From: Lachnospiraceae bacterium
GTDB lineage: Bacteria; Bacillota; Clostridia; Lachnospirales; Lachnospiraceae
Direction: 5' to 3'
Length of the DNA stretch: 64,000 bases
Assembly: GCA_900168235.1 (NCBI GenBank)
Contig: FUZG01000001.1
Location: 62,001-126,000, forward strand
The position numbers and the translations under genes were made by a program. The notes below the pieces were generated by a model. It did no database searches, was not told the DNA's origin, and was given only the letters and a program-made list of their open reading frames with translations. Positions 1 through 64,000 of the stretch are shown here, in pieces. Every line of letters begins with the position of its first letter. Position 1 is the stretch's first letter.

Positions 1-17
1 GCTTCTCATAATTTGTT

Positions 18-1859
18 CTATTTATTATTTTTTCTGGCAGGCTTTCCTTTTTTCCAAAAAGGCTTCTTAGGCGGTATCAGATACTTTGGACCGTTTCCTA
101 TAAGATCCACTCTGTTCTCCTGCATGAGCGCTTCCTTAACAAGATCATAATTTTTCGGATCACGATACTGTAATAAAGCTCTCTGCTTCGCCTTTTCATG
201 AGGATTTCTCTCAACATAAACCTTGTTCATGGTGAGAGGATCTATACCTGTATAGTACATACATGTAGATACAGTTCCCGGTGTCGGATAAAAATCCTGC
301 ACCTGTTCAGGGTTCAAACGATGATCATGCAGATATACCGCAAGCTCTATCGCTTCTTTCATGGTACTTCCGGGATGCGAGGACATGAGATACGGCACCA
401 CATACTGCTCCATGCCGATCTTTTTATTAACCTTTTCAAATTCCTTTACAAAAGCATCATAAACAGAGGCAGATGGCTTACCCATTTCCTTAAGCACCGC
501 ATCCGACACATGCTCCGGTGCAACTCTCAGCTGCCCGCTCACATGATATTTGCAAAGCTCATAAAGAAATTCCTTATTTTTATCCGCCATGAGATAGTCA
601 AAACGGAATCCGGATCGTACAAAAACTTTCTTTACTCCCGGCAGATCACGAAGCTTTCTTAAGAGCTTCAGATAGTCGCTGTGATCCACCACCAGGTTCG
701 GACAAGGCTTCGGGAATAGACACTGCCTGTTTACACATGCCCCCTTTGTCAGCTGCTTATCGCATGCCGGACGTCTGAACTCAGATGTAGGACCTCCCAC
801 ATCATGAATATATCCCTTAAAGTCAGCATCCTCTATCATGCCCTTTGCTTCTTCTATGATAGACTCATGACTTCTCGCCTGAACGATACGCCCCTCATGG
901 AATGTCAACGCGCAGAAATTACATCCGCCGTAACATCCTCTGTTTGATGTGAGACTGAATTTTATCTCCTTTATCGCAGGGATCCCACCATCCTTGTCAT
1001 AAGAAGGATGGGAAGTTCTCATGTACGGAAGAGCGTATACATCATCCATCTCCATCATTGAGAGCGGCTTTGAGGGCGGATTCTGAACTACAAACATCGC
1101 CCCCGCATATGCTTCGTATATCCTATGAGCCGCAAACGGATCTGTATTCTGATACTGGATATGTACGCTTTCCGCAAAACTCCGGTTATCCTGAAGTATC
1201 TCTTCAAAATCCGGCAGCCTTATCGCATCATAAATATCCTCTTCTTTTCTGGTCTTATATACGGTTCCGTCTATCCAGGTAACATCCCGGATATCCATTC
1301 CCGATGAAAGGGCATCAGCGATCTCTACAATACTGCGCTCACCCATTCCGTAGGAGATCAGATCCGCACCGGACTCCAACAAAATAGAACGGCGCACACT
1401 GTCCGACCAATAGTCGTAATGCGCCATTCTCCGAAGGCTTGCTTCTATTCCGCCGATAATTATAGGCGTCTTCTTGAATGTCCTGCGAATAAGATTGCAG
1501 TAAACTATGACCGCCCGATCCGGGCGCTTACCCATTTCTCCGCCCGGACTATAATAGTCATATTTTCTGTGCTTCTTCGCTACGGTGTAGTGATTCACCA
1601 TGGAATCCATGTTTCCGCTGCTGACAAGAAATCCAAGCCGCGGCTCACCAAATTCCGCGATGCTCTCCGGTTTCTTCCAGTCGGGCTGACAGCACATGAC
1701 TACGCTGTAGCCCCGGGATACCAGTACCCGTGAGATAATCGCACTGCCAAAGCTGGGATGATCAACATACGCATCTCCAACCACATAAACAAAATCAGGC
1801 TGTACAATGCCCTGTTCTTCCATCTCCTGTCTGTTGACAGGTAAAAATCCTGATGCCAT
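18..1859 (-). CDS. YgiQ family radical SAM protein
   Basis: A 613-residue protein with the radical SAM cysteine motif CYGGCNFC near residue 315, which would hold a 4Fe-4S cluster that cleaves S-adenosylmethionine. An N-terminal B12-binding-like region precedes the radical SAM core, and the C-terminus is lysine-rich, as is usual for the YgiQ (UPF0313) family. The substrate of this family is not established. It is the last gene of a minus-strand cluster and starts 8 nt after the cytidylate-kinase-like gene. The sequence GCGGAG at the stop codon of that gene can serve as its ribosome site. Family assignment is firm; the reaction is unknown. Confidence 0.92.
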   Translation of the reverse strand: MASGFLPVNRQEMEEQGIVQPDFVYVVGDAYVDHPSFGSAIISRVLVSRGYSVVMCCQPDWKKPESIAEFGEPRLGFLVSSGNMDSMVNHYTVAKKHRKYDYYSPGGEMGKRPDRAVIVYCNLIRRTFKKTPIIIGGIEASLRRMAHYDYWSDSVRRSILLESGADLISYGMGERSIVEIADALSSGMDIRDVTWIDGTVYKTRKEEDIYDAIRLPDFEEILQDNRSFAESVHIQYQNTDPFAAHRIYEAYAGAMFVVQNPPSKPLSMMEMDDVYALPYMRTSHPSYDKDGGIPAIKEIKFSLTSNRGCYGGCNFCALTFHEGRIVQARSHESIIEEAKGMIEDADFKGYIHDVGGPTSEFRRPACDKQLTKGACVNRQCLFPKPCPNLVVDHSDYLKLLRKLRDLPGVKKVFVRSGFRFDYLMADKNKEFLYELCKYHVSGQLRVAPEHVSDAVLKEMGKPSASVYDAFVKEFEKVNKKIGMEQYVVPYLMSSHPGSTMKEAIELAVYLHDHRLNPEQVQDFYPTPGTVSTCMYYTGIDPLTMNKVYVERNPHEKAKQRALLQYRDPKNYDLVKEALMQENRVDLIGNGPKYLIPPKKPFWKKGKPARKNNK

Positions 1860-1867
1860 AAAAATAA

Positions 1868-2473
1868 TTACTCCGCTATATTTTTGATCGCATCAACCAG
1901 AATATCCACGCACTTTTCATACCCAAGCGTACCTGTATTAAGGCTGATGTCACAATCATGATAGTCACCAAAGTGATGACCTGTGTAAGTTTTATAGTAA
2001 GTCGCTCTGCGATCGTCTCTCTTTGCAAGATACTTTTTAAGATCCATATTTCCGTTCTCGGCGATCTCAGCTGCTCTCTTCAGCCTGTGTTCCCGATCTG
2101 CATAAAGGAAAATACGGAACACAGGAACTCCTGCTTCTTTAAGAATGGTATTTGAGCATCGTCCGATTATGATGCATGGTTCTTTTGAAAGCTCCATGAT
2201 AACTTCCTTCTGAGCTTTATAAATAGCATCGGATGCGCTCTCATATGTAACAGGATTCAGAAGATTTGTCACAAATCTCTCTGCCTTATTAACCTGCTCT
2301 CCATCCTTTTTAATATCTTCTTCGGAATATCCTGACGCTTCTGAAGTCTTTTTTACGAAATCTCTGTCATAGAACGGGATTCCAAGCTTCTCCTCAAGTC
2401 CTCTTGCGATAGAACGACCGCCTGCGCAGTACTCTCTCGAAATTGTAATGATCGGATATCTTTTCTCACTCAT
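1868..2473 (-). CDS. Cytidylate kinase-like family protein
   Basis: A 201-residue P-loop-type protein of the cytidylate-kinase-like family (PF13189). The N-terminus reads ITISREYCAGGRSIARGLEE, the altered phosphate-binding loop typical of this group, followed by YDRDFV. The C-terminal half carries basic patches (KRDDRRATYY) like the lid of nucleoside monophosphate kinases. Members are widespread in Clostridia and are distinct from the essential Cmk, so CMP kinase activity should not be assumed. It lies 5 nt downstream of the NUDIX gene and 8 nt upstream of the YgiQ gene, which suggests one transcript. Confidence 0.85.
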   Translation of the reverse strand: MSEKRYPIITISREYCAGGRSIARGLEEKLGIPFYDRDFVKKTSEASGYSEEDIKKDGEQVNKAERFVTNLLNPVTYESASDAIYKAQKEVIMELSKEPCIIIGRCSNTILKEAGVPVFRIFLYADREHRLKRAAEIAENGNMDLKKYLAKRDDRRATYYKTYTGHHFGDYHDCDISLNTGTLGYEKCVDILVDAIKNIAE

Positions 2474-2478
2474 TTTTT

Positions 2479-3009
2479 TTACTCTCTTCCCACAATATTT
2501 CCGCGCTCGTTTTCAAGCGCAAGTTTTATCCTTCTGTCATGAAGGAACATTCCCTTTTTACCAAGCTCTGTTATCTCATCCTCTGTCGCCAGACGGAATC
2601 CGATCGCTTCTTCTTTCTGAAGCTTCACATCATCTTCTGTAAAATCCAAGTGAAAATGATAGATATCTGCGAAGTAGTTATCTCCGCTTTCCGCATCGTC
2701 ATTTCTATAAGAATAGATCGGTGTCGGTTCACATCCGGACACATCAAGACCTACTTCTTCCATAGTTTCCCTGCACACGGAACGGAATGAATCCTCACCT
2801 GCCTGAGCACCGCCTCCGGGGATCTCCCACGCTCCCGCTGCCCACTTTTTATCAAGTGAACGCTGAGTAATAAGGAAACGATGATCCTGATTTTCGATCA
2901 GCGCAAGCGCATAGAGCATGTACTGGTCCGGCGCCAGCTTCGCCTTTCTAGGAAGGCGAAGTCCGGTCTCTTTCCGGTCCCTGTCATAGATGTCGATTTC
3001 TTCTGCCAT
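2479..3009 (-). CDS. NUDIX hydrolase
   Basis: The Nudix box is complete: a glycine, five residues, Glu, seven residues, then RETMEEVGL, fitting GX5EX7REUXEEXGU. It should bind Mg2+ and cleave a nucleoside diphosphate linked to another moiety; the substrate cannot be read from sequence. I place the start at the ATG at 3009, preceded by GGAG six bases upstream, rather than at the in-frame TTG at 3021, which overlaps that ribosome site. First gene of a cluster with the cytidylate-kinase-like and YgiQ genes. Confidence 0.88.
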   Translation of the reverse strand: MAEEIDIYDRDRKETGLRLPRKAKLAPDQYMLYALALIENQDHRFLITQRSLDKKWAAGAWEIPGGGAQAGEDSFRSVCRETMEEVGLDVSGCEPTPIYSYRNDDAESGDNYFADIYHFHLDFTEDDVKLQKEEAIGFRLATEDEITELGKKGMFLHDRRIKLALENERGNIVGRE

Positions 3010-3181
3010 AACCCTCTCCAAATACGAATCAATTTATATAATGATGCTTTTGAAGCGCGTTTACTGCATAACAGCTGCGCATCTCATAGCATCAGTAACG
3101 GGTGCTCTCGTGAGTACCGCAGACCCATTTTATTACAGAAAATAAAGTATTTCCACTTTTTTAGTAATAAATGCGCACAAA

Positions 3182-3211
3182 AGACGGTCCGCAATCATAT
3201 GCGGACCGTCT
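3182..3211 (-). terminator. Rho-independent terminator after the small membrane peptide gene
   Basis: A perfect 10-bp stem GACGGTCCGC/GCGGACCGTC (11 bp counting the outer A-T pair) with an 8-nt loop. On the minus strand it is followed by TTTTGTG. It closes the xfp / 43-residue peptide transcript. Confidence 0.75.
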
Positions 3212-3247
3212 CTGATCATCATATAAAATTTTTAGACTGATATATTA

Positions 3248-3379
3248 TTAGTTTTCATCACGTTTATCATCAGCTGCAACAGCTGCTGAAACACCTGCAA
3301 CTACCGCAAAAATAATAAGCAGTGTGATGAGAACCATAGCTCCAAATACGCCTAATGCAATCGCTACCCCTGTGCTCAT
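3248..3379 (-). CDS. Small single-span membrane peptide (43 aa)
   Basis: A short open frame, ATG to TAA, encoding 43 residues. It starts MSTGVAIALGVFG, continues with a strongly hydrophobic stretch (residues 4-37, rich in A, V, I, L and G) and ends in a charged tail ADDKRDEN. This fits a one-helix membrane peptide with a charged C-terminus. A strong ribosome site, GGGAGG, lies 7 nt before the ATG, a candidate -10 (TATACT) lies at 3433-3438, and a clear terminator follows. The gene is downstream of phosphoketolase. I do not recognise a named family. The start, ribosome site and terminator together make it more convincing than a random short frame. Confidence 0.6.
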   Translation of the reverse strand: MSTGVAIALGVFGAMVLITLLIIFAVVAGVSAAVAADDKRDEN

Positions 3380-3497
3380 ACCGTATCCTCCCAACTTCTC
3401 TCTATAAAGCCGATATCCCTTCGTTAATAAAAAGTATACTCTCTTTCAGACTCAAATTAAAGGCAAGATATGGTACAAAATTCCGCACACGATTTTT

Positions 3498-5885
3498 TTA
3501 GTTGAGTCCTGTCCACTTCCACTCAGCAACTTCCGGCATATCTACACCGTAATCATCGATATACTGCTTGTGCTCAACAAGCTTGTCTCTCATCTGCTGC
3601 ATGAGTGCTGCGCCCTTATTGCCGAGCTCAGGCATGTGCTTCAGTGCTGCAAGTACCAGATGGAATCTGTCGATATGGTTCTGTACACGCATATCGAACG
3701 GAGTTGTGATAGTACCCTCTTCATGATAGCCGTATACATGCATGTCGCGGTTGTGACGTGTGTATGTAAGCTCATGGATAAGCTTCGGATATCCGTGGAA
3801 TGCAAAGATTACCGGCTTATTCTTTGTGAAGATAGAATCATAGTCAACGTCTGTGAGACCGTGCGGGTGCTGCTCATCATTCTCAAGCTTCATAAGGTCA
3901 ACTACGTTTACGAAACGGATCTTGAGATCAGGCATTGCTCTGTGAAGGATATCTACTGCTGCAAGAGCTTCTTGTGTAGGAGTCTCACCGCATCCTGCCA
4001 TAACTACATCCGGCTCTTCACCGTGATCATTAGAAGCCCACTCCCAGATGCTGATACCCTGTGTGCAGTGCTTTACAGCCTGCTCCATTGTGAGCCACTG
4101 AGGTCTCGGATGCTTACTTGTAACGATAGCATTTACATAGTTCTTGCTCTTCAGGCAGTGATCCATTGTGGAGAGCAGGCAGTTTGTATCAGGCGGAAGA
4201 TAGATGCGTACTACGTCTGCCTTCTTATTTGCGATATGATCCAGGAATCCCGGATCCTGATGTGTGAATCCGTTATGATCCTGCTGCCATACGTTGGATG
4301 AAAGAACGAGGTTCAGTGAAGAGATCGGTCTTCTCCATGACAGATCGTTGCAGACCTTGAGCCACTTTGCATGCTGTGAAGCCATAGAATCGATAATTCT
4401 GATAAATGCCTCGTAGCTTGCGAAGAAACCGTGACGGCCTGTAAGGATATAGCCCTCGAGCCAGCCTTCGCACATATGCTCTGAAAGCATGGAGTCCATA
4501 ACTCTTCCGTCAGCTGTCATGTGATCGTCGATCTTGTCATCAGACTCGTTGTTCCAGTTACGGTTCTCAACCTGGAATACGTTCTGCAGACGGTTTGAAG
4601 CAGTCTCATCCGGTCCGAAGATACGGAAGTTCTTATTTTTATCATTCAGCTTGTAAACGTCACGAAGATATGTTCCGAGGTTGATCATGTCCTGACCGTC
4701 TGTCTCGCCCGGTGCCTTTACGTCAAATGCGTAATCACGGAAGTCAGGAAGACGAAGATCACGAAGGAGCTTACCGCCGTTTGCGTGAGGATTTGAACCG
4801 ATCCTGCGGTCTCCCTTAGGAGCAAGCTCACGAAGCTCAGGAATAAGTCTGCCGCCCTCGTCAAAGAGCTCCTCAGGCTTGTAGCTCTCAAGCCAGTCCT
4901 TCAGGATGTCCATGTGCTCCGGCTTATCCATCATGATCGGAACCTGATGTGCTCTCCATGAACCCTCGATCTGCTCACCGTCAACTACCTTCGGACCTGT
5001 CCATCCCTTCGGTGTGCGGAGAACGATCATCGGCCACTGAGGACGTGTTGTATCGCCTGTCTCTCTTGCATGCTTCTGGATAGCGTGGATCTCATCCATA
5101 ACTGTATCAAGAGTCTCAGCCATAGCGCGATGCATAGTCATCGGATCATCGCCCTCTACAAAGTAAGGCTTCCATCCGCATCCCTTAAGGAACATCTCGA
5201 GTTCTTCATGAGAAATACGTGAAAGAATTGTAGGATTTGCGATCTTGTATCCGTTCAGGTGAAGTATAGGAAGAACTGCACCGTCTCCTACAGGATTGAT
5301 GAACTTATTGCACTGCCAGCTTGTTGCGAGAGGTCCTGTCTCTGCCTCACCGTCACCTACTACGCAGGCTGCTACGAGATCCGGATTATCAAAAATAGCA
5401 CCGCAGGCATGAGCGATAGAATAACCAAGCTCACCACCCTCGTGGATAGAACCCGGTGTCTCAGGTGCTACGTGGCTGGAAATACCACCTGGGAAAGAGA
5501 ACTGCTTGCAAAGCTTCTTCATACCCTCAACATCCTGACTGATATTCGGATATACTTCGCTGTAAGTTCCCTCAAGATATGTATTTGCTACAAAGAAGTT
5601 TCCGCCGTGACCGGGTCCTGAGATCAGGATCATATCCTGGTCATACTTCTTGATCACGCGGTTTAAGTGAACATATATAAAGTTCTGTCCGGGTACTGTT
5701 CCCCAGTGTCCTACGATCTTTTTCTTTACCTGCTCCTTCTTAAGCGGCTCACGAAGAAGCGGATTGTCCAGCATATAAAGCTGTGCTGCTGCAAGATAGT
5801 TTGTTGCTCGCCAGTAGGCGTTCATTTTCTCCAGATATTCATCTGTCAGCGGTCCCTTTTCAACGCACTCAAATGTGTCTCCCAT
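3498..5885 (-). CDS. xfp: Phosphoketolase (xylulose-5-P / fructose-6-P)
   Basis: A 795-residue thiamine-diphosphate enzyme of normal length for the XFP family. It splits xylulose 5-phosphate (and often fructose 6-phosphate) with phosphate to acetyl phosphate plus glyceraldehyde 3-phosphate or erythrose 4-phosphate. Visible family features are [11 protein letters not shown] near the N-terminus, the GPGHGG segment, the ThDP-binding [16 protein letters not shown] segment, and HQDPGFLDH in the second half. The ribosome site AAGGAGAGG precedes the ATG. Upstream lie a consensus promoter and a perfect Rex-type operator, suggesting control by the NADH/NAD+ ratio. It is transcribed alone or with the 43-residue peptide gene. 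No acetate kinase or phosphotransacetylase gene is in the window. Confidence 0.96.
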
Positions 5886-6009
5886 TGTCCTCTCCTTATT
5901 CCCATGGTACCGTTGGGCAAAGCTGTATCCGGTTTATCCATGTGTCATTTTTTTAACGATCCGATTGTACTATAGGACCGTGCACGAGAACAACGGCACA
6001 AAACCACAA

Positions 6010-6051
6010 ATTATACTGTTAAATAACACGTATTTGTGAAAAGATTCACAA
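6010..6051 (-). promoter_or_regulatory. xfp promoter with Rex-type operator
   Basis: On the minus strand a perfect -10 TATAAT (6010-6015) lies 19 nt from a -35 TTCACA (6035-6040). The -35 is part of a perfect palindrome TTGTGAA-N4-TTCACAA at 6034-6051, which matches the published Gram-positive Rex operator consensus. A repressor there would block the -35. The same 18-mer also contains TGTGA-N6-TCACA, the Crp-type consensus, so a Crp/Fnr protein is the main alternative. A second possible promoter (TTGTTC, 18 nt, TACAAT) lies at 5964-5993. Leader length from the first promoter is about 118 nt. Confidence 0.7.
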
Positions 6052-6169
6052 TACATCTTTTGTGCGTACAAGTTATCTTGTGTCTGACAATTTGTACACA
6101 TCCCCTTTTTACGGGCGTTTCCGTACGGACAACCGCTTTTTCAGCATTTAAAATACAACTTATTCTTCG

Positions 6170-7093
6170 TTAAATTGCCGAAATATTGGCGCTTTCCGGC
6201 TTCTCCTTTCCCGAGATCAGGACAAGCATCATAAATATCAGCAAAAAACCCGCCGCATCGGCTATCGTGAACGGACTTTTTAAAACTGTTGTGGATATAA
6301 CAGCAGCTGTTACCGGTTCGGCAAAGCTGTATAATATGCCTTTTTCCGGTCCGATCATGTTTACACCTTTTATATAAGAGGTGAAAGCAAGTACATTTCC
6401 GACCAGCACCACAAACGCGACTCCGAGGATGCCTATCAGATTAGGGACGTAATGTATCTTCCATGACTGGAATACCAGTGCAAAGAATGAACCGCCCATG
6501 AGAAATGCCCATGCCTGTAATAAAGTCACCGGATACTTTTTAAGTAGATTTGCAGGGATCACGTTATATATCATTACGCAAAATGCGCTGGTGATTCCTG
6601 TCACTATAGCAGCCGGGGATATGGACAGGGAATTTAGATTTCCGTGAGTCGCAATGCACAGGACTCCGGCGAGCGCCAGAACGATGCTCAGTATCTGTTT
6701 TTTACCGGGAAGCTTTCTCCTGCCGAGACATCCTGCCGCCAGGATAAAAACAGGTGAAGTGTTCTGAAGGATAGTTCCGATAGCTGCCGACGACAGCTGG
6801 ATAGTCAGGAAATAAGTGAACTGACAGAATGAAACGCCGAGGAGACCATATATAACAGTCTCCGCAGCGTTTCTCTTGGTCTTCCAGGGATCTATAACAA
6901 GTTCTGCTCCATATCTTACGAGACACCAGATAAGCAGGACTACTCCTGCGATCCCGAGTCGGAGCGGCACAAGCCACCTGCTGTCCATACCCTGTACATC
7001 GAAAAGATATTGTCCGACGGAGCCGGAGATTCCCCAGCACGCCCCGCCGAATGTTGTTAATATCGCACCTTTAACGTTTTTACTCATACTCAT
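6170..7093 (-). CDS. EamA/DMT-superfamily transporter
   Basis: A 307-residue polytopic membrane protein with about ten hydrophobic segments in two repeats, the EamA pattern. Typical features are TFGGACWGISG at the N-terminus and LLGVSFCQFTYFLTI plus an AEPVTA segment in the repeats. The family exports or imports amino acids, nucleosides and other metabolites; the substrate here is unknown. Its start overlaps the stop of the CDF exporter gene by 4 nt (ATGA), so the two are translationally coupled. No clear ribosome site is present, which fits coupling. Confidence 0.88.
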   Translation of the reverse strand: MSMSKNVKGAILTTFGGACWGISGSVGQYLFDVQGMDSRWLVPLRLGIAGVVLLIWCLVRYGAELVIDPWKTKRNAAETVIYGLLGVSFCQFTYFLTIQLSSAAIGTILQNTSPVFILAAGCLGRRKLPGKKQILSIVLALAGVLCIATHGNLNSLSISPAAIVTGITSAFCVMIYNVIPANLLKKYPVTLLQAWAFLMGGSFFALVFQSWKIHYVPNLIGILGVAFVVLVGNVLAFTSYIKGVNMIGPEKGILYSFAEPVTAAVISTTVLKSPFTIADAAGFLLIFMMLVLISGKEKPESANISAI

Positions 7094-8253
7094 GTTTCTG
7101 TAAAATCTGAATCCATTGCCACGTGAAGCTCATAACCCGGGTACTTTTCCTGAACTTTTTTCAGGGTTTCGTTGTATAAAGTCTTTCTGTCCGGTGTATT
7201 AAAGCTGAATACCATATCGAAACGGATCTCACGCCGTTCATCACTTATATAAAAGCCGTGCATGCCGACGATATTTGGATCCTGCATGACAATGCTCCGG
7301 ATATCTTCACGCACCTGTATGACACGGGTATCCTTCGTATTTATGGAATAAACACCTACTGCCGTGAGGATAACGTGATGTTTTTCAAAAACTGCTGCGG
7401 TGATCCGGCGTATCAGATCGTCGAGTTCATCTGCTGAGTAGCTGTCCGGCACTTCAATATGAATGGAGCCGTTAAAGGTATCAGGTCCATAGTTATTAAG
7501 CACCAGGTCATAGGCACCGGATACATCAGGAAAGCTCTTTACCGTCTTCTTTATAGAATTTACAAGGTCAAGCTCTGCTCTCTCTCCAAGGATCTCAGAA
7601 AGTGTAGATTTCAGCATATCCAGACCTGATTTTATGATGACGATAGAGATCACAGCACCGAGCCACGCCTCCAATGAGACATGGAAAAATATAAATATGA
7701 CCGTTGCCACAAGAGTCGATGCAGATATAACAGCATCAAGAGTCGCATCTGCACCCGAATTTATAAGGGAATCAGAATTTACTGCCTCACCCGTTTTCTT
7801 TACAAAGCGTCCCAACACGATCTTTACTACTACTGCGACCGCAACGATCACAAGTGTTACCCCTGTGTAATCCGGCACTTCCGGCTCAATTATCTTTTTT
7901 ATAGATTCTGTGAGGGATGTGATGCCGGCATACAGCACGATAACAGATATTATCATTGCCGTAAGGTATTCGATACGCCCGTAACCAAAGGGATGCTTTC
8001 TGTCAGGGTCTTTTCCTGCGAGCTTTGTTCCGACTATCGTGATAAGGGATGATCCTGCATCCGAGATATTATTTACCGCATCAAGTACGATGGCGATGGA
8101 ATGAGACATGATACCGACCACAGCCTTGAACAGCGCGAGAAATACGTTCGCCGCTATTCCTATGATACTGGTCCGTACTATTATCCTGTCTCTTTGTTTC
8201 TTTTCTTCGTCTCTGCTTTCAAGAGCCCTCTTTGTTTCTGTAAGTGATCCCAA
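7090..8253 (-). CDS. Cation diffusion facilitator (CDF) metal exporter
   Basis: A 387-residue CDF transporter: six membrane helices, the family motif HPFGYGRIEYL after helix 2, and a cytoplasmic C-terminal domain repeated by a second ferredoxin-like stretch. The membrane metal site reads NxxxD in helix 2 (within DAVNNISDAG) and DxxxD in helix 5 (within SGADATLDA) instead of the Zn-type HxxxD. That points to manganese or iron rather than zinc, by inference. The start is TTG, with AAAGGAGG 6 nt upstream. An inverted repeat lies just ahead at 8281-8301. First gene of the pair with the EamA transporter. Confidence 0.9.
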   Translation of the reverse strand: MGSLTETKRALESRDEEKKQRDRIIVRTSIIGIAANVFLALFKAVVGIMSHSIAIVLDAVNNISDAGSSLITIVGTKLAGKDPDRKHPFGYGRIEYLTAMIISVIVLYAGITSLTESIKKIIEPEVPDYTGVTLVIVAVAVVVKIVLGRFVKKTGEAVNSDSLINSGADATLDAVISASTLVATVIFIFFHVSLEAWLGAVISIVIIKSGLDMLKSTLSEILGERAELDLVNSIKKTVKSFPDVSGAYDLVLNNYGPDTFNGSIHIEVPDSYSADELDDLIRRITAAVFEKHHVILTAVGVYSINTKDTRVIQVREDIRSIVMQDPNIVGMHGFYISDERREIRFDMVFSFNTPDRKTLYNETLKKVQEKYPGYELHVAMDSDFTET

Positions 8254-8280
8254 TGTTGTCCTCCTTTATATAGTCATGAT

Positions 8281-8301
8281 CTATAAGGGTATCTCTTATA
8301 G
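8281..8301. promoter_or_regulatory. Perfect inverted repeat ahead of CDF gene
   Basis: CTATAAG, seven nucleotides, CTTATAG. It sits 12 nt upstream of the ribosome site of the CDF gene, so a metal-responsive repressor site is possible. No known operator consensus was matched. Confidence 0.3.
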
Positions 8302-8312
8302 GCATCAAATAT

Positions 8313-8336
8313 GCCTGCCGGATGATTCCGACAGGC
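8313..8336 (-). terminator. Hairpin after phosphopantetheinyl transferase gene
   Basis: A 9-bp stem (one G-U pair) GCCTGCCGG/CCGACAGGC with a 6-nt loop, immediately after the stop at 8345 on the minus strand. The following U-run is weak, so termination is likely but not certain. Confidence 0.4.
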
Positions 8337-8344
8337 CATTGCCG

Positions 8345-9055
8345 CTACTTCTCTGTTACGATGGTAACCGCCCAGTGTTCTCCATCTTTTTCAAATTCTA
8401 TAGGATACATATAAAGCTTATCATCATAATTAAAGCACTGAACCGCTTCATGCGGCGGCTCGGAATAATCAAATGTCGTGCAGACTTCAAGGTCTTCCTC
8501 TGTTTCACAGCTTTCCATTTCCATAACGAACTTTCCATAGGGGGCTGCATCGAATTTCAGTCCGTCTTTCAGACCGCCGCCAAGCATCTTTCCGTAGGCC
8601 TCTTTTGCCGTCCACAGGAAAAAGAACAGTCTTGAACGCTTTTTAGGGTCATGTGCGAGTGAATTAAGAAGATCATTTTCTTTTTCGCTGAAAAATCTCG
8701 CCGCCAGTGATGCGTTCCAGTCAACGACCCGCTCTATGTCAGCACCGATACGTGTCGATTCTGATTCTGCAAGGAGCACCCCCTGCTGTTTATGTGATAA
8801 TGAAAAGAAATATGAACCGCTTTTTATCTCAGGCTTTCCATCATCACGGATCACCATGTCATCCCACGACAGATCGTGCCGGTTTAATGAGTCCCAAAGC
8901 ATCATTCCCGCAAGGATACTGACTCTTTTTCCTTCTTCTGAACGTATCCTGTCTGCTTTTTCTTTTCTGAATTTTGGCAGGAATCGGTAATTCTGCCGGA
9001 ATATCTTGTCTTTATATTCTGATGTCAGATGTATGGTCCAGAAAATTTCATTCAT
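8345..9055 (-). CDS. 4'-phosphopantetheinyl transferase (Sfp type)
   Basis: A 236-residue Sfp-family enzyme that moves phosphopantetheine from CoA to a serine of a carrier protein. Motifs in order are FSLSHK, then IGADIERV (Mg2+-binding Asp and Glu), then FFLWTAKEAYGKMLGGGL, the family's (W/F)-x-x-KE-x-x-x-K signature. Length is normal. No polyketide or peptide synthetase gene lies in the window, so its carrier partner is elsewhere. It is transcribed divergently from the TagA-fusion gene, with a repeat element between them. A TATAAT at 9142-9147 (minus) may be its -10; a small palindrome GACCGGACGGTC follows at 9120-9131. Confidence 0.9.
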   Translation of the reverse strand: MNEIFWTIHLTSEYKDKIFRQNYRFLPKFRKEKADRIRSEEGKRVSILAGMMLWDSLNRHDLSWDDMVIRDDGKPEIKSGSYFFSLSHKQQGVLLAESESTRIGADIERVVDWNASLAARFFSEKENDLLNSLAHDPKKRSRLFFFLWTAKEAYGKMLGGGLKDGLKFDAAPYGKFVMEMESCETEEDLEVCTTFDYSEPPHEAVQCFNYDDKLYMYPIEFEKDGEHWAVTIVTEK

Positions 9056-9208
9056 ATTGTACTGCCCCTTCGTACAACGCTAATGCGCATATCCCTTAAC
9101 CCACTTACGCCTTCTTTCCGACCGGACGGTCTTGCTTTCCTATTATACTACTCATATATAGTCTTTACCTTATTGTATTCATATTTTTTATGTTTTTTCT
9201 TTGTTTAC

Positions 9209-9354
9209 GTTACTGTTCACTCGCTTACAGCTCGCTCCAGTAACGGATTTTGCCAATTAAATCGCCTCTGGCGATGGGCAAAATCCAATGGCTCGCCTTC
9301 GTTATTGGGGCATAACTGCGCAGCGTAGTGCGCAGTTTGCCTCTGAACAGTAAC
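9209..9354. repeat. MITE-like structured repeat with terminal inverted repeats
   Basis: Perfect 11-bp terminal inverted repeats GTTACTGTTCA (9209-9219) and TGAACAGTAAC (9344-9354) enclose about 125 nt. The pair is flanked by direct repeats TTGTTTAC (8 bp; 10 bp if the next two bases count) at 9201 and 9355, which look like a target duplication. Inside are a 10-bp hairpin with a nested stem (9245-9286) and a 9-bp hairpin AACTGCGCA/TGCGCAGTT (9314-9337). No coding frame is present. A related element lies at 28035-28163 and a short one with the same ends at 34107-34171. Confidence 0.7.
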
Positions 9355-9402
9355 TTGTTTACGTCCCGCCTTTTTTCAGTAAAGAAACGTTTTTTGTTAC
9401 GC

Positions 9403-9431
9403 TTGTACCCATTTTGACGTTCTGTTAAAAT
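9403..9431 (+). promoter_or_regulatory. Promoter of the TagA-fusion gene
   Basis: TTGTAC (9403-9408), 17 nt, TAAAAT (9426-9431). Transcription would start near 9438. Confidence 0.6.
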
Positions 9432-9445
9432 AGAGAATTGAGTTT

Positions 9446-10993
9446 TTGACTAAAAAAAATAAAAGAACAGGACGATTTGTAATGGTCATATTATTTGACA
9501 CACTTTCTTCTATAATTTCATTGATACTGGCGATGGTCACGCGCTTTATCGGATTCTCCGGTATCCTGCGTCCCTATCCCAGAGATCACGCACTTTATAA
9601 TTCACTCTTCTTTCTGGTCGTCATCCTGAATATCTTATCCTGGAGCCGTAACAGAAAAAAGGAAAAACCTCTTCAGGATCAGGATCCCGCCCAGCGTTTA
9701 AGTGCAGTTCTGAAAAACCGTGGTTTCATGTTTGTTCTGCTGCTCTTATATCTCTACATCACAATGCAGAGCTCACAGATATCCCGTATCGTAATGGCGT
9801 TTTTCCTTCTGTATGATGTGATACTGGATATGATCTTCAGGACTTATCTTTCACATTTTTTACGGGATGATGATAAAAATAATGTACTTCTGAATCATCG
9901 TCTGGTAATCATCGGAGACAAAGCCCGCCTTCATCTCATACGAAGGAGACTTGAGCTTTCAGGCGATAAAAAGATCGGCATTAACGCTGAATTATCCTTT
10001 GATGACATTCGTAAAAGCGACATTCAGAAAACGCTTTCAGACCTCAAAACACAGGGTTCTACAGAAATCCTGCTTGACACTACGAATCTGTCTGACCGGC
10101 AGTTCTTCCACTCAATTATTGATACTGCGGACAAGCTTGAAATGATCGTTCGCATCATCGAAACAGCCGACGGCGAATTTGCCGGAAGTGATCAGTTTGA
10201 GACCTTCTCAAATTTCATGATATTCCGCTATTCCGGTATGCACGCAAAGGCAGATGTGCTTGGCGTTCATTATGCTGTTTCAAACGTTCCTGAAGCTGTT
10301 CTGTATGTTAAAAAGCATCTTCGTGATCTTTCAGGCAAGTATCTCTGCTTTTCAAATGTTCACACGACGATCACCGCAGGCGAGGATGATGCCTACAAGA
10401 ATATCCTGAACAGCTCTGCCGTTACTTTCCCTGATGGTTCACCCATCGCGAGAACTATGCGGAGCATGGGTATATCAAATGCCCATCAGGTAGCCGGTCC
10501 CGACTTTATGGAAGCTATGTTCCAGGCATCCATGGATGGTTCTGTCCGCCATTATTTTTACGGAGCTTCTGAAAAGACTCTCGAAGCTCTTAGGCAGAAT
10601 CTTGAAAGCAGTTATCCCGGCATAGTGATCGCAGGAATGTACTCACCGCCTTTCAGACCGCTTTCTCCTGAGGAAGATGCTGAAGATGTTTCAATGATAA
10701 ACGCTACACAGCCTGACATCGTATGGGTCGGTCTCGGTGCACCGAAGCAGGAAAAATGGATGTACGCTCACATGGACCGCGTTCAGGGCGTCATGTGCGG
10801 TGTAGGTGCCGGATTTGATTTCCACGCAGGAACAGTCCGCAGAGCTCCGGGATGGGTGCAGAGGATAAATCTCGAATGGTTCTATCGTCTCCTTCAGGAT
10901 CCGGTAAGGCTTTTCAAAAGATATTTCATCACTAACTCAAAGTTCATTATCAAGGTCATCATCATGCGGATAACACACAGAAATAGATCATGA
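9446..10993 (+). CDS. Membrane-anchored WecG/TagA/CpsF glycosyltransferase
   Basis: A 515-residue fusion. Residues 1-130 hold about four membrane helices and residues 150-280 a Rossmann-like part, together like the N-terminal half of polyprenyl-phosphate sugar-1-phosphate transferases. From about residue 290 comes a WecG/TagA domain with HTTITAG, FPDGSPIARTM, and the segment VWVGLGAPKQEKWMY followed by GVGAGFDFHAGTVRRAP. TagA-type enzymes add an N-acetylmannosamine-type sugar to a lipid-linked intermediate in wall polymer synthesis. The usual sugar-phosphate transferase domain is absent. The start is the TTG at 9446; the ATG at 9482, with AGGA nine bases upstream, is a good alternative because the predicted transcript begins only ~8 nt before the TTG. 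Confidence 0.9.
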   Translation: MTKKNKRTGRFVMVILFDTLSSIISLILAMVTRFIGFSGILRPYPRDHALYNSLFFLVVILNILSWSRNRKKEKPLQDQDPAQRLSAVLKNRGFMFVLLLLYLYITMQSSQISRIVMAFFLLYDVILDMIFRTYLSHFLRDDDKNNVLLNHRLVIIGDKARLHLIRRRLELSGDKKIGINAELSFDDIRKSDIQKTLSDLKTQGSTEILLDTTNLSDRQFFHSIIDTADKLEMIVRIIETADGEFAGSDQFETFSNFMIFRYSGMHAKADVLGVHYAVSNVPEAVLYVKKHLRDLSGKYLCFSNVHTTITAGEDDAYKNILNSSAVTFPDGSPIARTMRSMGISNAHQVAGPDFMEAMFQASMDGSVRHYFYGASEKTLEALRQNLESSYPGIVIAGMYSPPFRPLSPEEDAEDVSMINATQPDIVWVGLGAPKQEKWMYAHMDRVQGVMCGVGAGFDFHAGTVRRAPGWVQRINLEWFYRLLQDPVRLFKRYFITNSKFIIKVIIMRITHRNRS

Positions 10994-10999
10994 TATATA

Positions 11000-11040
11000 G
11001 CTGAGGGCAAATGTTTCTAATAATAACATTTGCCCTCAGC
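11000..11040 (+). terminator. Rho-independent terminator
   Basis: A perfect 16-bp stem GCTGAGGGCAAATGTT/AACATTTGCCCTCAGC with a 9-nt loop, followed by TTGTTTT, just after the TagA-fusion gene. Confidence 0.9.
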
Positions 11041-11106
11041 TTGTTTTAAATTTGTTTCTATAAGTAACACGTTTTATGTATTATTTATGTTTTTATCAGC
11101 CTGAAT

Positions 11107-11135
11107 TTGATTTTTAGTAACAAAAATGGTACTAT
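11107..11135 (+). promoter_or_regulatory. Promoter of the HTH/UDP-sugar dehydrogenase gene
   Basis: TTGATT (11107-11112), 17 nt, TACTAT (11130-11135), about 48 nt upstream of the start codon. Confidence 0.5.
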
Positions 11136-11182
11136 GTCACTGCTGTAAATAACAAGCACATTCAACGAAAGAGAATTTTATT

Positions 11183-12664
11183 ATGAAAAAGATATCACAG
11201 AGTCATCTGGCTGATCTGATCATCACACATCGTAAAAATAAATCCATCACACAGGCTCAGCTCTCTGAGATAACCGGTGTGAACCGCACTATGCTGAGCC
11301 GTATCGAGTCCGGTGACTACATCCCGTCTCTCCAGCAGCTCACAGCCATCGCAAATACACTTGATTTCGACCCTGCCGAGATCTTTGTATCTGCCGATGA
11401 AAAGGAACCCGAAAAGGTTTCTCCCCTTAATATCGCAGTTGCAGGCACAGGCTACGTAGGTCTCTCCCTCGCAGTGCTCCTGGCACAGCATAACCACGTT
11501 ACAGCTGTTGACATCATGCAGAGCAAGGTTGACCTCATCAACAGCAAAAAGTCTCCTATTCAGGATGATTACATTGAGCGTTATCTTGAGGAAAAGGAGC
11601 TCGACCTCACTGCTACTACTGACGGGGAGAGCGCATATAAAAACGCCGACTTTGTCATCATCGCAACACCTACAAACTACGACTCAAAGACTAATTATTT
11701 CGATACTTCCGCTGTTGAGAGCGTTATCGAGATGGTAAAGCGCGTTAATCCGGATGCCATCATGGTCATTAAGTCTACTATCCCTGTAGGCTACACCAAA
11801 TCTGTAAGAAAGAAGTTCGGCACAGATAATATCATTTTCAGCCCTGAGTTCCTCCGTGAGTCAAAGGCGCTGTATGACAACCTCTATCCTTCACGTATCA
11901 TCGTAGGCACTGATGCTGATAATGAAAAGCTTACCAAAGCTGCCAATACTTTTGCCGCACTCCTTCAGGAAGGCGCCATCAAGGAAGGCATTGATACACT
12001 TATCATGGGTCTCACAGAGGCAGAGGCGGTTAAGCTCTTTGCTAATACTTATCTCGCACTCCGTGTTTCCTACTTTAACGAGCTAGATACTTATGCTGAA
12101 TCTAAGTCTCTGAACACTCAGGAGATCATTAACGGCATCTGTCTCGATCCCCGTATCGGAACACACTACAATAACCCGTCCTTTGGTTACGGCGGATACT
12201 GTCTCCCGAAGGATACTAAGCAGCTCCTTGCTAATTACAAGGATGTTCCGGAAAATCTTATTAAAGCTATCGTTGATTCTAACCGCACCAGAAAGGACTT
12301 TATCGCTGACCGCGTCCTTGCCATGGCAGGTTACTATGATTACGATGATGACAATACTTACGAGGCTGAGAAGGAGAAAAATGTCGTGATCGGCGTTTAC
12401 AGACTTACTATGAAGTCAAACTCCGACAACTTCCGCCAGTCTGCGATCCAGGGTATCATGAAACGCATCAAGGCTAAGGGCGCTACTGTTATCATCTACG
12501 AGCCCACACTTGAAAATGGCTCTACTTTCTTCGGAAGCGTGGTCGTAAATGACCTCAAGAAGTTTAAGGCAAAGAGCCAGTCCATCATCGCTAACCGCTA
12601 CAGCAACAAGCTTGATGATGTCCGCGATAAGGTTTATACACGAGATCTGTTCCAGAGAGATTAA
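11183..12664 (+). CDS. XRE-type HTH fused to nucleotide-sugar dehydrogenase
   Basis: A 493-residue protein. Residues 5-70 form a canonical Cro/C1-type helix-turn-helix ([24 protein letters not shown]). Residues 82-490 form a UDP-glucose/GDP-mannose dehydrogenase with NAD-binding GTGYVG (88-93), PEFLRES, and catalytic Cys340 in [13 protein letters not shown]. Such enzymes oxidise the C6 hydroxyl of a nucleotide sugar to a carboxylate using two NAD+, supplying uronic acids for capsule or wall polymers. The fusion is continuous, with no stop or frameshift between halves, so it may be a sugar- or NADH-sensing regulator that is also an enzyme. It neighbours the TagA-type transferase, supporting an envelope polysaccharide role. 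The ribosome site AAAGAG is modest. Confidence 0.92.
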
Positions 12665-12678
12665 ACTCTGGATGTATT

Positions 12679-12899
12679 TAGTCTAAAGTGACGGAAGTGG
12701 TGAGCGTTGTTTCCAACGCATCCCGGGGAACCGACACGACGGTGAGCTAACTGCAACTTCGACTACAGCACGCAGAGCATTTGCTTTCAGTATCGCTCTT
12801 GCTCTGCGTGCAGAGTCCCCGTATGCAGTGGATCTCACCTGTGCGGTTCAAAACGGGATGCTTATGGAAAGCAACGCTCACCACTTCCTGTTTTTGACT
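12679..12899 (+). repeat. Structured ~220-nt element, copy 1
   Basis: One long imperfect hairpin with outer arms GGAAGTGGTGAGCGTTG (12693-12709) and CAACGCTCACCACTTCC (12872-12888). Moving inward come paired TTTCCA/TGGAAA, GCATCCCG/CGGGATGC, GAACCG/CGGTTC, GGTGAG/CTCACC, ACTGC/GCAGT and a tip hairpin GCACGCAGAGCA/TGCTCTGCGTGC with a 20-nt loop. A U-run (TGTTTTT) follows, so on the plus strand it could also end the dehydrogenase transcript. The reverse-oriented copy at 46242-46462 shares the inner boxes and terminal loop but has different stem sequences. I recognise no known RNA family. Confidence 0.7.
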
Positions 12900-12934
12900 G
12901 CTTAAATTATTTTGCGCAGCTGTATTCTTTCGTT

Positions 12935-13135
12935 TTAATCTAACAGAGGAGCAATCTCTGCCATGAGATTATTCTTAAAATCCTCTGTCATCGCTGACCT
13001 GAATTTAAACTTTGGCATTGCATCCGGCGTAGCTTCTTTGTATGCCGTATAATCTGCCTTGTCCTTGAAGAAGGGCAGGCAATGTACAGGTTTCATTAAT
13101 GGGGAACTACTCATAAGCATCCTTATGTAATGCAC
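12935..13135 (-). CDS. Small unrecognised protein (possible remnant)
   Basis: An open frame of 66 residues if translation starts at the GTG at 13135, which has GGAGG nine bases upstream; the frame stays open further to 13189. The C-terminal two thirds (from MKPVHCLPFFKDKADY to the end) look like real protein, with a helical acidic tail. I recognise no domain. It could be a small gene or the C-terminal remnant of a larger one. It lies between the structured element and the toxin-antitoxin pair, a region with other gene debris. Confidence 0.3.
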   Translation of the reverse strand: MHYIRMLMSSSPLMKPVHCLPFFKDKADYTAYKEATPDAMPKFKFRSAMTEDFKNNLMAEIAPLLD

Positions 13136-13244
13136 ATGTTCGCACCTCCATAAAGTTTCTTGGAGGTTAGGCTTGCCGGCTTGCGTCATCTCTTGCTTAC
13201 ATATATCATTCTACGGAACGCCACGGAATAAATCGTTCGTCAAA

Positions 13245-13264
13245 CGGTCAACTTCTGTTGACCG
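13245..13264. repeat. Inverted repeat
   Basis: CGGTCAAC-TTCT-GTTGACCG, a perfect 8-bp stem, with another GTCAAC copy close by at about 13268. It may be an operator or a hairpin; its role is unknown. Confidence 0.35.
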
Positions 13265-13295
13265 GTAGTCAACTCAAAAAAGTAAAAAAGAAAAG

Positions 13296-13322
13296 ACGTA
13301 TGAAACCAAATGTCTCATACGC
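13296..13322 (-). terminator. Terminator of the dinJ-relE operon
   Basis: Stem CGTATGA/TCATACG with an 11-nt loop, followed on the minus strand by a long U-rich tract (CTTTTCTTTTTT). It lies 17 nt after the toxin stop codon. Confidence 0.7.
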
Positions 13323-13338
13323 CTCATAGGATTTATGA

Positions 13339-13668
13339 TTATAACTTTGTAAATTCATCAAGCTGCTTATCTACATCTCTTCCGGAATACATAACCCGAA
13401 TCACTGTAACCAATTTCTTTATCTTATCGGGGATATAGAAAATAACATAATTATCAACAGGCACAACTCGTGTATTTCGACTCTTCCAGGGCTCTCTTTC
13501 ATATTGCCGGAACTTCTCCGGATATTCTCCCAAGGAAAGGATTTTTTCTTCGATCCGGTCAAGCTGTCCGGCTGCATTCTCAGGCGAAAGAAGATCAAAT
13601 GCTATATACTCAAAGATACCGCGAAGATCGTTCTCAGCCTGCTCCGTAAAGGTAACATCATATTTCAT
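13339..13668 (-). CDS. RelE/ParE-family toxin
   Basis: A 109-residue RelE/ParE-fold protein. It starts YDVTFTEQAENDLRGIFEYIA, followed by PENAAGQLDRIEEKI, and ends with the core strands RVVPVDNYVIFYIPD and VTVIRVMYSGRD. Family members are ribosome-dependent mRNA endonucleases (RelE) or gyrase inhibitors (ParE); this sequence alone does not decide which. The start overlaps the antitoxin stop by 4 nt (ATGA), the standard arrangement of type II pairs. A terminator follows. Confidence 0.9.
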   Translation of the reverse strand: MKYDVTFTEQAENDLRGIFEYIAFDLLSPENAAGQLDRIEEKILSLGEYPEKFRQYEREPWKSRNTRVVPVDNYVIFYIPDKIKKLVTVIRVMYSGRDVDKQLDEFTKL

Positions 13669-13973
13669 ACATTATAATCCCTTCGGATATCCGCAAAAAC
13701 CTGAGCTGCAGATTTGGTACGCCCTGCCTGCATATCCGCATATCCTTTCTCAAGTTCCATGTCCAAAGTCTCTGCGTTCATTCTCGAAATATCAACAGGT
13801 CTCGCAGTTGGAATCTTTACCTCAAACGGAAGCCCCCTATTTAGAATGATCTGCTTATAAAACATATTGATAGCATTAGATGCCGGGATTCCCAAAGTAG
13901 CCAGAATTCCCTCAGCCTGTTCTTTAACATCCGGCTCTATTCTTGCATAAAGATTTGCTGATTTAGCTGCCAT
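13665..13973 (-). CDS. RelB/DinJ-family antitoxin
   Basis: A 102-residue antitoxin with the N-terminal ribbon-helix-helix of the RelB/DinJ family (AAKSANLYARIEPDVKEQAE, then LGIPASNAINMFYKQI) and a C-terminal toxin-binding tail. The start is set at the ATG at 13973, after an AAAGGGG site, because the open frame's first ATG (14012) lies upstream of the predicted transcription start. It would repress its own promoter at 14001-14029 together with the toxin. Confidence 0.9.
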   Translation of the reverse strand: MAAKSANLYARIEPDVKEQAEGILATLGIPASNAINMFYKQIILNRGLPFEVKIPTARPVDISRMNAETLDMELEKGYADMQAGRTKSAAQVFADIRRDYNV

Positions 13974-14000
13974 ATCATCACGCCCCTTTCTTTTACCCAT

Positions 14001-14029
14001 ATTATAAGTCAATGTACGGACAAAAGCAA
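14001..14029 (-). promoter_or_regulatory. Promoter of the dinJ-relE operon
   Basis: On the minus strand TTGCTT (14024-14029), 17 nt, TATAAT (14001-14006). Confidence 0.6.
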
Positions 14030-14043
14030 TACATTTTTCAAAT

Positions 14044-14451
14044 CAGTGCCCTGATCTGCTTCAAAAGAATCTCTCTTACAGACTGATCCTTCACATCTCG
14101 CAACAGGATATCTGCGATAAGCTTACCGGAATGGGAATCCCCACAAAGCCTGCAGCATACAGCACCTGGGAGACCGGTAACAGCATTCCGAACGCAGTAC
14201 AGTTTCTTGCTATGTGCAAGATCCTTGGCATCACGGATATCTTCAACCAGTTTATAGGAGGACACAATCCGGACGATCCTATGGCTGAGCTCAATGAGGA
14301 AGGCCAGACGATGGCACTTAATTACATTGACCTGTTGAAAGGCTCCGAAAAGAATCAGGCCAGCCTTGAAACAGCTCTGCGCCTTGCAGCATATTTTAAA
14401 GTCCATGTAGATGATATCTTCCATTTGGACACGGAAGAAAATCAATCTTAA
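14044..14451 (+). pseudogene. Remnant of XRE-type regulator gene(s)
   Basis: The frame is open from 14041 and translates as part of a Cro/C1-type helix-turn-helix (ISQQDICDKL, then PAAYSTWETGNSIPN), but no ATG/GTG/TTG start with a ribosome site precedes it. The first in-frame ATG (14131) falls inside the recognition region. After residue ~70 the sequence changes to the C-terminal tail of a different small regulator type (ASLETALRLAAYFKVHVDDIF). This looks like pieces of two HTH genes joined by recombination, not a working regulator. Confidence 0.55.
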
Positions 14452-14466
14452 GGAAGGAGGTCGCCT

Positions 14467-14508
14467 ATGAGCCAGCCCTATCAGCTCATCGCCGTAGACT
14501 TTGACTGA
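14467..14508 (+). pseudogene. 13-codon stub of a HAD-type hydrolase gene
   Basis: A strong ribosome site, AGGAAGGAGG, leads into ATG and the residues YQLIAVDFD, then TGA. This is the start of a HAD phosphatase (motif I, DxD), cut immediately after its nucleophile segment. The rest of the gene is absent; the opposite-strand NADAR gene occupies the space. Most likely a recombination scar. Confidence 0.5.
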
Positions 14509-14990
14509 ACCCTAAGCCTGTCCCTCACTAAACCCAACGCATAACCGAGAAGATTCTGCCCTCTCCATTTTGACCTGTCATAGCGATTCGGATCTGTCAT
14601 GGAAAGACCTATTCCCCATATCCTGTCCTTCACCGCACATTCTGCAAGAATAGCATCTTCTGTACTTATGAGCATTTCCCTTAGCTTTTTATCCTGCCTG
14701 AATTTTTCGAGCAGACCCTCATAAACAATGATCTGACGCACTCCATTCCATATGTGATCGTCATATCCCGACACTTCACGTCCAAGCGCTTTTATTTTCG
14801 CCACATCGTTTGTCTCAAGGATACGCGCTGCAACGCCTGCATCATTAAAACAGAGCGCTTTTTTGTACATCATAAACTGTTCCATGGAAGAAAATTGTAC
14901 ATCAGCAATAGTGAATGAAGACAAATACCAATTACTCAAATATCCATTTTCTTCGTCCGGATTATGAAAGCAGATTATTTTATCACTCAT
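14481..14990 (-). CDS. NADAR-domain protein (YbiA-like)
   Basis: A 169-residue NADAR/DUF1768 protein of usual size: YLSNWYLSSFTIADVQFSSMEQFMMYKKA at the N-terminus, then VWxG-like WNGVRQIIVYEGLLEKF and WGIGLSMTD...WRGQNLLGYALGLVRD at the C-terminus (parts quoted separately). NADAR proteins are N-glycosidases: YbiA acts on riboflavin-pathway intermediates, and others remove ADP-ribose from guanine in DNA. It overlaps the preceding gene by 4 nt (ATGA) and ends an operon that also carries a DUF3990-like protein, so an ADP-ribose-related role is possible. Confidence 0.9.
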   Translation of the reverse strand: MSDKIICFHNPDEENGYLSNWYLSSFTIADVQFSSMEQFMMYKKALCFNDAGVAARILETNDVAKIKALGREVSGYDDHIWNGVRQIIVYEGLLEKFRQDKKLREMLISTEDAILAECAVKDRIWGIGLSMTDPNRYDRSKWRGQNLLGYALGLVRDRLRVQSKSTAMS

Positions 14991-15370
14991 CCTGCTACCT
15001 TCTTAACTGCAAGCTCCATATCCAAGTCATGGAGAACATTTGATTTCATATACATTTCCTGAAAAGGATATTGCCCTATTATTTCTTTACTGCTCTTGCC
15101 TGTATATGCCTGAAGATATGTGTAAAAATTCCCAAGCCAGTCACAGAGCACTACATCGTACTCTGCATCACCTTGAACCGACTCAAACTGCTCTGCCATT
15201 TCATACCACATCTGAGTACAAAATTTTGCATAGCGTTTATCAACATTCTCTCTGAAATGAGAACTCATATACTGAGTTATCATCTTATCCATGTCCAGAT
15301 GGTCTTCCGCCCAGTGAAAGAATAATCTTCCTGTTTCTTCCGCCAGATCGTCTGTATAATAATCCTTCAT
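14987..15370 (-). CDS. Uncharacterised 127-residue protein
   Basis: A soluble, acidic protein with segments FFHWAEDHLDMDKMITQYM, WYEMAEQFES and CDWLGNFYTYLQAY. The start is the ATG at 15370, six bases after AGGAGA; the longer frame to 15400 lacks a ribosome site. It is translationally coupled to the NADAR gene and follows the DUF3990-like gene by 45 nt. I do not recognise its family. The tight coupling suggests a shared job with the NADAR protein. Confidence 0.7.
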   Translation of the reverse strand: MKDYYTDDLAEETGRLFFHWAEDHLDMDKMITQYMSSHFRENVDKRYAKFCTQMWYEMAEQFESVQGDAEYDVVLCDWLGNFYTYLQAYTGKSSKEIIGQYPFQEMYMKSNVLHDLDMELAVKKVAG

Positions 15371-15415
15371 ACACCGTCTCCTGATGATTGTCAGCAACAA
15401 ACCATTATTGTTTTA

Positions 15416-15841
15416 TCAGATATATTTACTAAACGTATCTTTGAAAGTATTTCGATCAGACTCGATAAGCTCATATAGATTCGTTCTTGCGTTATTATCC
15501 CGGCAATTATATTTTTCCAAATAAATGTCTTTACTAACTTCCTCGATAGGTAAATATGTCTGAGCAATCTTCTCAAATGCTTTTTCCGACCTAAAACAAT
15601 ATTGTATCCCAAGGTCGCCAAGAAGCAGTGCCTCTCTTAATAACGATGCATCAAGCTCATCCCTGACAAATTTCTTAGCAATGAGATAATAGGACGAATC
15701 CGCCCGCCATCCTTTGATAACGTCATATCCCGATGTATCAACCTTGTATTTATCGATAAATAACGGAGCAAATCTCCTGTAACGTGCTGATGTATCCGCA
15801 CGTCGATGATAACCCGGAAAACTATCAGCGAAGGGCCTCAC
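15416..15841 (-). CDS. DUF3990-like protein, probably N-terminally short
   Basis: A frame of 141 residues. From about residue 35 it resembles the C-terminal part of DUF3990-type proteins (an ADP-ribosyltransferase-like group): YDVIKGWRADDS-like GWRADSSYYLIAKKFV, then LLREALLLGDLGIQYCFRSEKAFEKI. The N-terminus, where the substrate-binding HG-type motif would be expected, is replaced by arginine-rich sequence (HRRADTSARYRRF), so the gene is probably truncated or frameshifted. It overlaps the acetyltransferase gene by 17 nt. The family call is from memory of the pattern and is only moderate. Confidence 0.5.
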   Translation of the reverse strand: MRPFADSFPGYHRRADTSARYRRFAPLFIDKYKVDTSGYDVIKGWRADSSYYLIAKKFVRDELDASLLREALLLGDLGIQYCFRSEKAFEKIAQTYLPIEEVSKDIYLEKYNCRDNNARTNLYELIESDRNTFKDTFSKYI

Positions 15842-16349
15842 TCCGATAAATTACCGATACATGAGTAATCTTATTTGCTTCGTCCGGGTATTCTTTTTCG
15901 AAATGCATGCCGATTGCTTCTGCTGTTTTGTAAGAGGGTTCATTCGTGTATTTGCAGTATGAATATATAGCCGGATAGTCAGTTTTCTCAAATGCCCAGT
16001 CGCGTACTGCGCTTGAGGCTTCCTTTGCATATCCTTTACGCTGGCAGTCTCTGCGGATATGATAACCGATCTCAGGCAGCATCTCTCCGTCAATGTTCTG
16101 AAGCGTCAGACCACAGTCACCGATCATTTCTTTGGTATCTTTCAGACACACTGCCCATAAGCCGAATCCGTTCTCTTTATAACGATTCATGTTTCGTTCT
16201 ATCCATTCACGGACACGTTCTTTATCAAAGCTATACGGATAATGTTTCATAATATCCTGATCACCAAGCACTGCGTAAAGTGCCTCGAGATCATCCATAC
16301 TCATTTCACGAAGGAATAATCGTTCCGTTTCTATAATACTCTTCTCCAT
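15825..16349 (-). CDS. GNAT acetyltransferase (RimJ/RimL type)
   Basis: A protein of 174 residues from the ATG at 16349, seven bases after GAGGAG. The in-frame TTG at 16364 overlaps that site and is unlikely. It starts with IIETERLFLREMSMDDLEAL, the common opening of the RimJ/RimL group, and has IGDCGLTLQ, EIGYHIRRDCQRKGYAKEA (acetyl-CoA pyrophosphate loop) and NEPSYKTAEAIGMHFE. It transfers an acetyl group to an amine; the substrate is unknown. It is the second gene of a five-gene minus-strand run. Confidence 0.88.
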   Translation of the reverse strand: MEKSIIETERLFLREMSMDDLEALYAVLGDQDIMKHYPYSFDKERVREWIERNMNRYKENGFGLWAVCLKDTKEMIGDCGLTLQNIDGEMLPEIGYHIRRDCQRKGYAKEASSAVRDWAFEKTDYPAIYSYCKYTNEPSYKTAEAIGMHFEKEYPDEANKITHVSVIYRSEALR

Positions 16350-16365
16350 TTCACAACTCCTCAAT

Positions 16366-16566
16366 CTAACTATTTTTTTCGCAATACTGTCTGGCGTATT
16401 CCATATTTATATCGCTGATCTCTTTTTTGCCATCTATATAACTCTGGTACATATCCGCCACACCAGCCATGCAGCCATCACAGTATCCATTAACATTTCC
16501 TATAGATTCCGCGACGATCCTCTCCCGCTCTTCACGGGTAGTATCTTTTATGAGTATTGATTTCAT
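16366..16566 (-). CDS. Small conserved-looking protein (66 aa)
   Basis: A 66-residue protein from the ATG at 16566, with GGAG eight bases upstream. It begins MKSILIKDTTREERERIV, has two close cysteines (GYCDGCMAGVADMY) and continues YIDGKKEISDINMEYA. The CxxC may bind metal. I have seen similar short proteins in Clostridia but cannot name a function. It lies 16 nt ahead of the acetyltransferase and 26 nt after the flavodoxin-fold reductase. Confidence 0.7.
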   Translation of the reverse strand: MKSILIKDTTREERERIVAESIGNVNGYCDGCMAGVADMYQSYIDGKKEISDINMEYARQYCEKNS

Positions 16567-16592
16567 ATTTCTCACTCCGGACCGGCTGCAAT

Positions 16593-17141
16593 TTACAAAT
16601 CACTGATGCAATCCTGCACTATCGCTTCTGCATCATTTCCAATGATATCCAGACCTATCGCTTTGATCAGCTCTACATCTTTTATACCGTAGAAATTCAT
16701 GGCAAGGGCTTTTATATATCCGAATCCAAATTCTTCAGGTACATAAGCTCCCCCGGCGGTCATTACGTAGTACAGCTTCTTAGCCTTACATAAACCGATA
16801 GGTATGCCCTCTACAGAATACTCGAAAGTTATACCGAGCACATTAATATGTTCAATGTATTGCTTCAGCGCTGCAGGAAAGGATAGATCCCAATAAGGTG
16901 CGGCAATGACTATAGTGTCGGCTTTTGCAAATTGCTTAGCCATATCAAAATATGGATCATCGTAGTTATCCGCTTCTATATAGTCAGCTCTTTCCTTAAG
17001 GAATTTCTCGTTGGTATTTGGAAAAATGATTTCAGACAGTTTTACCTCTTTGACATCACCATCAAGCTTTTCCAAAAGCTTTGATGCTATTCGATCTGTT
17101 CGTGAATCAGTCCTGGCACATGCATTTACATAGAGAATCAT
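16593..17141 (-). CDS. Flavodoxin-fold NAD(P)H oxidoreductase (AcpD/AzoR-like)
   Basis: A 182-residue protein with the flavodoxin-like fold of FMN-dependent NADH-azoreductases. The N-terminal strand and loop LYVNACARTDSRTDRIA binds FMN phosphate, IVIAAPYWDLSFPAALKQYIEH is the characteristic middle loop, and TAGGAY is the third flavin contact. These enzymes reduce quinones and azo compounds with NAD(P)H. It heads the accessory operon. The IS605-type element lies just upstream, beyond 17310. Confidence 0.88.
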   Translation of the reverse strand: MILYVNACARTDSRTDRIASKLLEKLDGDVKEVKLSEIIFPNTNEKFLKERADYIEADNYDDPYFDMAKQFAKADTIVIAAPYWDLSFPAALKQYIEHINVLGITFEYSVEGIPIGLCKAKKLYYVMTAGGAYVPEEFGFGYIKALAMNFYGIKDVELIKAIGLDIIGNDAEAIVQDCISDL

Positions 17142-17309
17142 ATTGTCCGCTCCTTTTCAAGCTAATTAAATAATTCTTAAAAATTATATGTGCAAAAAAA
17201 TGAGATAATTAATCGATTCGCTGAGAGTTATGCTTATTACAAAAGTAATTATAAAATACGAGCTAAATAATGGAAAACATATTATATCTAAATGCAATTT
17301 TGCCCTATG

Positions 17310-17520
17310 TTTATTTACTGACTGCACCCACGGGCAAGCCCGTGGGGTTCTGATTGGCAAGCGTAGCTTGTAATCGTACATCATTCTCAGACTTTGGATT
17401 TACAAGTGTAAATCTGTTTGAATCAGAACTTTCATTACCAAGCAGTCCGACGACCACATTAACGGTAAATTTCTGCCTTACGGCAAGGAAGTACAGTCAG
17501 TCTCCCTGATTATTTAATTG
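17310..17520 (-). ncRNA. Candidate omega-RNA scaffold / right end of the IS605-type element
   Basis: The 210 nt after tnpB contain no gene but several stems: GATTTAC/GTAAATC, GCCGTAAGGC, and a long-range pair GTTCTGATT/AATCAGAAC (17347-17355 with 17421-17429), then the end hairpin. In IS605 elements this is where the TnpB guide RNA is made from the tnpB 3' end and right end. If so, the guide portion would be the host sequence reading leftwards from about 17309. This is inference from family architecture. Confidence 0.5.
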
Positions 17521-19131
17521 TTATGCTACCTTAATTCCACTGTTTAATACTTTAACCTTATGAGCCTTGATCCATGAGATCAGGGCCTTTTCTTTATGAT
17601 AGTGTGTCTCAAAAGTCTTGACACATTTATCCTTGTCTATATTCTGCGTTTTAGGTTCATAGCAGTAGAGCAGGAACGATGAATACCAGTCTCTTTGAAC
17701 CTCAGTGCCATCCTTAAGTCTATACAATCTGTCGGACAGCTTCTTTTTTATATAGTCATCAGCCGTATGGTCATACTGCGAAGCCCTGTAATTGTTTGGT
17801 ACTTCCGTATAAGTGCCACCTGTAGTCTTGAACTTTCTTTCAACCGTAGACTGGAACCCGCCGGGGCATCTGTTCTTTACTGACTTGCCGAAACGTTTCT
17901 TCTTGTTGAACTTACCTTTATCATTTTTCGTGGCTTCCTTAGCCCGCTTCATGAGCTTTCTTGCGTTCTTTGGCTCAGTAATAAATGTATCTCCAAGACT
18001 TCGCAAATGGTTGGCGTCCTCATTTATCGCAAGCTGCCTGTTAACTGCATTGATGCGACATAATTCGGAATGTCTGGCTTTCAGCTTCTTATAATGGTTA
18101 GAGTATTTCCAGGTCTTACGACCTTTCTTAACAGTACCATCCTCATTATAGTTCTGAGGGTTGGTTGCCCGTCTTGACCTGTCCATAGCACGATAGAACA
18201 GGCGCTCCTTTCGTTCGGATGTCTGTATACTGTTGCCACGTTCTGCAAGGTTCTTCAGACCGACTTCCGTATCAGATGTATATGCAACTGTCTGCGTCCC
18301 GATGTCAGCACCTATCATGCCCCTGCCATACTTATGACGGGGATTACCATGCTTATCATATTTAGGTTTTGCCTTACCCTCGATAGTCAGATGCAGATAT
18401 ACTCTGTATTTACCTCTTATCATTTTTGGAACCAGTGTTGCATAGCAGGGTCTGTATGTATCCATGCAGTAAGCATCCTCGATTAACGTGCTGACAGCCT
18501 TTTTGTCAATGACTTCAGGTTCGGAAAGATACGACAGGACAGCATTTAATTCGTCCTGCTGGAACCTGTCGTTTATCTGTATCCCAAAGACAGTTTTTCC
18601 AAGTTTGAACCATAGTCCGTTATCCTTTACAGATATCGGTATGCCACGGTTTATCTGTTTTGCCCGTATACAGGGAAGCTCCCCATATTTCAAGAAATGT
18701 ATGCTCTTACCATTACCATAAAGGCATTTCTCGATACCACGCCAGACATCTTCTGCTTTTGTTAAGGCAAATACAGCGTCTATTCCATATTTCTTACCTA
18801 TCGGAATCATCGAAGTCCTGCAGTGTTCCCATGTAACATTATAGGATTTCTGCATTTCGTTAAGCTGACCGGCAAAGGTCTTGCGCTTGGCTTTATCCTC
18901 TGTATTGCCATACAGAGACAATAGTTTGCGGTATCTTTTTGTACGCAAAAGCTGGTCATAGTTCTTTCTCATAAGACCAACAAGTTCGTTACCTGCCCTG
19001 CGGATCTTGCCAGAAAGAGCCACGACCTTAAGCACATCGGAATAAGGCATATCTGTCTCAGCGACTAAAATATGCCTGTCGGAAAGCTTATGGAATTTCT
19101 TCAGTGTCTTACTGTAATCGCCATCAGTCAT
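17521..19131 (-). CDS. tnpB: TnpB-type RNA-guided nuclease of the IS605-type element
   Basis: A protein of 536 residues from the ATG at 19131 (GAGGAG ten bases upstream); the in-frame TTG at 19149 lies in that site. The RuvC-like core is visible: MIGADIGTQTVAY (first Asp), DTFITEPKNARKL (Glu) and QRDWYSSFLLY (last Asp). The zinc-ribbon between the last two normally has two CxxC pairs, but here the matching segment (NNYRASQYDHTADDY ... KDGTEVQRD) has none. TnpB proteins cut DNA next to the target motif, directed by RNA from the element's right end, which favours element retention. It overlaps tnpA slightly. Confidence 0.88.
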   Translation of the reverse strand: MTDGDYSKTLKKFHKLSDRHILVAETDMPYSDVLKVVALSGKIRRAGNELVGLMRKNYDQLLRTKRYRKLLSLYGNTEDKAKRKTFAGQLNEMQKSYNVTWEHCRTSMIPIGKKYGIDAVFALTKAEDVWRGIEKCLYGNGKSIHFLKYGELPCIRAKQINRGIPISVKDNGLWFKLGKTVFGIQINDRFQQDELNAVLSYLSEPEVIDKKAVSTLIEDAYCMDTYRPCYATLVPKMIRGKYRVYLHLTIEGKAKPKYDKHGNPRHKYGRGMIGADIGTQTVAYTSDTEVGLKNLAERGNSIQTSERKERLFYRAMDRSRRATNPQNYNEDGTVKKGRKTWKYSNHYKKLKARHSELCRINAVNRQLAINEDANHLRSLGDTFITEPKNARKLMKRAKEATKNDKGKFNKKKRFGKSVKNRCPGGFQSTVERKFKTTGGTYTEVPNNYRASQYDHTADDYIKKKLSDRLYRLKDGTEVQRDWYSSFLLYCYEPKTQNIDKDKCVKTFETHYHKEKALISWIKAHKVKVLNSGIKVA

Positions 19132-19537
19132 GACTTTTTTGCTCCTCAATATACCTAATTACTGTAGCTTCGCTTATATGCCCTACCGTAGATACAATAT
19201 ATCCTTTTGACCATAAAACACCGCATCTTGCATAGAATCTTTTAAGCTGTGGGAATGCCTTAAACAGTTCTATTGCGCTGATACTTTTTAGAGTCCTGAC
19301 AACATCGCATGGTGCAACAGTCTGTGGGACATCTATAAAAACATGTATATGGTCAGGCATTACTTCAAGTGCCTTGATGCGATAATTATAATCATCGCAG
19401 ATTTTTTGAAGTATCAGCTTGAGCGTATCTTCCACATTGCCCTTTAATACTGAAAACCTGAATTTAGGACACCAGATGATATGATACTGTATGAGATATT
19501 TGCAATGCGAAGCACTATGATATTGTTCCTCACTCAT
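19124..19537 (-). CDS. tnpA: TnpA, Y1 HUH transposase
   Basis: A 137-residue IS200/IS605 transposase of normal size. The metal-binding HUH motif is DHIHVFID, and the catalytic tyrosine lies in the C-terminal helix VIRYIEEQ. YHIIWCPKFR near the N-terminus is typical. It excises and inserts the element as single-stranded DNA circles through the hairpin ends. It overlaps the RHH gene by 8 nt upstream and tnpB downstream. Confidence 0.95.
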   Translation of the reverse strand: MSEEQYHSASHCKYLIQYHIIWCPKFRFSVLKGNVEDTLKLILQKICDDYNYRIKALEVMPDHIHVFIDVPQTVAPCDVVRTLKSISAIELFKAFPQLKRFYARCGVLWSKGYIVSTVGHISEATVIRYIEEQKSHD

Positions 19538-19712
19538 TGCCTTTTACTCCTAACTGATATTTTTCCTGAATACCCCTACGCATCAGATCAAGGAAAGTGA
19601 TAGTTTTACCTTCCTCAACGGAATATATACGTGCAAGGTTCTCAAGTTCTGACTTCCATTCAGCCGGAATAGAGATGTTGATTTGTACATTATCGCTTTT
19701 AGGTCGTGCCAT
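19530..19712 (-). CDS. Small ribbon-helix-helix protein in the IS605-type element
   Basis: A 60-residue protein starting MARPKSDNVQINISIPAEWK at 19712, with AAAGGAAAAG just upstream. The strand NVQINISIP followed by two helices is the MetJ/Arc/CopG pattern of DNA-binding dimers. It overlaps TnpA downstream and the 195-residue gene upstream, so all four genes are coupled. A perfect 11-bp palindrome over the operon promoter (20311-20338) is a plausible binding site, which would make it a self-limiting regulator of transposition. Confidence 0.75.
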   Translation of the reverse strand: MARPKSDNVQINISIPAEWKSELENLARIYSVEEGKTITFLDLMRRGIQEKYQLGVKGNE

Positions 19713-20286
19713 AAGATACTTTTCCTTTCCTAACAATGTCTTTAAGTAGCATATTCTCAATGCCGACAAACTCAACAGCGCCCATGCCATTAAAAAAATC
19801 AAAGGCTTTGCAATTCTCATATATTTCATCAAAATCACGACAGGAATCATGAATATCTGTGAAATCATCATCAGAAATATTTTTGTCAAAATGATTTTCA
19901 ATATGTCTGCGTATTGCAGAAAACATTATATCTGATGCCATATCTAATGTATCGTAACTTATTTCGTCGTTGTATGTAAGATAATTCCAGCCGCGACCGC
20001 TTTCATAAGTGGCCTCCTTGTTTCCGCTATATTCATTTTCAAGAAATTCCCCTATTGTCTGGTCGAGCGAAATATATCCATCTTCTACAAGTATTCCAGA
20101 ATGATCATAAGGATCGTAGACATATTTCAACTCATAGCGAACCGGAATGGGTGATAATTCATCCCTAATCTGACGAATCAACTTTGCTTTTATGAATTCT
20201 TTTGACTGCTCAAAGCACTCATTTACATATTCAGCAATTTCATCTACATGAGAATTTACATATCCTACATATTTCGAATTATCCAT
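19699..20286 (-). CDS. Uncharacterised acidic passenger protein of the IS605-type element
   Basis: A 195-residue, strongly acidic soluble protein with no signal peptide or membrane segment. It begins MDNSKYVGYVNSHVDEIAEY and has a tyrosine/aspartate-rich middle. The ribosome site AAAGGAAA fits the ATG. It is the first gene behind the element's palindromic promoter and overlaps the RHH gene by 14 nt. I recognise no domain. Position inside the element ends marks it as cargo or as part of the element's control system. Confidence 0.65.
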   Translation of the reverse strand: MDNSKYVGYVNSHVDEIAEYVNECFEQSKEFIKAKLIRQIRDELSPIPVRYELKYVYDPYDHSGILVEDGYISLDQTIGEFLENEYSGNKEATYESGRGWNYLTYNDEISYDTLDMASDIMFSAIRRHIENHFDKNISDDDFTDIHDSCRDFDEIYENCKAFDFFNGMGAVEFVGIENMLLKDIVRKGKVSYGTT

Positions 20287-20310
20287 TTAATATTTCCTTT
20301 ACATGCTTTA

Positions 20311-20346
20311 TACATAGATTATATACCTAATCTATGTATTTGCCAA
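20311..20346 (-). promoter_or_regulatory. Element promoter with palindromic operator
   Basis: On the minus strand TTGGCA (20341-20346), 17 nt, TATAAT (20318-20323). A perfect inverted repeat TACATAGATTA-N6-TAATCTATGTA (20311-20338) covers the spacer and -10. A dimeric repressor bound here would shut the whole four-gene operon. Confidence 0.65.
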
Positions 20347-20429
20347 AAAGAAAAAGGCTTCATCCCACAGGCAAGCCTGTGGGTTTTCGCCTATGTCATG
20401 CCAAAGTTTTATTTATAACTCCTCTCAAT

Positions 20430-20723
20430 ACTTTGTCTCAGGAAAGTGCCGTGAATGCAATAAAACGTATCGAAGATGCAATGAATATCATAACCGAAAC
20501 AAGAACCCAGTTCGGAACCTACCAGAACCGTCTGGAGCACGCATTAAAAAATAACAACAATACTTCCGAAAATACGCAGTCTTCCGAGTCATTGATCAGA
20601 GATACCGATATGGCTTCTGAAATGGTTAATTATTCAAGAGACAAGGTTTTACAGCAGATTGAACATTCCATGCTGTCTCAGTCAAATAAGAGCCCTGAGG
20701 GAATATTATCACTACTTCAATAA
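20430..20723 (+). pseudogene. Flagellin C-terminal remnant
   Basis: About 97 codons closely follow the C-terminal D1/D0 region of bacterial flagellin: ESAVNAIKRIEDAMNII, TQFGTYQNRLEHAL, TSENTQSSESLIRDTDMASEMV and SNKSPEGILSLLQ before the stop (segments quoted separately). The N-terminal two thirds are missing, and the frame upstream runs into the IS605-type left end. No flagellin start is present on the far side of the element (17.1-17.3 kb), so more than a simple insertion occurred. No other flagellar gene is in the window. Confidence 0.8.
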
Positions 20724-20730
20724 TTACAAA

Positions 20731-20769
20731 AAACTGCCCGTAGTCCAAACATCGAACTACGGGCAGTTT
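20731..20769 (-). terminator. Bidirectional terminator between lacZ and flagellin remnant
   Basis: A perfect 14-bp stem AAACTGCCCGTAGT/ACTACGGGCAGTTT with an 11-nt loop. On the minus strand it ends in TTTTTTG after lacZ. Confidence 0.9.
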
Positions 20770-20803
20770 CCTTGTTCAAACAAGAAACTTTGTGAATAGT
20801 ATA

Positions 20804-24045
<3,242 letters not shown>

Positions 24046-24086
24046 CTCCTCTCATAAAGTACAAACGCCAATCGGAAACCTTTTCT

Positions 24087-24926
24087 TTACTTAACTGCTC
24101 CTGTGATACCTTCTGCGAACTGTTTCTGAAGGATGAAGAAGATAACCATTGTAGGGATTGAACAGAAAAGCACACCCATCATCAGTACGCCATAGTCTAC
24201 TGTATAACCTGCTGCCAGATTTGCGATAAGCATCGGCATTGTCTGCGCACTGTTATCGAGCATAACAACCTTCGGCCACAGGTATGAGTTCCATGCGTTC
24301 ATGAAAGTGATAACTGCTGCTGCTGCATATGTGGACTTCATTACCGGCAGGTACATACGGAAAAAGATCTCGATCTCGTTAAGTCCATCCATTCTCGCAG
24401 CTTCCATGATGTCTACCGGGAAATTACGTGAGTTCTGACGGAACATCATGATCATGAACGGTGTTGAAATGGACGGAAGGATGAATCCCCATACAGAGTT
24501 CAGGATCTTCATGCCTGATGCCATTCTGAAAAGCGGGATCATTGTAGCTACCTGAGGTACCATCATCGCAAGCAGGAGGAATGCAAAAAGCTTATCCTTT
24601 GTCTTGTCGTGATAAAGCTCAAAACCAAAACCTGCAAGGGAGCAGACAAAGAGGCAAAGCAGAGTCTGCACGATGGAATACTTGAAAGAGTTCACCATTG
24701 AACCCCACAGATCATTCTGGCTTATAAGTGTATGGAAATTGTTTGCCGCATTGGTTCCAAACCAGATCTTACCTCTGGCAACCTCAACTGTTGTGTTTGT
24801 AGCCGCTGTGATCATCCAATACAGCGGAAAAACAGAGATCAGTGACCAGAATGTCAGGAAAATATAACTCGGAATAAGTCTGCGCTGGATAGCAGATTTA
24901 TTTTTCTTAAATTTAGTCTCAGTCAC
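24087..24926 (-). CDS. Sugar ABC transporter permease (MalG type)
   Basis: About 279 residues, six membrane helices. The EAA loop that contacts the ATPase reads EAARMDGLNEIEIFFRMYLP. The start is taken as the GTG at 24926, with AGGTGA just upstream and overlapping the stop region of the other permease gene; an in-frame GTG at 24935 is possible. With the MalF-type permease and lipoprotein it imports a sugar, most likely a galactoside given lacZ downstream. No ATPase gene is present, as is common for this class that borrows a shared MsmK-type ATPase. Confidence 0.92.
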   Translation of the reverse strand: MTETKFKKNKSAIQRRLIPSYIFLTFWSLISVFPLYWMITAATNTTVEVARGKIWFGTNAANNFHTLISQNDLWGSMVNSFKYSIVQTLLCLFVCSLAGFGFELYHDKTKDKLFAFLLLAMMVPQVATMIPLFRMASGMKILNSVWGFILPSISTPFMIMMFRQNSRNFPVDIMEAARMDGLNEIEIFFRMYLPVMKSTYAAAAVITFMNAWNSYLWPKVVMLDNSAQTMPMLIANLAAGYTVDYGVLMMGVLFCSIPTMVIFFILQKQFAEGITGAVK

Positions 24927-25818
24927 GTGTATCACCTACTTTCATATTGATGGCAGCAAGGATAGCAACCATGATAAATACTACGAATGACATCGCGCAG
25001 GCATATCCGAAGTTTGCTACACCATCGAAAGAGTTGTTGTAAATATAGTGAGACATTGTGATGGTCGTATTTGCCGGACCACCCTTTGTCAGGTTTACGG
25101 ACTCATCAAAGAGCTGAAGTGTACCGTTGATGGACATGATGAATGTCATTACGATTACAGGCTTCAGGAGAGGCACTGTTACATACCAGAAAGTCTTCCA
25201 TCCTGTAGCACCATCGATCTTTGCTGCCTCATATACGGAATACTCGATATTCTGAAGACCTGCGAGGTAGAATACCATGTTGTATCCTGTCCATCTCCAG
25301 ATCAGGGCGATGATTATAACAGCCTTTGCGCTGGCAGGTGTTCCGAGGAAGTTGTAATTCTCATGGAAGATGCCGAGGCTTACAAGCACTGTATTGATAA
25401 GACCCTGTGTTGCAAAAAGTGACTTGAAGATCAATGCGTATGATACCAGTGATGTTGCACAGGGAAGGAATACGCATGTACGGAAAAATCCCTTGAACTT
25501 CAGGTGCTTTTCATTAAGGAGCTGCGCAAGAAGTACCGCAAAGATAAGCATGATCGGCACTTCGATTATAAGATACAGGAAAGTGTTTCCGATAGAACGC
25601 TGAAACAGCTTATCCTGGAACATTCGAGCGTAATTGTATGTAATGGGTGAACCCCACTGCATGTTGGCACTGGATCCTGTCTTTAATGACATGATGAAAG
25701 CCTGTACCATAGGATAAAAACTCATGACAAATATCAGGAGTGTTGCAGGCGTAAGGAAAGCCCAGCCGGCTGCGCGCTGTTTTGCGAGAAGGCCAAAGCC
25801 ATTTTTCTTAGTGTTCAA
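24919..25818 (-). CDS. Sugar ABC transporter permease (MalF type)
   Basis: About 299 residues with six membrane helices and the EAA loop EAAKIDGATGWKTFWYVTVP. I set the start at the TTG at 25818 (residues LNTKKNGFG), eight bases after AAGGGGG; the more upstream in-frame TTG at 25839 falls in that purine run. It is preceded by a terminator-like hairpin, which would let the binding protein be made in excess over the permeases. The gene overlaps the MalG-type gene. Confidence 0.9.
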   Translation of the reverse strand: MNTKKNGFGLLAKQRAAGWAFLTPATLLIFVMSFYPMVQAFIMSLKTGSSANMQWGSPITYNYARMFQDKLFQRSIGNTFLYLIIEVPIMLIFAVLLAQLLNEKHLKFKGFFRTCVFLPCATSLVSYALIFKSLFATQGLINTVLVSLGIFHENYNFLGTPASAKAVIIIALIWRWTGYNMVFYLAGLQNIEYSVYEAAKIDGATGWKTFWYVTVPLLKPVIVMTFIMSINGTLQLFDESVNLTKGGPANTTITMSHYIYNNSFDGVANFGYACAMSFVVFIMVAILAAINMKVGDTRD

Positions 25819-25913
25819 TTTCTTTTCCCCCTTTTTCAAGGTGATTTTGTGGGATTTTAATGCAAATTCGACTTGATACCCGGGAGTTTTTCCCGAACGT
25901 TGTTGATAGAAAA

Positions 25914-25948
25914 AGGAGAGACCGCTAGTGGAACTTACGGTCCCTCCT
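25914..25948 (-). terminator. Attenuating terminator between binding protein and permease genes
   Basis: An 11-bp stem AGGAGAGACCG/CGGTCCCTCCT (one mismatch) with a 13-nt loop and TTTTTC on the minus strand. Partial read-through would set the ratio of binding protein to permease. A second small stem CGGGA/TCCCG lies at 25881-25895. Confidence 0.65.
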
Positions 25949-25985
25949 GATAAGAATCCTGATAACCGATCAGTTGATCAGCAGA

Positions 25986-27350
25986 TTACTTGCCCATTGC
26001 GAACATGAGCTGATCCTGTGCATCCTTAAGAGCAGAATCGATATCTGCACCGCCAAGGATATTCTGGATAGCTGCTGCAACCTGCTCACGTGCTGTATAG
26101 TGGAAATCAGACTGCTTTACAACCGGAACGTGTGTACCAAACTCAACGATTGTAGAGTAAATAGCCTGGTTGTTGAAGTACTCAACGCCTTCGTTGTATA
26201 CGTCAGAGGAACCAGCCTTTGTGGAGCATGTGATAACACCACCGTTCTTAAGAGCTGCATCGTAAGTCTCTGTAGAACCTGCGCCAAATGTCTTTGCAAG
26301 GAAGTCATTAGCAAGGTCTGTATTCTTGCAGTTAGCTGTTACATAGAGTGAAGAACCGCCGTTAGAAGCATATCCCTCAGCACCTGTAAGTGTAGGACAT
26401 GTTGTGATCTCCCACTTACCGCTGTTCTCAGCAACCTGCTCGATTGTCGGGATGATCCAGTTACCGTTCATAACACCGGCAACCATGTCACCTACGATAG
26501 TCTGATCTGTGTAATCGGACCAGTCATTTGCAAGGTAAAGAGCGTTAGCCTTCTGTGCACGAGTGATAACGTCTACAACAGCCTTTACATCTTCACTTGT
26601 AAGCTGAGGATCACCGTTCTCATCGAACTGGGACTTGCCCTCTGCCTGAAGCATCATGTAAGGAAGATCGTTTCCGTCACCATCCATGGAAAGGAGGTAC
26701 TTACCTGTCTTCTCATAAACATCAGAACCGATCTCGATCCACTTATCCCATGTAACACCTGTTACATCGTCGATGGAATAGCCTGCTGCCTCAAGAAGGT
26801 CTGTTCTGTATGCGAAGATTACTGTGCCGTTATCTACCGGAACACCGTAGTGAACATCATTGATAGTGGAGTATGAAAGCTTCTCAGCTCCGAAATCGCT
26901 CCAGTCGATGTCTGCTGCGGAAAGATCCTTCCAGGCATCCGGATAGTTTGTTACGAAATTCTGGATCCAGTGATCCTGGAACAGTACGATGTCAGGAAGT
27001 GTGCTGAAATCGCCTGCGCTTGCTGCTGTTGTGATAGCTGTCTCTACATCAGATGACTGAGACTGCTCGATGATGTTGAGCTTGAACTCAGGATCTACAT
27101 TTTTCTGGTAGTCAGCCTCTGCTGCCTTCAGTGCCGGGATGTTGAAGTTCTTGTCCCATGCGTAAACAGAAAGTGTGTGCTCATCTTCACTGGCAACATC
27201 TGCTGTAGCTGCCTGTGTTGCTGCGCTGTCTGTTGCTGCAGCTCCGTCATTACCTGTTGAAGCCGGTGCAGAACCATTTGATCCGCCACATGCTGTGAGT
27301 GACAGAGCCATTGCACCTGCCAGAAGAACTGAAACTACTTTTCTCTTCAT
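25986..27350 (-). CDS. Sugar ABC transporter substrate-binding lipoprotein
   Basis: A 454-residue extracellular solute-binding protein (family 1). Signal peptide MKRKVVSVLLAGAMALSLTAC has lipobox LTAC, so Cys21 is lipidated and the mature protein is anchored outside the membrane. A Ser/Ala/Thr-rich linker (residues 22-55) precedes the two-lobed binding domain. It would capture the sugar for the two permeases downstream; galactosides are the likely ligand from the lacZ context. The gene's promoter region carries AraC-type direct repeats and its leader can fold into a hairpin. Confidence 0.93.
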   Translation of the reverse strand: MKRKVVSVLLAGAMALSLTACGGSNGSAPASTGNDGAAATDSAATQAATADVASEDEHTLSVYAWDKNFNIPALKAAEADYQKNVDPEFKLNIIEQSQSSDVETAITTAASAGDFSTLPDIVLFQDHWIQNFVTNYPDAWKDLSAADIDWSDFGAEKLSYSTINDVHYGVPVDNGTVIFAYRTDLLEAAGYSIDDVTGVTWDKWIEIGSDVYEKTGKYLLSMDGDGNDLPYMMLQAEGKSQFDENGDPQLTSEDVKAVVDVITRAQKANALYLANDWSDYTDQTIVGDMVAGVMNGNWIIPTIEQVAENSGKWEITTCPTLTGAEGYASNGGSSLYVTANCKNTDLANDFLAKTFGAGSTETYDAALKNGGVITCSTKAGSSDVYNEGVEYFNNQAIYSTIVEFGTHVPVVKQSDFHYTAREQVAAAIQNILGGADIDSALKDAQDQLMFAMGK

Positions 27351-27371
27351 AATACTTTTCCTCCGTACTAC

Positions 27372-27420
27372 GTCTTGTTTTTACGGAGCCGGTTGATTCC
27401 GGCTGTCCTTTGAACAAGAC
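27372..27420 (-). promoter_or_regulatory. Leader hairpin of the sugar ABC operon
   Basis: Outer stem GTCTTGTT/AACAAGAC with inner stem AGCCGG/CCGGCT and a 6-nt loop, ahead of the ribosome site GGAGG. It may stabilise the mRNA 5' end or regulate it. Confidence 0.5.
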
Positions 27421-27422
27421 AT

Positions 27423-27455
27423 ATTGTACTAGGAACTATGAACAGAATGTGAACA
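27423..27455 (-). promoter_or_regulatory. Promoter with AraC-type direct repeats
   Basis: A -10 TACAAT (27423-27428) has only a weak -35 (CACATT at 17 nt). Two copies of TGTTCA with an 11-bp period (27439-27444 and 27450-27455, read on the minus strand) overlap the -35. This is the layout of an activator-dependent promoter; the AraC protein encoded at 28171-29115 is the obvious candidate. Confidence 0.5.
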
Positions 27456-27514
27456 TTTACGATTCAAAAATGTGCAAATTCGACTTTTTATGTTCAGTTT
27501 GTTTGTATTTTGGA

Positions 27515-28021
27515 TTATCTATACACTTTATTTGGATATTTTCTCTTAAGGTTATCCAACATCTCTTCGTCTAAATCCAACAGAAGTTTGATTTTTTCGT
27601 TGTTTTCGTTGATTATCATTGTGTAATATGGAATATCATCTTCATATGACGTATAATCGAATTTCCTTATTTTCTCGCTTCCACCCTTCTTCCAGCGTGC
27701 TACTTCCTCACTGTCATGGGGTGCAAGCACCACCAGCCCTTCCAGATCCAGCTCATGAGCCTTTGAGCGGTAACGGTGTCCGCGTATCACATCGATCTGA
27801 AGAGTCCTGTCTTCCAAAATATATTCATAATCCTTTACAGATCCTGCATCATATAAAAAATACAGCCCTGCCATAAGGAAACACGGCATCATGAATCCTC
27901 TCGAAAACATAATCCCCATTATCATAAATATCACAGCAAGGATGATCATTATTATCTTTATGGTCCCACTGCCTGCCTTTTCTTTTCTATGAACACATTT
28001 AACGATTTTGAAATTTGCCAT
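27515..28021 (-). CDS. Uncharacterised membrane protein with two helices
   Basis: 168 residues from the ATG at 28021, which follows GGGAGG by six bases. The longer frame up to 28120 runs through a repeat element and is not credible. Two hydrophobic helices (IKIIMIILAVIFMIMGIMF and MMPCFLMAGLYFLYDAG) are followed by a soluble domain rich in charged residues. I recognise no named function. It lies between the AraC gene and the importer operon but has its own ribosome site. Confidence 0.65.
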   Translation of the reverse strand: MANFKIVKCVHRKEKAGSGTIKIIMIILAVIFMIMGIMFSRGFMMPCFLMAGLYFLYDAGSVKDYEYILEDRTLQIDVIRGHRYRSKAHELDLEGLVVLAPHDSEEVARWKKGGSEKIRKFDYTSYEDDIPYYTMIINENNEKIKLLLDLDEEMLDNLKRKYPNKVYR

Positions 28022-28034
28022 TTTATGCCTCCCA

Positions 28035-28163
28035 GCATCTTTCAGAATCCACACGGATTCTGAATAGATGCTCGCATTTGACCAATTTAATCGTGCCTTG
28101 CACGATGAGTCAAATGCCAATAATCCTAAGTCATCATACGTAACTTGCGGTTCCGCAAGTTAC
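28035..28163. repeat. Triple-hairpin repeat element
   Basis: Three consecutive hairpins: a 16-bp stem around GCATCT...AGATGC (28035-28071), a nested stem GCATTTGAC/GTCAAATGC plus ATCGTGC/GCACGAT (28074-28117), and GTAACTTGCGG/CCGCAAGTTAC (28140-28163). The second and third match hairpins of the 9209-9354 element in order and spacing, sharing CAATTNAATCG and CGATG. It fills the gap between the AraC gene and the membrane protein gene. Confidence 0.6.
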
Positions 28164-28170
28164 TGCCATA

Positions 28171-29115
28171 TCAATCTGCCTCCCAACCTTTCAACGCACT
28201 GATGTGGTACTGTTTCAGGCTGTTCTTTCCGTTTTTCATTTCTTTTTTCTGCCACTGCAAAGGTGACATACCCGTTAGATTCCTGAAATTCCTGTTAAAA
28301 CTCGATGCTGTCTGATAACCAACCGCTTTACCGATATCCTGCATAGAGATATTTTCCTTAAAGAGCATTGCACACGCTTTGTCGATACGGACCATATTTA
28401 CGTAGTCCATAGGCTTCATATTCGTTATCTCTTCAAAGATGCGTCTGAAATGGCTCTCACTCAAGCCACAGTATTCCGCTATGTCCTTAACTTTTATATC
28501 CTCAGTATAATGTTCTTTTACAAACCCCGTTGCTTTCTCAACGAAATCGTTGTAACGCACATTATTATTAACTTCTTCCTGCGCCTGGTTCATGCGGAGA
28601 ACGTCTATTATAAGCGCTCTTACAAAGCCTTTCAGGCTCTCTTCATAAAAAGGCAGTGACTGTCTGCACTCTTCCATGGTCTGCCGTATGGTCTCCGCCA
28701 TATGTGCATTTTTTTCCACAGTCCGTATAAAGCCCTGCTGATTTACGATCCTTATTATCTCATCCGAAGGGATCCTGCAGTCCTTCATCTCATTTCTGAT
28801 AAAAGCATCGGTGTCGATGAAGAGATATTCCCATTTACAGATGTTCCCCGGATCACTCTCCGTAGTATGAGGAATGTTCGCGGGTATGATCGTAAACATC
28901 TGATCACCATATCGGTAGACCTGATCTGAGATTATCAACTTTCCGCGCCCATGGTAGCAGAAACCGATTTCCAGATAGTTGTGGAAGTGAAGTTTGCCGC
29001 TCATTCCGGCGCCGTACTGCTGCTCCCATCCTTTACCCAGCTTCGGCAGGACATACTGGTCTATGGGCATATCGTAATATCGAAATTCTATTGACTGTCT
29101 TGGTGTCCGCTTCAT
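28171..29115 (-). CDS. AraC-family transcriptional regulator
   Basis: A 314-residue protein with an N-terminal cupin-like sensor (LHFHNYLEIGFCYHGRG, GDQMFTIIPANIPHTTES) and a C-terminal double helix-turn-helix (IKVDIAEYCGLSESHFRRIF-type segment, then GYQTASSFNRNFRNLTGMSP). Such proteins bind a sugar and activate catabolic genes. It lies 821 nt upstream of the importer gene in the same orientation, and direct repeats overlap the importer promoter. The start follows GGAGG by five bases. Control of the galactoside operon is inferred from position. Confidence 0.92.
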   Translation of the reverse strand: MKRTPRQSIEFRYYDMPIDQYVLPKLGKGWEQQYGAGMSGKLHFHNYLEIGFCYHGRGKLIISDQVYRYGDQMFTIIPANIPHTTESDPGNICKWEYLFIDTDAFIRNEMKDCRIPSDEIIRIVNQQGFIRTVEKNAHMAETIRQTMEECRQSLPFYEESLKGFVRALIIDVLRMNQAQEEVNNNVRYNDFVEKATGFVKEHYTEDIKVKDIAEYCGLSESHFRRIFEEITNMKPMDYVNMVRIDKACAMLFKENISMQDIGKAVGYQTASSFNRNFRNLTGMSPLQWQKKEMKNGKNSLKQYHISALKGWEAD

Positions 29116-29136
29116 CCTGTCCTCCGCCTAAATGTT

Positions 29137-29168
29137 AAAGGAGCAGAGAAAACGATCTCTGCTCCTTT
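29137..29168 (-). terminator. Hairpin after dUTPase gene
   Basis: A perfect 13-bp stem AAAGGAGCAGAGA/TCTCTGCTCCTTT with a 6-nt loop; the following U-run is short on the minus strand. Confidence 0.6.
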
Positions 29169-29234
29169 ATAAACTCTATTAACCGCAACAAGTTACGCTA
29201 AGCTCGAAAATACCTCGCCAACTGCTCCGCACAA

Positions 29235-29666
29235 TCAGTTTGTTCCGGTGCTTCCGAAACCGCCGCGATCCGGTCCTTCCAGATGATCAACCTCTGTAAA
29301 AGAAAATGCCGGCTGATGTTCAAATATACGGAACTGACAGATACGGTCATTTACGTGAATATCAGTATCTCTTGTCGCATATACAGGCATCATCCACTGA
29401 TCATTGTCTCCTGAATAAGACTCATCAACAATACCGCAGGAATTGCTCTGAAGGATGCCCCAGTTCTTAAATGTTGAGCTTCTGGGAACGATATGTGCTT
29501 CATAACCCTGAGGAAGTGCGATCGCCATACCGAGCGGGATCAGACGGAACTCACCTGCTGAAAGGTGGATATCCTCTGCGCAGCGAAGGTCGATCCAGTC
29601 GGACTTTCCATCGATATAACGAAGTTTTTCTATTTTGTCTGTAAAATATTTGATCTTGATTTCCAT
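29235..29666 (-). CDS. dut: dUTP diphosphatase
   Basis: A 143-residue trimeric-type dUTPase with all five motifs in order: WIDLRCAED (1), PRSSTFKNWGI (2), GIVDESYSGD (3, uridine pocket), NDRICQFRI (4) and the C-terminal RGGFGSTG (5, P-loop-like). It hydrolyses dUTP to dUMP and pyrophosphate, keeping uracil out of DNA. It sits 87 nt after the MutS-like gene. Confidence 0.93.
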   Translation of the reverse strand: MEIKIKYFTDKIEKLRYIDGKSDWIDLRCAEDIHLSAGEFRLIPLGMAIALPQGYEAHIVPRSSTFKNWGILQSNSCGIVDESYSGDNDQWMMPVYATRDTDIHVNDRICQFRIFEHQPAFSFTEVDHLEGPDRGGFGSTGTN

Positions 29667-29753
29667 TAATTAAAATATCCTTCTAAATAACTCTCCGTGA
29701 ATATTTTGCTCTAAACCATGTAAGTTTAACATACCATGATTTTTATTTCAAAT

Positions 29754-31481
29754 TTATACGCGCTTCTTGACCCGAGGCCAGTTTCCTGTAGAGATAAATT
29801 CTTCACTGATGCCAAATGCTGCATCTGTGATCTCTTTATCGTATCCCATGAGATCCAAGAGCTTTATGGCATCTCTTGACTCTGCCCTGCCGGGGAGCAG
29901 ATGATAATCAAATGTGATGCTGTCATTTACGATAGTCTCACTGAAATGATAATTGTCATAGTACTCTTCCAGCATATGTGTGAGCTCTATGTCATGTGTT
30001 GCCGCAAAGCAGAGAGTTTTCTCATTGCTGAATCCGAGAAGGAGCTCTGCTCCGGCTGAAATTCTCTCAACAGTATTCGTACCGCGGAGAACCTCATCCA
30101 CAAAACAGAAAATATTCTGCTCACCCTTCTTCACTTCATCAAGGATACGCTTCATCGCACGGATTTCCGCCATGAAATAGCTTTCTCCTGCCATGAGGTC
30201 ATCCCTGAGTGACATGGATGTGAGGACCGCAAATCTATTCATCCTGCAGCTCTTTGCAGGAACAGTCATGATGGTCTCACCGAGTATCACAGCGATGGCA
30301 CTGCTCTTTAAGAAAGTGGACTTACCGGAAGCATTTGAACCTGTTACGAGCACGCCTCTGTCCGCAGAAATATCCGCAGGAACAGGAGTCAGCAGAAGCG
30401 GGTGGAAAAGTTCTTCCGCTTTGAACTCTGTTCCCACACCCTCTATAAATTCCGGTTCTGAATAATACTGGAGCATATGACGGAATGATGCAGCTGCGAT
30501 CATACTGTCCAGAAATCCTGTGACATGCATGAGATCATTAAGCGCATCCTCTTCTCTTCTGACTACAGTCAGCATCTCATTAAAACGGATGAGATCCAGA
30601 TGGAAAAAGATACGGAAATAATCCATCGGAAGCTCCATGATGCTTCCCGTAAGACTCCTTCCTGACATCAGAAGCCAAGTCATACGGTTAAGCTCACTTA
30701 ACTTCTCAAGGTCATTTTTTATCCTCTGCTGATACTCCTTAAGCCCAGGAATGTCATGAACCAGAAGCTCTTTACTCTCACGCATGGCGCGGACGATGAA
30801 CATGATGCACACGAGATACGGTGTTATCTCATTTTTTCTATGAAAATAGCTCGCAACATTCACTGCGGTAGCAACCAGTATCAACACAAATCCCGCCGGA
30901 GGCATTATAAATATCATTGCTATTGCGACGAGACCAAAAATAACACAGAGATTATGACCGTAATTCTTTTCTTCGCGTACGTCCTTCAGAAACCCAATGT
31001 AGTCCGCAAGGGAATACTTCTTGATACGCCCCATTGCCTTGAACGCAGTCTGAAAAGAAATACGTTCTTCCTCATGTTCTTCAAAAAATCTGATGACCCT
31101 TGCTCGCTCTTTAAGGATCTCTGCACCTTTCTCCGTATCTGTTACAGGATAGCGGAGTATGGAGTAGAGCATTTCCTCACCGATCTGGGACTGAGTGGTA
31201 TTCATTGCCATGAAAAGATTATCCATATTGAGATCATTCCATGTAATGTCATCTATTTCCCACTTCAGATCATCATAGGTTTTCCGCTCTTTATCATGAA
31301 GATACAGGTGAGAGATACGCTCATATTCATCGGGCTCATATTCTCTGCTGCTCTTTTTTCCAAAATTTTCTTTTAACAGGGTCTTTAACCGTTTTGCCTG
31401 CGCTTTTGCATCTTTACCTGCTTTTACAAACAAAAAGATCAAAAAGACCACCGCAAGAAAAAGTATGGTATATGTTTCCAT
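29754..31481 (-). CDS. Membrane-anchored MutS-family ATPase
   Basis: A 575-residue protein. Residues 3-20 are a membrane anchor, and a helical pair near residues 175-215 (CVIFGLVAIAMIFIMPP and LILVATAVNVASYF) gives further spans. The C-terminal third is a MutS-type ABC ATPase: Walker A TGSNASGKST, signature-like SLRDDLMAGESYFMAEI, Walker B IFCFVDEVLRGTNT and a switch histidine in FAATHDIE. Mismatch-recognition and connector domains are missing, so this is not MutS1. Its role is unknown; the membrane location argues against ordinary mismatch repair. It starts 22 nt after mtaD. Confidence 0.85.
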   Translation of the reverse strand: METYTILFLAVVFLIFLFVKAGKDAKAQAKRLKTLLKENFGKKSSREYEPDEYERISHLYLHDKERKTYDDLKWEIDDITWNDLNMDNLFMAMNTTQSQIGEEMLYSILRYPVTDTEKGAEILKERARVIRFFEEHEEERISFQTAFKAMGRIKKYSLADYIGFLKDVREEKNYGHNLCVIFGLVAIAMIFIMPPAGFVLILVATAVNVASYFHRKNEITPYLVCIMFIVRAMRESKELLVHDIPGLKEYQQRIKNDLEKLSELNRMTWLLMSGRSLTGSIMELPMDYFRIFFHLDLIRFNEMLTVVRREEDALNDLMHVTGFLDSMIAAASFRHMLQYYSEPEFIEGVGTEFKAEELFHPLLLTPVPADISADRGVLVTGSNASGKSTFLKSSAIAVILGETIMTVPAKSCRMNRFAVLTSMSLRDDLMAGESYFMAEIRAMKRILDEVKKGEQNIFCFVDEVLRGTNTVERISAGAELLLGFSNEKTLCFAATHDIELTHMLEEYYDNYHFSETIVNDSITFDYHLLPGRAESRDAIKLLDLMGYDKEITDAAFGISEEFISTGNWPRVKKRV

Positions 31482-31503
31482 TGTTTCCTCTCGTATCCGT
31501 TAC

Positions 31504-32805
31504 TCAACGCATCCTGTCGATGATCGCCTGAACATCATGATAGATCTTTTCCGGATCCTCTCCGATATTGAACTCACCCTTTTCGTAAAGGATCTTTCCA
31601 TCGATCATTGTAAGGAGCACGTTGCTCTTAGAACCGGAATATACCACGTTCTTAACGATATTATTTATAGGCTGCATATTCGGAGCGTGCATATCGAGCA
31701 TGATGATATCTGCTTTTTTACCCGCCGCGAGAGCATCACAATCTGTGAGACCTATCGCATGGGCACCGCCGACTGCCGCCATTTTGAGCACTTCCGCTGC
31801 ATCTATCGCAGATGCATCATTTTCACGTACCTTTCCAAGACCTGTTACAAGGAACATCTCACGGAACATATCGAGGCAGTTGTTGCTCGCAGGTCCGTCT
31901 GTACCGATACCAAGGGTGATTCCGTTCTGCATATACTTCTCGATAGGCGCGATACCGCTTGCAAGCTTTAAGTTAGATGCCGGATTTGTTACGACTGCAA
32001 TATTATGCTTTTTCATGATCTCCATATCATGGTCTGTTACATGCACGCCGTGGAAAAATGTTCCGCCGTACTCAAACATTCCCATTTCATCCAGCGCTTC
32101 TGTAGGTGTGAGACCGTTATAGCGTTCTTTACACTCCTGCACTTCTTTTTCTGTTTCTGAATTGTGGAGATATACAGGGGCTTTCAGCTCTTTTGCAAGA
32201 GCTGCTGTTTCTTCCAGAAGCTCTTTGGAAGTAGTGTACTCCGCATGGATACCGAGCCTGTAAGAATTAAGAGAATCCTTTTTATTAAGCTTATCAAACC
32301 ACTCACGCTGAAGCTCTATACTCTGGGAGAAATTATTCATTCCGCCGCACTGAACACAGCGCATACCACTGTCTTCCATTGCATCTGCAATTCTGTCAGG
32401 CGCAAGATACATTTCACAGACTGCAGTCACACCGCTTGTCAGATACTCCAGTACAGCAAGCTTTGATGCAATGTAGATATCATCAGGTGTGAGAAGTGCT
32501 TCCCTCGGGAAAATCTGCTGTGTGAGCCATGCATCGAGCTTCATATCATCAGCAGCTGATCTTAAAAATGTCATGCCGGAATGAGTATGAGCATTTTTGA
32601 ATCCGGGCATCACGAGATTTCCGTTCGCATCTATATCTCTGTTCCATACAACGGGCTCAGTCACTGTGCGGAGATATTCCACAGCGCCTTCCGCCGTACC
32701 TGCATAAAGGATTGTATTTCCCTTTATCAGAACCTCTCCGTTCTCGATGACATCTGTGTTTCCATCCATTGTAAGAAGTCTTGCATTATATATTCTCGTA
32801 TTCAT
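31504..32805 (-). CDS. mtaD: MTA/SAH deaminase (amidohydrolase)
   Basis: A 433-residue metal-dependent amidohydrolase of the TrzN/AtzB/MtaD group. Metal and substrate residues are visible as HTHSGM, HAEYTTSKE, FHGVHVTDHD and GTDGPASNN. The likely reaction is deamination of 5'-methylthioadenosine or S-adenosylhomocysteine to the inosyl form. The purine nucleoside phosphorylase gene just upstream could take the product further, supporting a purine/methylthio salvage role. Related deaminases for other amines remain possible. Confidence 0.82.
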   Translation of the reverse strand: MNTRIYNARLLTMDGNTDVIENGEVLIKGNTILYAGTAEGAVEYLRTVTEPVVWNRDIDANGNLVMPGFKNAHTHSGMTFLRSAADDMKLDAWLTQQIFPREALLTPDDIYIASKLAVLEYLTSGVTAVCEMYLAPDRIADAMEDSGMRCVQCGGMNNFSQSIELQREWFDKLNKKDSLNSYRLGIHAEYTTSKELLEETAALAKELKAPVYLHNSETEKEVQECKERYNGLTPTEALDEMGMFEYGGTFFHGVHVTDHDMEIMKKHNIAVVTNPASNLKLASGIAPIEKYMQNGITLGIGTDGPASNNCLDMFREMFLVTGLGKVRENDASAIDAAEVLKMAAVGGAHAIGLTDCDALAAGKKADIIMLDMHAPNMQPINNIVKNVVYSGSKSNVLLTMIDGKILYEKGEFNIGEDPEKIYHDVQAIIDRMR

Positions 32806-32838
32806 GTAATACCCTTTCCGGTTTCTTTTTTACGTTAA

Positions 32839-32865
32839 GAGGGAGGAGCGTGTAACTCCTCCCTC
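32839..32865. terminator. Hairpin between pnp and mtaD
   Basis: A perfect 10-bp stem GAGGGAGGAG/CTCCTCCCTC with a 7-nt loop and no U-run on the minus strand. It may attenuate or stabilise rather than terminate. Confidence 0.4.
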
Positions 32866-32883
32866 GGGATAATTGATCAAAGA

Positions 32884-33711
32884 TTAAAATTTACTGATAG
32901 AATCGATCACCAGCTTCTTAAATGCGGGTGCTGCTGCACGGCCTGCTTCCAGAACTTCCTCTTCTGTGAGGAGAGTCGGTGAGATGCCTGCGGCAAGATT
33001 TGCTATACAGGACACTGCTACGACACGGAGTCCCGCATGATGTGCAGCGATAGCTTCTACCACTGTACTCATACCTACAGCATCTGCTCCCATATTCTGG
33101 AACATCTTGATTTCAGCAGGTGATTCATAGGAAGGACCTGTTGTCTGGATATATACACCTTCCTTAAGGTCGATACCGTCTTCCTTTGCAGTCTTCCTGA
33201 TAAGATCTGAAAGCTCCAGATCGTAAACGTGAGTCATATCAGGGAAACGTACACCAAACTCTTTGATATTCGGACCAATAAGCGGATTAGGCGCAAATGA
33301 GGAGATATGATCTGTGAGCATCATGAAGTCTCCCGCCTTAAATGCAGGATTGATACCGCCTGACGCATTTGTGAGGAACAGTATCTTTGCACCCATGAGG
33401 CGCATAAGACGTGCAGGAAGGACAACATCCGAAACCGGATATCCCTCGTAATAATGAACACGTCCCTTCATGCAGATGATCTTCTTTCCGCCAAGTGTTC
33501 CGTAGATAAACTGTCCGGCATGTCCGGGCGCTGTAGATACCGGGAATCCCTCGATATCGCTGTAGTTTATAGTACCCTGAACTTCGATATTATCTGCAAA
33601 GTCTCCAAGTCCGCTTCCAAGCGTGAGTGCGATCTCAGGCTCAAAATCTGTTATCTTTCGCACCTGATCAAAACACTTCTTTACCTTTTCGTAAACTGCG
33701 TTATCCCCCAT
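32884..33711 (-). CDS. Purine nucleoside phosphorylase
   Basis: A 275-residue trimeric (PNP-I) enzyme. Motifs are LTLGSGLGDFAD (phosphate loop), GHAGQFIYG, MKGRVHYYEGY, LTNASGGINPAFKAGDFM and the purine-binding segment GVYIQTTGPSYESPAEIKMF, then GADAVGMSTVVEAIAA. It converts inosine or guanosine plus phosphate to the free base and ribose 1-phosphate. It forms a minus-strand cluster with mtaD and a small upstream protein. Confidence 0.94.
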   Translation of the reverse strand: MGDNAVYEKVKKCFDQVRKITDFEPEIALTLGSGLGDFADNIEVQGTINYSDIEGFPVSTAPGHAGQFIYGTLGGKKIICMKGRVHYYEGYPVSDVVLPARLMRLMGAKILFLTNASGGINPAFKAGDFMMLTDHISSFAPNPLIGPNIKEFGVRFPDMTHVYDLELSDLIRKTAKEDGIDLKEGVYIQTTGPSYESPAEIKMFQNMGADAVGMSTVVEAIAAHHAGLRVVAVSCIANLAAGISPTLLTEEEVLEAGRAAAPAFKKLVIDSISKF

Positions 33712-33757
33712 TGGAAATTTCCTCCTTATTTATTTTTTCTTAAAACGAATCCTGTCG

Positions 33758-34072
33758 TTATTCAGCGTCACTGCCTTCCTCGGCAGTTTCTTCATTTGTA
33801 TTTCCTCTAAGGCGCTCCATTGCGGCATTCTTAGGAATTACACCTTTTCCCTGCTTAAAATCTTCAAGGATAGCAAAAGCCTGCTCTTTCTGATTGTCAT
33901 TCACATATATAACGCAAACTTCCTTTGCACCATTGTACTCTTTACGATGAAAGATAGAAACCTTAGTCCATTTCTCAAGATATGAAACCCTGTTTCTCAC
34001 AAGCATGCTGATAAGGCGCCCTTTCTCCGCAGTATCAACTGTTCTTGTTAATTCAACTTCGTTGTTTACCAT
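33758..34072 (-). CDS. Uncharacterised small protein (104 aa)
   Basis: A soluble 104-residue protein beginning MVNNEVELTRTVDTAEKGRL, with an alpha/beta core (VSYLEKWTKVSIFH, VCVIYVNDNQKEQAFAILEDF) and a very acidic tail rich in Glu. The N-terminal core resembles DUF2007-like proteins only loosely. It lies 46 nt upstream of the purine nucleoside phosphorylase gene and heads that cluster. No function is assigned. Confidence 0.65.
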   Translation of the reverse strand: MVNNEVELTRTVDTAEKGRLISMLVRNRVSYLEKWTKVSIFHRKEYNGAKEVCVIYVNDNQKEQAFAILEDFKQGKGVIPKNAAMERLRGNTNEETAEEGSDAE

Positions 34073-34106
34073 GTGCTTACCTCAATCTAACTAAATCCGA
34101 AAAATC

Positions 34107-34171
34107 GTTACTGTTCAGCTATCTTACTGTAAACTCCGCAGAAAATGCTCCGTTTACGTGTGAACAGTCAC
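34107..34171. repeat. Short palindromic repeat of the GTTACTGTTCA family
   Basis: Ends GTTACTGTTCA (34107-34117) and TGAACAGTCAC (34161-34171), one mismatch, with inner stems GTAAAC/GTTTAC and GCA/TGC around a symmetrical TCC/TCC internal loop. Flanks AAAAATC and ATAAATC look like a worn direct repeat. Same ends as the 9209-9354 element but only 65 nt. Confidence 0.55.
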
Positions 34172-34234
34172 ATAAATCTGCCTCAAGGCAGGAACACTTA
34201 ATTATATAATTATAAGACTCAAAACGCAAATGCA

Positions 34235-35749
34235 TCAGTGTTCGTCAGTGCCTGGTTTAGCATTTAAAGGCTCACTGGTAAAGCATTGAATTGCGTAATA
34301 CTTATAAGATATACCGCCGGTATTTGACGAATCCGATATAAAGACCGCCATGCTTCCTCTTGTAAAGTGTTCGTTCAGCATATTTGCATTATGACCGGAT
34401 GATTTCTTCCACGCCTTGAAAAATGCCGACGCAGATTTATATCCGGCAGCAAGGTTTTCTCCCGCATACATAAAGTATTTATCCGGCAGTGCCGTAGACC
34501 ACTCATCCTCATTAGGTCTTTCATGAGATGTCTGATAACTGAGCTCAACCGCACGTGTCATTGCCGTCTCATCCAGGTCAGTATATGTTTTTAGATCACC
34601 TAAACCTTCTGACTGACGGTACTGATTTACCAGATCAAATATCTCATCTGACATGGCAAAGTCAAAATGACCCTTCACCGTAGTTGTTCCGCTGTTAAGA
34701 GATACCGTATAGGACTGTTCCTCACCAAGTCCCACATATACTCTGCACTTAAGCTTTGTGTTATTGCCGTACTTATCCTTAAAAGATGCCGTTAATACAC
34801 ATCTTCCTGTATCTTCACCTGTAACCCAGCCCTGATGGTCCACAGAAGCCACAACCCTGTTATCGCTTACCGGAACCCACTCGATAAATCCATTCTTATA
34901 AGACACCAGCTCGTTGTGATCTATAGCCCAGTTAACATCAGGTTTTTTCACGCCCTTGATCTTGAGCCTGACCGAATCGGACACCTTCAGCGAAACAGCC
35001 TTTTTACTGAGTGTAGGCACATCAACCTTGAGTTTTGCCTTTACTTTCGCTGCATTTTTATTTTCACCAAAGAATGCGGTGATGGTCGTTGAACCTTTTT
35101 TAAGAACTGTTATGGCACCTGTATCTTTATTTACTATCGCAACATTTTCATTTGAGCTCTTCCATGAATCGACGCTTACTGTCGTGCCGCTTATATAATT
35201 CGCTGCGTTTATGGAAGCGCTGAGATCTGTTACCGTTCCAAACTTAAGCGAAGGTTTATCGACCGTTATTTTTCTGGATGTAACTTCCTGACCTGCAGAA
35301 TCCAGTCCATAGATAACAATATCTTCGCAAGCCTGTTTACCGATAAAAAATCCACGCTTATTTATAGATGCCTTACTGTTAAATTTCGGATCGAGCCTGT
35401 ACTTAACAACAGTCGGGTGATATTGCCTGAAATACGGGTCCAGATGGACTTTCTCCTTCACCACACAACGTCCGATATTTCCGCCGTCCTCAGATACAGT
35501 TGTATTCATGGAAGACGAGATAACGGCTGTATTCTGTGTTTCTTTCTCATCAAAAACACTGTATTCATGGGGCTTCAGAGTCCCATCGCCCGTTATGTCA
35601 AAAGCGTATGCCGGGGTCCCTATCGATGCTGCAGACGCCTCAACCTCAACAGGTCCTGACTGCAAAAATACAAGTGTCATGCACAGGACTGCTGCTATTC
35701 TTCTCGTGAGTCGTCCCTGTCTTCCTGATAACATGTCTCGAATCATCAA
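34235..35749 (-). CDS. Secreted CAP-domain protein with Ig-like (Big2) region
   Basis: A 504-residue exported protein. Positively charged N-terminus and hydrophobic stretch AAVLCMTLVFLQSGPVEVEASA form a signal peptide with cleavage near ASA. Residues ~170-340 are bacterial Ig-like repeats (STTITAFFGENKNAAKVKA; a second at VSVDHQGWVTG-like ASVDHQGWVTGEDTGR). The last ~140 residues are a CAP/SCP domain: HERPNEDEWSTAL, AGENLAAGY, WKKSSGHNANML. CAP proteins are extracellular and of varied function; it may act at the cell surface. Confidence 0.85.
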   Translation of the reverse strand: MMIRDMLSGRQGRLTRRIAAVLCMTLVFLQSGPVEVEASAASIGTPAYAFDITGDGTLKPHEYSVFDEKETQNTAVISSSMNTTVSEDGGNIGRCVVKEKVHLDPYFRQYHPTVVKYRLDPKFNSKASINKRGFFIGKQACEDIVIYGLDSAGQEVTSRKITVDKPSLKFGTVTDLSASINAANYISGTTVSVDSWKSSNENVAIVNKDTGAITVLKKGSTTITAFFGENKNAAKVKAKLKVDVPTLSKKAVSLKVSDSVRLKIKGVKKPDVNWAIDHNELVSYKNGFIEWVPVSDNRVVASVDHQGWVTGEDTGRCVLTASFKDKYGNNTKLKCRVYVGLGEEQSYTVSLNSGTTTVKGHFDFAMSDEIFDLVNQYRQSEGLGDLKTYTDLDETAMTRAVELSYQTSHERPNEDEWSTALPDKYFMYAGENLAAGYKSASAFFKAWKKSSGHNANMLNEHFTRGSMAVFISDSSNTGGISYKYYAIQCFTSEPLNAKPGTDEH

Positions 35750-35848
35750 AGTTCCTTCTTTCTCTTTTTACATAACACTATACCACGAATATGCCGAAGG
35801 CTATTCATAACAGGGTTAATCTCCCAAAAATCATAAGATTTTTTATTC

Positions 35849-36613
35849 TTAAATGTATCTTCTGACTACGACATGAAAATTTCCCTTTTTGGTAGTGTGA
35901 TCGGCGCCGTCATATATATATTTGCCGAAACCGCGTACTGAAAGGACATCTCCGTTTTTAAGAACCGCACTGTTATTTTCCTGAACACGGCCGTTCACAA
36001 ATATCTTTTTCTCACGGAACCGGTCCAGCACTTTTCCCCGTGATTCATTAACAAGTTTTGACACCACGGCATCGATCCTGGCAGAAGAGACAGTAAACGA
36101 CAGCTCTTCAAACTGAACCTCCGCGGTCTCCTCTTCCTCTGTGGTCTCACTGCACTTCACGTGAGTATGGCGCACCTGATCCAGGTTGTCCATTATATAA
36201 TCTGCCATATGATCCATTACTGCGATCCAGGCATCCTTATCGCGGATTCGGATGTCACCTATAGTACTTCTCTCGATCCCGAGATTCATAAGTGCTCCAA
36301 GATAATCCCGATGGAACAGATTTTCTCCAAATTTATGAAGTAAGGGTGATACCTTGATTATCTTTATGGGAAACTCTTCTTCCCAGCCAAATTCTTCCGG
36401 TGAACCGAAACGCGCCACCTGACGCTCTGCTCCGCAGAGTCCGCCGTCTAAAGTCACAAAACTGTCAAGGATCTCTCCCGACTGAATCAATTCTGTAAGC
36501 ACAGAAATATCCGCAAGAGACAGAAAATCAGTAAATGAATAGATACTGCTCTGCCACGACTTGCGGTAAAGATCCAGAAAATGCTTCCGGATCACTTTTT
36601 CCTGATTATCCAT
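35849..36613 (-). CDS. ylmH: YlmH-type S4-domain RNA-binding protein
   Basis: A 254-residue YlmH/Sll1252-family protein. The N-terminal two thirds are the family-specific region (LNLGIERSTIGDIRIRD-like segment GIERSTIGDIRIRDKDAW). The C-terminus is an S4 RNA-binding domain, SSARIDAVVSKLVNESRGKV followed by IFVNGRVQENNSAVLKNGDVLSVRGFGK. YlmH is known in Firmicutes as a ribosome-associated factor acting on stalled translation. It is transcribed divergently from trmO with about 90 nt between starts. Confidence 0.9.
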   Translation of the reverse strand: MDNQEKVIRKHFLDLYRKSWQSSIYSFTDFLSLADISVLTELIQSGEILDSFVTLDGGLCGAERQVARFGSPEEFGWEEEFPIKIIKVSPLLHKFGENLFHRDYLGALMNLGIERSTIGDIRIRDKDAWIAVMDHMADYIMDNLDQVRHTHVKCSETTEEEETAEVQFEELSFTVSSARIDAVVSKLVNESRGKVLDRFREKKIFVNGRVQENNSAVLKNGDVLSVRGFGKYIYDGADHTTKKGNFHVVVRRYI

Positions 36614-36700
36614 AAAATTTACTACCTGTTATAATATGATGATGTCATGATTGCCGCGAAACGGCCCGCGACATCACTTAACTTTGAAAGGAATATGAGC

Positions 36701-37378
36701 ATGAAGATCATTGCACGGATCGAGACTGATTTTCCAACTAAATTCGGAATACCGCGTCAAAGCGGTCTGGTGGAAAATCTCGAAGGAAAGATCATCTTTG
36801 AACCTGAATACAGAAACCCGGACGCCCTTAACGGTCTGGACGGCTTTAGTCATATCTGGCTCCTCTGGGGATTCTCCGAAAATCCGGAAAGCGACTCCTT
36901 CAGAGCAACGGTACGTCCTCCGCGCCTTGGTGAAAATAAGCATCTCGGCGTGTTTGCAACCCGCTCTCCGTTCCGTCCAAACGGTATCGGACTTTCATGC
37001 GTCCGCATCAAAAATATAACCTCTACTCCTGATAAGGGCACAGTGATAGAAGTCCTTGGTGCAGACATGGTAAACGGAACACCTATCTACGACATAAAAC
37101 CATATATACCCTATACTGACTGCAAAGCTGATGCATCCGGCGGTTTTACCGAAGAAACCTACTGGCATACTCTGCCTGTAGTTATGAAAGACGAGGCACG
37201 AAACGTACTTCCGCCCCATAAAGAGAAAGCACTTATCGGTATCCTGTCAGAAGACCCCCGTCCGGCTTACCAGAAAAAGGATCCCGAGCGGATCTACGGC
37301 TTTCCTTTTGCCGGACACGAGGTTAAGTTTCAGGTTAAAGACGGAGTCCTGACTATCCTGTCAATCAGCTGTGAATGA
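36701..37378 (+). CDS. trmO: tRNA m6t6A37 methyltransferase TrmO
   Basis: A 225-residue TsaA/TrmO protein from the ATG at 36701, eight bases after AAAGGA. The ATG at 36695 is too close to that site and the first in-frame ATG (36647) has none. Signatures are IFEPEYRNPDALNGLDGFSH, HLGVFATRSPFRPNGIG and YDIKPYIPYTD. TrmO uses S-adenosylmethionine to methylate N6 of t6A at position 37 of certain tRNAs. Its 3' end overlaps the converging L,D-transpeptidase gene by 14 nt. Confidence 0.9.
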   Translation: MKIIARIETDFPTKFGIPRQSGLVENLEGKIIFEPEYRNPDALNGLDGFSHIWLLWGFSENPESDSFRATVRPPRLGENKHLGVFATRSPFRPNGIGLSCVRIKNITSTPDKGTVIEVLGADMVNGTPIYDIKPYIPYTDCKADASGGFTEETYWHTLPVVMKDEARNVLPPHKEKALIGILSEDPRPAYQKKDPERIYGFPFAGHEVKFQVKDGVLTILSISCE

Positions 37379-38132
37379 TCACAGGCATTCCAATCTGTAA
37401 ATAGTTGTTGTAAAGAGTCGGCATTACTTCATAAGGCACATTGATGCATCCGTGAGAACCGTTTGTCTTGTAGATGTTTCCGCCGAAGCTTCCTCTCCAT
37501 GTTGCGTCATGGATGCCGACTCCGCCGACTACCTGACTCCAGTAATGAACATAGGACTTGTAGTTAGGACCTGTGAGATAACGCTCTCTCTCCTTTGTGA
37601 GAACGCTGAAAGCACCCTGAGGTGTATTGTGTCCTGCAGCTACATTTCCTGTAACGATCGGTGTTGTCATTGCAAGTGTGCCATTCTGGAAAACAGCAAG
37701 TGTCTGTGTGGTGATATTGATGTCCACATAGTTTCCGCCATTTATACCTAAGTCTCCGGTCACAACTGCAGGCTGTGCAGAAGATGCACCTGCGATAGCC
37801 GGTATATGTGTTCCCATTGGAAGAAGTCCGTTTACTGCTGCTGTGAGATAATTAACTTCCGCACTCTGATCAATAGATACTTCCGAGGAATTATATCTTG
37901 CTGCGAGTGCCTGAACAAAGGAATTTATAACAGACGGATCAGCCTGCATCATCTGAACTGTTCCCGGATCTATGCCAAGCTGTGCCGGCTGTCCCTCAGG
38001 AATAGAAATACCGCTGAAATCATAGACAATAACAGAATCAGCAGCTCTTACCACGCTTCCTGTCTTCGGAAAAAATACTAAAACAAGAACTGCTGCTAAC
38101 AGAACAAAACCTCTCCAAATCTTCATACCCAT
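37365..38132 (-). CDS. L,D-transpeptidase (YkuD)
   Basis: A 255-residue exported protein with signal peptide/anchor (VLLAAVLVLVFFPKTGSVVRAA). The C-terminal YkuD domain starts at YVDINITTQTLAVF and contains the catalytic motif HGCINVP preceded by Ser (SHGC), plus GIHD. It makes 3-3 cross-links in peptidoglycan or attaches proteins to it, outside the membrane. The stop overlaps trmO from the other strand, so transcription of the two may interfere. Confidence 0.92.
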   Translation of the reverse strand: MGMKIWRGFVLLAAVLVLVFFPKTGSVVRAADSVIVYDFSGISIPEGQPAQLGIDPGTVQMMQADPSVINSFVQALAARYNSSEVSIDQSAEVNYLTAAVNGLLPMGTHIPAIAGASSAQPAVVTGDLGINGGNYVDINITTQTLAVFQNGTLAMTTPIVTGNVAAGHNTPQGAFSVLTKERERYLTGPNYKSYVHYWSQVVGGVGIHDATWRGSFGGNIYKTNGSHGCINVPYEVMPTLYNNYLQIGMPVIIHS

Positions 38133-38228
38133 ACTCTCCTTAGAATATCATTTGCAGCCCTGGGCTGCCCTTCCCCTTTTCTGCTGTCATTACACTTGTC
38201 CAGCAGAGTCACACTTTATGATAGCAGA

Positions 38229-38268
38229 GTAAAAAAACATCTGCACCATGTAGCAGATGTTTTTTTAC
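38229..38268. terminator. Bidirectional terminator
   Basis: A perfect 16-bp stem GTAAAAAAACATCTGC/GCAGATGTTTTTTTAC with an 8-nt loop and U-runs on both strands. It closes the leuS cluster on the minus strand. Confidence 0.9.
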
Positions 38269-38336
38269 AGAAAATATGAATATTTCAATCGTTATTTTTC
38301 TATTTTAAAACAATACAGATGTGATTTTTCCTTAGG

Positions 38337-38936
38337 TTATTCTTCGTCATCCTTTGGTGCTCTTATATAATCACCCTGATCACCCTTGAACCTGCCTCCG
38401 GGCTCCATCGACTGATCCTTGCCCTTCATGCTCTCGTACCGCGGATCTTCCTCCGCGATAACTTCCTCCATCTCATCAAGGTCGTAGCCTTCATAGCCAT
38501 CTCCGCCCTTTGCAAGAGGGCTCTTATCACGGACACGTTCACGTCTGAGCCGTCTTCTCTCCCGACGTCTGCGGCGTGCAGGCGCTGCCTTTTCACTCAT
38601 GCCTCCGGCTATCACCGCTGCTATATAGATAAAGACGCAGGACACTATGATCTCGATCACCATCCGTATGAAGAACCATATACCCCACGGACCAAAGTAC
38701 TTCCACACGAGCCACGTCTGGATCATTATCCCTACCGTGGTCGCAAGCATCAGATTCAGACACCAGAACATGATGCTCTTCCTGTCATCCAGAAGCAGAG
38801 AATTAAAGGTCACTATGAGGATCGTCACCGGGAACAGAAAAAGCACACTGAAAAGCGCTGCTCTATACGAAAATATCCAAAAGAATATGCAGATATAATT
38901 CAACGTAAGCAACAGTAATGTTTTCCGAATAGACAT
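38337..38936 (-). CDS. Uncharacterised membrane protein with arginine-rich tail
   Basis: 199 residues from the ATG at 38936, seven bases after GGAGG. Four hydrophobic helices fill residues 5-115. Then comes a dense basic stretch (RRRRRERRRLRRERVR) and an acidic C-terminal tail (DLDEMEEVIAEEDP). Such charge-segregated tails are often cytoplasmic. It is the last gene of the leuS cluster. No family recognised. Confidence 0.65.
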   Translation of the reverse strand: MSIRKTLLLLTLNYICIFFWIFSYRAALFSVLFLFPVTILIVTFNSLLLDDRKSIMFWCLNLMLATTVGIMIQTWLVWKYFGPWGIWFFIRMVIEIIVSCVFIYIAAVIAGGMSEKAAPARRRRRERRRLRRERVRDKSPLAKGGDGYEGYDLDEMEEVIAEEDPRYESMKGKDQSMEPGGRFKGDQGDYIRAPKDDEE

Positions 38937-38962
38937 ACAGCGCCCTCCGATCAAATACCTAT

Positions 38963-39784
38963 TTACTTTTTACGTTCTCTTGTGATCAGTCTCACAACTC
39001 TCGTGTGATGGATAAAGAAGATAGCGATATCCATGAAAAGATGAGTGATGAGCACGCTTACTATAACTCCGTTTGAAGTAAGCAGGAACTTGGACGAAAA
39101 TCCGATATAGCACATTGCACCGGAATACATGAGTACCAGGAGCAGGAACGGGATATTTTTAAGTGCCGCTCCCATAGCCACGATAAAATCATGAAATGAT
39201 GCATCAAAGTACACGAATCGTCCGATAAGCAGCGTGATGAAGTACATTATCAGCTCATCATAGTTATTATCCTCATAAATGAACTTTATATAAGCAAAGA
39301 TCAATATGAGGTAGATCATTGCAACAAGCTTCATTGCTGCGCGGTCTTCGTTTTTCAGACTCCTGAGCCTCACTATCACACGATCCAGCAGATTATTTAA
39401 AAGCGTTGAAGACAGCAGTGCTGCCAGCAGGATAAAGTCATCATACTCCTGCCATACCTTCCATGCTTCCGGTATATACTGCAAAAACCTGTCCGTCAGA
39501 TAATACGCAGAGATAAAGAACAGGATCGATGTATTTGAGAAGATCAGCGAGTAGAAACGCTCAACCCACCTCTCAGCAGGTGTGAACACTCTCTTCTTTT
39601 TCTTTCGGCTATTCTCTTCGATATCATCAGTTTCTTCCTCAGGATCCCGCTTTCCGGCTCCTGCGATCTTTGCACATGAAAGGATGATACCGATTATCAC
39701 AAATAATCCTGCAAAGGAAAAGGCGAGGAATGGCCCCGCCTTCTCCCAGTCAAGATAATGGTTTAAGTATTTATCAAGACTCAT
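38963..39784 (-). CDS. Uncharacterised polytopic membrane protein
   Basis: 273 residues with about seven hydrophobic helices and a charged cytoplasmic loop after helix 1 (residues 45-66, rich in Asp/Glu then KKKKR). No transporter signature was recognised. It begins 3 nt after the leuS stop codon and precedes another membrane protein, so the three genes form one transcript. The link to LeuRS is probably only by position. Confidence 0.65.
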   Translation of the reverse strand: MSLDKYLNHYLDWEKAGPFLAFSFAGLFVIIGIILSCAKIAGAGKRDPEEETDDIEENSRKKKKRVFTPAERWVERFYSLIFSNTSILFFISAYYLTDRFLQYIPEAWKVWQEYDDFILLAALLSSTLLNNLLDRVIVRLRSLKNEDRAAMKLVAMIYLILIFAYIKFIYEDNNYDELIMYFITLLIGRFVYFDASFHDFIVAMGAALKNIPFLLLVLMYSGAMCYIGFSSKFLLTSNGVIVSVLITHLFMDIAIFFIHHTRVVRLITRERKK

Positions 39785-39787
39785 TTT

Positions 39788-42187
39788 TTATTTTACGACA
39801 ATATTTACGATCTTCTTCGGAACGTAAATCTCCTTTACGATATTCTCGGTCAGACGATCCTTTACAGCTTCCTTAGCAAGGGCGAGAACTTCATCCTTTG
39901 CTGCATCAGCTGCAACACTGATAGTTGCACGGATCTTTCCGTTTACCTGTACAGGGATCTCGAGTGTATCTTCCTGCATAGCGCTCTTGTCTGCCTCAGG
40001 CCACTTCTCTGCAAATACAGATGTGTCGTGACCAAGCTGCTGCCAGAGCTCCTCAGCCATGTGAGGTGCGAAAGGAGCAAGGAGTGTTACGTATGCCTCA
40101 AGAGTCTTCTTGTCAACGTCCATCTTGCTGAGCTTATTATTGAACTCCATGAATGCAGATACAACAGTGTTCAGGTTGAAGCCATGAAGTCTTGTTGAAA
40201 CTGTATCGATAAGCTGATGGCGGAGACGGATAAGATCCTTTGTCTCTTCTGCGTTCTTGTCCTTATTGTCCTGAACAAGATTCCAAACCTTGCAGAGGAA
40301 ACGGTAAACACCTTCGATACCGCTGTCATCCCATGCGCTGTCCTGCTGAGGCGGTCCGATGAAGAGCTCATACATACGGAGTGTATCGCATCCGTAGTTC
40401 TCGATCATGTCATCCGGAGATACAACGTTTCCGAGAGACTTACTCATCTTTACGCCCTTAGGTCCGAGGATCATACCCTGGTTAAAGAGCTTCTTGAACG
40501 GCTCATCAAATCCTACTGCTCCGATGTCATGCAGGAACATTGTCCAGAATCTGGAGTAAAGCAGGTGAAGTACTGCGTGCTCTACACCACCGATGTACAT
40601 ATCAACCGGAAGGAACTTATCTGCCTTCTCGCGGTCAACAAGTGCATCATTATTGTGAGCATCTACATAACGCAGGAAGTACCATGAAGAACCTGCCCAC
40701 TGAGGCATTGTATTTGTCTCTCTCTTAGCCGGAGCACCACAGCAAGGACATGTTGTGTTTACCCACTCATCCATAGCTGCAAGCGGTGACTCACCTGTAT
40801 CAGTCGGCTGATATGACTGAACATTCGGAAGAACTACCGGAAGATCCTTTTCCGGAACAGGCACTGCTCCGCACTTCGGGCAGTGGATGATCGGAATAGG
40901 CTCACCCCAGTATCTCTGTCTGGAGAATACCCAGTCACGAAGCTTGTAGTTCTTCTTCGCACGACCGAAGCCCTTTTCCTCAACCATGTGAGGTGCTTCT
41001 TTCTTAAGAACTGCTGACTCCATACCGTTCCAGTCGCCGGAATTGATCATTGTTCCGACAGCATCGGTATAAGCCTCTTCCATATTTTCAATTTCCTTAC
41101 CGTCCTTAGCGATTACCTGAACGATAGGAAGGTCAAACTTCTTCGCAAATGCAAAGTCACGGTCATCATGAGCAGGTACGCACATGATAGCTCCTGTACC
41201 GTAATCAGCAAGTACATAATCTGAAAGCCAGATTGGAACCTTTTTGCCGTTAAGCGGGTTGATCGCATAGGAACCTGTGAACACACCGGTCTTTTCCTTA
41301 GCCTGCATACGGTCTACGTTTGACTTGTTTGCAGCCTCTGCGATGTACTTCTCTACAGCATCTCTCTGCTCATCTGTAGCAAGGCTCTTTGCAAGAGCAT
41401 GCTCAGGTGCGAGAACCATAAATGTAGCACCGTGAAGGGTATCAGGACGGGTTGTGTAAACTGTGATCTTGTCATCACGTCCGTCAACTGAGAAATCAAC
41501 CTCAGCACCGTAGCTTCTGCCGATCCAGTCTGTCTGCATCTTCTTAACCTTTTCAGGCCAGTCGAGCTTCGGCAGATCATCAAGGAGACGGTCTGCATAT
41601 GCTGTGATCTTCAGCATCCACTGACGGAGGTTCTTCTTTGTAACTTCGCTGTGACAGCGCTCACACTTACCATCAACAACCTCTTCGTTTGCAAGAACAG
41701 CCTTACAGGACGGACACCAGTTAAGCGGCATCTCCTTCTCGTAAGCAAGACCCTTCTTGAAGAGCTGAACAAAGATCCACTGAGACCACTTATAGAACTT
41801 CGGATCTGTTGTGTTGAGCTCCATATCCCAGTCGTAGATAGCACCGATCTGCTTAACCTGACGACGGATATTATCAATATTCTTCTGAGTTGAGATAGAC
41901 GGATGCTGACCGGTCTTGATCGCATAGTTCTCAGCCGGAAGTCCGAATGCATCCCATCCCATCGGGTGAATGACATAGTAGCCGTTCATCAGCTTATAAC
42001 GGCTCCATACGTCAGAGATAACATATCCTCTCCAGTGACCTACATGAAGACCTGCGCCAGACGGATACGGGAACATATCCAGACAATAATACTTAGGACG
42101 CTTTCCGTCATTTACATTAACCGGGTGCTCTTCCCAGATCTTTGTCCATTTATCTTCCACCTGGGCGTGATTATACGGTTCTGCCAT
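39788..42187 (-). CDS. leuS: Leucyl-tRNA synthetase
   Basis: A class I synthetase of 799 residues, full length. HIGH-type motif HVGHWRGY lies near residue 48 and KMSKS in GVKMSKSLGN near residue 575. The zinc-type cysteine pairs CPSC/CERC and CPKC/CPCC are present, as is GSSWYFLRYVD. It joins leucine to tRNA-Leu in the cytoplasm. The 132 nt upstream contain no T-box signature, which is notable for a Clostridia synthetase, only a small hairpin TTTTCATG/CATGAAAA at 42248-42271. Confidence 0.98.
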   Translation of the reverse strand: MAEPYNHAQVEDKWTKIWEEHPVNVNDGKRPKYYCLDMFPYPSGAGLHVGHWRGYVISDVWSRYKLMNGYYVIHPMGWDAFGLPAENYAIKTGQHPSISTQKNIDNIRRQVKQIGAIYDWDMELNTTDPKFYKWSQWIFVQLFKKGLAYEKEMPLNWCPSCKAVLANEEVVDGKCERCHSEVTKKNLRQWMLKITAYADRLLDDLPKLDWPEKVKKMQTDWIGRSYGAEVDFSVDGRDDKITVYTTRPDTLHGATFMVLAPEHALAKSLATDEQRDAVEKYIAEAANKSNVDRMQAKEKTGVFTGSYAINPLNGKKVPIWLSDYVLADYGTGAIMCVPAHDDRDFAFAKKFDLPIVQVIAKDGKEIENMEEAYTDAVGTMINSGDWNGMESAVLKKEAPHMVEEKGFGRAKKNYKLRDWVFSRQRYWGEPIPIIHCPKCGAVPVPEKDLPVVLPNVQSYQPTDTGESPLAAMDEWVNTTCPCCGAPAKRETNTMPQWAGSSWYFLRYVDAHNNDALVDREKADKFLPVDMYIGGVEHAVLHLLYSRFWTMFLHDIGAVGFDEPFKKLFNQGMILGPKGVKMSKSLGNVVSPDDMIENYGCDTLRMYELFIGPPQQDSAWDDSGIEGVYRFLCKVWNLVQDNKDKNAEETKDLIRLRHQLIDTVSTRLHGFNLNTVVSAFMEFNNKLSKMDVDKKTLEAYVTLLAPFAPHMAEELWQQLGHDTSVFAEKWPEADKSAMQEDTLEIPVQVNGKIRATISVAADAAKDEVLALAKEAVKDRLTENIVKEIYVPKKIVNIVVK

Positions 42188-42319
42188 TTATTTCCTCTTT
42201 CCGGAACGTTTTTCAAATTTCTTTACGTTGCCTCTTATCAATTATGATTTTCATGTCGTTCCCCATGAAAAATGGTGAGAATACAACGGTTTCAAGTTTA
42301 ATGCGTTACCCTTGAAAAG

Positions 42320-43813
42320 TCAAGGTTCTGCGAGTCTGTACAGCTCTTCTCCAACATTATCTGCCACCAGCTCATAGTGCTCATGTACCCAGTTCCGTAT
42401 ATCTTCATCATCAAATCCATCAATATATTCAGATATTATCCATTTGGGACGGTCTATCATGAGCTTATCCATGACTTCATCTTTTATAGCAGGATAGAGA
42501 TGCATAAAATAAGGCAGATTTACGGGATACTTATTTGCCGGCAGAGTCCGGTTCACTTCATAGTAGATCATTCCCGATTCCAGATTAAAGATATCATCCC
42601 TCTCCCATTCAGGAACGAGTTCATTTATTTCTATGCAGTCTTCGACCTGCTGCCTGTTTATCTCATATTTTCTGATGATGACATTTTCCTGAGCCTTATC
42701 AACAGTCGACTGCACCCAAAATCCAACAGCCGGAATGATGAGAAGCACCATCACTGCTCTGCGGACCGCATCAACCGCGCCTGTCTTCTTTTCCAAAATC
42801 CCTGTGATCAGCTCTCCTGCGTTTTTCATCCACAGCACCAGGAAAAGCCCGAACAAAGGCATAAGAGACAAAAAATAGTACATGTAAGGCGTACCCAGAT
42901 GGAGAAGCAGATATGTTACCACCGATGTAACGATGATGAGCAGTTTCTGACCTTTCTTTTCCTCAGTATCGCCCTTCATCAAAAGTCCGAAAACAAAGGC
43001 TGCATCTGCTATCAGAAGAGATTTTTCCCACTCAAGGGAAAAGCCTTCGTAGTAGTCGGTAGACCGCTTTAATGCAAACTGAAATACCGCAAAGAAAAAA
43101 TCATGAAGCGAATTTCTGAATCCAAAATAACAAAGTACCGGGACGCACACCAATGCGAACCCGCCTATATAAAAACCTGCCGCCTCGGTTATTTTTTCCC
43201 ACTTTTTATTAACTGCAAGTACAAAAACAACAGTAATAACAGCCGAAATGATTGCTGATGCAACCGTTATTTTTGACAATGCCATAACCCCAAATCCCGC
43301 TCCCAGAACGAATGATTGGGTTTGAACTTCATCATAACGCTTGTTTTTAAGATATTTTAGTGTGAGATACAGAGCCGCCATATTAAACGGCATAAAAAGT
43401 TCCTCAACTGTATTTCCGCCCCATAATATCGAGAACTCGATAAAGTAAAAAGTAAGAAGCACCAATGCGGAACACAGCCGATTCAGATACTCACGGGATA
43501 GTTTATATAAAAATACTGCGGTAAAAACAATAGAAATGCATTGAATAAGAAAAATACCGTTTCTGCCGCGGATAAAGAACTGTCCAAGTGCCTCATAGAA
43601 AAAGAGGACCGGACCTTTAAGGTCAAAGTAATCCCTGTAAGGCACTTTTCCCTCAATTATCGCCCGTCCGCAGAGCGAGTACCATGATGCATCATACCCG
43701 TACGCCCACGGAAAAAGCGGACTTGTCCAGCTGGACGCCAGAAGGATGAATATTATCCCCGATAAACCCACAAAGGCGTATTCTATTACTTCTCCCGCTC
43801 TTTTCTTTTCCAC
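42320..43813 (-). CDS. GT39/PMT-like membrane glycosyltransferase
   Basis: 497 residues with about ten to eleven membrane helices. The first external loop carries YGYDASWYSLCGRAI and PYRDYFDLKGPVLFF, the acidic pattern of the GT-C fold (GT39, ArnT/PMT-like), where the Asp acts in catalysis. Such enzymes move a sugar from a polyprenyl-phosphate donor to a protein or lipid outside the membrane. Acceptor unknown. It lies between leuS and the EF-G-like gene, on the same strand, with ~105 nt and a hairpin upstream. Confidence 0.8.
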   Translation of the reverse strand: MEKKRAGEVIEYAFVGLSGIIFILLASSWTSPLFPWAYGYDASWYSLCGRAIIEGKVPYRDYFDLKGPVLFFYEALGQFFIRGRNGIFLIQCISIVFTAVFLYKLSREYLNRLCSALVLLTFYFIEFSILWGGNTVEELFMPFNMAALYLTLKYLKNKRYDEVQTQSFVLGAGFGVMALSKITVASAIISAVITVVFVLAVNKKWEKITEAAGFYIGGFALVCVPVLCYFGFRNSLHDFFFAVFQFALKRSTDYYEGFSLEWEKSLLIADAAFVFGLLMKGDTEEKKGQKLLIIVTSVVTYLLLHLGTPYMYYFLSLMPLFGLFLVLWMKNAGELITGILEKKTGAVDAVRRAVMVLLIIPAVGFWVQSTVDKAQENVIIRKYEINRQQVEDCIEINELVPEWERDDIFNLESGMIYYEVNRTLPANKYPVNLPYFMHLYPAIKDEVMDKLMIDRPKWIISEYIDGFDDEDIRNWVHEHYELVADNVGEELYRLAEP

Positions 43814-43859
43814 TTATTTTCCCCTGTCAGATTTTTACCGTGCACTCCTCATAAACACA

Positions 43860-43891
43860 GAGCGGTCACGGCATTTCTGCCATGGCCGCTC
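43860..43891 (-). terminator. Hairpin after the EF-G-like gene
   Basis: A stem GAGCGG/CCGCTC continuing with CGGCA/TGCC-type pairs and a 4-nt loop; tail on the minus strand is TGTGTTTATG. Probable terminator. Confidence 0.55.
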
Positions 43892-43918
43892 CGTATTTAT
43901 TCTAATTACCCCCAATTA

Positions 43919-46012
43919 TCATTCATCAATATTCTTTTCGATCTTATCCTTACGTGCTTCGATCTCCTTAGCCTGAATATCGGAAGGAGCCGGCTCGTAA
44001 CGGTTAAAGTCATATGAATACTCTCCGCGTCCGCCTGTCATGGAACGAAGGTCTGTATTGTAACCGTAAAGGTTTGCCTCAGGGATCTCAGCCTCGATGA
44101 TCTGCTTTCCGCCGTCATCAGGATTCATTCCCATAACACGTCCGCGGCGCTTATTGAGATCACCCATTACATCACCTGTATATCTGTCAGGAACCCTTAC
44201 CTTAAGGCTCATGATGGGCTCGAGAAGGATAGGTGTTGCCTGCATAAAGCCATCCTTGAACGCAAGCTTTGCTGCGGTCTTGAAGGACTGCTCGGAGGAA
44301 TCTACCGGGTGATAAGATCCATCATAAAGAGTTGCCTTTACACCAACTACAGGGTATGCAGCAAGCGGTCCCTTTATAACAGACTCTGCAAGACCTTTTT
44401 CAACTGCCGGGAAGAAGTTCTTCGGAACAGCTCCGCCTACTACCTTCTCAGCAAAGATGAACGGCTTTTCAAGGTCACCGCTCGGCTCGAATGTCATCTT
44501 TACATCACCAAACTGACCGTGTCCGCCTGTCTGCTTCTTATATCTGCCCTGAACATCGCTCCTTCCGCGGATAGTCTCGCGGTAAGCTACCTTCGGCTTT
44601 GAAAGCTCGATCTTTACTTTATACTCGTTCTCAAGCTTTGTCTTTACGATATCAAGCTGCTGCTCGCCGATTCCATAAAGGAGTGTCTGGCGGTTCTCAG
44701 CATCGTTTACATCCTTGAGAGTCAGATCCTCGTCACAGATACGTGCGAGTGCCTGTGAGATCTTGTCTACGTCAGACTTATTTACGGGCTTATATCTCAT
44801 TGCCGTATACGGTGTTGAGATCATAGGCTTTCCGAATCTGATGGCTGTTGCCTTTGTTCCAAGGGAATCACCGGTCTTTGTCACAGCAAGCTTTGCAAAT
44901 GCACCGATATCTCCTGCATGGAGTTCCGGAACTTCTATTGCCTTATTTCCGCAGAGTGTGTAGAGCTTTCCTGTTTTTTCTTCTGCGTCTTTATTTACAT
45001 TATAGAGAACATCTCCGCTCTTTATTACGCCTGAGCACACCTTGAAAAGTGAATACTTTCCGATGAACGGATCGATGATCGTTTTCCAGACAATGGCTGT
45101 CTTCGGCTTTGAGAAGTCGTAGTCAGCTTCAAAGATCTCGCTTGTTGCTGTGTTGATTCCTGCCATCTTTCGTCCTTCAGGACTCGGCAGATACTTTACG
45201 CAGTCATCAAGCAATGTATATATACCCTGTGCCAGAATGTTTGAACCCATTGTAATGGGAACGATGGTTCCGTCACAAACACTTGCATGAAGTGCTGCAC
45301 GTACCTCTGCATCAGAGAACTGTTCGCCGTTAAAATAGCGCTCCATAAAGTCTTCACTGGTCTCAGCTACTGCTTCCATAAGGGAATCACGATAGATGTT
45401 GAGATTTTCTACGGAATAATCCGGTATTTCTGTCTCTACCGCATTGCCTTTGTCATCCCAGCGAAAAGCCTTTTCCGCAACGACATTAACGTATCCTACA
45501 AATTTTTCATTTTCACGAATAGGGAAATGGAAAGGAGCGATTTTCTTTCCATAAAGATTTGTGAGCTCTTCAAGTACGTTCTTGAAGGATGCATCATCGA
45601 TGTCCATATTGGACACATAGAACATTCTGGGAATATTGTACTTTTCGCACATCTCCCATGCTTTTTCTGTACCTGTTTCTACGCCCGCCTTACCATTGAT
45701 GACAATGATGGCGCTTGCTGCAGCCGAGATTGCTTCCTCTGCTTCACCGATGAAATCAAAATAACCAGGAGTGTCGAGAATATTCAGTTTCACACCATCC
45801 CACTCGATAGGGATGACTGAAGTGCTGATCGAGAATTTACGCTTCTGTTCTTCCTTGGAATAGTCACTGATGGTGCTGCCATCATTGATGCTGCCGAGCC
45901 TGTTCGTCAGACCGGAAAGCTTAGCCATTGCTTCTACAAGGCTTGTCTTTCCGGAACCGCCGTGGCCCAGCAAAACCACATTCCGAATCTTATCCGTCGT
46001 GTACACTTTCAT
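43919..46012 (-). CDS. Elongation factor G paralogue (EF-G2 type)
   Basis: 697 residues with the EF-G domain order. GTPase motifs are GHGGSGKT (P-loop) and LDTPGYFDF (G3). The G4 motif NKxD is altered to SNMD (YVSNMDIDD). A later segment, QTGGHGQFGDVKM, belongs to domain IV. This matches the second EF-G group common in Clostridia, whose cellular role (translation factor variant, not the main translocase) is uncertain. It is transcribed divergently from tyrA, with a structured element in between, and its promoter is at 46155-46183. Confidence 0.88.
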   Translation of the reverse strand: MKVYTTDKIRNVVLLGHGGSGKTSLVEAMAKLSGLTNRLGSINDGSTISDYSKEEQKRKFSISTSVIPIEWDGVKLNILDTPGYFDFIGEAEEAISAAASAIIVINGKAGVETGTEKAWEMCEKYNIPRMFYVSNMDIDDASFKNVLEELTNLYGKKIAPFHFPIRENEKFVGYVNVVAEKAFRWDDKGNAVETEIPDYSVENLNIYRDSLMEAVAETSEDFMERYFNGEQFSDAEVRAALHASVCDGTIVPITMGSNILAQGIYTLLDDCVKYLPSPEGRKMAGINTATSEIFEADYDFSKPKTAIVWKTIIDPFIGKYSLFKVCSGVIKSGDVLYNVNKDAEEKTGKLYTLCGNKAIEVPELHAGDIGAFAKLAVTKTGDSLGTKATAIRFGKPMISTPYTAMRYKPVNKSDVDKISQALARICDEDLTLKDVNDAENRQTLLYGIGEQQLDIVKTKLENEYKVKIELSKPKVAYRETIRGRSDVQGRYKKQTGGHGQFGDVKMTFEPSGDLEKPFIFAEKVVGGAVPKNFFPAVEKGLAESVIKGPLAAYPVVGVKATLYDGSYHPVDSSEQSFKTAAKLAFKDGFMQATPILLEPIMSLKVRVPDRYTGDVMGDLNKRRGRVMGMNPDDGGKQIIEAEIPEANLYGYNTDLRSMTGGRGEYSYDFNRYEPAPSDIQAKEIEARKDKIEKNIDE

Positions 46013-46154
46013 ATGAAATTACCTCCGCCTTCCAATATTTTGATCCATGCTGTCCCTGTAATTGACCATCATGTCCTTCCAAATCAGCATTTCACAGGAT
46101 ACCGTGGTCTATTTTGTTGTAAAAACCCTTTAAGGCAACTGGTTCAATAAGGAT

Positions 46155-46183
46155 ATTTTACTAAAAGAACGCTTTATTTGCAA
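46155..46183 (-). promoter_or_regulatory. Promoter of the EF-G paralogue
   Basis: On the minus strand TTGCAA (46178-46183), 17 nt, TAAAAT (46155-46160). The leader would be about 136 nt. The rest of 46013-46241 shows no gene. Confidence 0.55.
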
Positions 46184-46241
46184 TATCTTTTGTGCGTTTT
46201 CTACAATCAGACTTTCATTGCGTCTGAGCTGGAGGATGACG

Positions 46242-46462
46242 TATGGTGACGCGGGGAGGGGAGTGCGTTGTTTTCCATAAGCATCCCGTTTAGAACCGCA
46301 CAGGTGAGATCCACTGCTTACGAAGTCTTAGCGCCCAGGACATGAGCTATACTTGAAGCGAATGTCCTAGGGCGCTTATGACGAAGTCAGCAGTTAGCTC
46401 ACCGTAGTGTCGGTTCCCCGGGATGTGTTGGAAACAACGCACTCCCCTCCCCACGCCACATA
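46242..46462 (-). repeat. Structured ~220-nt element, copy 2
   Basis: Reverse-oriented partner of the 12679-12899 element. Outer arms pair over about 27 nt (GGGGAGGGGAGTGCGTTG against CAACGCACTCCCCTCCCC), a sequence unrelated to the outer arms of copy 1. The inner boxes are nearly identical: ATCCCGGGGAACCGACAC, GGTGAGCTAACTGC, GCAGTGGATCTCACCTGTGC and AACGGGATGCTTATGGAAA. The tip stem AGCGCCC.AGGACAT/ATGTCCT.GGGCGCT also differs from copy 1, but its loop (GCTTCAAGTATAGCTC) matches. It lies between two divergent promoters, outside both transcripts. Confidence 0.7.
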
Positions 46463-46490
46463 AACAAAGCAGAACGCCCTCCAATACTTC

Positions 46491-46519
46491 TTTACTTTAG
46501 CGCTTCAACGTGTTATACT
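46491..46519 (+). promoter_or_regulatory. Promoter of tyrA
   Basis: TTTACT (46491-46496), 17 nt, TATACT (46514-46519), 70 nt ahead of the ATG. Confidence 0.6.
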
Positions 46520-46588
46520 AATCAGCGATATAACGTAAAATGAGTCAATAAAAATACACCCACTTCAGGGAGAAAGCCTGGTACACAA

Positions 46589-47698
46589 ATGGAAAACGGC
46601 AGACTGAAAGTTGGCTTTATCGCCCTTGGCCTGATCGGCGGTTCCATCGCCATGACGATCCGAAAGAAATATCCCGACGCTGAGATCGTCGCACTGAACC
46701 GGTCCGATGCACCTCTCGACTCTGCGCTTGCAGACGGGATCATTCAATACGGAACACACACAGTTGATGACCACTTTGCAAACTGTGACTATATCTTTCT
46801 CTGTGCTCCTGTCAGCACAAATATCCGCTACTTAAAGGATCTCCTTCCTTATATTTCCGATAAAACGATCCTTACAGATGTAGGATCCGTAAAGTCAGAG
46901 ATTCATGAAGCGATCTCCGAGATCGCACCGGATCTCCACTTTATCGGCGGTCATCCGATGGCGGGTTCTGAAAAATCCGGTTATGAAAACGCCAATGACC
47001 ACCTTATCGAAAACGCTTACTTTATCCTGACTCCCTCTCCCTCTGCTACTCAGGAAGATGTTTCAAGGTACGAAGAATTTGTGCGTTCACTGGATTCTAT
47101 CCCGCTGACCCTGTCTCCTGACCAGCACGATTTTGTGACAGCCGCAATAAGCCACCTGCCTCACATGATCGCATATGCTCTTGTAGACATGGTGCGTGAG
47201 ACCGACTCACCGGAACAGTACATGCGTTCCATCGCAGCCGGAGGATTTAAGGATATAACACGTATCGCATCATCCGATCCTACCATGTGGGAGCAGATCT
47301 GCATGGCAAATCCTGAGTACATCATAAAGCTCATGGATATCTATCAGAAAAAGCTCACAGGGCTTCGTGAGATGATCGCCGGACGTGAAGGCGAAAAACT
47401 TATGGATCTTTTCGACAGAGCTAAACAGTATCGCAACTCTTTATCCGATACAAATGTTGGGGCTATTCCGAGGATCTATGACCTTCACTGCGACATCATA
47501 GATGAGGCGGGTGCGATCGCTACTATCGCTACTATCCTCTCCACACATTCCGTTTCACTTCGGAATATCGGTATCGTCCACAACCGTACATACGAGGAAG
47601 GTGCGCTCCATATAGAATTTTATGAGGGAGAAGCATGCAGCAAGGCAGTAAACCTCTTAAAAAAACACGGCTACAGAATACTTGACTCAAGAAGCTGA
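46589..47698 (+). CDS. tyrA: Prephenate dehydrogenase with ACT domain
   Basis: A 369-residue protein. The NAD-binding glycine motif is GLIGGS near residue 15; the catalytic region includes HFIGGHPMAGSEKSG and ISHLPHMIAYAL. Residues ~295-369 form an ACT regulatory domain (AGAIATIATILSTHSVSLRNIGIV), likely sensing tyrosine. It converts prephenate to 4-hydroxyphenylpyruvate in tyrosine synthesis. It is followed after 51 nt by aroA, so the two shikimate-pathway genes are probably co-transcribed. The closest ribosome-like site (GGGAG) is 16 nt from the ATG, so initiation may be weak. Confidence 0.94.
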   Translation: MENGRLKVGFIALGLIGGSIAMTIRKKYPDAEIVALNRSDAPLDSALADGIIQYGTHTVDDHFANCDYIFLCAPVSTNIRYLKDLLPYISDKTILTDVGSVKSEIHEAISEIAPDLHFIGGHPMAGSEKSGYENANDHLIENAYFILTPSPSATQEDVSRYEEFVRSLDSIPLTLSPDQHDFVTAAISHLPHMIAYALVDMVRETDSPEQYMRSIAAGGFKDITRIASSDPTMWEQICMANPEYIIKLMDIYQKKLTGLREMIAGREGEKLMDLFDRAKQYRNSLSDTNVGAIPRIYDLHCDIIDEAGAIATIATILSTHSVSLRNIGIVHNRTYEEGALHIEFYEGEACSKAVNLLKKHGYRILDSRS

Positions 47699-47699
47699 T

Positions 47700-47735
47700 A
47701 AATAGAGAAGGAAAACATTTTCCCGATTTCTATTT
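47700..47735 (+). other. Hairpin between tyrA and aroA
   Basis: Stem AAATAGA/TCTATTT with inner GGAAAA/TTTTCC, followed by TTTTGAAAGG, the aroA ribosome site. Possible attenuator or processing stem. Confidence 0.4.
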
Positions 47736-47749
47736 TTGAAAGGATATAT

Positions 47750-49045
47750 ATGAAACTTATGCATGTTACGAGCCCCCTTAAGGGCTCTGTAAATATACCG
47801 GGCGACAAATCCATATCTCACAGGAGCATCATGTTTGGTGCGATCGCGGAAGGAACCACGACCATCCACGGTTTTTTAAAGAGCGCTGACTGCCTGTCGA
47901 CCATCGGATGTTTCCGTGATATGGGAATCGAAATAGAGGAAGACGGTGACACTGTTCTGGTTCACGGCAAGGGACTCAACGGTCTCTCCGCTCCGGATCA
48001 CGTACTCGACTGCGGAAATTCCGGCACTACCACACGTATCATCTCAGGAATCCTTGCAGGACAGACCTTTGAAACAACTCTTAACGGCGATAACTCCATC
48101 CAGAAGCGCCCCATGAGACGCGTTATCGAGCCACTTCAGGAAATGGGCGCTGATATCGAATCAGTCCGCGACAACGGATGCGCTCCGTTAAAGATCCGTC
48201 CCGCAAAGCTCCACGGAACACATATCACTACAAATGTAGCTTCCGCACAGGTAAAGTCTGCTGTTCTCCTTGCAGGGCTCTATGCTGACAGCGAGACCAC
48301 TCTCACTGAGCCCGCGCTTTCAAGAAACCACACAGAGATCATGCTGAAAGCCTTTGGCGCAGACCTGACTCCCGGCACTGAAGAAAATCCGACTGTGAGC
48401 ATCCGCCCCGGGAAAACGCTTACCGCGCGTGAAATCAATGTTCCCGGAGATATCTCCAGCGCAGCTTATTTTATCGGAGCAGGACTCATCGTTCCTGATT
48501 CCGAAGTACTCATAAAGAACGTAGGCATCAATCCTACAAGAGATGGTATCCTTACTGTTTTCAGGGCAATGGGTGCAGACATTACAGAAGAGAATGTCCG
48601 CGAGGAAGCAGGTGAAAAAACTGCTGACCTTTTAGTGCGCTTCTCAAACCTTAAAGGCACAGAAATCGGCGGATCTGTGATACCAAAGCTCATTGACGAG
48701 CTCCCCCTCATCGCTGTAGCCGCAACCCAGGCTGAGGGAACCACAGTGATAAAGGATGCTGCAGAGCTTAAGGTCAAGGAATCTGACCGTATCGAGCTCA
48801 CTGTGAAAAATCTGAAAGCAATGGGCGCTGATATCGAAGCTACTGATGACGGCATGATAATCCACGGTCCTACTCCGCTTCACCACGCATCCATTGATAC
48901 GGCAAAGGATCACCGCATCGCCATGAGTTTTGCTGTGGCATCACTCATAAACGATGACGTCCAGCCTACGGATATCCAGAATTCTGCCTGTGTTTCAATC
49001 TCTTATCCCGAGTTTTTCAGGGATCTTGATTCTCTTAAGCGTTGA
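47750..49045 (+). CDS. aroA: 3-phosphoshikimate 1-carboxyvinyltransferase (EPSP synthase)
   Basis: A 431-residue EPSP synthase, complete. Motifs in order are PGDKSISHRS (substrate lysine), NSGTTTRIISGIL, SAQVKSAVLLAGLY, PGDISSAAYFIGAG, DELPLIAVAA, and KESDRI. It joins shikimate 3-phosphate and phosphoenolpyruvate in the pathway to chorismate. The LAGL/ALSRNHTE region follows the pattern of class II-like enzymes, but glyphosate behaviour is not judged here. Ribosome site GAAAGGA precedes the ATG. Confidence 0.97.
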   Translation: MKLMHVTSPLKGSVNIPGDKSISHRSIMFGAIAEGTTTIHGFLKSADCLSTIGCFRDMGIEIEEDGDTVLVHGKGLNGLSAPDHVLDCGNSGTTTRIISGILAGQTFETTLNGDNSIQKRPMRRVIEPLQEMGADIESVRDNGCAPLKIRPAKLHGTHITTNVASAQVKSAVLLAGLYADSETTLTEPALSRNHTEIMLKAFGADLTPGTEENPTVSIRPGKTLTAREINVPGDISSAAYFIGAGLIVPDSEVLIKNVGINPTRDGILTVFRAMGADITEENVREEAGEKTADLLVRFSNLKGTEIGGSVIPKLIDELPLIAVAATQAEGTTVIKDAAELKVKESDRIELTVKNLKAMGADIEATDDGMIIHGPTPLHHASIDTAKDHRIAMSFAVASLINDDVQPTDIQNSACVSISYPEFFRDLDSLKR

Positions 49046-49074
49046 TTGACGTTAGCCGATAAACGTTATAGAAT
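49046..49074 (+). promoter_or_regulatory. Promoter of the PilZ gene
   Basis: TTGACG (49046-49051), 17 nt, TAGAAT (49069-49074), starting right after the aroA stop. A perfect stem-loop ACAGAT-GGGG-ATCTGT at 49102-49117 lies in the leader. Confidence 0.6.
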
Positions 49075-49143
49075 CTAGATAAGTAGACGTATTTTTACGT
49101 TACAGATGGGGATCTGTATAATTATCAAAAAGAGGGGTAAACT

Positions 49144-49509
49144 ATGGGAAACGTAGAACGCAGAAGATTTAAGAGGATGGGTCTTGATATCAATCTTTAC
49201 ATGACCCGTGTTGACGAAGCAAATGCACCGGGAATACCCATTGAGATTCTTGATATTTCTCGTGCAGGAATCGGTTTTATTTCTAAAAGCGAAATCACAA
49301 ACGGAGCTATCTACAAAGCCGATATCCGTATCTGGACAGGCGACACCATCACAGCCTTTATCAACGTAGTACGCGTAAGCCACGACGAGCGCGGAACTGT
49401 TTACGGCGGTATCTTTGTAGGTATGCCTGAGTCTGACTGGGTACGTATCTGCGTATACGAGGAATTCCAGGATCACGAAGAAAAGGAAAAAGAGAAATCC
49501 GAACAGTAA
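49144..49509 (+). CDS. PilZ-domain c-di-GMP-binding protein
   Basis: A 121-residue single PilZ domain. The c-di-GMP-binding features are the arginine cluster RRRFKR at residues 6-11 (RxxxR) and DISRAGIGF near residue 38 (D/NxSxxG). Such proteins transmit cyclic-di-GMP levels to motility, adhesion or polysaccharide machinery. The very acidic/lysine tail (HEEKEKEKSEQ) is likely unstructured. It has its own promoter and strong ribosome site GAGGGG, and a terminator follows. Confidence 0.88.
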   Translation: MGNVERRRFKRMGLDINLYMTRVDEANAPGIPIEILDISRAGIGFISKSEITNGAIYKADIRIWTGDTITAFINVVRVSHDERGTVYGGIFVGMPESDWVRICVYEEFQDHEEKEKEKSEQ

Positions 49510-49527
49510 AATCTTATATTATATAGC

Positions 49528-49565
49528 AAAACACCTCCGACTCATTACCGGGCCGGAGGTGTTTT
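49528..49565. terminator. Bidirectional terminator
   Basis: A perfect 12-bp stem AAAACACCTCCG/CGGAGGTGTTTT with a 14-nt loop between the converging PilZ and bglA genes. Confidence 0.9.
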
Positions 49566-49581
49566 TACATCTGTCTATTTC

Positions 49582-51030
<1,449 letters not shown>

Positions 51031-51095
51031 TCAAAATACCGCCGGCACAGCTTTGCCATGCCGGCAGCAAACATTAGTTACTATCTATATGATCT

Positions 51096-53012
51096 TTAGA
51101 CAACAGAGAGAAGGTTTTCACCATTCTTTATCATTTCCCGGCCAATATTCTTTACAGAAACATAGTCCTCGGAATTTGTTACGATGACCGGAGTCACGAT
51201 CTGCTTTCCGGCAGCTTTGATAGCCTTGAAATCTGCTGTCATGAGAAGGTCACCCTTTTTAACGTGAGCACCCTGTACAGCCTTGTACTCAAACGGAGCA
51301 CCATTGAGCTCTACAGTGTCGATTCCAACGTGGATAAGAAGCTCCAGACCGTCATCAGTAGTAAATCCTACTGCGTGCTTTGTGTCCATTACAGATGATA
51401 CAACTCCGTCGGCCGGTGCATAAATATTTCCGTCTTCAGGAATAACTGCAACACCCTCACCGAGTGCGCCTGTGGAGAATCCCTCATCCGGGATCTCAGA
51501 CATCGGGATAACTCTTCCTGTTACAGGTGAAGCGATTTCGATCTTTTTTACGAGAGGCTTCTTAACCTCTTCAACTACAGGTGCTAATACTTCTTCAACA
51601 GAAGGAGCACTTGCAGAAGCCTCCTCCTTGTAAAGGATCATTGTAAGTACAAAAGGTACTACGATAGCGATAACTGCACCGATGATACCAAAGTATACAC
51701 CGCTCATAGGATTCTCACCACCAATAAATGTGATGATGGAGAAAAGTGACGGAGAACCGCCCATTGTGTAACCCTTAACACCTGTGATACCTGTGAAAAG
51801 ACCTGCAAGACCTGCACCGATAACAGCACCGATCATAGGCTTTACCTTTGCAAGGTTGATACCATACATAGCAGGCTCTGTGATACCTGCAACTACTGCG
51901 GAGATACCGCAGGCAATACCTTCTGACTTTGTATCTGTATCCTTTGACTTAGCTGCTACACCGAGAGCTGCACCACCCTGTGCAAGGTTTGAGCAGAACA
52001 TTGTTACCATTACGATCACATCAAAGCCAAGAGTTGCAAGGTTATTCATGCAGAGCGGGATAAGCGCATAGTGCATACCTGTCATAACAATGAAAGGCAT
52101 TGCAGCTGAAAGGATACCTACTGTGAGCCACGGTACTGTGTTGTACATTGCGGAGAATACTCCTGCAAGTGCATTACCGATGACATTTCCAAGAGGTCCT
52201 AATACGCAGAGCGCGATCGGAGTACAGATAAGAAGGAAAAGCATCGGCTTCAGGAATGCCTTCACAACGTTCGGTGATACTCTGTCAGCAAAATCCTCAA
52301 CAAGCTTCATAACCGGTGCCATGAGAAGGATCGGCAGTACGGATGAAGTATAGGTCGCTGTGATAACAGGAAGACCGAAAAGATTTGTTGCAGGCATACC
52401 AAGGAATGAACCAAGCTCAAGACCTTCGTATGTGCCGCCCATAAGATTTACAATGTCAGGATATACCAGCATAGTCGCGATAACCATGTAAAGCGCCGGT
52501 GAACCCTTGAGCTTCTTTGCGATCTGGTAAGCCAGGAATACAGGCAGGAAATAGAAGAATGAATCTGCCATACCGTACAGGATCACATATCCTGAGCTTG
52601 TTTTATCCATTACTCCAAATGTAACAAGGAGTGTCAGGAGCACCTTTACCATACCAGTTCCGAGCATCGCCGGAAGAAGGGGTGTCATACATCCTGCTAC
52701 AAAACCAAAAATACGCTGAACAAAGTTTCCTGTAGGCTTTGCACCTGCTCCGCCCTCTTCAAAATTACCGAGCTTTGCAAATTCTTTATAAAGGCTTGAT
52801 ACCTCGTTTCCGATAACGACCTGATACTGACCGCCCTGTTTTACGATGGACTTTACGCCCTTGATGCTCTTTACTGCTGCATCATCAGCCTTTGCTTCAT
52901 CCTTTAATGTAAGACGAAGACGTGTCATACAGTTAGTTGCACTTGTAACATTCTCAGCACCGCCAACGGCTGCGAGAATCTTCTCAGATGTCTCCTTATA
53001 ATTGAGTGCCAT
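51096..53012 (-). CDS. bglP: Beta-glucoside PTS permease EIIBCA
   Basis: 638 residues from the ATG at 53012 (AGAGGAAAG just upstream; the frame to 53036 lacks a site). Domain order is B-C-A: phosphocysteine Cys28 in SATNCMTRLRL, then about ten membrane helices (residues ~105-465), then the glucose-type EIIA domain with its phosphohistidine in LLIHVGIDTVEL. It takes up and phosphorylates aryl-beta-glucosides or cellobiose-like sugars at the membrane. Expression appears to be gated by the RAT/terminator in its leader. EIIB would also phosphorylate and inactivate LicT. Confidence 0.95.
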   Translation of the reverse strand: MALNYKETSEKILAAVGGAENVTSATNCMTRLRLTLKDEAKADDAAVKSIKGVKSIVKQGGQYQVVIGNEVSSLYKEFAKLGNFEEGGAGAKPTGNFVQRIFGFVAGCMTPLLPAMLGTGMVKVLLTLLVTFGVMDKTSSGYVILYGMADSFFYFLPVFLAYQIAKKLKGSPALYMVIATMLVYPDIVNLMGGTYEGLELGSFLGMPATNLFGLPVITATYTSSVLPILLMAPVMKLVEDFADRVSPNVVKAFLKPMLFLLICTPIALCVLGPLGNVIGNALAGVFSAMYNTVPWLTVGILSAAMPFIVMTGMHYALIPLCMNNLATLGFDVIVMVTMFCSNLAQGGAALGVAAKSKDTDTKSEGIACGISAVVAGITEPAMYGINLAKVKPMIGAVIGAGLAGLFTGITGVKGYTMGGSPSLFSIITFIGGENPMSGVYFGIIGAVIAIVVPFVLTMILYKEEASASAPSVEEVLAPVVEEVKKPLVKKIEIASPVTGRVIPMSEIPDEGFSTGALGEGVAVIPEDGNIYAPADGVVSSVMDTKHAVGFTTDDGLELLIHVGIDTVELNGAPFEYKAVQGAHVKKGDLLMTADFKAIKAAGKQIVTPVIVTNSEDYVSVKNIGREMIKNGENLLSVV

Positions 53013-53192
53013 ATCTTTCCTCTTTCCCGGATACACGGCTCATCACCGGCTCCAATTTCTTTTTCGTGTTTTACCCGTACTTACCTACGGTTTTATTTCC
53101 CTTATCCGACCAAGTGGATTCCTTCAAGGTCAGTTTATTTATCTTTTAAGCAGTTCGCGACGCTGCAAAAAATACATCATTTATATAAAAAA

Positions 53193-53285
53193 GGGCAAGA
53201 CCGGAAACACCTGGCGACTTCGCGCGCACTGTCAAAGTAATGCGCACTTCTTTTCATCGCATTCCGGTGTATCCAGGTCTTGCCC
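53193..53285 (-). terminator. LicT-controlled terminator ahead of bglP
   Basis: The base stem is GGGCAAGACC/GGTCTTGCCC, followed by ACACC/GGTGT and GGA/TCC pairs around a T-T mismatch, closing on an inner region with its own stem. A six-U tail follows on the minus strand. Its 5' arm overlaps the RAT sequence at 53275-53302, so the two structures are mutually exclusive. Confidence 0.85.
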
Positions 53286-53302
53286 ACTTAAGGTCACAAT
53301 CC
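53275..53302 (-). promoter_or_regulatory. RAT antiterminator site for LicT (bglP leader)
   Basis: The transcript reads GGATTGTGACC, a short middle, then GGGCAAGACC, matching the bgl/sac RAT pattern (GGATTGTTACYG...GCAGGCAAAACC). LicT dimers binding here would stabilise the RAT hairpin and prevent the overlapping terminator. It lies 17 nt after the licT stop. Confidence 0.8.
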
Positions 53303-53318
53303 TGTAATTCAGAATGTT

Positions 53319-54185
53319 TTATTCTTTTGAACCAACTGCATCTGTTCTGATCCTGCGGGTTACCCGTTCAATATGGATCAGCAGATAAAGTCTTTCGTCT
53401 GAACTGATATCATAGTGATAATCGATCAGTATAAAATCAGCTATCCGGTCTACACAGTTCTTTACATGAACGAACCGTCCGGATAATTCTGTGAAGATGT
53501 CATCATCCTCTGCATTTTCTACACATTCTCGTGATAAAACTCTTCGTGCAAAAAACTTAAGGTGTGTGAGGAACCTCTGATAATTCCACTCTTCATCATC
53601 GAGCTGTGTCTGGAATGACTGCTGGACGATATCTACCACGCTTCCGATGAGCTTTGATATCTCATCTGCCGAAACCGAGTTTCTGGCAGAGAGCTCTGCA
53701 TTCACGAAATGATAAGCTATGAATGCTGCTTCATCCTGTTTCATCTCTGTTCCGAACCGGTCTTTCAGAACCTTTATGGCATGCTTACCGATCCTGAACT
53801 CTGAAGGATAGATCCTCTTAATGTCCCAGAGCATCGGATTATCGAGTGTAACACTATTCCTGCATCTCTCTACGCTTCCTGCCATGTGATCACAAAGCGG
53901 AAGGATGATCCTGTCTGATACATGGACATTACATTCTTTCCTTGCATATTCAAGGACTTCTTCTGCTATCTCCCAGTACTCATCAGGTATCTCAGTAAAG
54001 AGTTCCTGAAAGTGACGGCTTTCCGAAGCACTCTCCGGAACGAAGCGTCTCTCGATCTTCTCTTCTTCCAGACTGTCACCGGTTCTTTTCTGAAATCCTA
54101 TACCTTTTCCCTGACAGATGAGTTCCCCTCCATCCTGGTCACGGACCAGCACCATATTGTTATTAAGTGCTTTTACAACTTTCAC
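53319..54185 (-). CDS. licT: BglG/LicT-family antiterminator
   Basis: A 288-residue protein. Residues 1-55 are the RNA-binding CAT domain (ALNNNMVLVRDQDGGELI, GKGIGFQKRTGD). Two PRD domains follow, with conserved histidines visible in CDHMAGSVER, FIAYHFVNAEL, LTHLKFFARR and LLIHIERVTRR. With substrate present and HPr-phosphate signalling it binds RAT hairpins and allows read-through. It is the first gene of the bgl operon and has a RAT/terminator in its own leader, so it controls itself. Confidence 0.95.
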   Translation of the reverse strand: MKVVKALNNNMVLVRDQDGGELICQGKGIGFQKRTGDSLEEEKIERRFVPESASESRHFQELFTEIPDEYWEIAEEVLEYARKECNVHVSDRIILPLCDHMAGSVERCRNSVTLDNPMLWDIKRIYPSEFRIGKHAIKVLKDRFGTEMKQDEAAFIAYHFVNAELSARNSVSADEISKLIGSVVDIVQQSFQTQLDDEEWNYQRFLTHLKFFARRVLSRECVENAEDDDIFTELSGRFVHVKNCVDRIADFILIDYHYDISSDERLYLLIHIERVTRRIRTDAVGSKE

Positions 54186-54237
54186 AAAAGACCTCCGGCT
54201 TAGCTTTTCTGTAATCTAGTAATCTGTCTATGGGTAC

Positions 54238-54318
54238 AAAAAAAGACAGGGCTATACGCAAAATGATATATCGGTATTGTTTACAGCCGATATCCCTGCG
54301 TGAGCCTTGCCTGCCTTA
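54238..54318 (-). terminator. LicT-controlled terminator ahead of licT
   Basis: Arms around ATATCGG/CCGATAT with outer ACGCA/TGCGT, GGCT/AGCC and CAG/CTG pairs; a seven-U tail follows on the minus strand (54238-54244). It overlaps the RAT at 54303-54331. Confidence 0.7.
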
Positions 54319-54331
54319 CCAGTCACAAATC
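54303..54331 (-). promoter_or_regulatory. RAT antiterminator site for LicT (licT leader)
   Basis: The transcript reads GATTTGTGACTGGTAAGGCA then GGCAAGGCT, a close RAT match. It begins only a few bases after the predicted transcription start, as is typical. Confidence 0.75.
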
Positions 54332-54340
54332 ACAGTACAT

Positions 54341-54369
54341 AATATAACAGAACAACCTGTACTTGTAAA
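54341..54369 (-). promoter_or_regulatory. Promoter of the licT-bglP-bglA operon
   Basis: On the minus strand TTTACA (54364-54369), 17 nt, TATATT (54341-54346); start of transcription near 54334. The rest of the 54370-54479 gap shows no gene. Confidence 0.6.
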
Positions 54370-54479
54370 TTTGTACTATTACACAAGATTTATCCTACAT
54401 TTTTGTGCATTTCATAGATAAAACGATCGCTAACACGTGTGTTACTTTGGTTATTTAAAGTAATATCTTTAGAAATAGC

Positions 54480-54514
54480 GGCGTAATGGATAAAAAAGTT
54501 TTGCCCATTACGCC
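54480..54514 (-). terminator. Terminator of the GH3 gene cluster
   Basis: A perfect 10-bp stem GGCGTAATGG/CCATTACGCC with a 15-nt loop, 16 nt after the GH3 stop. Confidence 0.65.
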
Positions 54515-54530
54515 ACATACACTTCATTGA

Positions 54531-56537
54531 TCAATCCGCTGTTTCGCTTCCGGTCATTCCAAATCCTTTTTTATACAAGATCTCTTCTCCGTATTCCAGT
54601 GTTCCGTCTTCTTTTTCTTTTATGACAGGAATATTTACAGGAAGTGTTCCCTTTGTATCATTGCCTTGGAATACGGTTTCCAGCGAGGATATTATATTTG
54701 CGTTACTCGCTGTCACACCTGCGTCATTTTTGGTTTTCTCTGTGGGATCAATGTCGAGTCCTGACCCCATGTACGCAAGGAGTATTGAATCAGCATCCTG
54801 ATATGCGGCAGCATCGTATGGCAGGTTTTCACTTATAAGGATAAATTTGCCTCCGCTGTTATGTACATCTTCAATGGCATTGTAAATAGCCTTATTCTGT
54901 GGCTTTTCCCTGTCAAGAAGACCGCCCCCTGACGCATAGGATAAAGCGATGACCACATCCGCGGATGAGATGCTGTCCTTCATATCATCCGTATAATTAA
55001 GCTCTTTATCGGCAGTCAGATAGTTCTCAACGATCACATCTGCTGTCTCACCGATAAGTCCCTCTTTCCTCATCTCATCAACCACATAATTGATCGTAGT
55101 CTTATCACCTTCAAGTCTTCCGAGGAATACTATCTTCTTTGTGTCCTTTGATACCGGTATCAGGTCATCGTCATTTTTTAGAAGTGTAACAGCTTCTTTT
55201 GCAATTTCCATCTCCACTTTGTGATGGTTTTCAGAGCCAATGACTTCCAGACTATTTTTTACCTTGTCATCTATACTCTGCTTATCTTCCTGATCTCCGT
55301 TTAGTTTCAGGATCCCGTATTTTTCCTTTAATAAAAGTATCCGCTTTACGCTTTCATCTATCCTTTTAGGGTCTATATTTCCTGCTTCTACCTTTGATGC
55401 GATACCTGAAATATATTCATCGTAAAAATCTACAGCCCCGGCATTTATCATGTCCGTCGGCAGAAGCAGTATATCCGCTCCCGCGTTTATTACTTTCTCC
55501 GCGATATTTATACTGTATTCCACCGAGCCCTCTGCTCCCGGTACTAATCCCGCAGTCTTTATCGCGTCCATCTCAAGCGCATCTGTCACTACGACTCCGT
55601 CATATCCCATATCATTTCTCAGGATATTCGTCAGCATTTTTTTGGACATGGTCGCAGGATAAAAGCCCTTTGTTTTACCATCACCATACGTCACCTCTTC
55701 ATCGATAAGAGGATATGTGATATGAGCCGTCATGATCATATCCGCACCGTTTTCTATCGCCGCCTTAAACGGTACCAGCTCCGTTTGCTTGATCTGATCG
55801 TAAGTTTTTTCCACTGAAGGAGTGTCTATATGACTGTCAACGCCGGTATCCCCGTGACCGGGATAATGCTTGAATGTAGCAATTATATTGCTTTTTGAAA
55901 GACCTTTCGCATACGCATTTCCAAGCTCTGCCACCACTTCAGGATCATCCGAAAATGACCTCGTTCCTATAACAGGATTCTCGCAATTATTATTTACATC
56001 GATAACCGGAGCATAATCTGTATTGAATCCCGCTGCCGCGAGTTCTTCTCCTATGACAGTTCCGGTCTTTTCCGCATTTTCTATAGGTGCCGGTGTTGCG
56101 CCGACCGCCATATTTCCTGTCATACGAGTTCCTGACATCAGACGGATGACTATGCCGCCCTCTTCATCAACGGGTGTAAGATACGGAATATGCGCTGAAA
56201 CTCCTTCTGCTTCAGCGTTGTTTTCCTGCAGATCATAAAGGAGCCGTGTGACCTGTTCACTTCCCGTGATATTTGCACCAAATAGTATAACCCCTCCGTA
56301 CTGGTGCTTCTTCAGTGCACTTTTCAACTCCGGTACTTTAGACAGATCCGTAACATTTTCTTCATTCCACGTTCGTATAGCCGGGATGATCATCTGTGAT
56401 ATCTTTTCATCCATAGACATTTTTTTGATCATCCTGTCTATCTTGTGTTCTGTCTTGCCTCCTGATGCCACCAGCATACAGACCACAACCGTGACAGCTA
56501 TACAGCATGACACCAGCTTTTTACCCGATACTCTCAT
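54531..56537 (-). CDS. Exported GH3 beta-N-acetylhexosaminidase-like enzyme
   Basis: 668 residues. An N-terminal hydrophobic segment (LVSCCIAVTVVVCMLVASGG) acts as signal or anchor. The GH3 barrel carries the NagZ-type histidine loop KHYPGHGDTGVDSH and the nucleophile in VVTDALEMDAI; a C-terminal alpha/beta domain follows from about residue 440. The His/Asp dyad in that loop is specific to beta-N-acetylglucosaminidases, so muropeptide or chitin-oligomer trimming outside the cell is likely. The strong ribosome site GGGGAGG precedes the ATG. Confidence 0.88.
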   Translation of the reverse strand: MRVSGKKLVSCCIAVTVVVCMLVASGGKTEHKIDRMIKKMSMDEKISQMIIPAIRTWNEENVTDLSKVPELKSALKKHQYGGVILFGANITGSEQVTRLLYDLQENNAEAEGVSAHIPYLTPVDEEGGIVIRLMSGTRMTGNMAVGATPAPIENAEKTGTVIGEELAAAGFNTDYAPVIDVNNNCENPVIGTRSFSDDPEVVAELGNAYAKGLSKSNIIATFKHYPGHGDTGVDSHIDTPSVEKTYDQIKQTELVPFKAAIENGADMIMTAHITYPLIDEEVTYGDGKTKGFYPATMSKKMLTNILRNDMGYDGVVVTDALEMDAIKTAGLVPGAEGSVEYSINIAEKVINAGADILLLPTDMINAGAVDFYDEYISGIASKVEAGNIDPKRIDESVKRILLLKEKYGILKLNGDQEDKQSIDDKVKNSLEVIGSENHHKVEMEIAKEAVTLLKNDDDLIPVSKDTKKIVFLGRLEGDKTTINYVVDEMRKEGLIGETADVIVENYLTADKELNYTDDMKDSISSADVVIALSYASGGGLLDREKPQNKAIYNAIEDVHNSGGKFILISENLPYDAAAYQDADSILLAYMGSGLDIDPTEKTKNDAGVTASNANIISSLETVFQGNDTKGTLPVNIPVIKEKEDGTLEYGEEILYKKGFGMTGSETAD

Positions 56538-56613
56538 AACTCTGCCTCCCCAAAAGTTTTTAACCCTAGGTATATATCGGCAGACTTATTTGATCACTAC
56601 AGTTTTCTTATGT

Positions 56614-57222
56614 TCAATTTTTTTCCGTTTCCATCATCACCCTTATCGTTTCCCAATCAGGACATCGACGGTACTTTTCTCCCGGTAAATCACATTCCCG
56701 ATTCCACGGGCGTTCATATACCATCACCCTGAGTTCCGGCATATGCTCAAAGAACCTGAACGCAGCCGGCGAATCCTCTACAGCATAGTCAAAATGCATC
56801 TTATAGTAATCCTCGACTTCCAGGCTGAAATCGCTGTTTTTTATAAAGCTGTCGCGCCCGTATTTATTTAGACAGTATAAACGGACACGGTCAAGTCCAT
56901 GACGGTCCAGCCACTCTCTTGACGGTTCATAAGCACTGTTTGGTCTCCCCGTTATTATAGACACATCGTGCCCTTCATCTAGCCAACCATTGACTGTCTC
57001 TACCGCTCCCGGTGTTTCCTCATACGCCAGGAGTACATCCGGACAGTGTGCCTTTACCATCATTTCCTCATACTGCTCATCAGTGAGAGAAAATGATCTC
57101 TTCAGATCAAAATATCGTATCTCCTCATACGGAATATCTTTCCCGAAAAGCTCCTTCACAAATCCGGAAAAATGCTTTGCTGTCTCGCAGATACAATCAT
57201 CAAAATCAATGTATATATTCAT
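56614..57222 (-). CDS. HAD-fold 5'-nucleotidase-like protein (NT5C type)
   Basis: 202 residues. The N-terminal catalytic motif is YIDFDDCIC (DxD nucleophile and acid), motif II is SIITGRPNSAYEP, and the last acidic motif is FDYAVEDSPAAF. This pattern fits the 5'(3')-deoxyribonucleotidase/NT5C group of HAD phosphatases. The substrate is not certain. It lies 20 nt downstream of the MBL-fold gene on the same strand. Confidence 0.8.
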   Translation of the reverse strand: MNIYIDFDDCICETAKHFSGFVKELFGKDIPYEEIRYFDLKRSFSLTDEQYEEMMVKAHCPDVLLAYEETPGAVETVNGWLDEGHDVSIITGRPNSAYEPSREWLDRHGLDRVRLYCLNKYGRDSFIKNSDFSLEVEDYYKMHFDYAVEDSPAAFRFFEHMPELRVMVYERPWNRECDLPGEKYRRCPDWETIRVMMETEKN

Positions 57223-57242
57223 TTATTACTTCCTGTACGCTA

Positions 57243-57884
57243 TTAAAACTCTATCTTCAGTTCAACCTTGATCGAAGGCTCGACTTTTTCCGCAAATACT
57301 TCTCCATCTGAAGGCTTCCCCACTATACTTCCGTAATGAACCGGAATGGCAGTTTCCGGCCGGATGATATTCACCAGTTCTGCTGCTTTCTTCGCATCCA
57401 TGGTATATGTGCCGCCCACGGGAACAAGAGCAATATCACACTTTACATTCTTTGCCTCTTTTGTAGCATCAGTATCTCCGGCAACATAAATGCTCTTTCC
57501 ATCCAGGCGGATAATATATCCTACCCAACCTGCACTCTTTGGATGGAAGGGCTTCAAAATATTGTAAGCAGGAACAGTACTCACTTCAAAACCATCAAAT
57601 TCCCGATGTGTCTCTGTTTCTACTGTAATGATCTTATTTACAGTTCCATCTACTGTATGCGCTTTATCTTCCATCTTACACGGAACGACCAGTATAGTAT
57701 GGTCACATGATACCTTCTCTATATCTTCAGGAGAGAAATGATCGTAATGATCATGTGTGATAAAAATATAATCTGCGTCCTTCGGTGACTGCTTTAATTG
57801 AAATGGATCTACATAGATCGTGATATTTCCAGCTGAGATCCTGATACTGTTATGTCCTAATACTTTAATGTTATCTGTTGTCAT
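57243..57884 (-). CDS. MBL-fold metal hydrolase (UlaG-like)
   Basis: A 213-residue metallo-beta-lactamase-fold protein. Zinc-binding motif THDHYDHFSPED (HxHxDH), then the glycine/Asp strand VAGDTDATKEA and the late histidine in AIPVHYGSIVG. The short form and DPF segment are common in UlaG-like L-ascorbate-6-phosphate lactonase relatives, but function within this group varies widely. It sits between the DUF523 and nucleotidase genes in a compact minus-strand cluster. Confidence 0.85.
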   Translation of the reverse strand: MTTDNIKVLGHNSIRISAGNITIYVDPFQLKQSPKDADYIFITHDHYDHFSPEDIEKVSCDHTILVVPCKMEDKAHTVDGTVNKIITVETETHREFDGFEVSTVPAYNILKPFHPKSAGWVGYIIRLDGKSIYVAGDTDATKEAKNVKCDIALVPVGGTYTMDAKKAAELVNIIRPETAIPVHYGSIVGKPSDGEVFAEKVEPSIKVELKIEF

Positions 57885-57904
57885 AATTCACCAACCTTAT
57901 CATT

Positions 57905-58321
57905 TCAAAAATCTGCCGCATCCATAACTTTGATATTATTTTTACGCAATAACTCAGCAAAAACACCCTGTCCCGGGATTATTTTCCCGGAAAATGTTCC
58001 GTCATAAACACTGTTTACACCGCAGGACGGACTTCGCGACTGTAATATCACGAGATCAATATGGTTCTCCATAACCATCTTTAATGCGATCTCAGCCCCT
58101 TCACGAAACTCTTTATCAACAGACGAGCCATCCTTATGTCTGACCACTCCATCTACAATCTCTGCTGACTCCCTTGGTGTCGGTAAACCGCCTAATACTT
58201 CAGGACATATAGACAAAACCTCGTGTCCCTTTATGAAATCCATTACCTTCTCGCTGTAATTATTGCCGCCGTTATACTTACAATTTTCACCTAATAAACA
58301 CGCACTAACTGCAATTTTCAT
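57905..58321 (-). CDS. DUF523 / TudS-like protein
   Basis: A complete 138-residue DUF523 protein. Conserved cysteines occur in SACLLGENCKYNGG, CPEVLGGL and QSRSPSCGV, with the end segment GIFAELL-like GVFAELLRKN. Some members (TudS) carry a 4Fe-4S cluster and remove sulfur from thiouracil. Here three cluster cysteines seem present, so that activity is plausible. First gene of the three-gene run 58321-56614. Confidence 0.85.
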   Translation of the reverse strand: MKIAVSACLLGENCKYNGGNNYSEKVMDFIKGHEVLSICPEVLGGLPTPRESAEIVDGVVRHKDGSSVDKEFREGAEIALKMVMENHIDLVILQSRSPSCGVNSVYDGTFSGKIIPGQGVFAELLRKNNIKVMDAADF

Positions 58322-58360
58322 ATCATTTTATTCTCATTCTTTTTTAGCTCAATATTATTT

Positions 58361-59683
58361 TTATATCAAACATTTAAATGGTTCGACAAACTTCTTTTCG
58401 CTTATCCGTATTTTCTCTACAAATTCCTCATAATCATTGACCTCTGACGGAATTTTTAATCCATGCTTTATCAGGCAAATATCATCCCTCTTTTCAACAT
58501 TCTTTTCGTAAGTATTTCCTCTGTTTAACCACATTTTCCTATCTTCAATATCATTCACTTCCGGATAGAAATAATAACCTCTTTTTGAATCAAATCTGAA
58601 CATGTAGGCAAGCATCTGAAAATAGTCAGCATTTCTGACATTATCTACCGGCTTATATTTCGCATCTGCAATAATAAGCTCTGACGATCTTATACCAATA
58701 AAATCAGGATAAATTTCTCCTTTACTCTTATCGAATAAGTATTGAGTTCCAGTCTTTCTTTTATTCATAGGGTGATGGAAATAATCCCTTACCAGTAAAT
58801 TAATATACTCTTCCCATAACCATGCACCATCAAACAAAATACCATAGATTTTCCTATTTCCAATCCCAACCTGCACCTTTTCGTTCTGTAAAATTAAAAT
58901 ACACAACCGTTGAAGAGCTCGATATTCATGATAATAGGCATGATGAACAGTATTCTTTTTGTTTTCAGTCAATACTTTACTCAGATTTCTTGGTTCATAA
59001 CCCGGTGTTACTGCAATAACCTGTTGAACCTCATCCTTTACCTTCACCAGAAGCTTTTTTCCAAACGATTTTCTCTTAATATACTCTACAGTATGCCGTA
59101 TTAACTGCATTAAATAATTATCATATGCATATTCTCTTTGGCTATAAGCAATGTTACCGACAAAGGGAATATTCTTTCGGATATGACGGTCTATATCTAT
59201 TCTCCCTCTTACATTCCCATCATTATACTCATTCCGTACATAAGTCTTAAAAATCCCCTTTCGCGTAGCGATGGATAAATAATACGGAAACAGAAATATT
59301 AGTAAAGAGATTATTTTGTTTGTTCGTGATGAATTTATATCAAGATTGACTATATTAGGCATATCCAGAACACGTTCTAATAAATACCATAATAAAAAGT
59401 CATTATCACCTGTACTGAAACGCGATGCAATAACAAGCCGTTCTTCTCCATATTCCAAAAATCCCATTATATTTCCGGAACGGTATGTATCGTTTACACT
59501 TTGAAGAACCATCTGATCCTGCGATATATCCTCAGATTGACGTACCATCTCAGGAAATACAAAAACACCTTCTTTTTCAAGTTCCCCCAGTGTTTTGTCA
59601 GAAATAATTTTCACCAGCTCCGGAATATCATGAAATTCCTCTTTTTTTCTTTGCCCATTATCCTTAATCCTGTACAGCTTCAT
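58361..59683 (-). CDS. mcrC: McrC-type restriction subunit
   Basis: About 440 residues; the start is one of three nearby ATGs (59692, 59689, 59683), all overlapping the mcrB end. The C-terminal nuclease core is of PD-(D/E)xK type: IYPDFIGIRSSELIIADAKYKP, with Asp and D-A-K. In McrBC systems McrC binds the McrB ring, stimulates its GTPase and cuts modified DNA. The gene is AT-rich compared with its neighbours, suggesting horizontal transfer. Confidence 0.9.
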   Translation of the reverse strand: MKLYRIKDNGQRKKEEFHDIPELVKIISDKTLGELEKEGVFVFPEMVRQSEDISQDQMVLQSVNDTYRSGNIMGFLEYGEERLVIASRFSTGDNDFLLWYLLERVLDMPNIVNLDINSSRTNKIISLLIFLFPYYLSIATRKGIFKTYVRNEYNDGNVRGRIDIDRHIRKNIPFVGNIAYSQREYAYDNYLMQLIRHTVEYIKRKSFGKKLLVKVKDEVQQVIAVTPGYEPRNLSKVLTENKKNTVHHAYYHEYRALQRLCILILQNEKVQVGIGNRKIYGILFDGAWLWEEYINLLVRDYFHHPMNKRKTGTQYLFDKSKGEIYPDFIGIRSSELIIADAKYKPVDNVRNADYFQMLAYMFRFDSKRGYYFYPEVNDIEDRKMWLNRGNTYEKNVEKRDDICLIKHGLKIPSEVNDYEEFVEKIRISEKKFVEPFKCLI

Positions 59684-61643
59684 TTTCATCACCTGTGCTC
59701 AGACTAGGATAACCATATGCTTCAGAAAACTTCCTCATGAGCTCGTCCTCATTAGATAAGCCACGTACATATTCTTGTAACAAAGGTCTCAGATAATCTG
59801 TCCAAAGAACATCAAATCCAACTGTTTTTAGTTTTAAGAAATAGGCCGCGCCAATCTGATAATTCTCATTAAGCTCATCAGCCTTAAGGATTTCTTCATT
59901 GAGTTTATTCAATCTTTTAATAACGTCTTCCTTAAGCTCTTCATTTTCAAGAGACTGTAAGATATCATTTTGTGTTTCTTCCGCTTTTATCTCAATAAAT
60001 CTAAAACGACGACGCATAGCAAAATCGAAGCTATCTACAGATCTATCTATATCATTCATTGTACCGATAATATAAACATTCTCCGGTATATAAAAGCGCT
60101 CATTTGGATCTATATGCATATTTGCATACTGCGTTGAAACTTCACCGTCCTTTCCACGATATCCAGGATCAATAGAAAAGAATAATTCACCAAAAATTTT
60201 TGAAATCTCGCCTCGGTTTATCTCATCGATTATGAAAACATATTCTTTTAAGTCTTCAGTAACTATCTGTATCTGCGGTTCACTCTCTCCCTTCTTTATT
60301 TCTTTATATAAAGCAAAATCATAGGAATATGCCTGAGTAGCGAATTGCTTTCCAAAGAAATCTGTAATATCGCTGACCTTTTCAAAGTTTATCTCTGATT
60401 CAAGCATTCTCCGAAGCTCATCAATATTCAATGTGAGTTTATTAATCGTTTTATTTCCGGGAATCGATAGATAAATATGTTTATCATTAGCATCTATAAC
60501 AGTAAACTTATTTCCGGTAATAGTCTGAAACTCATTTTTATCAAATTCAATTTCAGAAAGAAATTTTGCCAACAGCTCCTTTGCAGAAAGCTCCTGCTCC
60601 CTGACTTCTTTTGATTTGTTATGATTCTCATAATTCTTTCTTGCCTTGTCCACAAACGATTTAAAAATACCATCCTGTAGTTCAAAACCAATGCTGCCAT
60701 CTTCATTCATTTTGGGACGCAAACCTTCAACAAAATCCGAATAGTCATAACTCGGATGAAACTGAACAAATTCAACCTGTTCTTTCTGTTCCTGTGTCAG
60801 ATCTGCATATCGCTTTGTAAAGCCATTACTGATAATATCCGCAGCTATTTCTTTTGCAAGATATGACTTGCCCGTTCCCGGAGCTCCTCTGAAAATTATG
60901 TTCTTTGCTGACAATAACTGTTTTGAATACTTATTTTTATATCTATCCATAGCCCTTACCTTCAAATATTCTCGCGAAAGATAAAATCCCACATCAACCG
61001 TAATGGTTTTCATTTCGGGGTCAGAGTAATAATCATCCGATAGTTCATCATTTAACATGTTTCTAATATCAGAATCAGCCTTTACTACTTCACAGATTTC
61101 ATCATAGAAACGAAATCCGCCTATCATGCTGGCAGCAGTTCCATCTCTCTTCGGAACATAATCACCTGATAATTCCTTTGCCACAGCCTTGATTTCCTCG
61201 TATTTGTAGATATAGTATCTATCAGGATATCGGAGCCATAAGTATGTGCTGATGGCATTTGTGTTCTGATAGTGCTTCCACCAAGTTCCATCATCATACT
61301 TAACCCTCAGTTCTTCAGCCGTTCTCTGAAATGAATTTACCCTTGCTTCAAGATTCACATTTTCATCGAACAAATTTCTGAACATTGAACGAGTCGCTTC
61401 TTTATCAGCTTTGGCAAGATTGATTATCATAGTTCTCGGAAATGAATAACCGGACACAAGAAGAGTATCTGTATCATCGGTCGCCGTCTTAAACATCTCA
61501 CCAAAATCTTCTGCATCTATATCCCAATGATTCTGAAATTGTTTTATTGCTTTCCATTTGAAATCTTCACCATTTTTCCAACGCTGTTGAAAGCAGTTTT
61601 TATAACTATGCAGAACCGCCTTTAGTTTTTCTTCGTTGATCAC
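59664..61643 (-). CDS. mcrB: McrB-type AAA+ restriction subunit
   Basis: 659 residues. The C-terminal AAA+ motor has Walker A FRGAPGTGKSYLA, Walker B YVFIIDEINRGEISKIFGEL, and the McrB signature IGTMNDIDRSVDSFDFAMRRRF. McrB motors use GTP and translocate DNA. Residues 1-240 do not resemble the known methylcytosine-binding domain and likely define a different target recognition module. Coupled to mcrC by a 20-nt overlap. Confidence 0.92.
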   Translation of the reverse strand: MINEEKLKAVLHSYKNCFQQRWKNGEDFKWKAIKQFQNHWDIDAEDFGEMFKTATDDTDTLLVSGYSFPRTMIINLAKADKEATRSMFRNLFDENVNLEARVNSFQRTAEELRVKYDDGTWWKHYQNTNAISTYLWLRYPDRYYIYKYEEIKAVAKELSGDYVPKRDGTAASMIGGFRFYDEICEVVKADSDIRNMLNDELSDDYYSDPEMKTITVDVGFYLSREYLKVRAMDRYKNKYSKQLLSAKNIIFRGAPGTGKSYLAKEIAADIISNGFTKRYADLTQEQKEQVEFVQFHPSYDYSDFVEGLRPKMNEDGSIGFELQDGIFKSFVDKARKNYENHNKSKEVREQELSAKELLAKFLSEIEFDKNEFQTITGNKFTVIDANDKHIYLSIPGNKTINKLTLNIDELRRMLESEINFEKVSDITDFFGKQFATQAYSYDFALYKEIKKGESEPQIQIVTEDLKEYVFIIDEINRGEISKIFGELFFSIDPGYRGKDGEVSTQYANMHIDPNERFYIPENVYIIGTMNDIDRSVDSFDFAMRRRFRFIEIKAEETQNDILQSLENEELKEDVIKRLNKLNEEILKADELNENYQIGAAYFLKLKTVGFDVLWTDYLRPLLQEYVRGLSNEDELMRKFSEAYGYPSLSTGDENEAVQD

Positions 61644-61736
61644 TTGTTCTCCTCCAAACCATTCTTATTTACTTATTCAACGCTAACCAGCGCTTTTGTA
61701 AAAATACCTCACCCAATTAATCTTTTATACAAAAAA

Positions 61737-61772
61737 GCGTACTATGCAGCCCCAATAACTATCATAGTACGC
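61737..61772 (-). terminator. Terminator of the Rpn-type gene
   Basis: A perfect 10-bp stem GCGTACTATG/CATAGTACGC with a 16-nt loop and a six-U run on the minus strand. Confidence 0.75.
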
Positions 61773-61852
61773 ATATCTTTTCAGGTTAAGCTTATATAAT
61801 ACGAAATCGATTATTGTCTCGATTCTTTCCTGTGCTCATCCATCTTGACCAA

Positions 61853-62794
61853 TCACGCTTTTATATTATATTCCTCAAAAAGCTGTTCAAGATATTTTGA
61901 ATCACTGCATGCTTTTTGAATCTCATCCATACGTTTCTCTTTTGCTAGGATACCAAAAAGCTTTTGCATTTGCTCCGTACGGATGTCTATTCCTTGTTCT
62001 ATTCCCTGTTTTTTTCCTTCTTCAAGAGCTTCTTCCTTGATGAGTTCCATGTGTCCGGCTTGATCATATTCAAATAAACTTACCATAGTGATCGCCTTTC
62101 TTTCCTTCAGGAAAAATTCACGGAGTATATCATGTTTGATACAGTAATCAATCGCATTTGCAACAGCATCTGCTGTGGACATAGTTGCTGAGTATTCACG
62201 AATCTTTGCCACATATACTGAGTATCCGTGCAATTTTTTGCAGCTCTCAACCAACTTTTGATTCTTTCCAAGATTAATGTTTACAACATGTACCTTGAGT
62301 TCTAAATCAGGCTCCACAGAACAACGGGCATACATATCAGAGAGCTTATATATACTCGTTTCCGGCAGTTCATCAACACCGTTATAAAAAACAACAAAGT
62401 GAGGTTCCGGTATGCTGTGAATCGTACTGCTGTAGAGATGCTTTTCATCAACAATCTGTGAGTACAGCTTACTCGAATAAAACAACGCACGCAGAGGCAT
62501 ATTCGGACACTTAGTTGATTGATGCTCGTAGATATTAAGTGTCGTGTCAATAATGAAAGACAGATCGTTTACCATTCCGAGGAATATCGCATTATCAAGC
62601 GTATTGATAATAAGTTCCTCAGGATCGCGGTAATCCGTTTCGTTAATGGCGTTATAAAGCTCTAACAACGCCTTTTTGTCATTAAAGAAGAGCTTAAACG
62701 TACTGTCCTTGTAGTTTCTGTTTACCCATGGCAGACGAAACCGCCTGAATAAATACTGAATGTCTGTCTTTTTCAAATAGAATCCTTTCCGCAT
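61853..62794 (-). CDS. Rpn-family recombination-promoting nuclease / transposase-like
   Basis: 313 residues. After a 25-residue lead comes NYKDSTFKLFFNDKKALLEL, then LDNAIFLGMVNDLSFIID and LNIYEHQSTKCPNMPLR, the PD-(D/E)xK core of the Rpn/YhgA family, with the catalytic acidic residues and Gln in place of Lys. A Gln-rich, helical tail (EGKKQGIEQGIDIR) is typical. Rpn proteins are DNA endonucleases that raise recombination; some serve in phage defence. Lies behind McrBC. Confidence 0.85.
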   Translation of the reverse strand: MRKGFYLKKTDIQYLFRRFRLPWVNRNYKDSTFKLFFNDKKALLELYNAINETDYRDPEELIINTLDNAIFLGMVNDLSFIIDTTLNIYEHQSTKCPNMPLRALFYSSKLYSQIVDEKHLYSSTIHSIPEPHFVVFYNGVDELPETSIYKLSDMYARCSVEPDLELKVHVVNINLGKNQKLVESCKKLHGYSVYVAKIREYSATMSTADAVANAIDYCIKHDILREFFLKERKAITMVSLFEYDQAGHMELIKEEALEEGKKQGIEQGIDIRTEQMQKLFGILAKEKRMDEIQKACSDSKYLEQLFEEYNIKA

Positions 62795-62970
62795 TAATGC
62801 AGAAAGAACGCAAAATGACCCTTACTACATTAATACTATCACATTTAATAAAAGGGGAAAATGTGAAATGAACATTCACATAAGATATGTGACCCGCAGG
62901 TCAGCTTTATAAATTTACTATGACTTATGATAATAGTCAAGCAACAGAGAAATGATCTTACCGTGATAGA

Positions 62971-63024
62971 ATTAGGGACGGGGTTACTTGGATCATTTTC
63001 AAAATGTCCCATTAACCCCGTCCC
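62971..63024. repeat. Palindrome near the TNT-toxin gene (REP/terminator-like)
   Basis: A perfect 12-bp stem GGGACGGGGTTA/TAACCCCGTCCC with a 26-nt loop, followed by TTTTT on the plus strand. It may be a terminator for an unseen transcript, but the stem sequence is of the GGGACGG...CCGTCCC type often seen as dispersed palindromic repeats. Confidence 0.5.
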
Positions 63025-63037
63025 TTTTTCTGCATTT

Positions 63038-64000
63038 TTATTTGTATTCTACTCTTTGCAGATAGCCTGCATTAATATAGTTTCCAACTGAATCCGGAAG
63101 CTGTACCTGTACCGCTCCTCCCGGCTGGTCAAACCATGGTGCAACCGCTCCAACTTTCGCCGTAAAAGGCTTTGTAACAACGAATACGCTATATGGCTTA
63201 TATTCCGTATCCGGTGCAGCAGAATACATCTCATAAGAGTCTCCGTATAATGCCGTATAGGTGCCGTAGTCACTTCCATACCGATCAAGTTTCATGCCGG
63301 GAACCAAAGTAAATTCAAACGGTTCTCCCCAATATCCATCATCCGGCGGCCATATGACATTTCCTGTTGCCTGATCATAATAATTCGGGTTATTGTAGAT
63401 TTCCTTATGAAGATAATAAATCTCTTCAATAGGTGCATTGTCTCCCCAATTTTCAAGTTTTTCCTCATCATCCTCAGGCCGGCTTACCTTACCAAAAGCA
63501 AGATAAATATTATAATTGTCATCATAAAGGCCAAGGCAGGCATCCATGCCTGAGTTTATTGAGAATGCCTTACTTATGACAGTATCCCATGAGCCATATT
63601 TCTTATAAAGAAACTCCGGCGTAGGACCGTTTTCATCTCCATAAGTATTCAGATTACTTTGTTTAACCTTTGCCAAAGCCACCGGATCATTTTCATTTGC
63701 CTGAAGTCTCAGCATATTTCTTGCCGTACTTACAGTCCGTGCTATTGCCTCAGTTGATGCACCGCCTCTCTTAAGACTGAACATTATATGATAAAGATAT
63801 TCGTCCTGTTTTAGATATTCGATTCTTTCTTTCCTAGCCTTATTCACCACAACAGGATCCGTCCAGTCATAGGATGCGTACACTCCCAGACGAGTCGATA
63901 CCGGATTAGGAGAAAATCCGTATATAGCATTTGGATTTTCAATAATATCCGCCATTGCTGCAGGATCAAGTCTCGGATCATGCACATAGGAAAAACCACT
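63038..64000 (-). CDS. TNT-domain toxin-like protein (5' end outside window)
   Basis: The frame runs on past the window edge, so only the last ~320 residues are seen; the GTG at 63985 is not the true start. The C-terminal ~110 residues resemble the TNT domain (NAD+ glycohydrolase toxin of the tuberculosis necrotizing type): MKLDRYGSDYGTYTALYG, YSAAPDTEYKPYSVFVVTKP, and VAPWFDQPGGAVQVQLPD. Upstream is an N-terminal region of unknown type rich in helices. No obvious immunity gene lies immediately downstream; the next gene is the Rpn-type nuclease. Confidence 0.75.
   Translation of the reverse strand, partial: SGFSYVHDPRLDPAAMADIIENPNAIYGFSPNPVSTRLGVYASYDWTDPVVVNKARKERIEYLKQDEYLYHIMFSLKRGGASTEAIARTVSTARNMLRLQANENDPVALAKVKQSNLNTYGDENGPTPEFLYKKYGSWDTVISKAFSINSGMDACLGLYDDNYNIYLAFGKVSRPEDDEEKLENWGDNAPIEEIYYLHKEIYNNPNYYDQATGNVIWPPDDGYWGEPFEFTLVPGMKLDRYGSDYGTYTALYGDSYEMYSAAPDTEYKPYSVFVVTKPFTAKVGAVAPWFDQPGGAVQVQLPDSVGNYINAGYLQRVEYK

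Follow-up and report, generated by a model that had tools for sequence, protein, structure and literature searches.

Two copies of a giant imperfect hairpin lie in the window (the whole 64,000-nucleotide stretch of DNA analysed here), at 12679–12899 on the forward strand (copy 1) and at 46242–46462 on the reverse strand (copy 2). Alignment confirms that the internal boxes named in a preliminary description of this DNA are kept in both. The hairpin of copy 1 begins at position 12693, downstream of a gene that ends at 12664. Copy 2 is located between the starts of divergent elongation-factor-G-like and prephenate dehydrogenase genes. The product of the gene upstream of copy 1 (11183–12664) resembles UDP-glucose dehydrogenase and carries an HTH domain at its N terminus, a fusion that seems unusual, and a ParE-like toxin gene is found downstream of the copy (13339–13668).

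Each copy is self-complementary, as had been proposed, and folds into a long imperfect hairpin. The fold energy is −124.7 kcal/mol for copy 1 (mean −69.4 kcal/mol for dinucleotide shuffles; z −12.4) and −140.1 kcal/mol for copy 2 (mean −73.85 kcal/mol; z −14.2), and in neither case was any of 200 shuffles as low. The consensus pairs are Watson–Crick in 63 of 63 positions in copy 1 and copy 2 alike. The architecture is that of an unpaired 5′ tetranucleotide (TGAC or GGAC) followed by a single imperfect hairpin of about 180–205 nt with conserved asymmetric internal loops (Table 1). Within the interval first assigned to copy 1, the hairpin proper is the segment listed in Table 1; the remainder is the tag and flanking DNA, part of which also base-pairs in the fold. 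The outer arms and tip stem, previously described as unrelated between the two copies, proved on alignment to be diverged but recognizably homologous, and one consensus arm is common to most of the 15 aligned copies of the genome.

Table 1. Features of the two hairpin copies in the window
Feature	Position	Strand	Basis or remark
Unpaired tag TGAC, 5′ foot of copy 1	12689..12692	+	GGAC in other genera
Copy 1, giant imperfect hairpin, 196 nt	12693..12888	+	Fold, consensus pairs, covariation
Copy 1, 5′ conserved boxes ATCCCGGGGAACCGACAC and GGTGAGCTAACTGC	12720..12754	+	Alignments
Copy 1, variable tip stem and terminal loop (approximate)	12764..12818	+	Fold, alignments
Copy 1, 3′ conserved boxes GCAGTGGATCTCACC, GTGCGGTTC, CGGGATGCTTATGGAAA	12825..12870	+	Alignments
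Copy 2, same element, diverged outer arm	46249..46458	-	Fold; site without element in G014, G031, G009

Distribution of the family

Both copies are real, and the family to which they belong is far larger than the pair first recognized. A covariance-model search of the window's own genome (G000) and of related genomes, a check of the kind that had been proposed, returned 17 matches at home, some of them damaged, and relatives in other genera. By blastn, the same genome gives 29 rows, some of which are fragments and one of which is copy 1 matching its own opposite strand. A DNA search of 61 genomes (own included) matched six, all from the window's genus. Relatives are present in six other genera of the same bacterial family, with up to 33 matches per genome. 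Six of 150 genomes of the family match a 26-core model (the window's genome, G086, G117, G120, G162 and G169; the two G169 matches, which have longer tips, were excluded from later counts), and within the genus of G162 four of the five genomes match, with 26, 33, 17 and 7 matches. The seven matches in G213 score only 28–30 bits; the conserved boxes were seen in five of them, the other two lying outside the sequence slice inspected for boxes, and the G213 region L290 yielded no hairpin on extraction. When a strict motif pattern was run over 392 genomes of the order, three matched: the window's genome, G477 (seven copies) and G302, whose single match looks like chance. This pattern misses G120, which the covariance model found. 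A pattern search of genome contigs located six loci in three Lachnospiraceae genomes (Lachnospiraceae bacterium MC2017, NK4A144 and isolate RUI304). No element match was obtained in phages and plasmids, nor in viral contigs in one pattern scan. The family is dispersed, mostly intergenic and patchily distributed between species; its carriers are some gut and rumen bacteria.

Scores alone are a poor guide to membership. The reverse complement of window-type elements scores 38–75 bits with model R1 at nine of nine loci, so that 30–70 bits is not by itself proof of kinship; what led us to accept the other genera as kin is a pair of boxes, each about 25 nt long, that lie on either side of the tip and keep their order and strand. 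Alignment A2 comprises 29 copies, partial ones such as L014 and L016–L021 being left out, and alignment A3 uses 26 (L010, L043 and L046 were left out).

Several loci carry additional structure. In several copies of the window's genome (L006, L007, L008, L011, L016), the element is followed downstream by another giant hairpin repeat, 'B', which has a conserved core of its own and arms that are variable and compensated. At L044 and L047, conservation is lower behind the element than within it. A divergent core at L032 and L037 (G030) is set between short inverted hairpins with GGGACGGTCC that replace the usual arms, and at L128 (G086) the element is contained within a nearly perfect 379-nt palindrome, bounded likewise by GGAC and TGG. 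Inverted pairs of elements occur at L232, L240, L252, L253, L273–L275, L283 and L289, with their 3′ ends facing each other 89–279 nt apart; the nine spacers look unrelated by eye, and no conserved spacer was seen.

Covariation and the nature of the mismatches

The hairpin structure is real and conserved. In A2 (29 copies), 97.5% of 1,805 pair cells hold a standard pair, both sides change in 40 of 63 pairs, and the covariation score is 0.255, compared with 0.104 for shuffled and at most 0.080 for slid controls. For the other genera, 36 rows (34 of them distinct) form pairs in 92.2% of 1,440 cells, with changes on both sides in 50 of 53 pairs and a score of 0.546, compared with 0.154 shuffled and at most 0.106 slid; this alignment was fitted to the model, which favours its covariation. 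Kin sequences can beat shuffles without structure; the slid controls are likewise far lower. A lack of covariation in further copies had been set beforehand as grounds for abandoning the element, and covariation is strong in both sets.

Conserved loops with covarying stems are one mark of a functional RNA class, whose transcribed copies would fold into a rod that binds proteins at its internal loops, with stem covariation maintained by selection for RNA structure. We consider such a class unlikely. A drawn strand that acts as RNA should show more G·U than A·C departures. In the 29 copies of A2 there is no G·U excess on the drawn strand (27 G·T versus 27 A·C among 1,805 pair cells), whereas a control of 26 RNase P RNAs of the genus (used from 30 loci) gives 223 G·T versus 9 A·C. 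An unbiased arm-to-arm alignment, counted differently from the RNase P control, yields 16 isolated GT versus 28 AC in 27 window-type copies (27 of the 29 in A2). The corresponding figures are 13 versus 28 in 33 other-genera hairpins, the ends of which were chosen by a GGAC-like tag plus TG and are poor for some (for example, L202, L195 and L145). We read no preference for the opposite strand from these mismatches, because some of them share ancestry. The one count that favours the RNA class comes from alignment A4 of the other genera, with 46 GT versus 16 AC on a newly predicted structure, which favours G·U by construction; on the model structure the counts are 47 and 42, which makes this set ambiguous.

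There are further points against the RNA class. No promoter-like site was found in 12600–13400, where 1.4 would be expected by chance. No Rfam family exceeds its threshold, in agreement with the earlier statement that no named RNA family could be recognized: the window gives no match, and the matches on the element are all sub-threshold, one of them being of miRNA type, on L203 (26.5 bits versus a threshold of 87). Taken as base counts, the mismatches appear to give no clear RNA-like signature, which is not proof of DNA. Given the dispersed copies, the empty sister sites (below) and the lack of a clear G·U preference, the element does not look like a simple RNA gene. The element had been proposed to be a selected RNA or single-stranded DNA structure: the conserved structure stands, and RNA from the drawn strand is not clearly favoured.

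Arms, constraint, mobility and placement

When arms were extended outward, with ends not imposed, 13 of 22 other-genera hairpins ended exactly behind GGAC and before TG. A total of 64 hairpins was extracted from G162, G210 and G212, of which 61 are 180–191 nt long; the extraction demanded one of six tag spellings, then TG, and pairing of no fewer than 10 of the 12 end bases, and the tag and TG in this set are therefore partly there by construction. Between the arms (first 28 bases) of a single genome, 14 of 276, 19 of 378 and 8 of 66 pairs in these three genomes lie above the 99% level for shuffled arms, and strongly alike pairs among these number 3, 2 and 0. Most arms within a genome of the genus of G162 are thus unrelated and locus-specific. 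At orthologous loci of G162 and G210, the same arms are mostly kept.

Some orthologous loci show how arms can change in place. In L192, compared with its orthologue L256, the inner stem has a 3′ side that has become the perfect complement of a 5′ side common to both. Because L256 keeps loops found in other copies, we take L192 to be the changed member, and its stem appears to have been 'perfected' in one template-switch-like event. In L249/L258 and L244/L288, the middle tract is replaced and the outer arms are unchanged, as in gene conversion. L250/L270 looks like a central-tract replacement, with only the upstream flank aligned, and the arms of L240- and L252- show several differences, gaps among them, with counterparts on the opposite side.

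These changes bear on a very improbable explanation, namely that the hairpins are a by-product, in which template switching during replication would by itself keep quasi-palindromes self-complementary and structure would be under no selection. The L192/L256 change is of the right kind, equal GT and AC departures fit a copying process, and the mechanism has been described for RNA hairpins (PMC8794818, in its accessible part). Yet template switching alone is not the whole story, because in full it would erase the asymmetric loops, which are conserved and persist in nearly all copies seen; the orthologous copies in G014, G031 and G009 are also very little changed. We conclude that at least some of the maintenance of the arms is probably the work of template switching, which the accessible part of the same work presents as both maker and keeper of hairpins (PMC8794818). 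Covariation here is therefore not by itself proof of RNA. Compensatory change had initially been taken as the classic sign of selection; the strong covariation is present, and part of it can arise by template switching without selection.

At several shared sites, the element is better conserved than its surroundings. At one site shared by G014, G031 and G009, 201 of 202 aligned bases of the element are identical and the flanks are about 90% identical; at further shared sites in the same genomes, the element is identical at 198 of 199 and 134 of 134 bases (the 134-base copy is truncated), and the upstream DNA at 92.5–93%. Two cases are weaker. In the first, the element is identical at 204 of 204 bases with one gap, but so are the 54 aligned bases immediately upstream, and the remaining flanks are 94–97% alike; in the second, the element is identical at 199 of 202 bases, with a 3′ flank at 83% and a displaced 5′ flank 97.5% alike over 321 bases. 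The low difference counts have Poisson probabilities of 1e-5 to 2e-11, with rates taken from the flanks; exchange of regions between species may also yield such counts.

Constraint is not uniform. Of 35 G162/G210 pairings that passed a flank screen, 10 were dropped for low identity, and the 11 of the remaining 25 with both flanks aligned were taken as orthologues. Element identity in these 11 pairs is 83–100%; it exceeds that of both flanks in 6 pairs, falls short of both in 3 and has an intermediate value in 2. One upstream region carries the element in four species (L021, L030, L031, L038), complete in two and truncated in two, which indicates that old insertions also decay.

Occupancy varies between close relatives. 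Six sites were examined, of which three (copy 2, L006 and L012) are empty in G014, G031 and G009; the L005 site has no sister match, L008 has a match to its 3′ flank only, and for copy 1 only the upstream gene is matched, the following DNA being different. At L012, three sister species have, by eye, a short terminator-like hairpin where G000 has the element. The difference between copy 2 and its empty site is not a clean insertion, and no clear target-site duplication was seen by eye at the three empty sites. A MITE would combine terminal inverted repeats with such a duplication; the arms here are inverted. Derivation of the arms from the target site is unsupported at copy 2, whose arm is missing from the empty site. 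A match to a known mobile element had been considered the other way in which a novel structured element could fail: dispersal and empty sites are mobile-element behaviour, yet the family fits no known mobile element tested.

One alternative is a purely selfish single-stranded DNA element of REP or IS200/605 type, without host function and with a structure that is the substrate of a Y1 transposase. REPs are built in this way, as a bulged hairpin with an adjoining 5′ tetranucleotide (PMC8266576, in its accessible part). Y1_Tnp is present in 16 of 37 genomes of the genus, and a Y1 transposase is encoded within the window at 19124–19537. We nevertheless judge this explanation to be quite unlikely. 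Three of the five carriers from other genera (G117, G120 and G169; 98–100% complete) have no Y1_Tnp match, G033 has 17 Y1_Tnp matches yet no blastn match to the element, and dead copies should not exceed neighbouring coding DNA in conservation. Among the 25 largest frame clusters from most loci fetched, there was no recurring transposase-like neighbour; the clusters otherwise consist of the element's own frames and true orthologous neighbourhoods, and one that we take to be sugar-kinase-like lies beside copies at four loci. In the window, the IS200-like Y1 transposase adjoins a 542-aa open frame (together 17521–19537) with no Pfam match at 1e-5.

Placement relative to genes differs between lineages. 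In G162, G210 and G212, a same-strand stop codon lies within 50 nt of the 5′ end in 31 of 64 hairpins, versus 2 of 64 in which an opposite-strand stop lies as close to the 3′ end (open reading frames were called mechanically, and orthologous copies were counted separately). Within 60 nt, sense versus antisense counts are 5 versus 0 of 15 in G086, 3 versus 5 of 14 in G000, 5 versus 3 of 13 in G014 and G031 together, 1 versus 1 of 5 in G117 and 0 versus 0 of 1 in G120. Judged by predicted frames, a sense 3′-UTR placement is clear in the genus of G162, suggested in another, and not seen in the window's genome. The sense placement in one genus (mostly 10–50 nt past stop codons) and the strong constraint at shared loci are both points in favour of the RNA class discussed above. 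An intrinsic terminator consists of a GC-rich hairpin and a U tract; copy 1 is followed by TGTTTTTGA, but T-richness is only partial in the consensus of the tails from the genus of G162.

Interpretation and relation to known systems

The explanation that we favour, and to which we give an even chance, is that these are giant REP-like mobile hairpins, the arms of which are partly rewritten by template switching and some of which serve as 3′-UTR hairpins. New copies would spread as DNA via a folded single strand, with the tag and bulges acting as recognition marks. After insertion, template switching within the hairpin would keep the arms complementary and sometimes rewrite them, as might gene conversion from one copy to another. 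Copies that lie shortly after a stop codon would be kept because they are transcribed as the 3′ hairpin of the mRNA, where they could act as a terminator or 3′-end stabiliser. Against this explanation stand the lack of stop-codon placement in the window's own genome, the failure to find a dedicated transposase, the want of a clear target-site duplication or of a clean insertion at copy 2, and the non-uniform constraint. A bolder proposal, which we regard as rather doubtful, is of a new kind of hereditary hairpin, in which only the loops, tag and overall length would be inherited as sequence and both arms would vary freely, rewritten in step by template switching. The identity of such an element would lie in its structure and not in its sequence; it would spread along a single-strand route that needs no Y1 transposase and would have a role as an mRNA 3′-end device.

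Compensatory change is widely taken as strong evidence of functional RNA. In this natural family, which has many copies in a genome and orthologous copies in different species, the stems covary strongly, G·U is not clearly favoured and template-switch-like change is visible, and the share of covariation that comes from selection can be measured against the share that comes from copying. Long palindromes are thought to be unstable in bacteria, and the persistence of these ones is a direct question that the family raises.

Among the papers listed in the literature searches, judged by titles and abstract openings and with subscription journals mostly outside the coverage, none treats the giant hairpin family. 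The closest likeness is to GTAG-type REPs with TnpA_REP (RAYT), which, in the accessible parts of the papers that describe them, are also intergenic and multi-copy, have an unpaired tetranucleotide at the foot and conserved mismatches, and occur both as single copies and as inverted pairs; these REPs are, however, 20–50 nt long, compared with 180–205 nt for the giant hairpins (PMC8266576, PMC3733652). The tag also differs, being TGAC or GGAC here and GTAG in the REPs as those partial accounts give it. The arms of the giant hairpins mostly differ by locus in one genus, and three carriers are without a Y1 transposase. Read on the opposite strand, the giant hairpins have GTCC at their end, and in about a quarter of them CCA precedes the start. 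This is a likeness to CGTC-tagged REPs, although tag and CCA appear to follow each other in the reverse order there (Neisseria examples). The CGTC-tagged REPs are likewise tagged hairpins without a dedicated transposase, but their stems of 8–9 bp and loops of 4–5 bases, as given in the accessible part of the source, make them far smaller (PMC3733652).

Two further systems share part of this description. The bcr1 repeats (about 150 nt) and other stem-loop repeats of the Bacillus cereus group are intergenic and structured, and some are found in UTR transcripts; the accessible parts of these papers report no copy-by-copy rewriting of arms, the comparison being one of descriptions rather than of sequences (PMC3446304, PMC2267715). 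In template-switch hairpins, reverse-complement copying creates and repairs stems, as may happen here, but those described in the accessible part of that work are RNA genes, whereas the family reported here is a dispersed repeat with conserved loops (PMC8794818). Of the known systems, the giant hairpins come closest to a REP, or to another kind of tagged palindromic repeat, enlarged several times, but they fail the tests that define those repeats.
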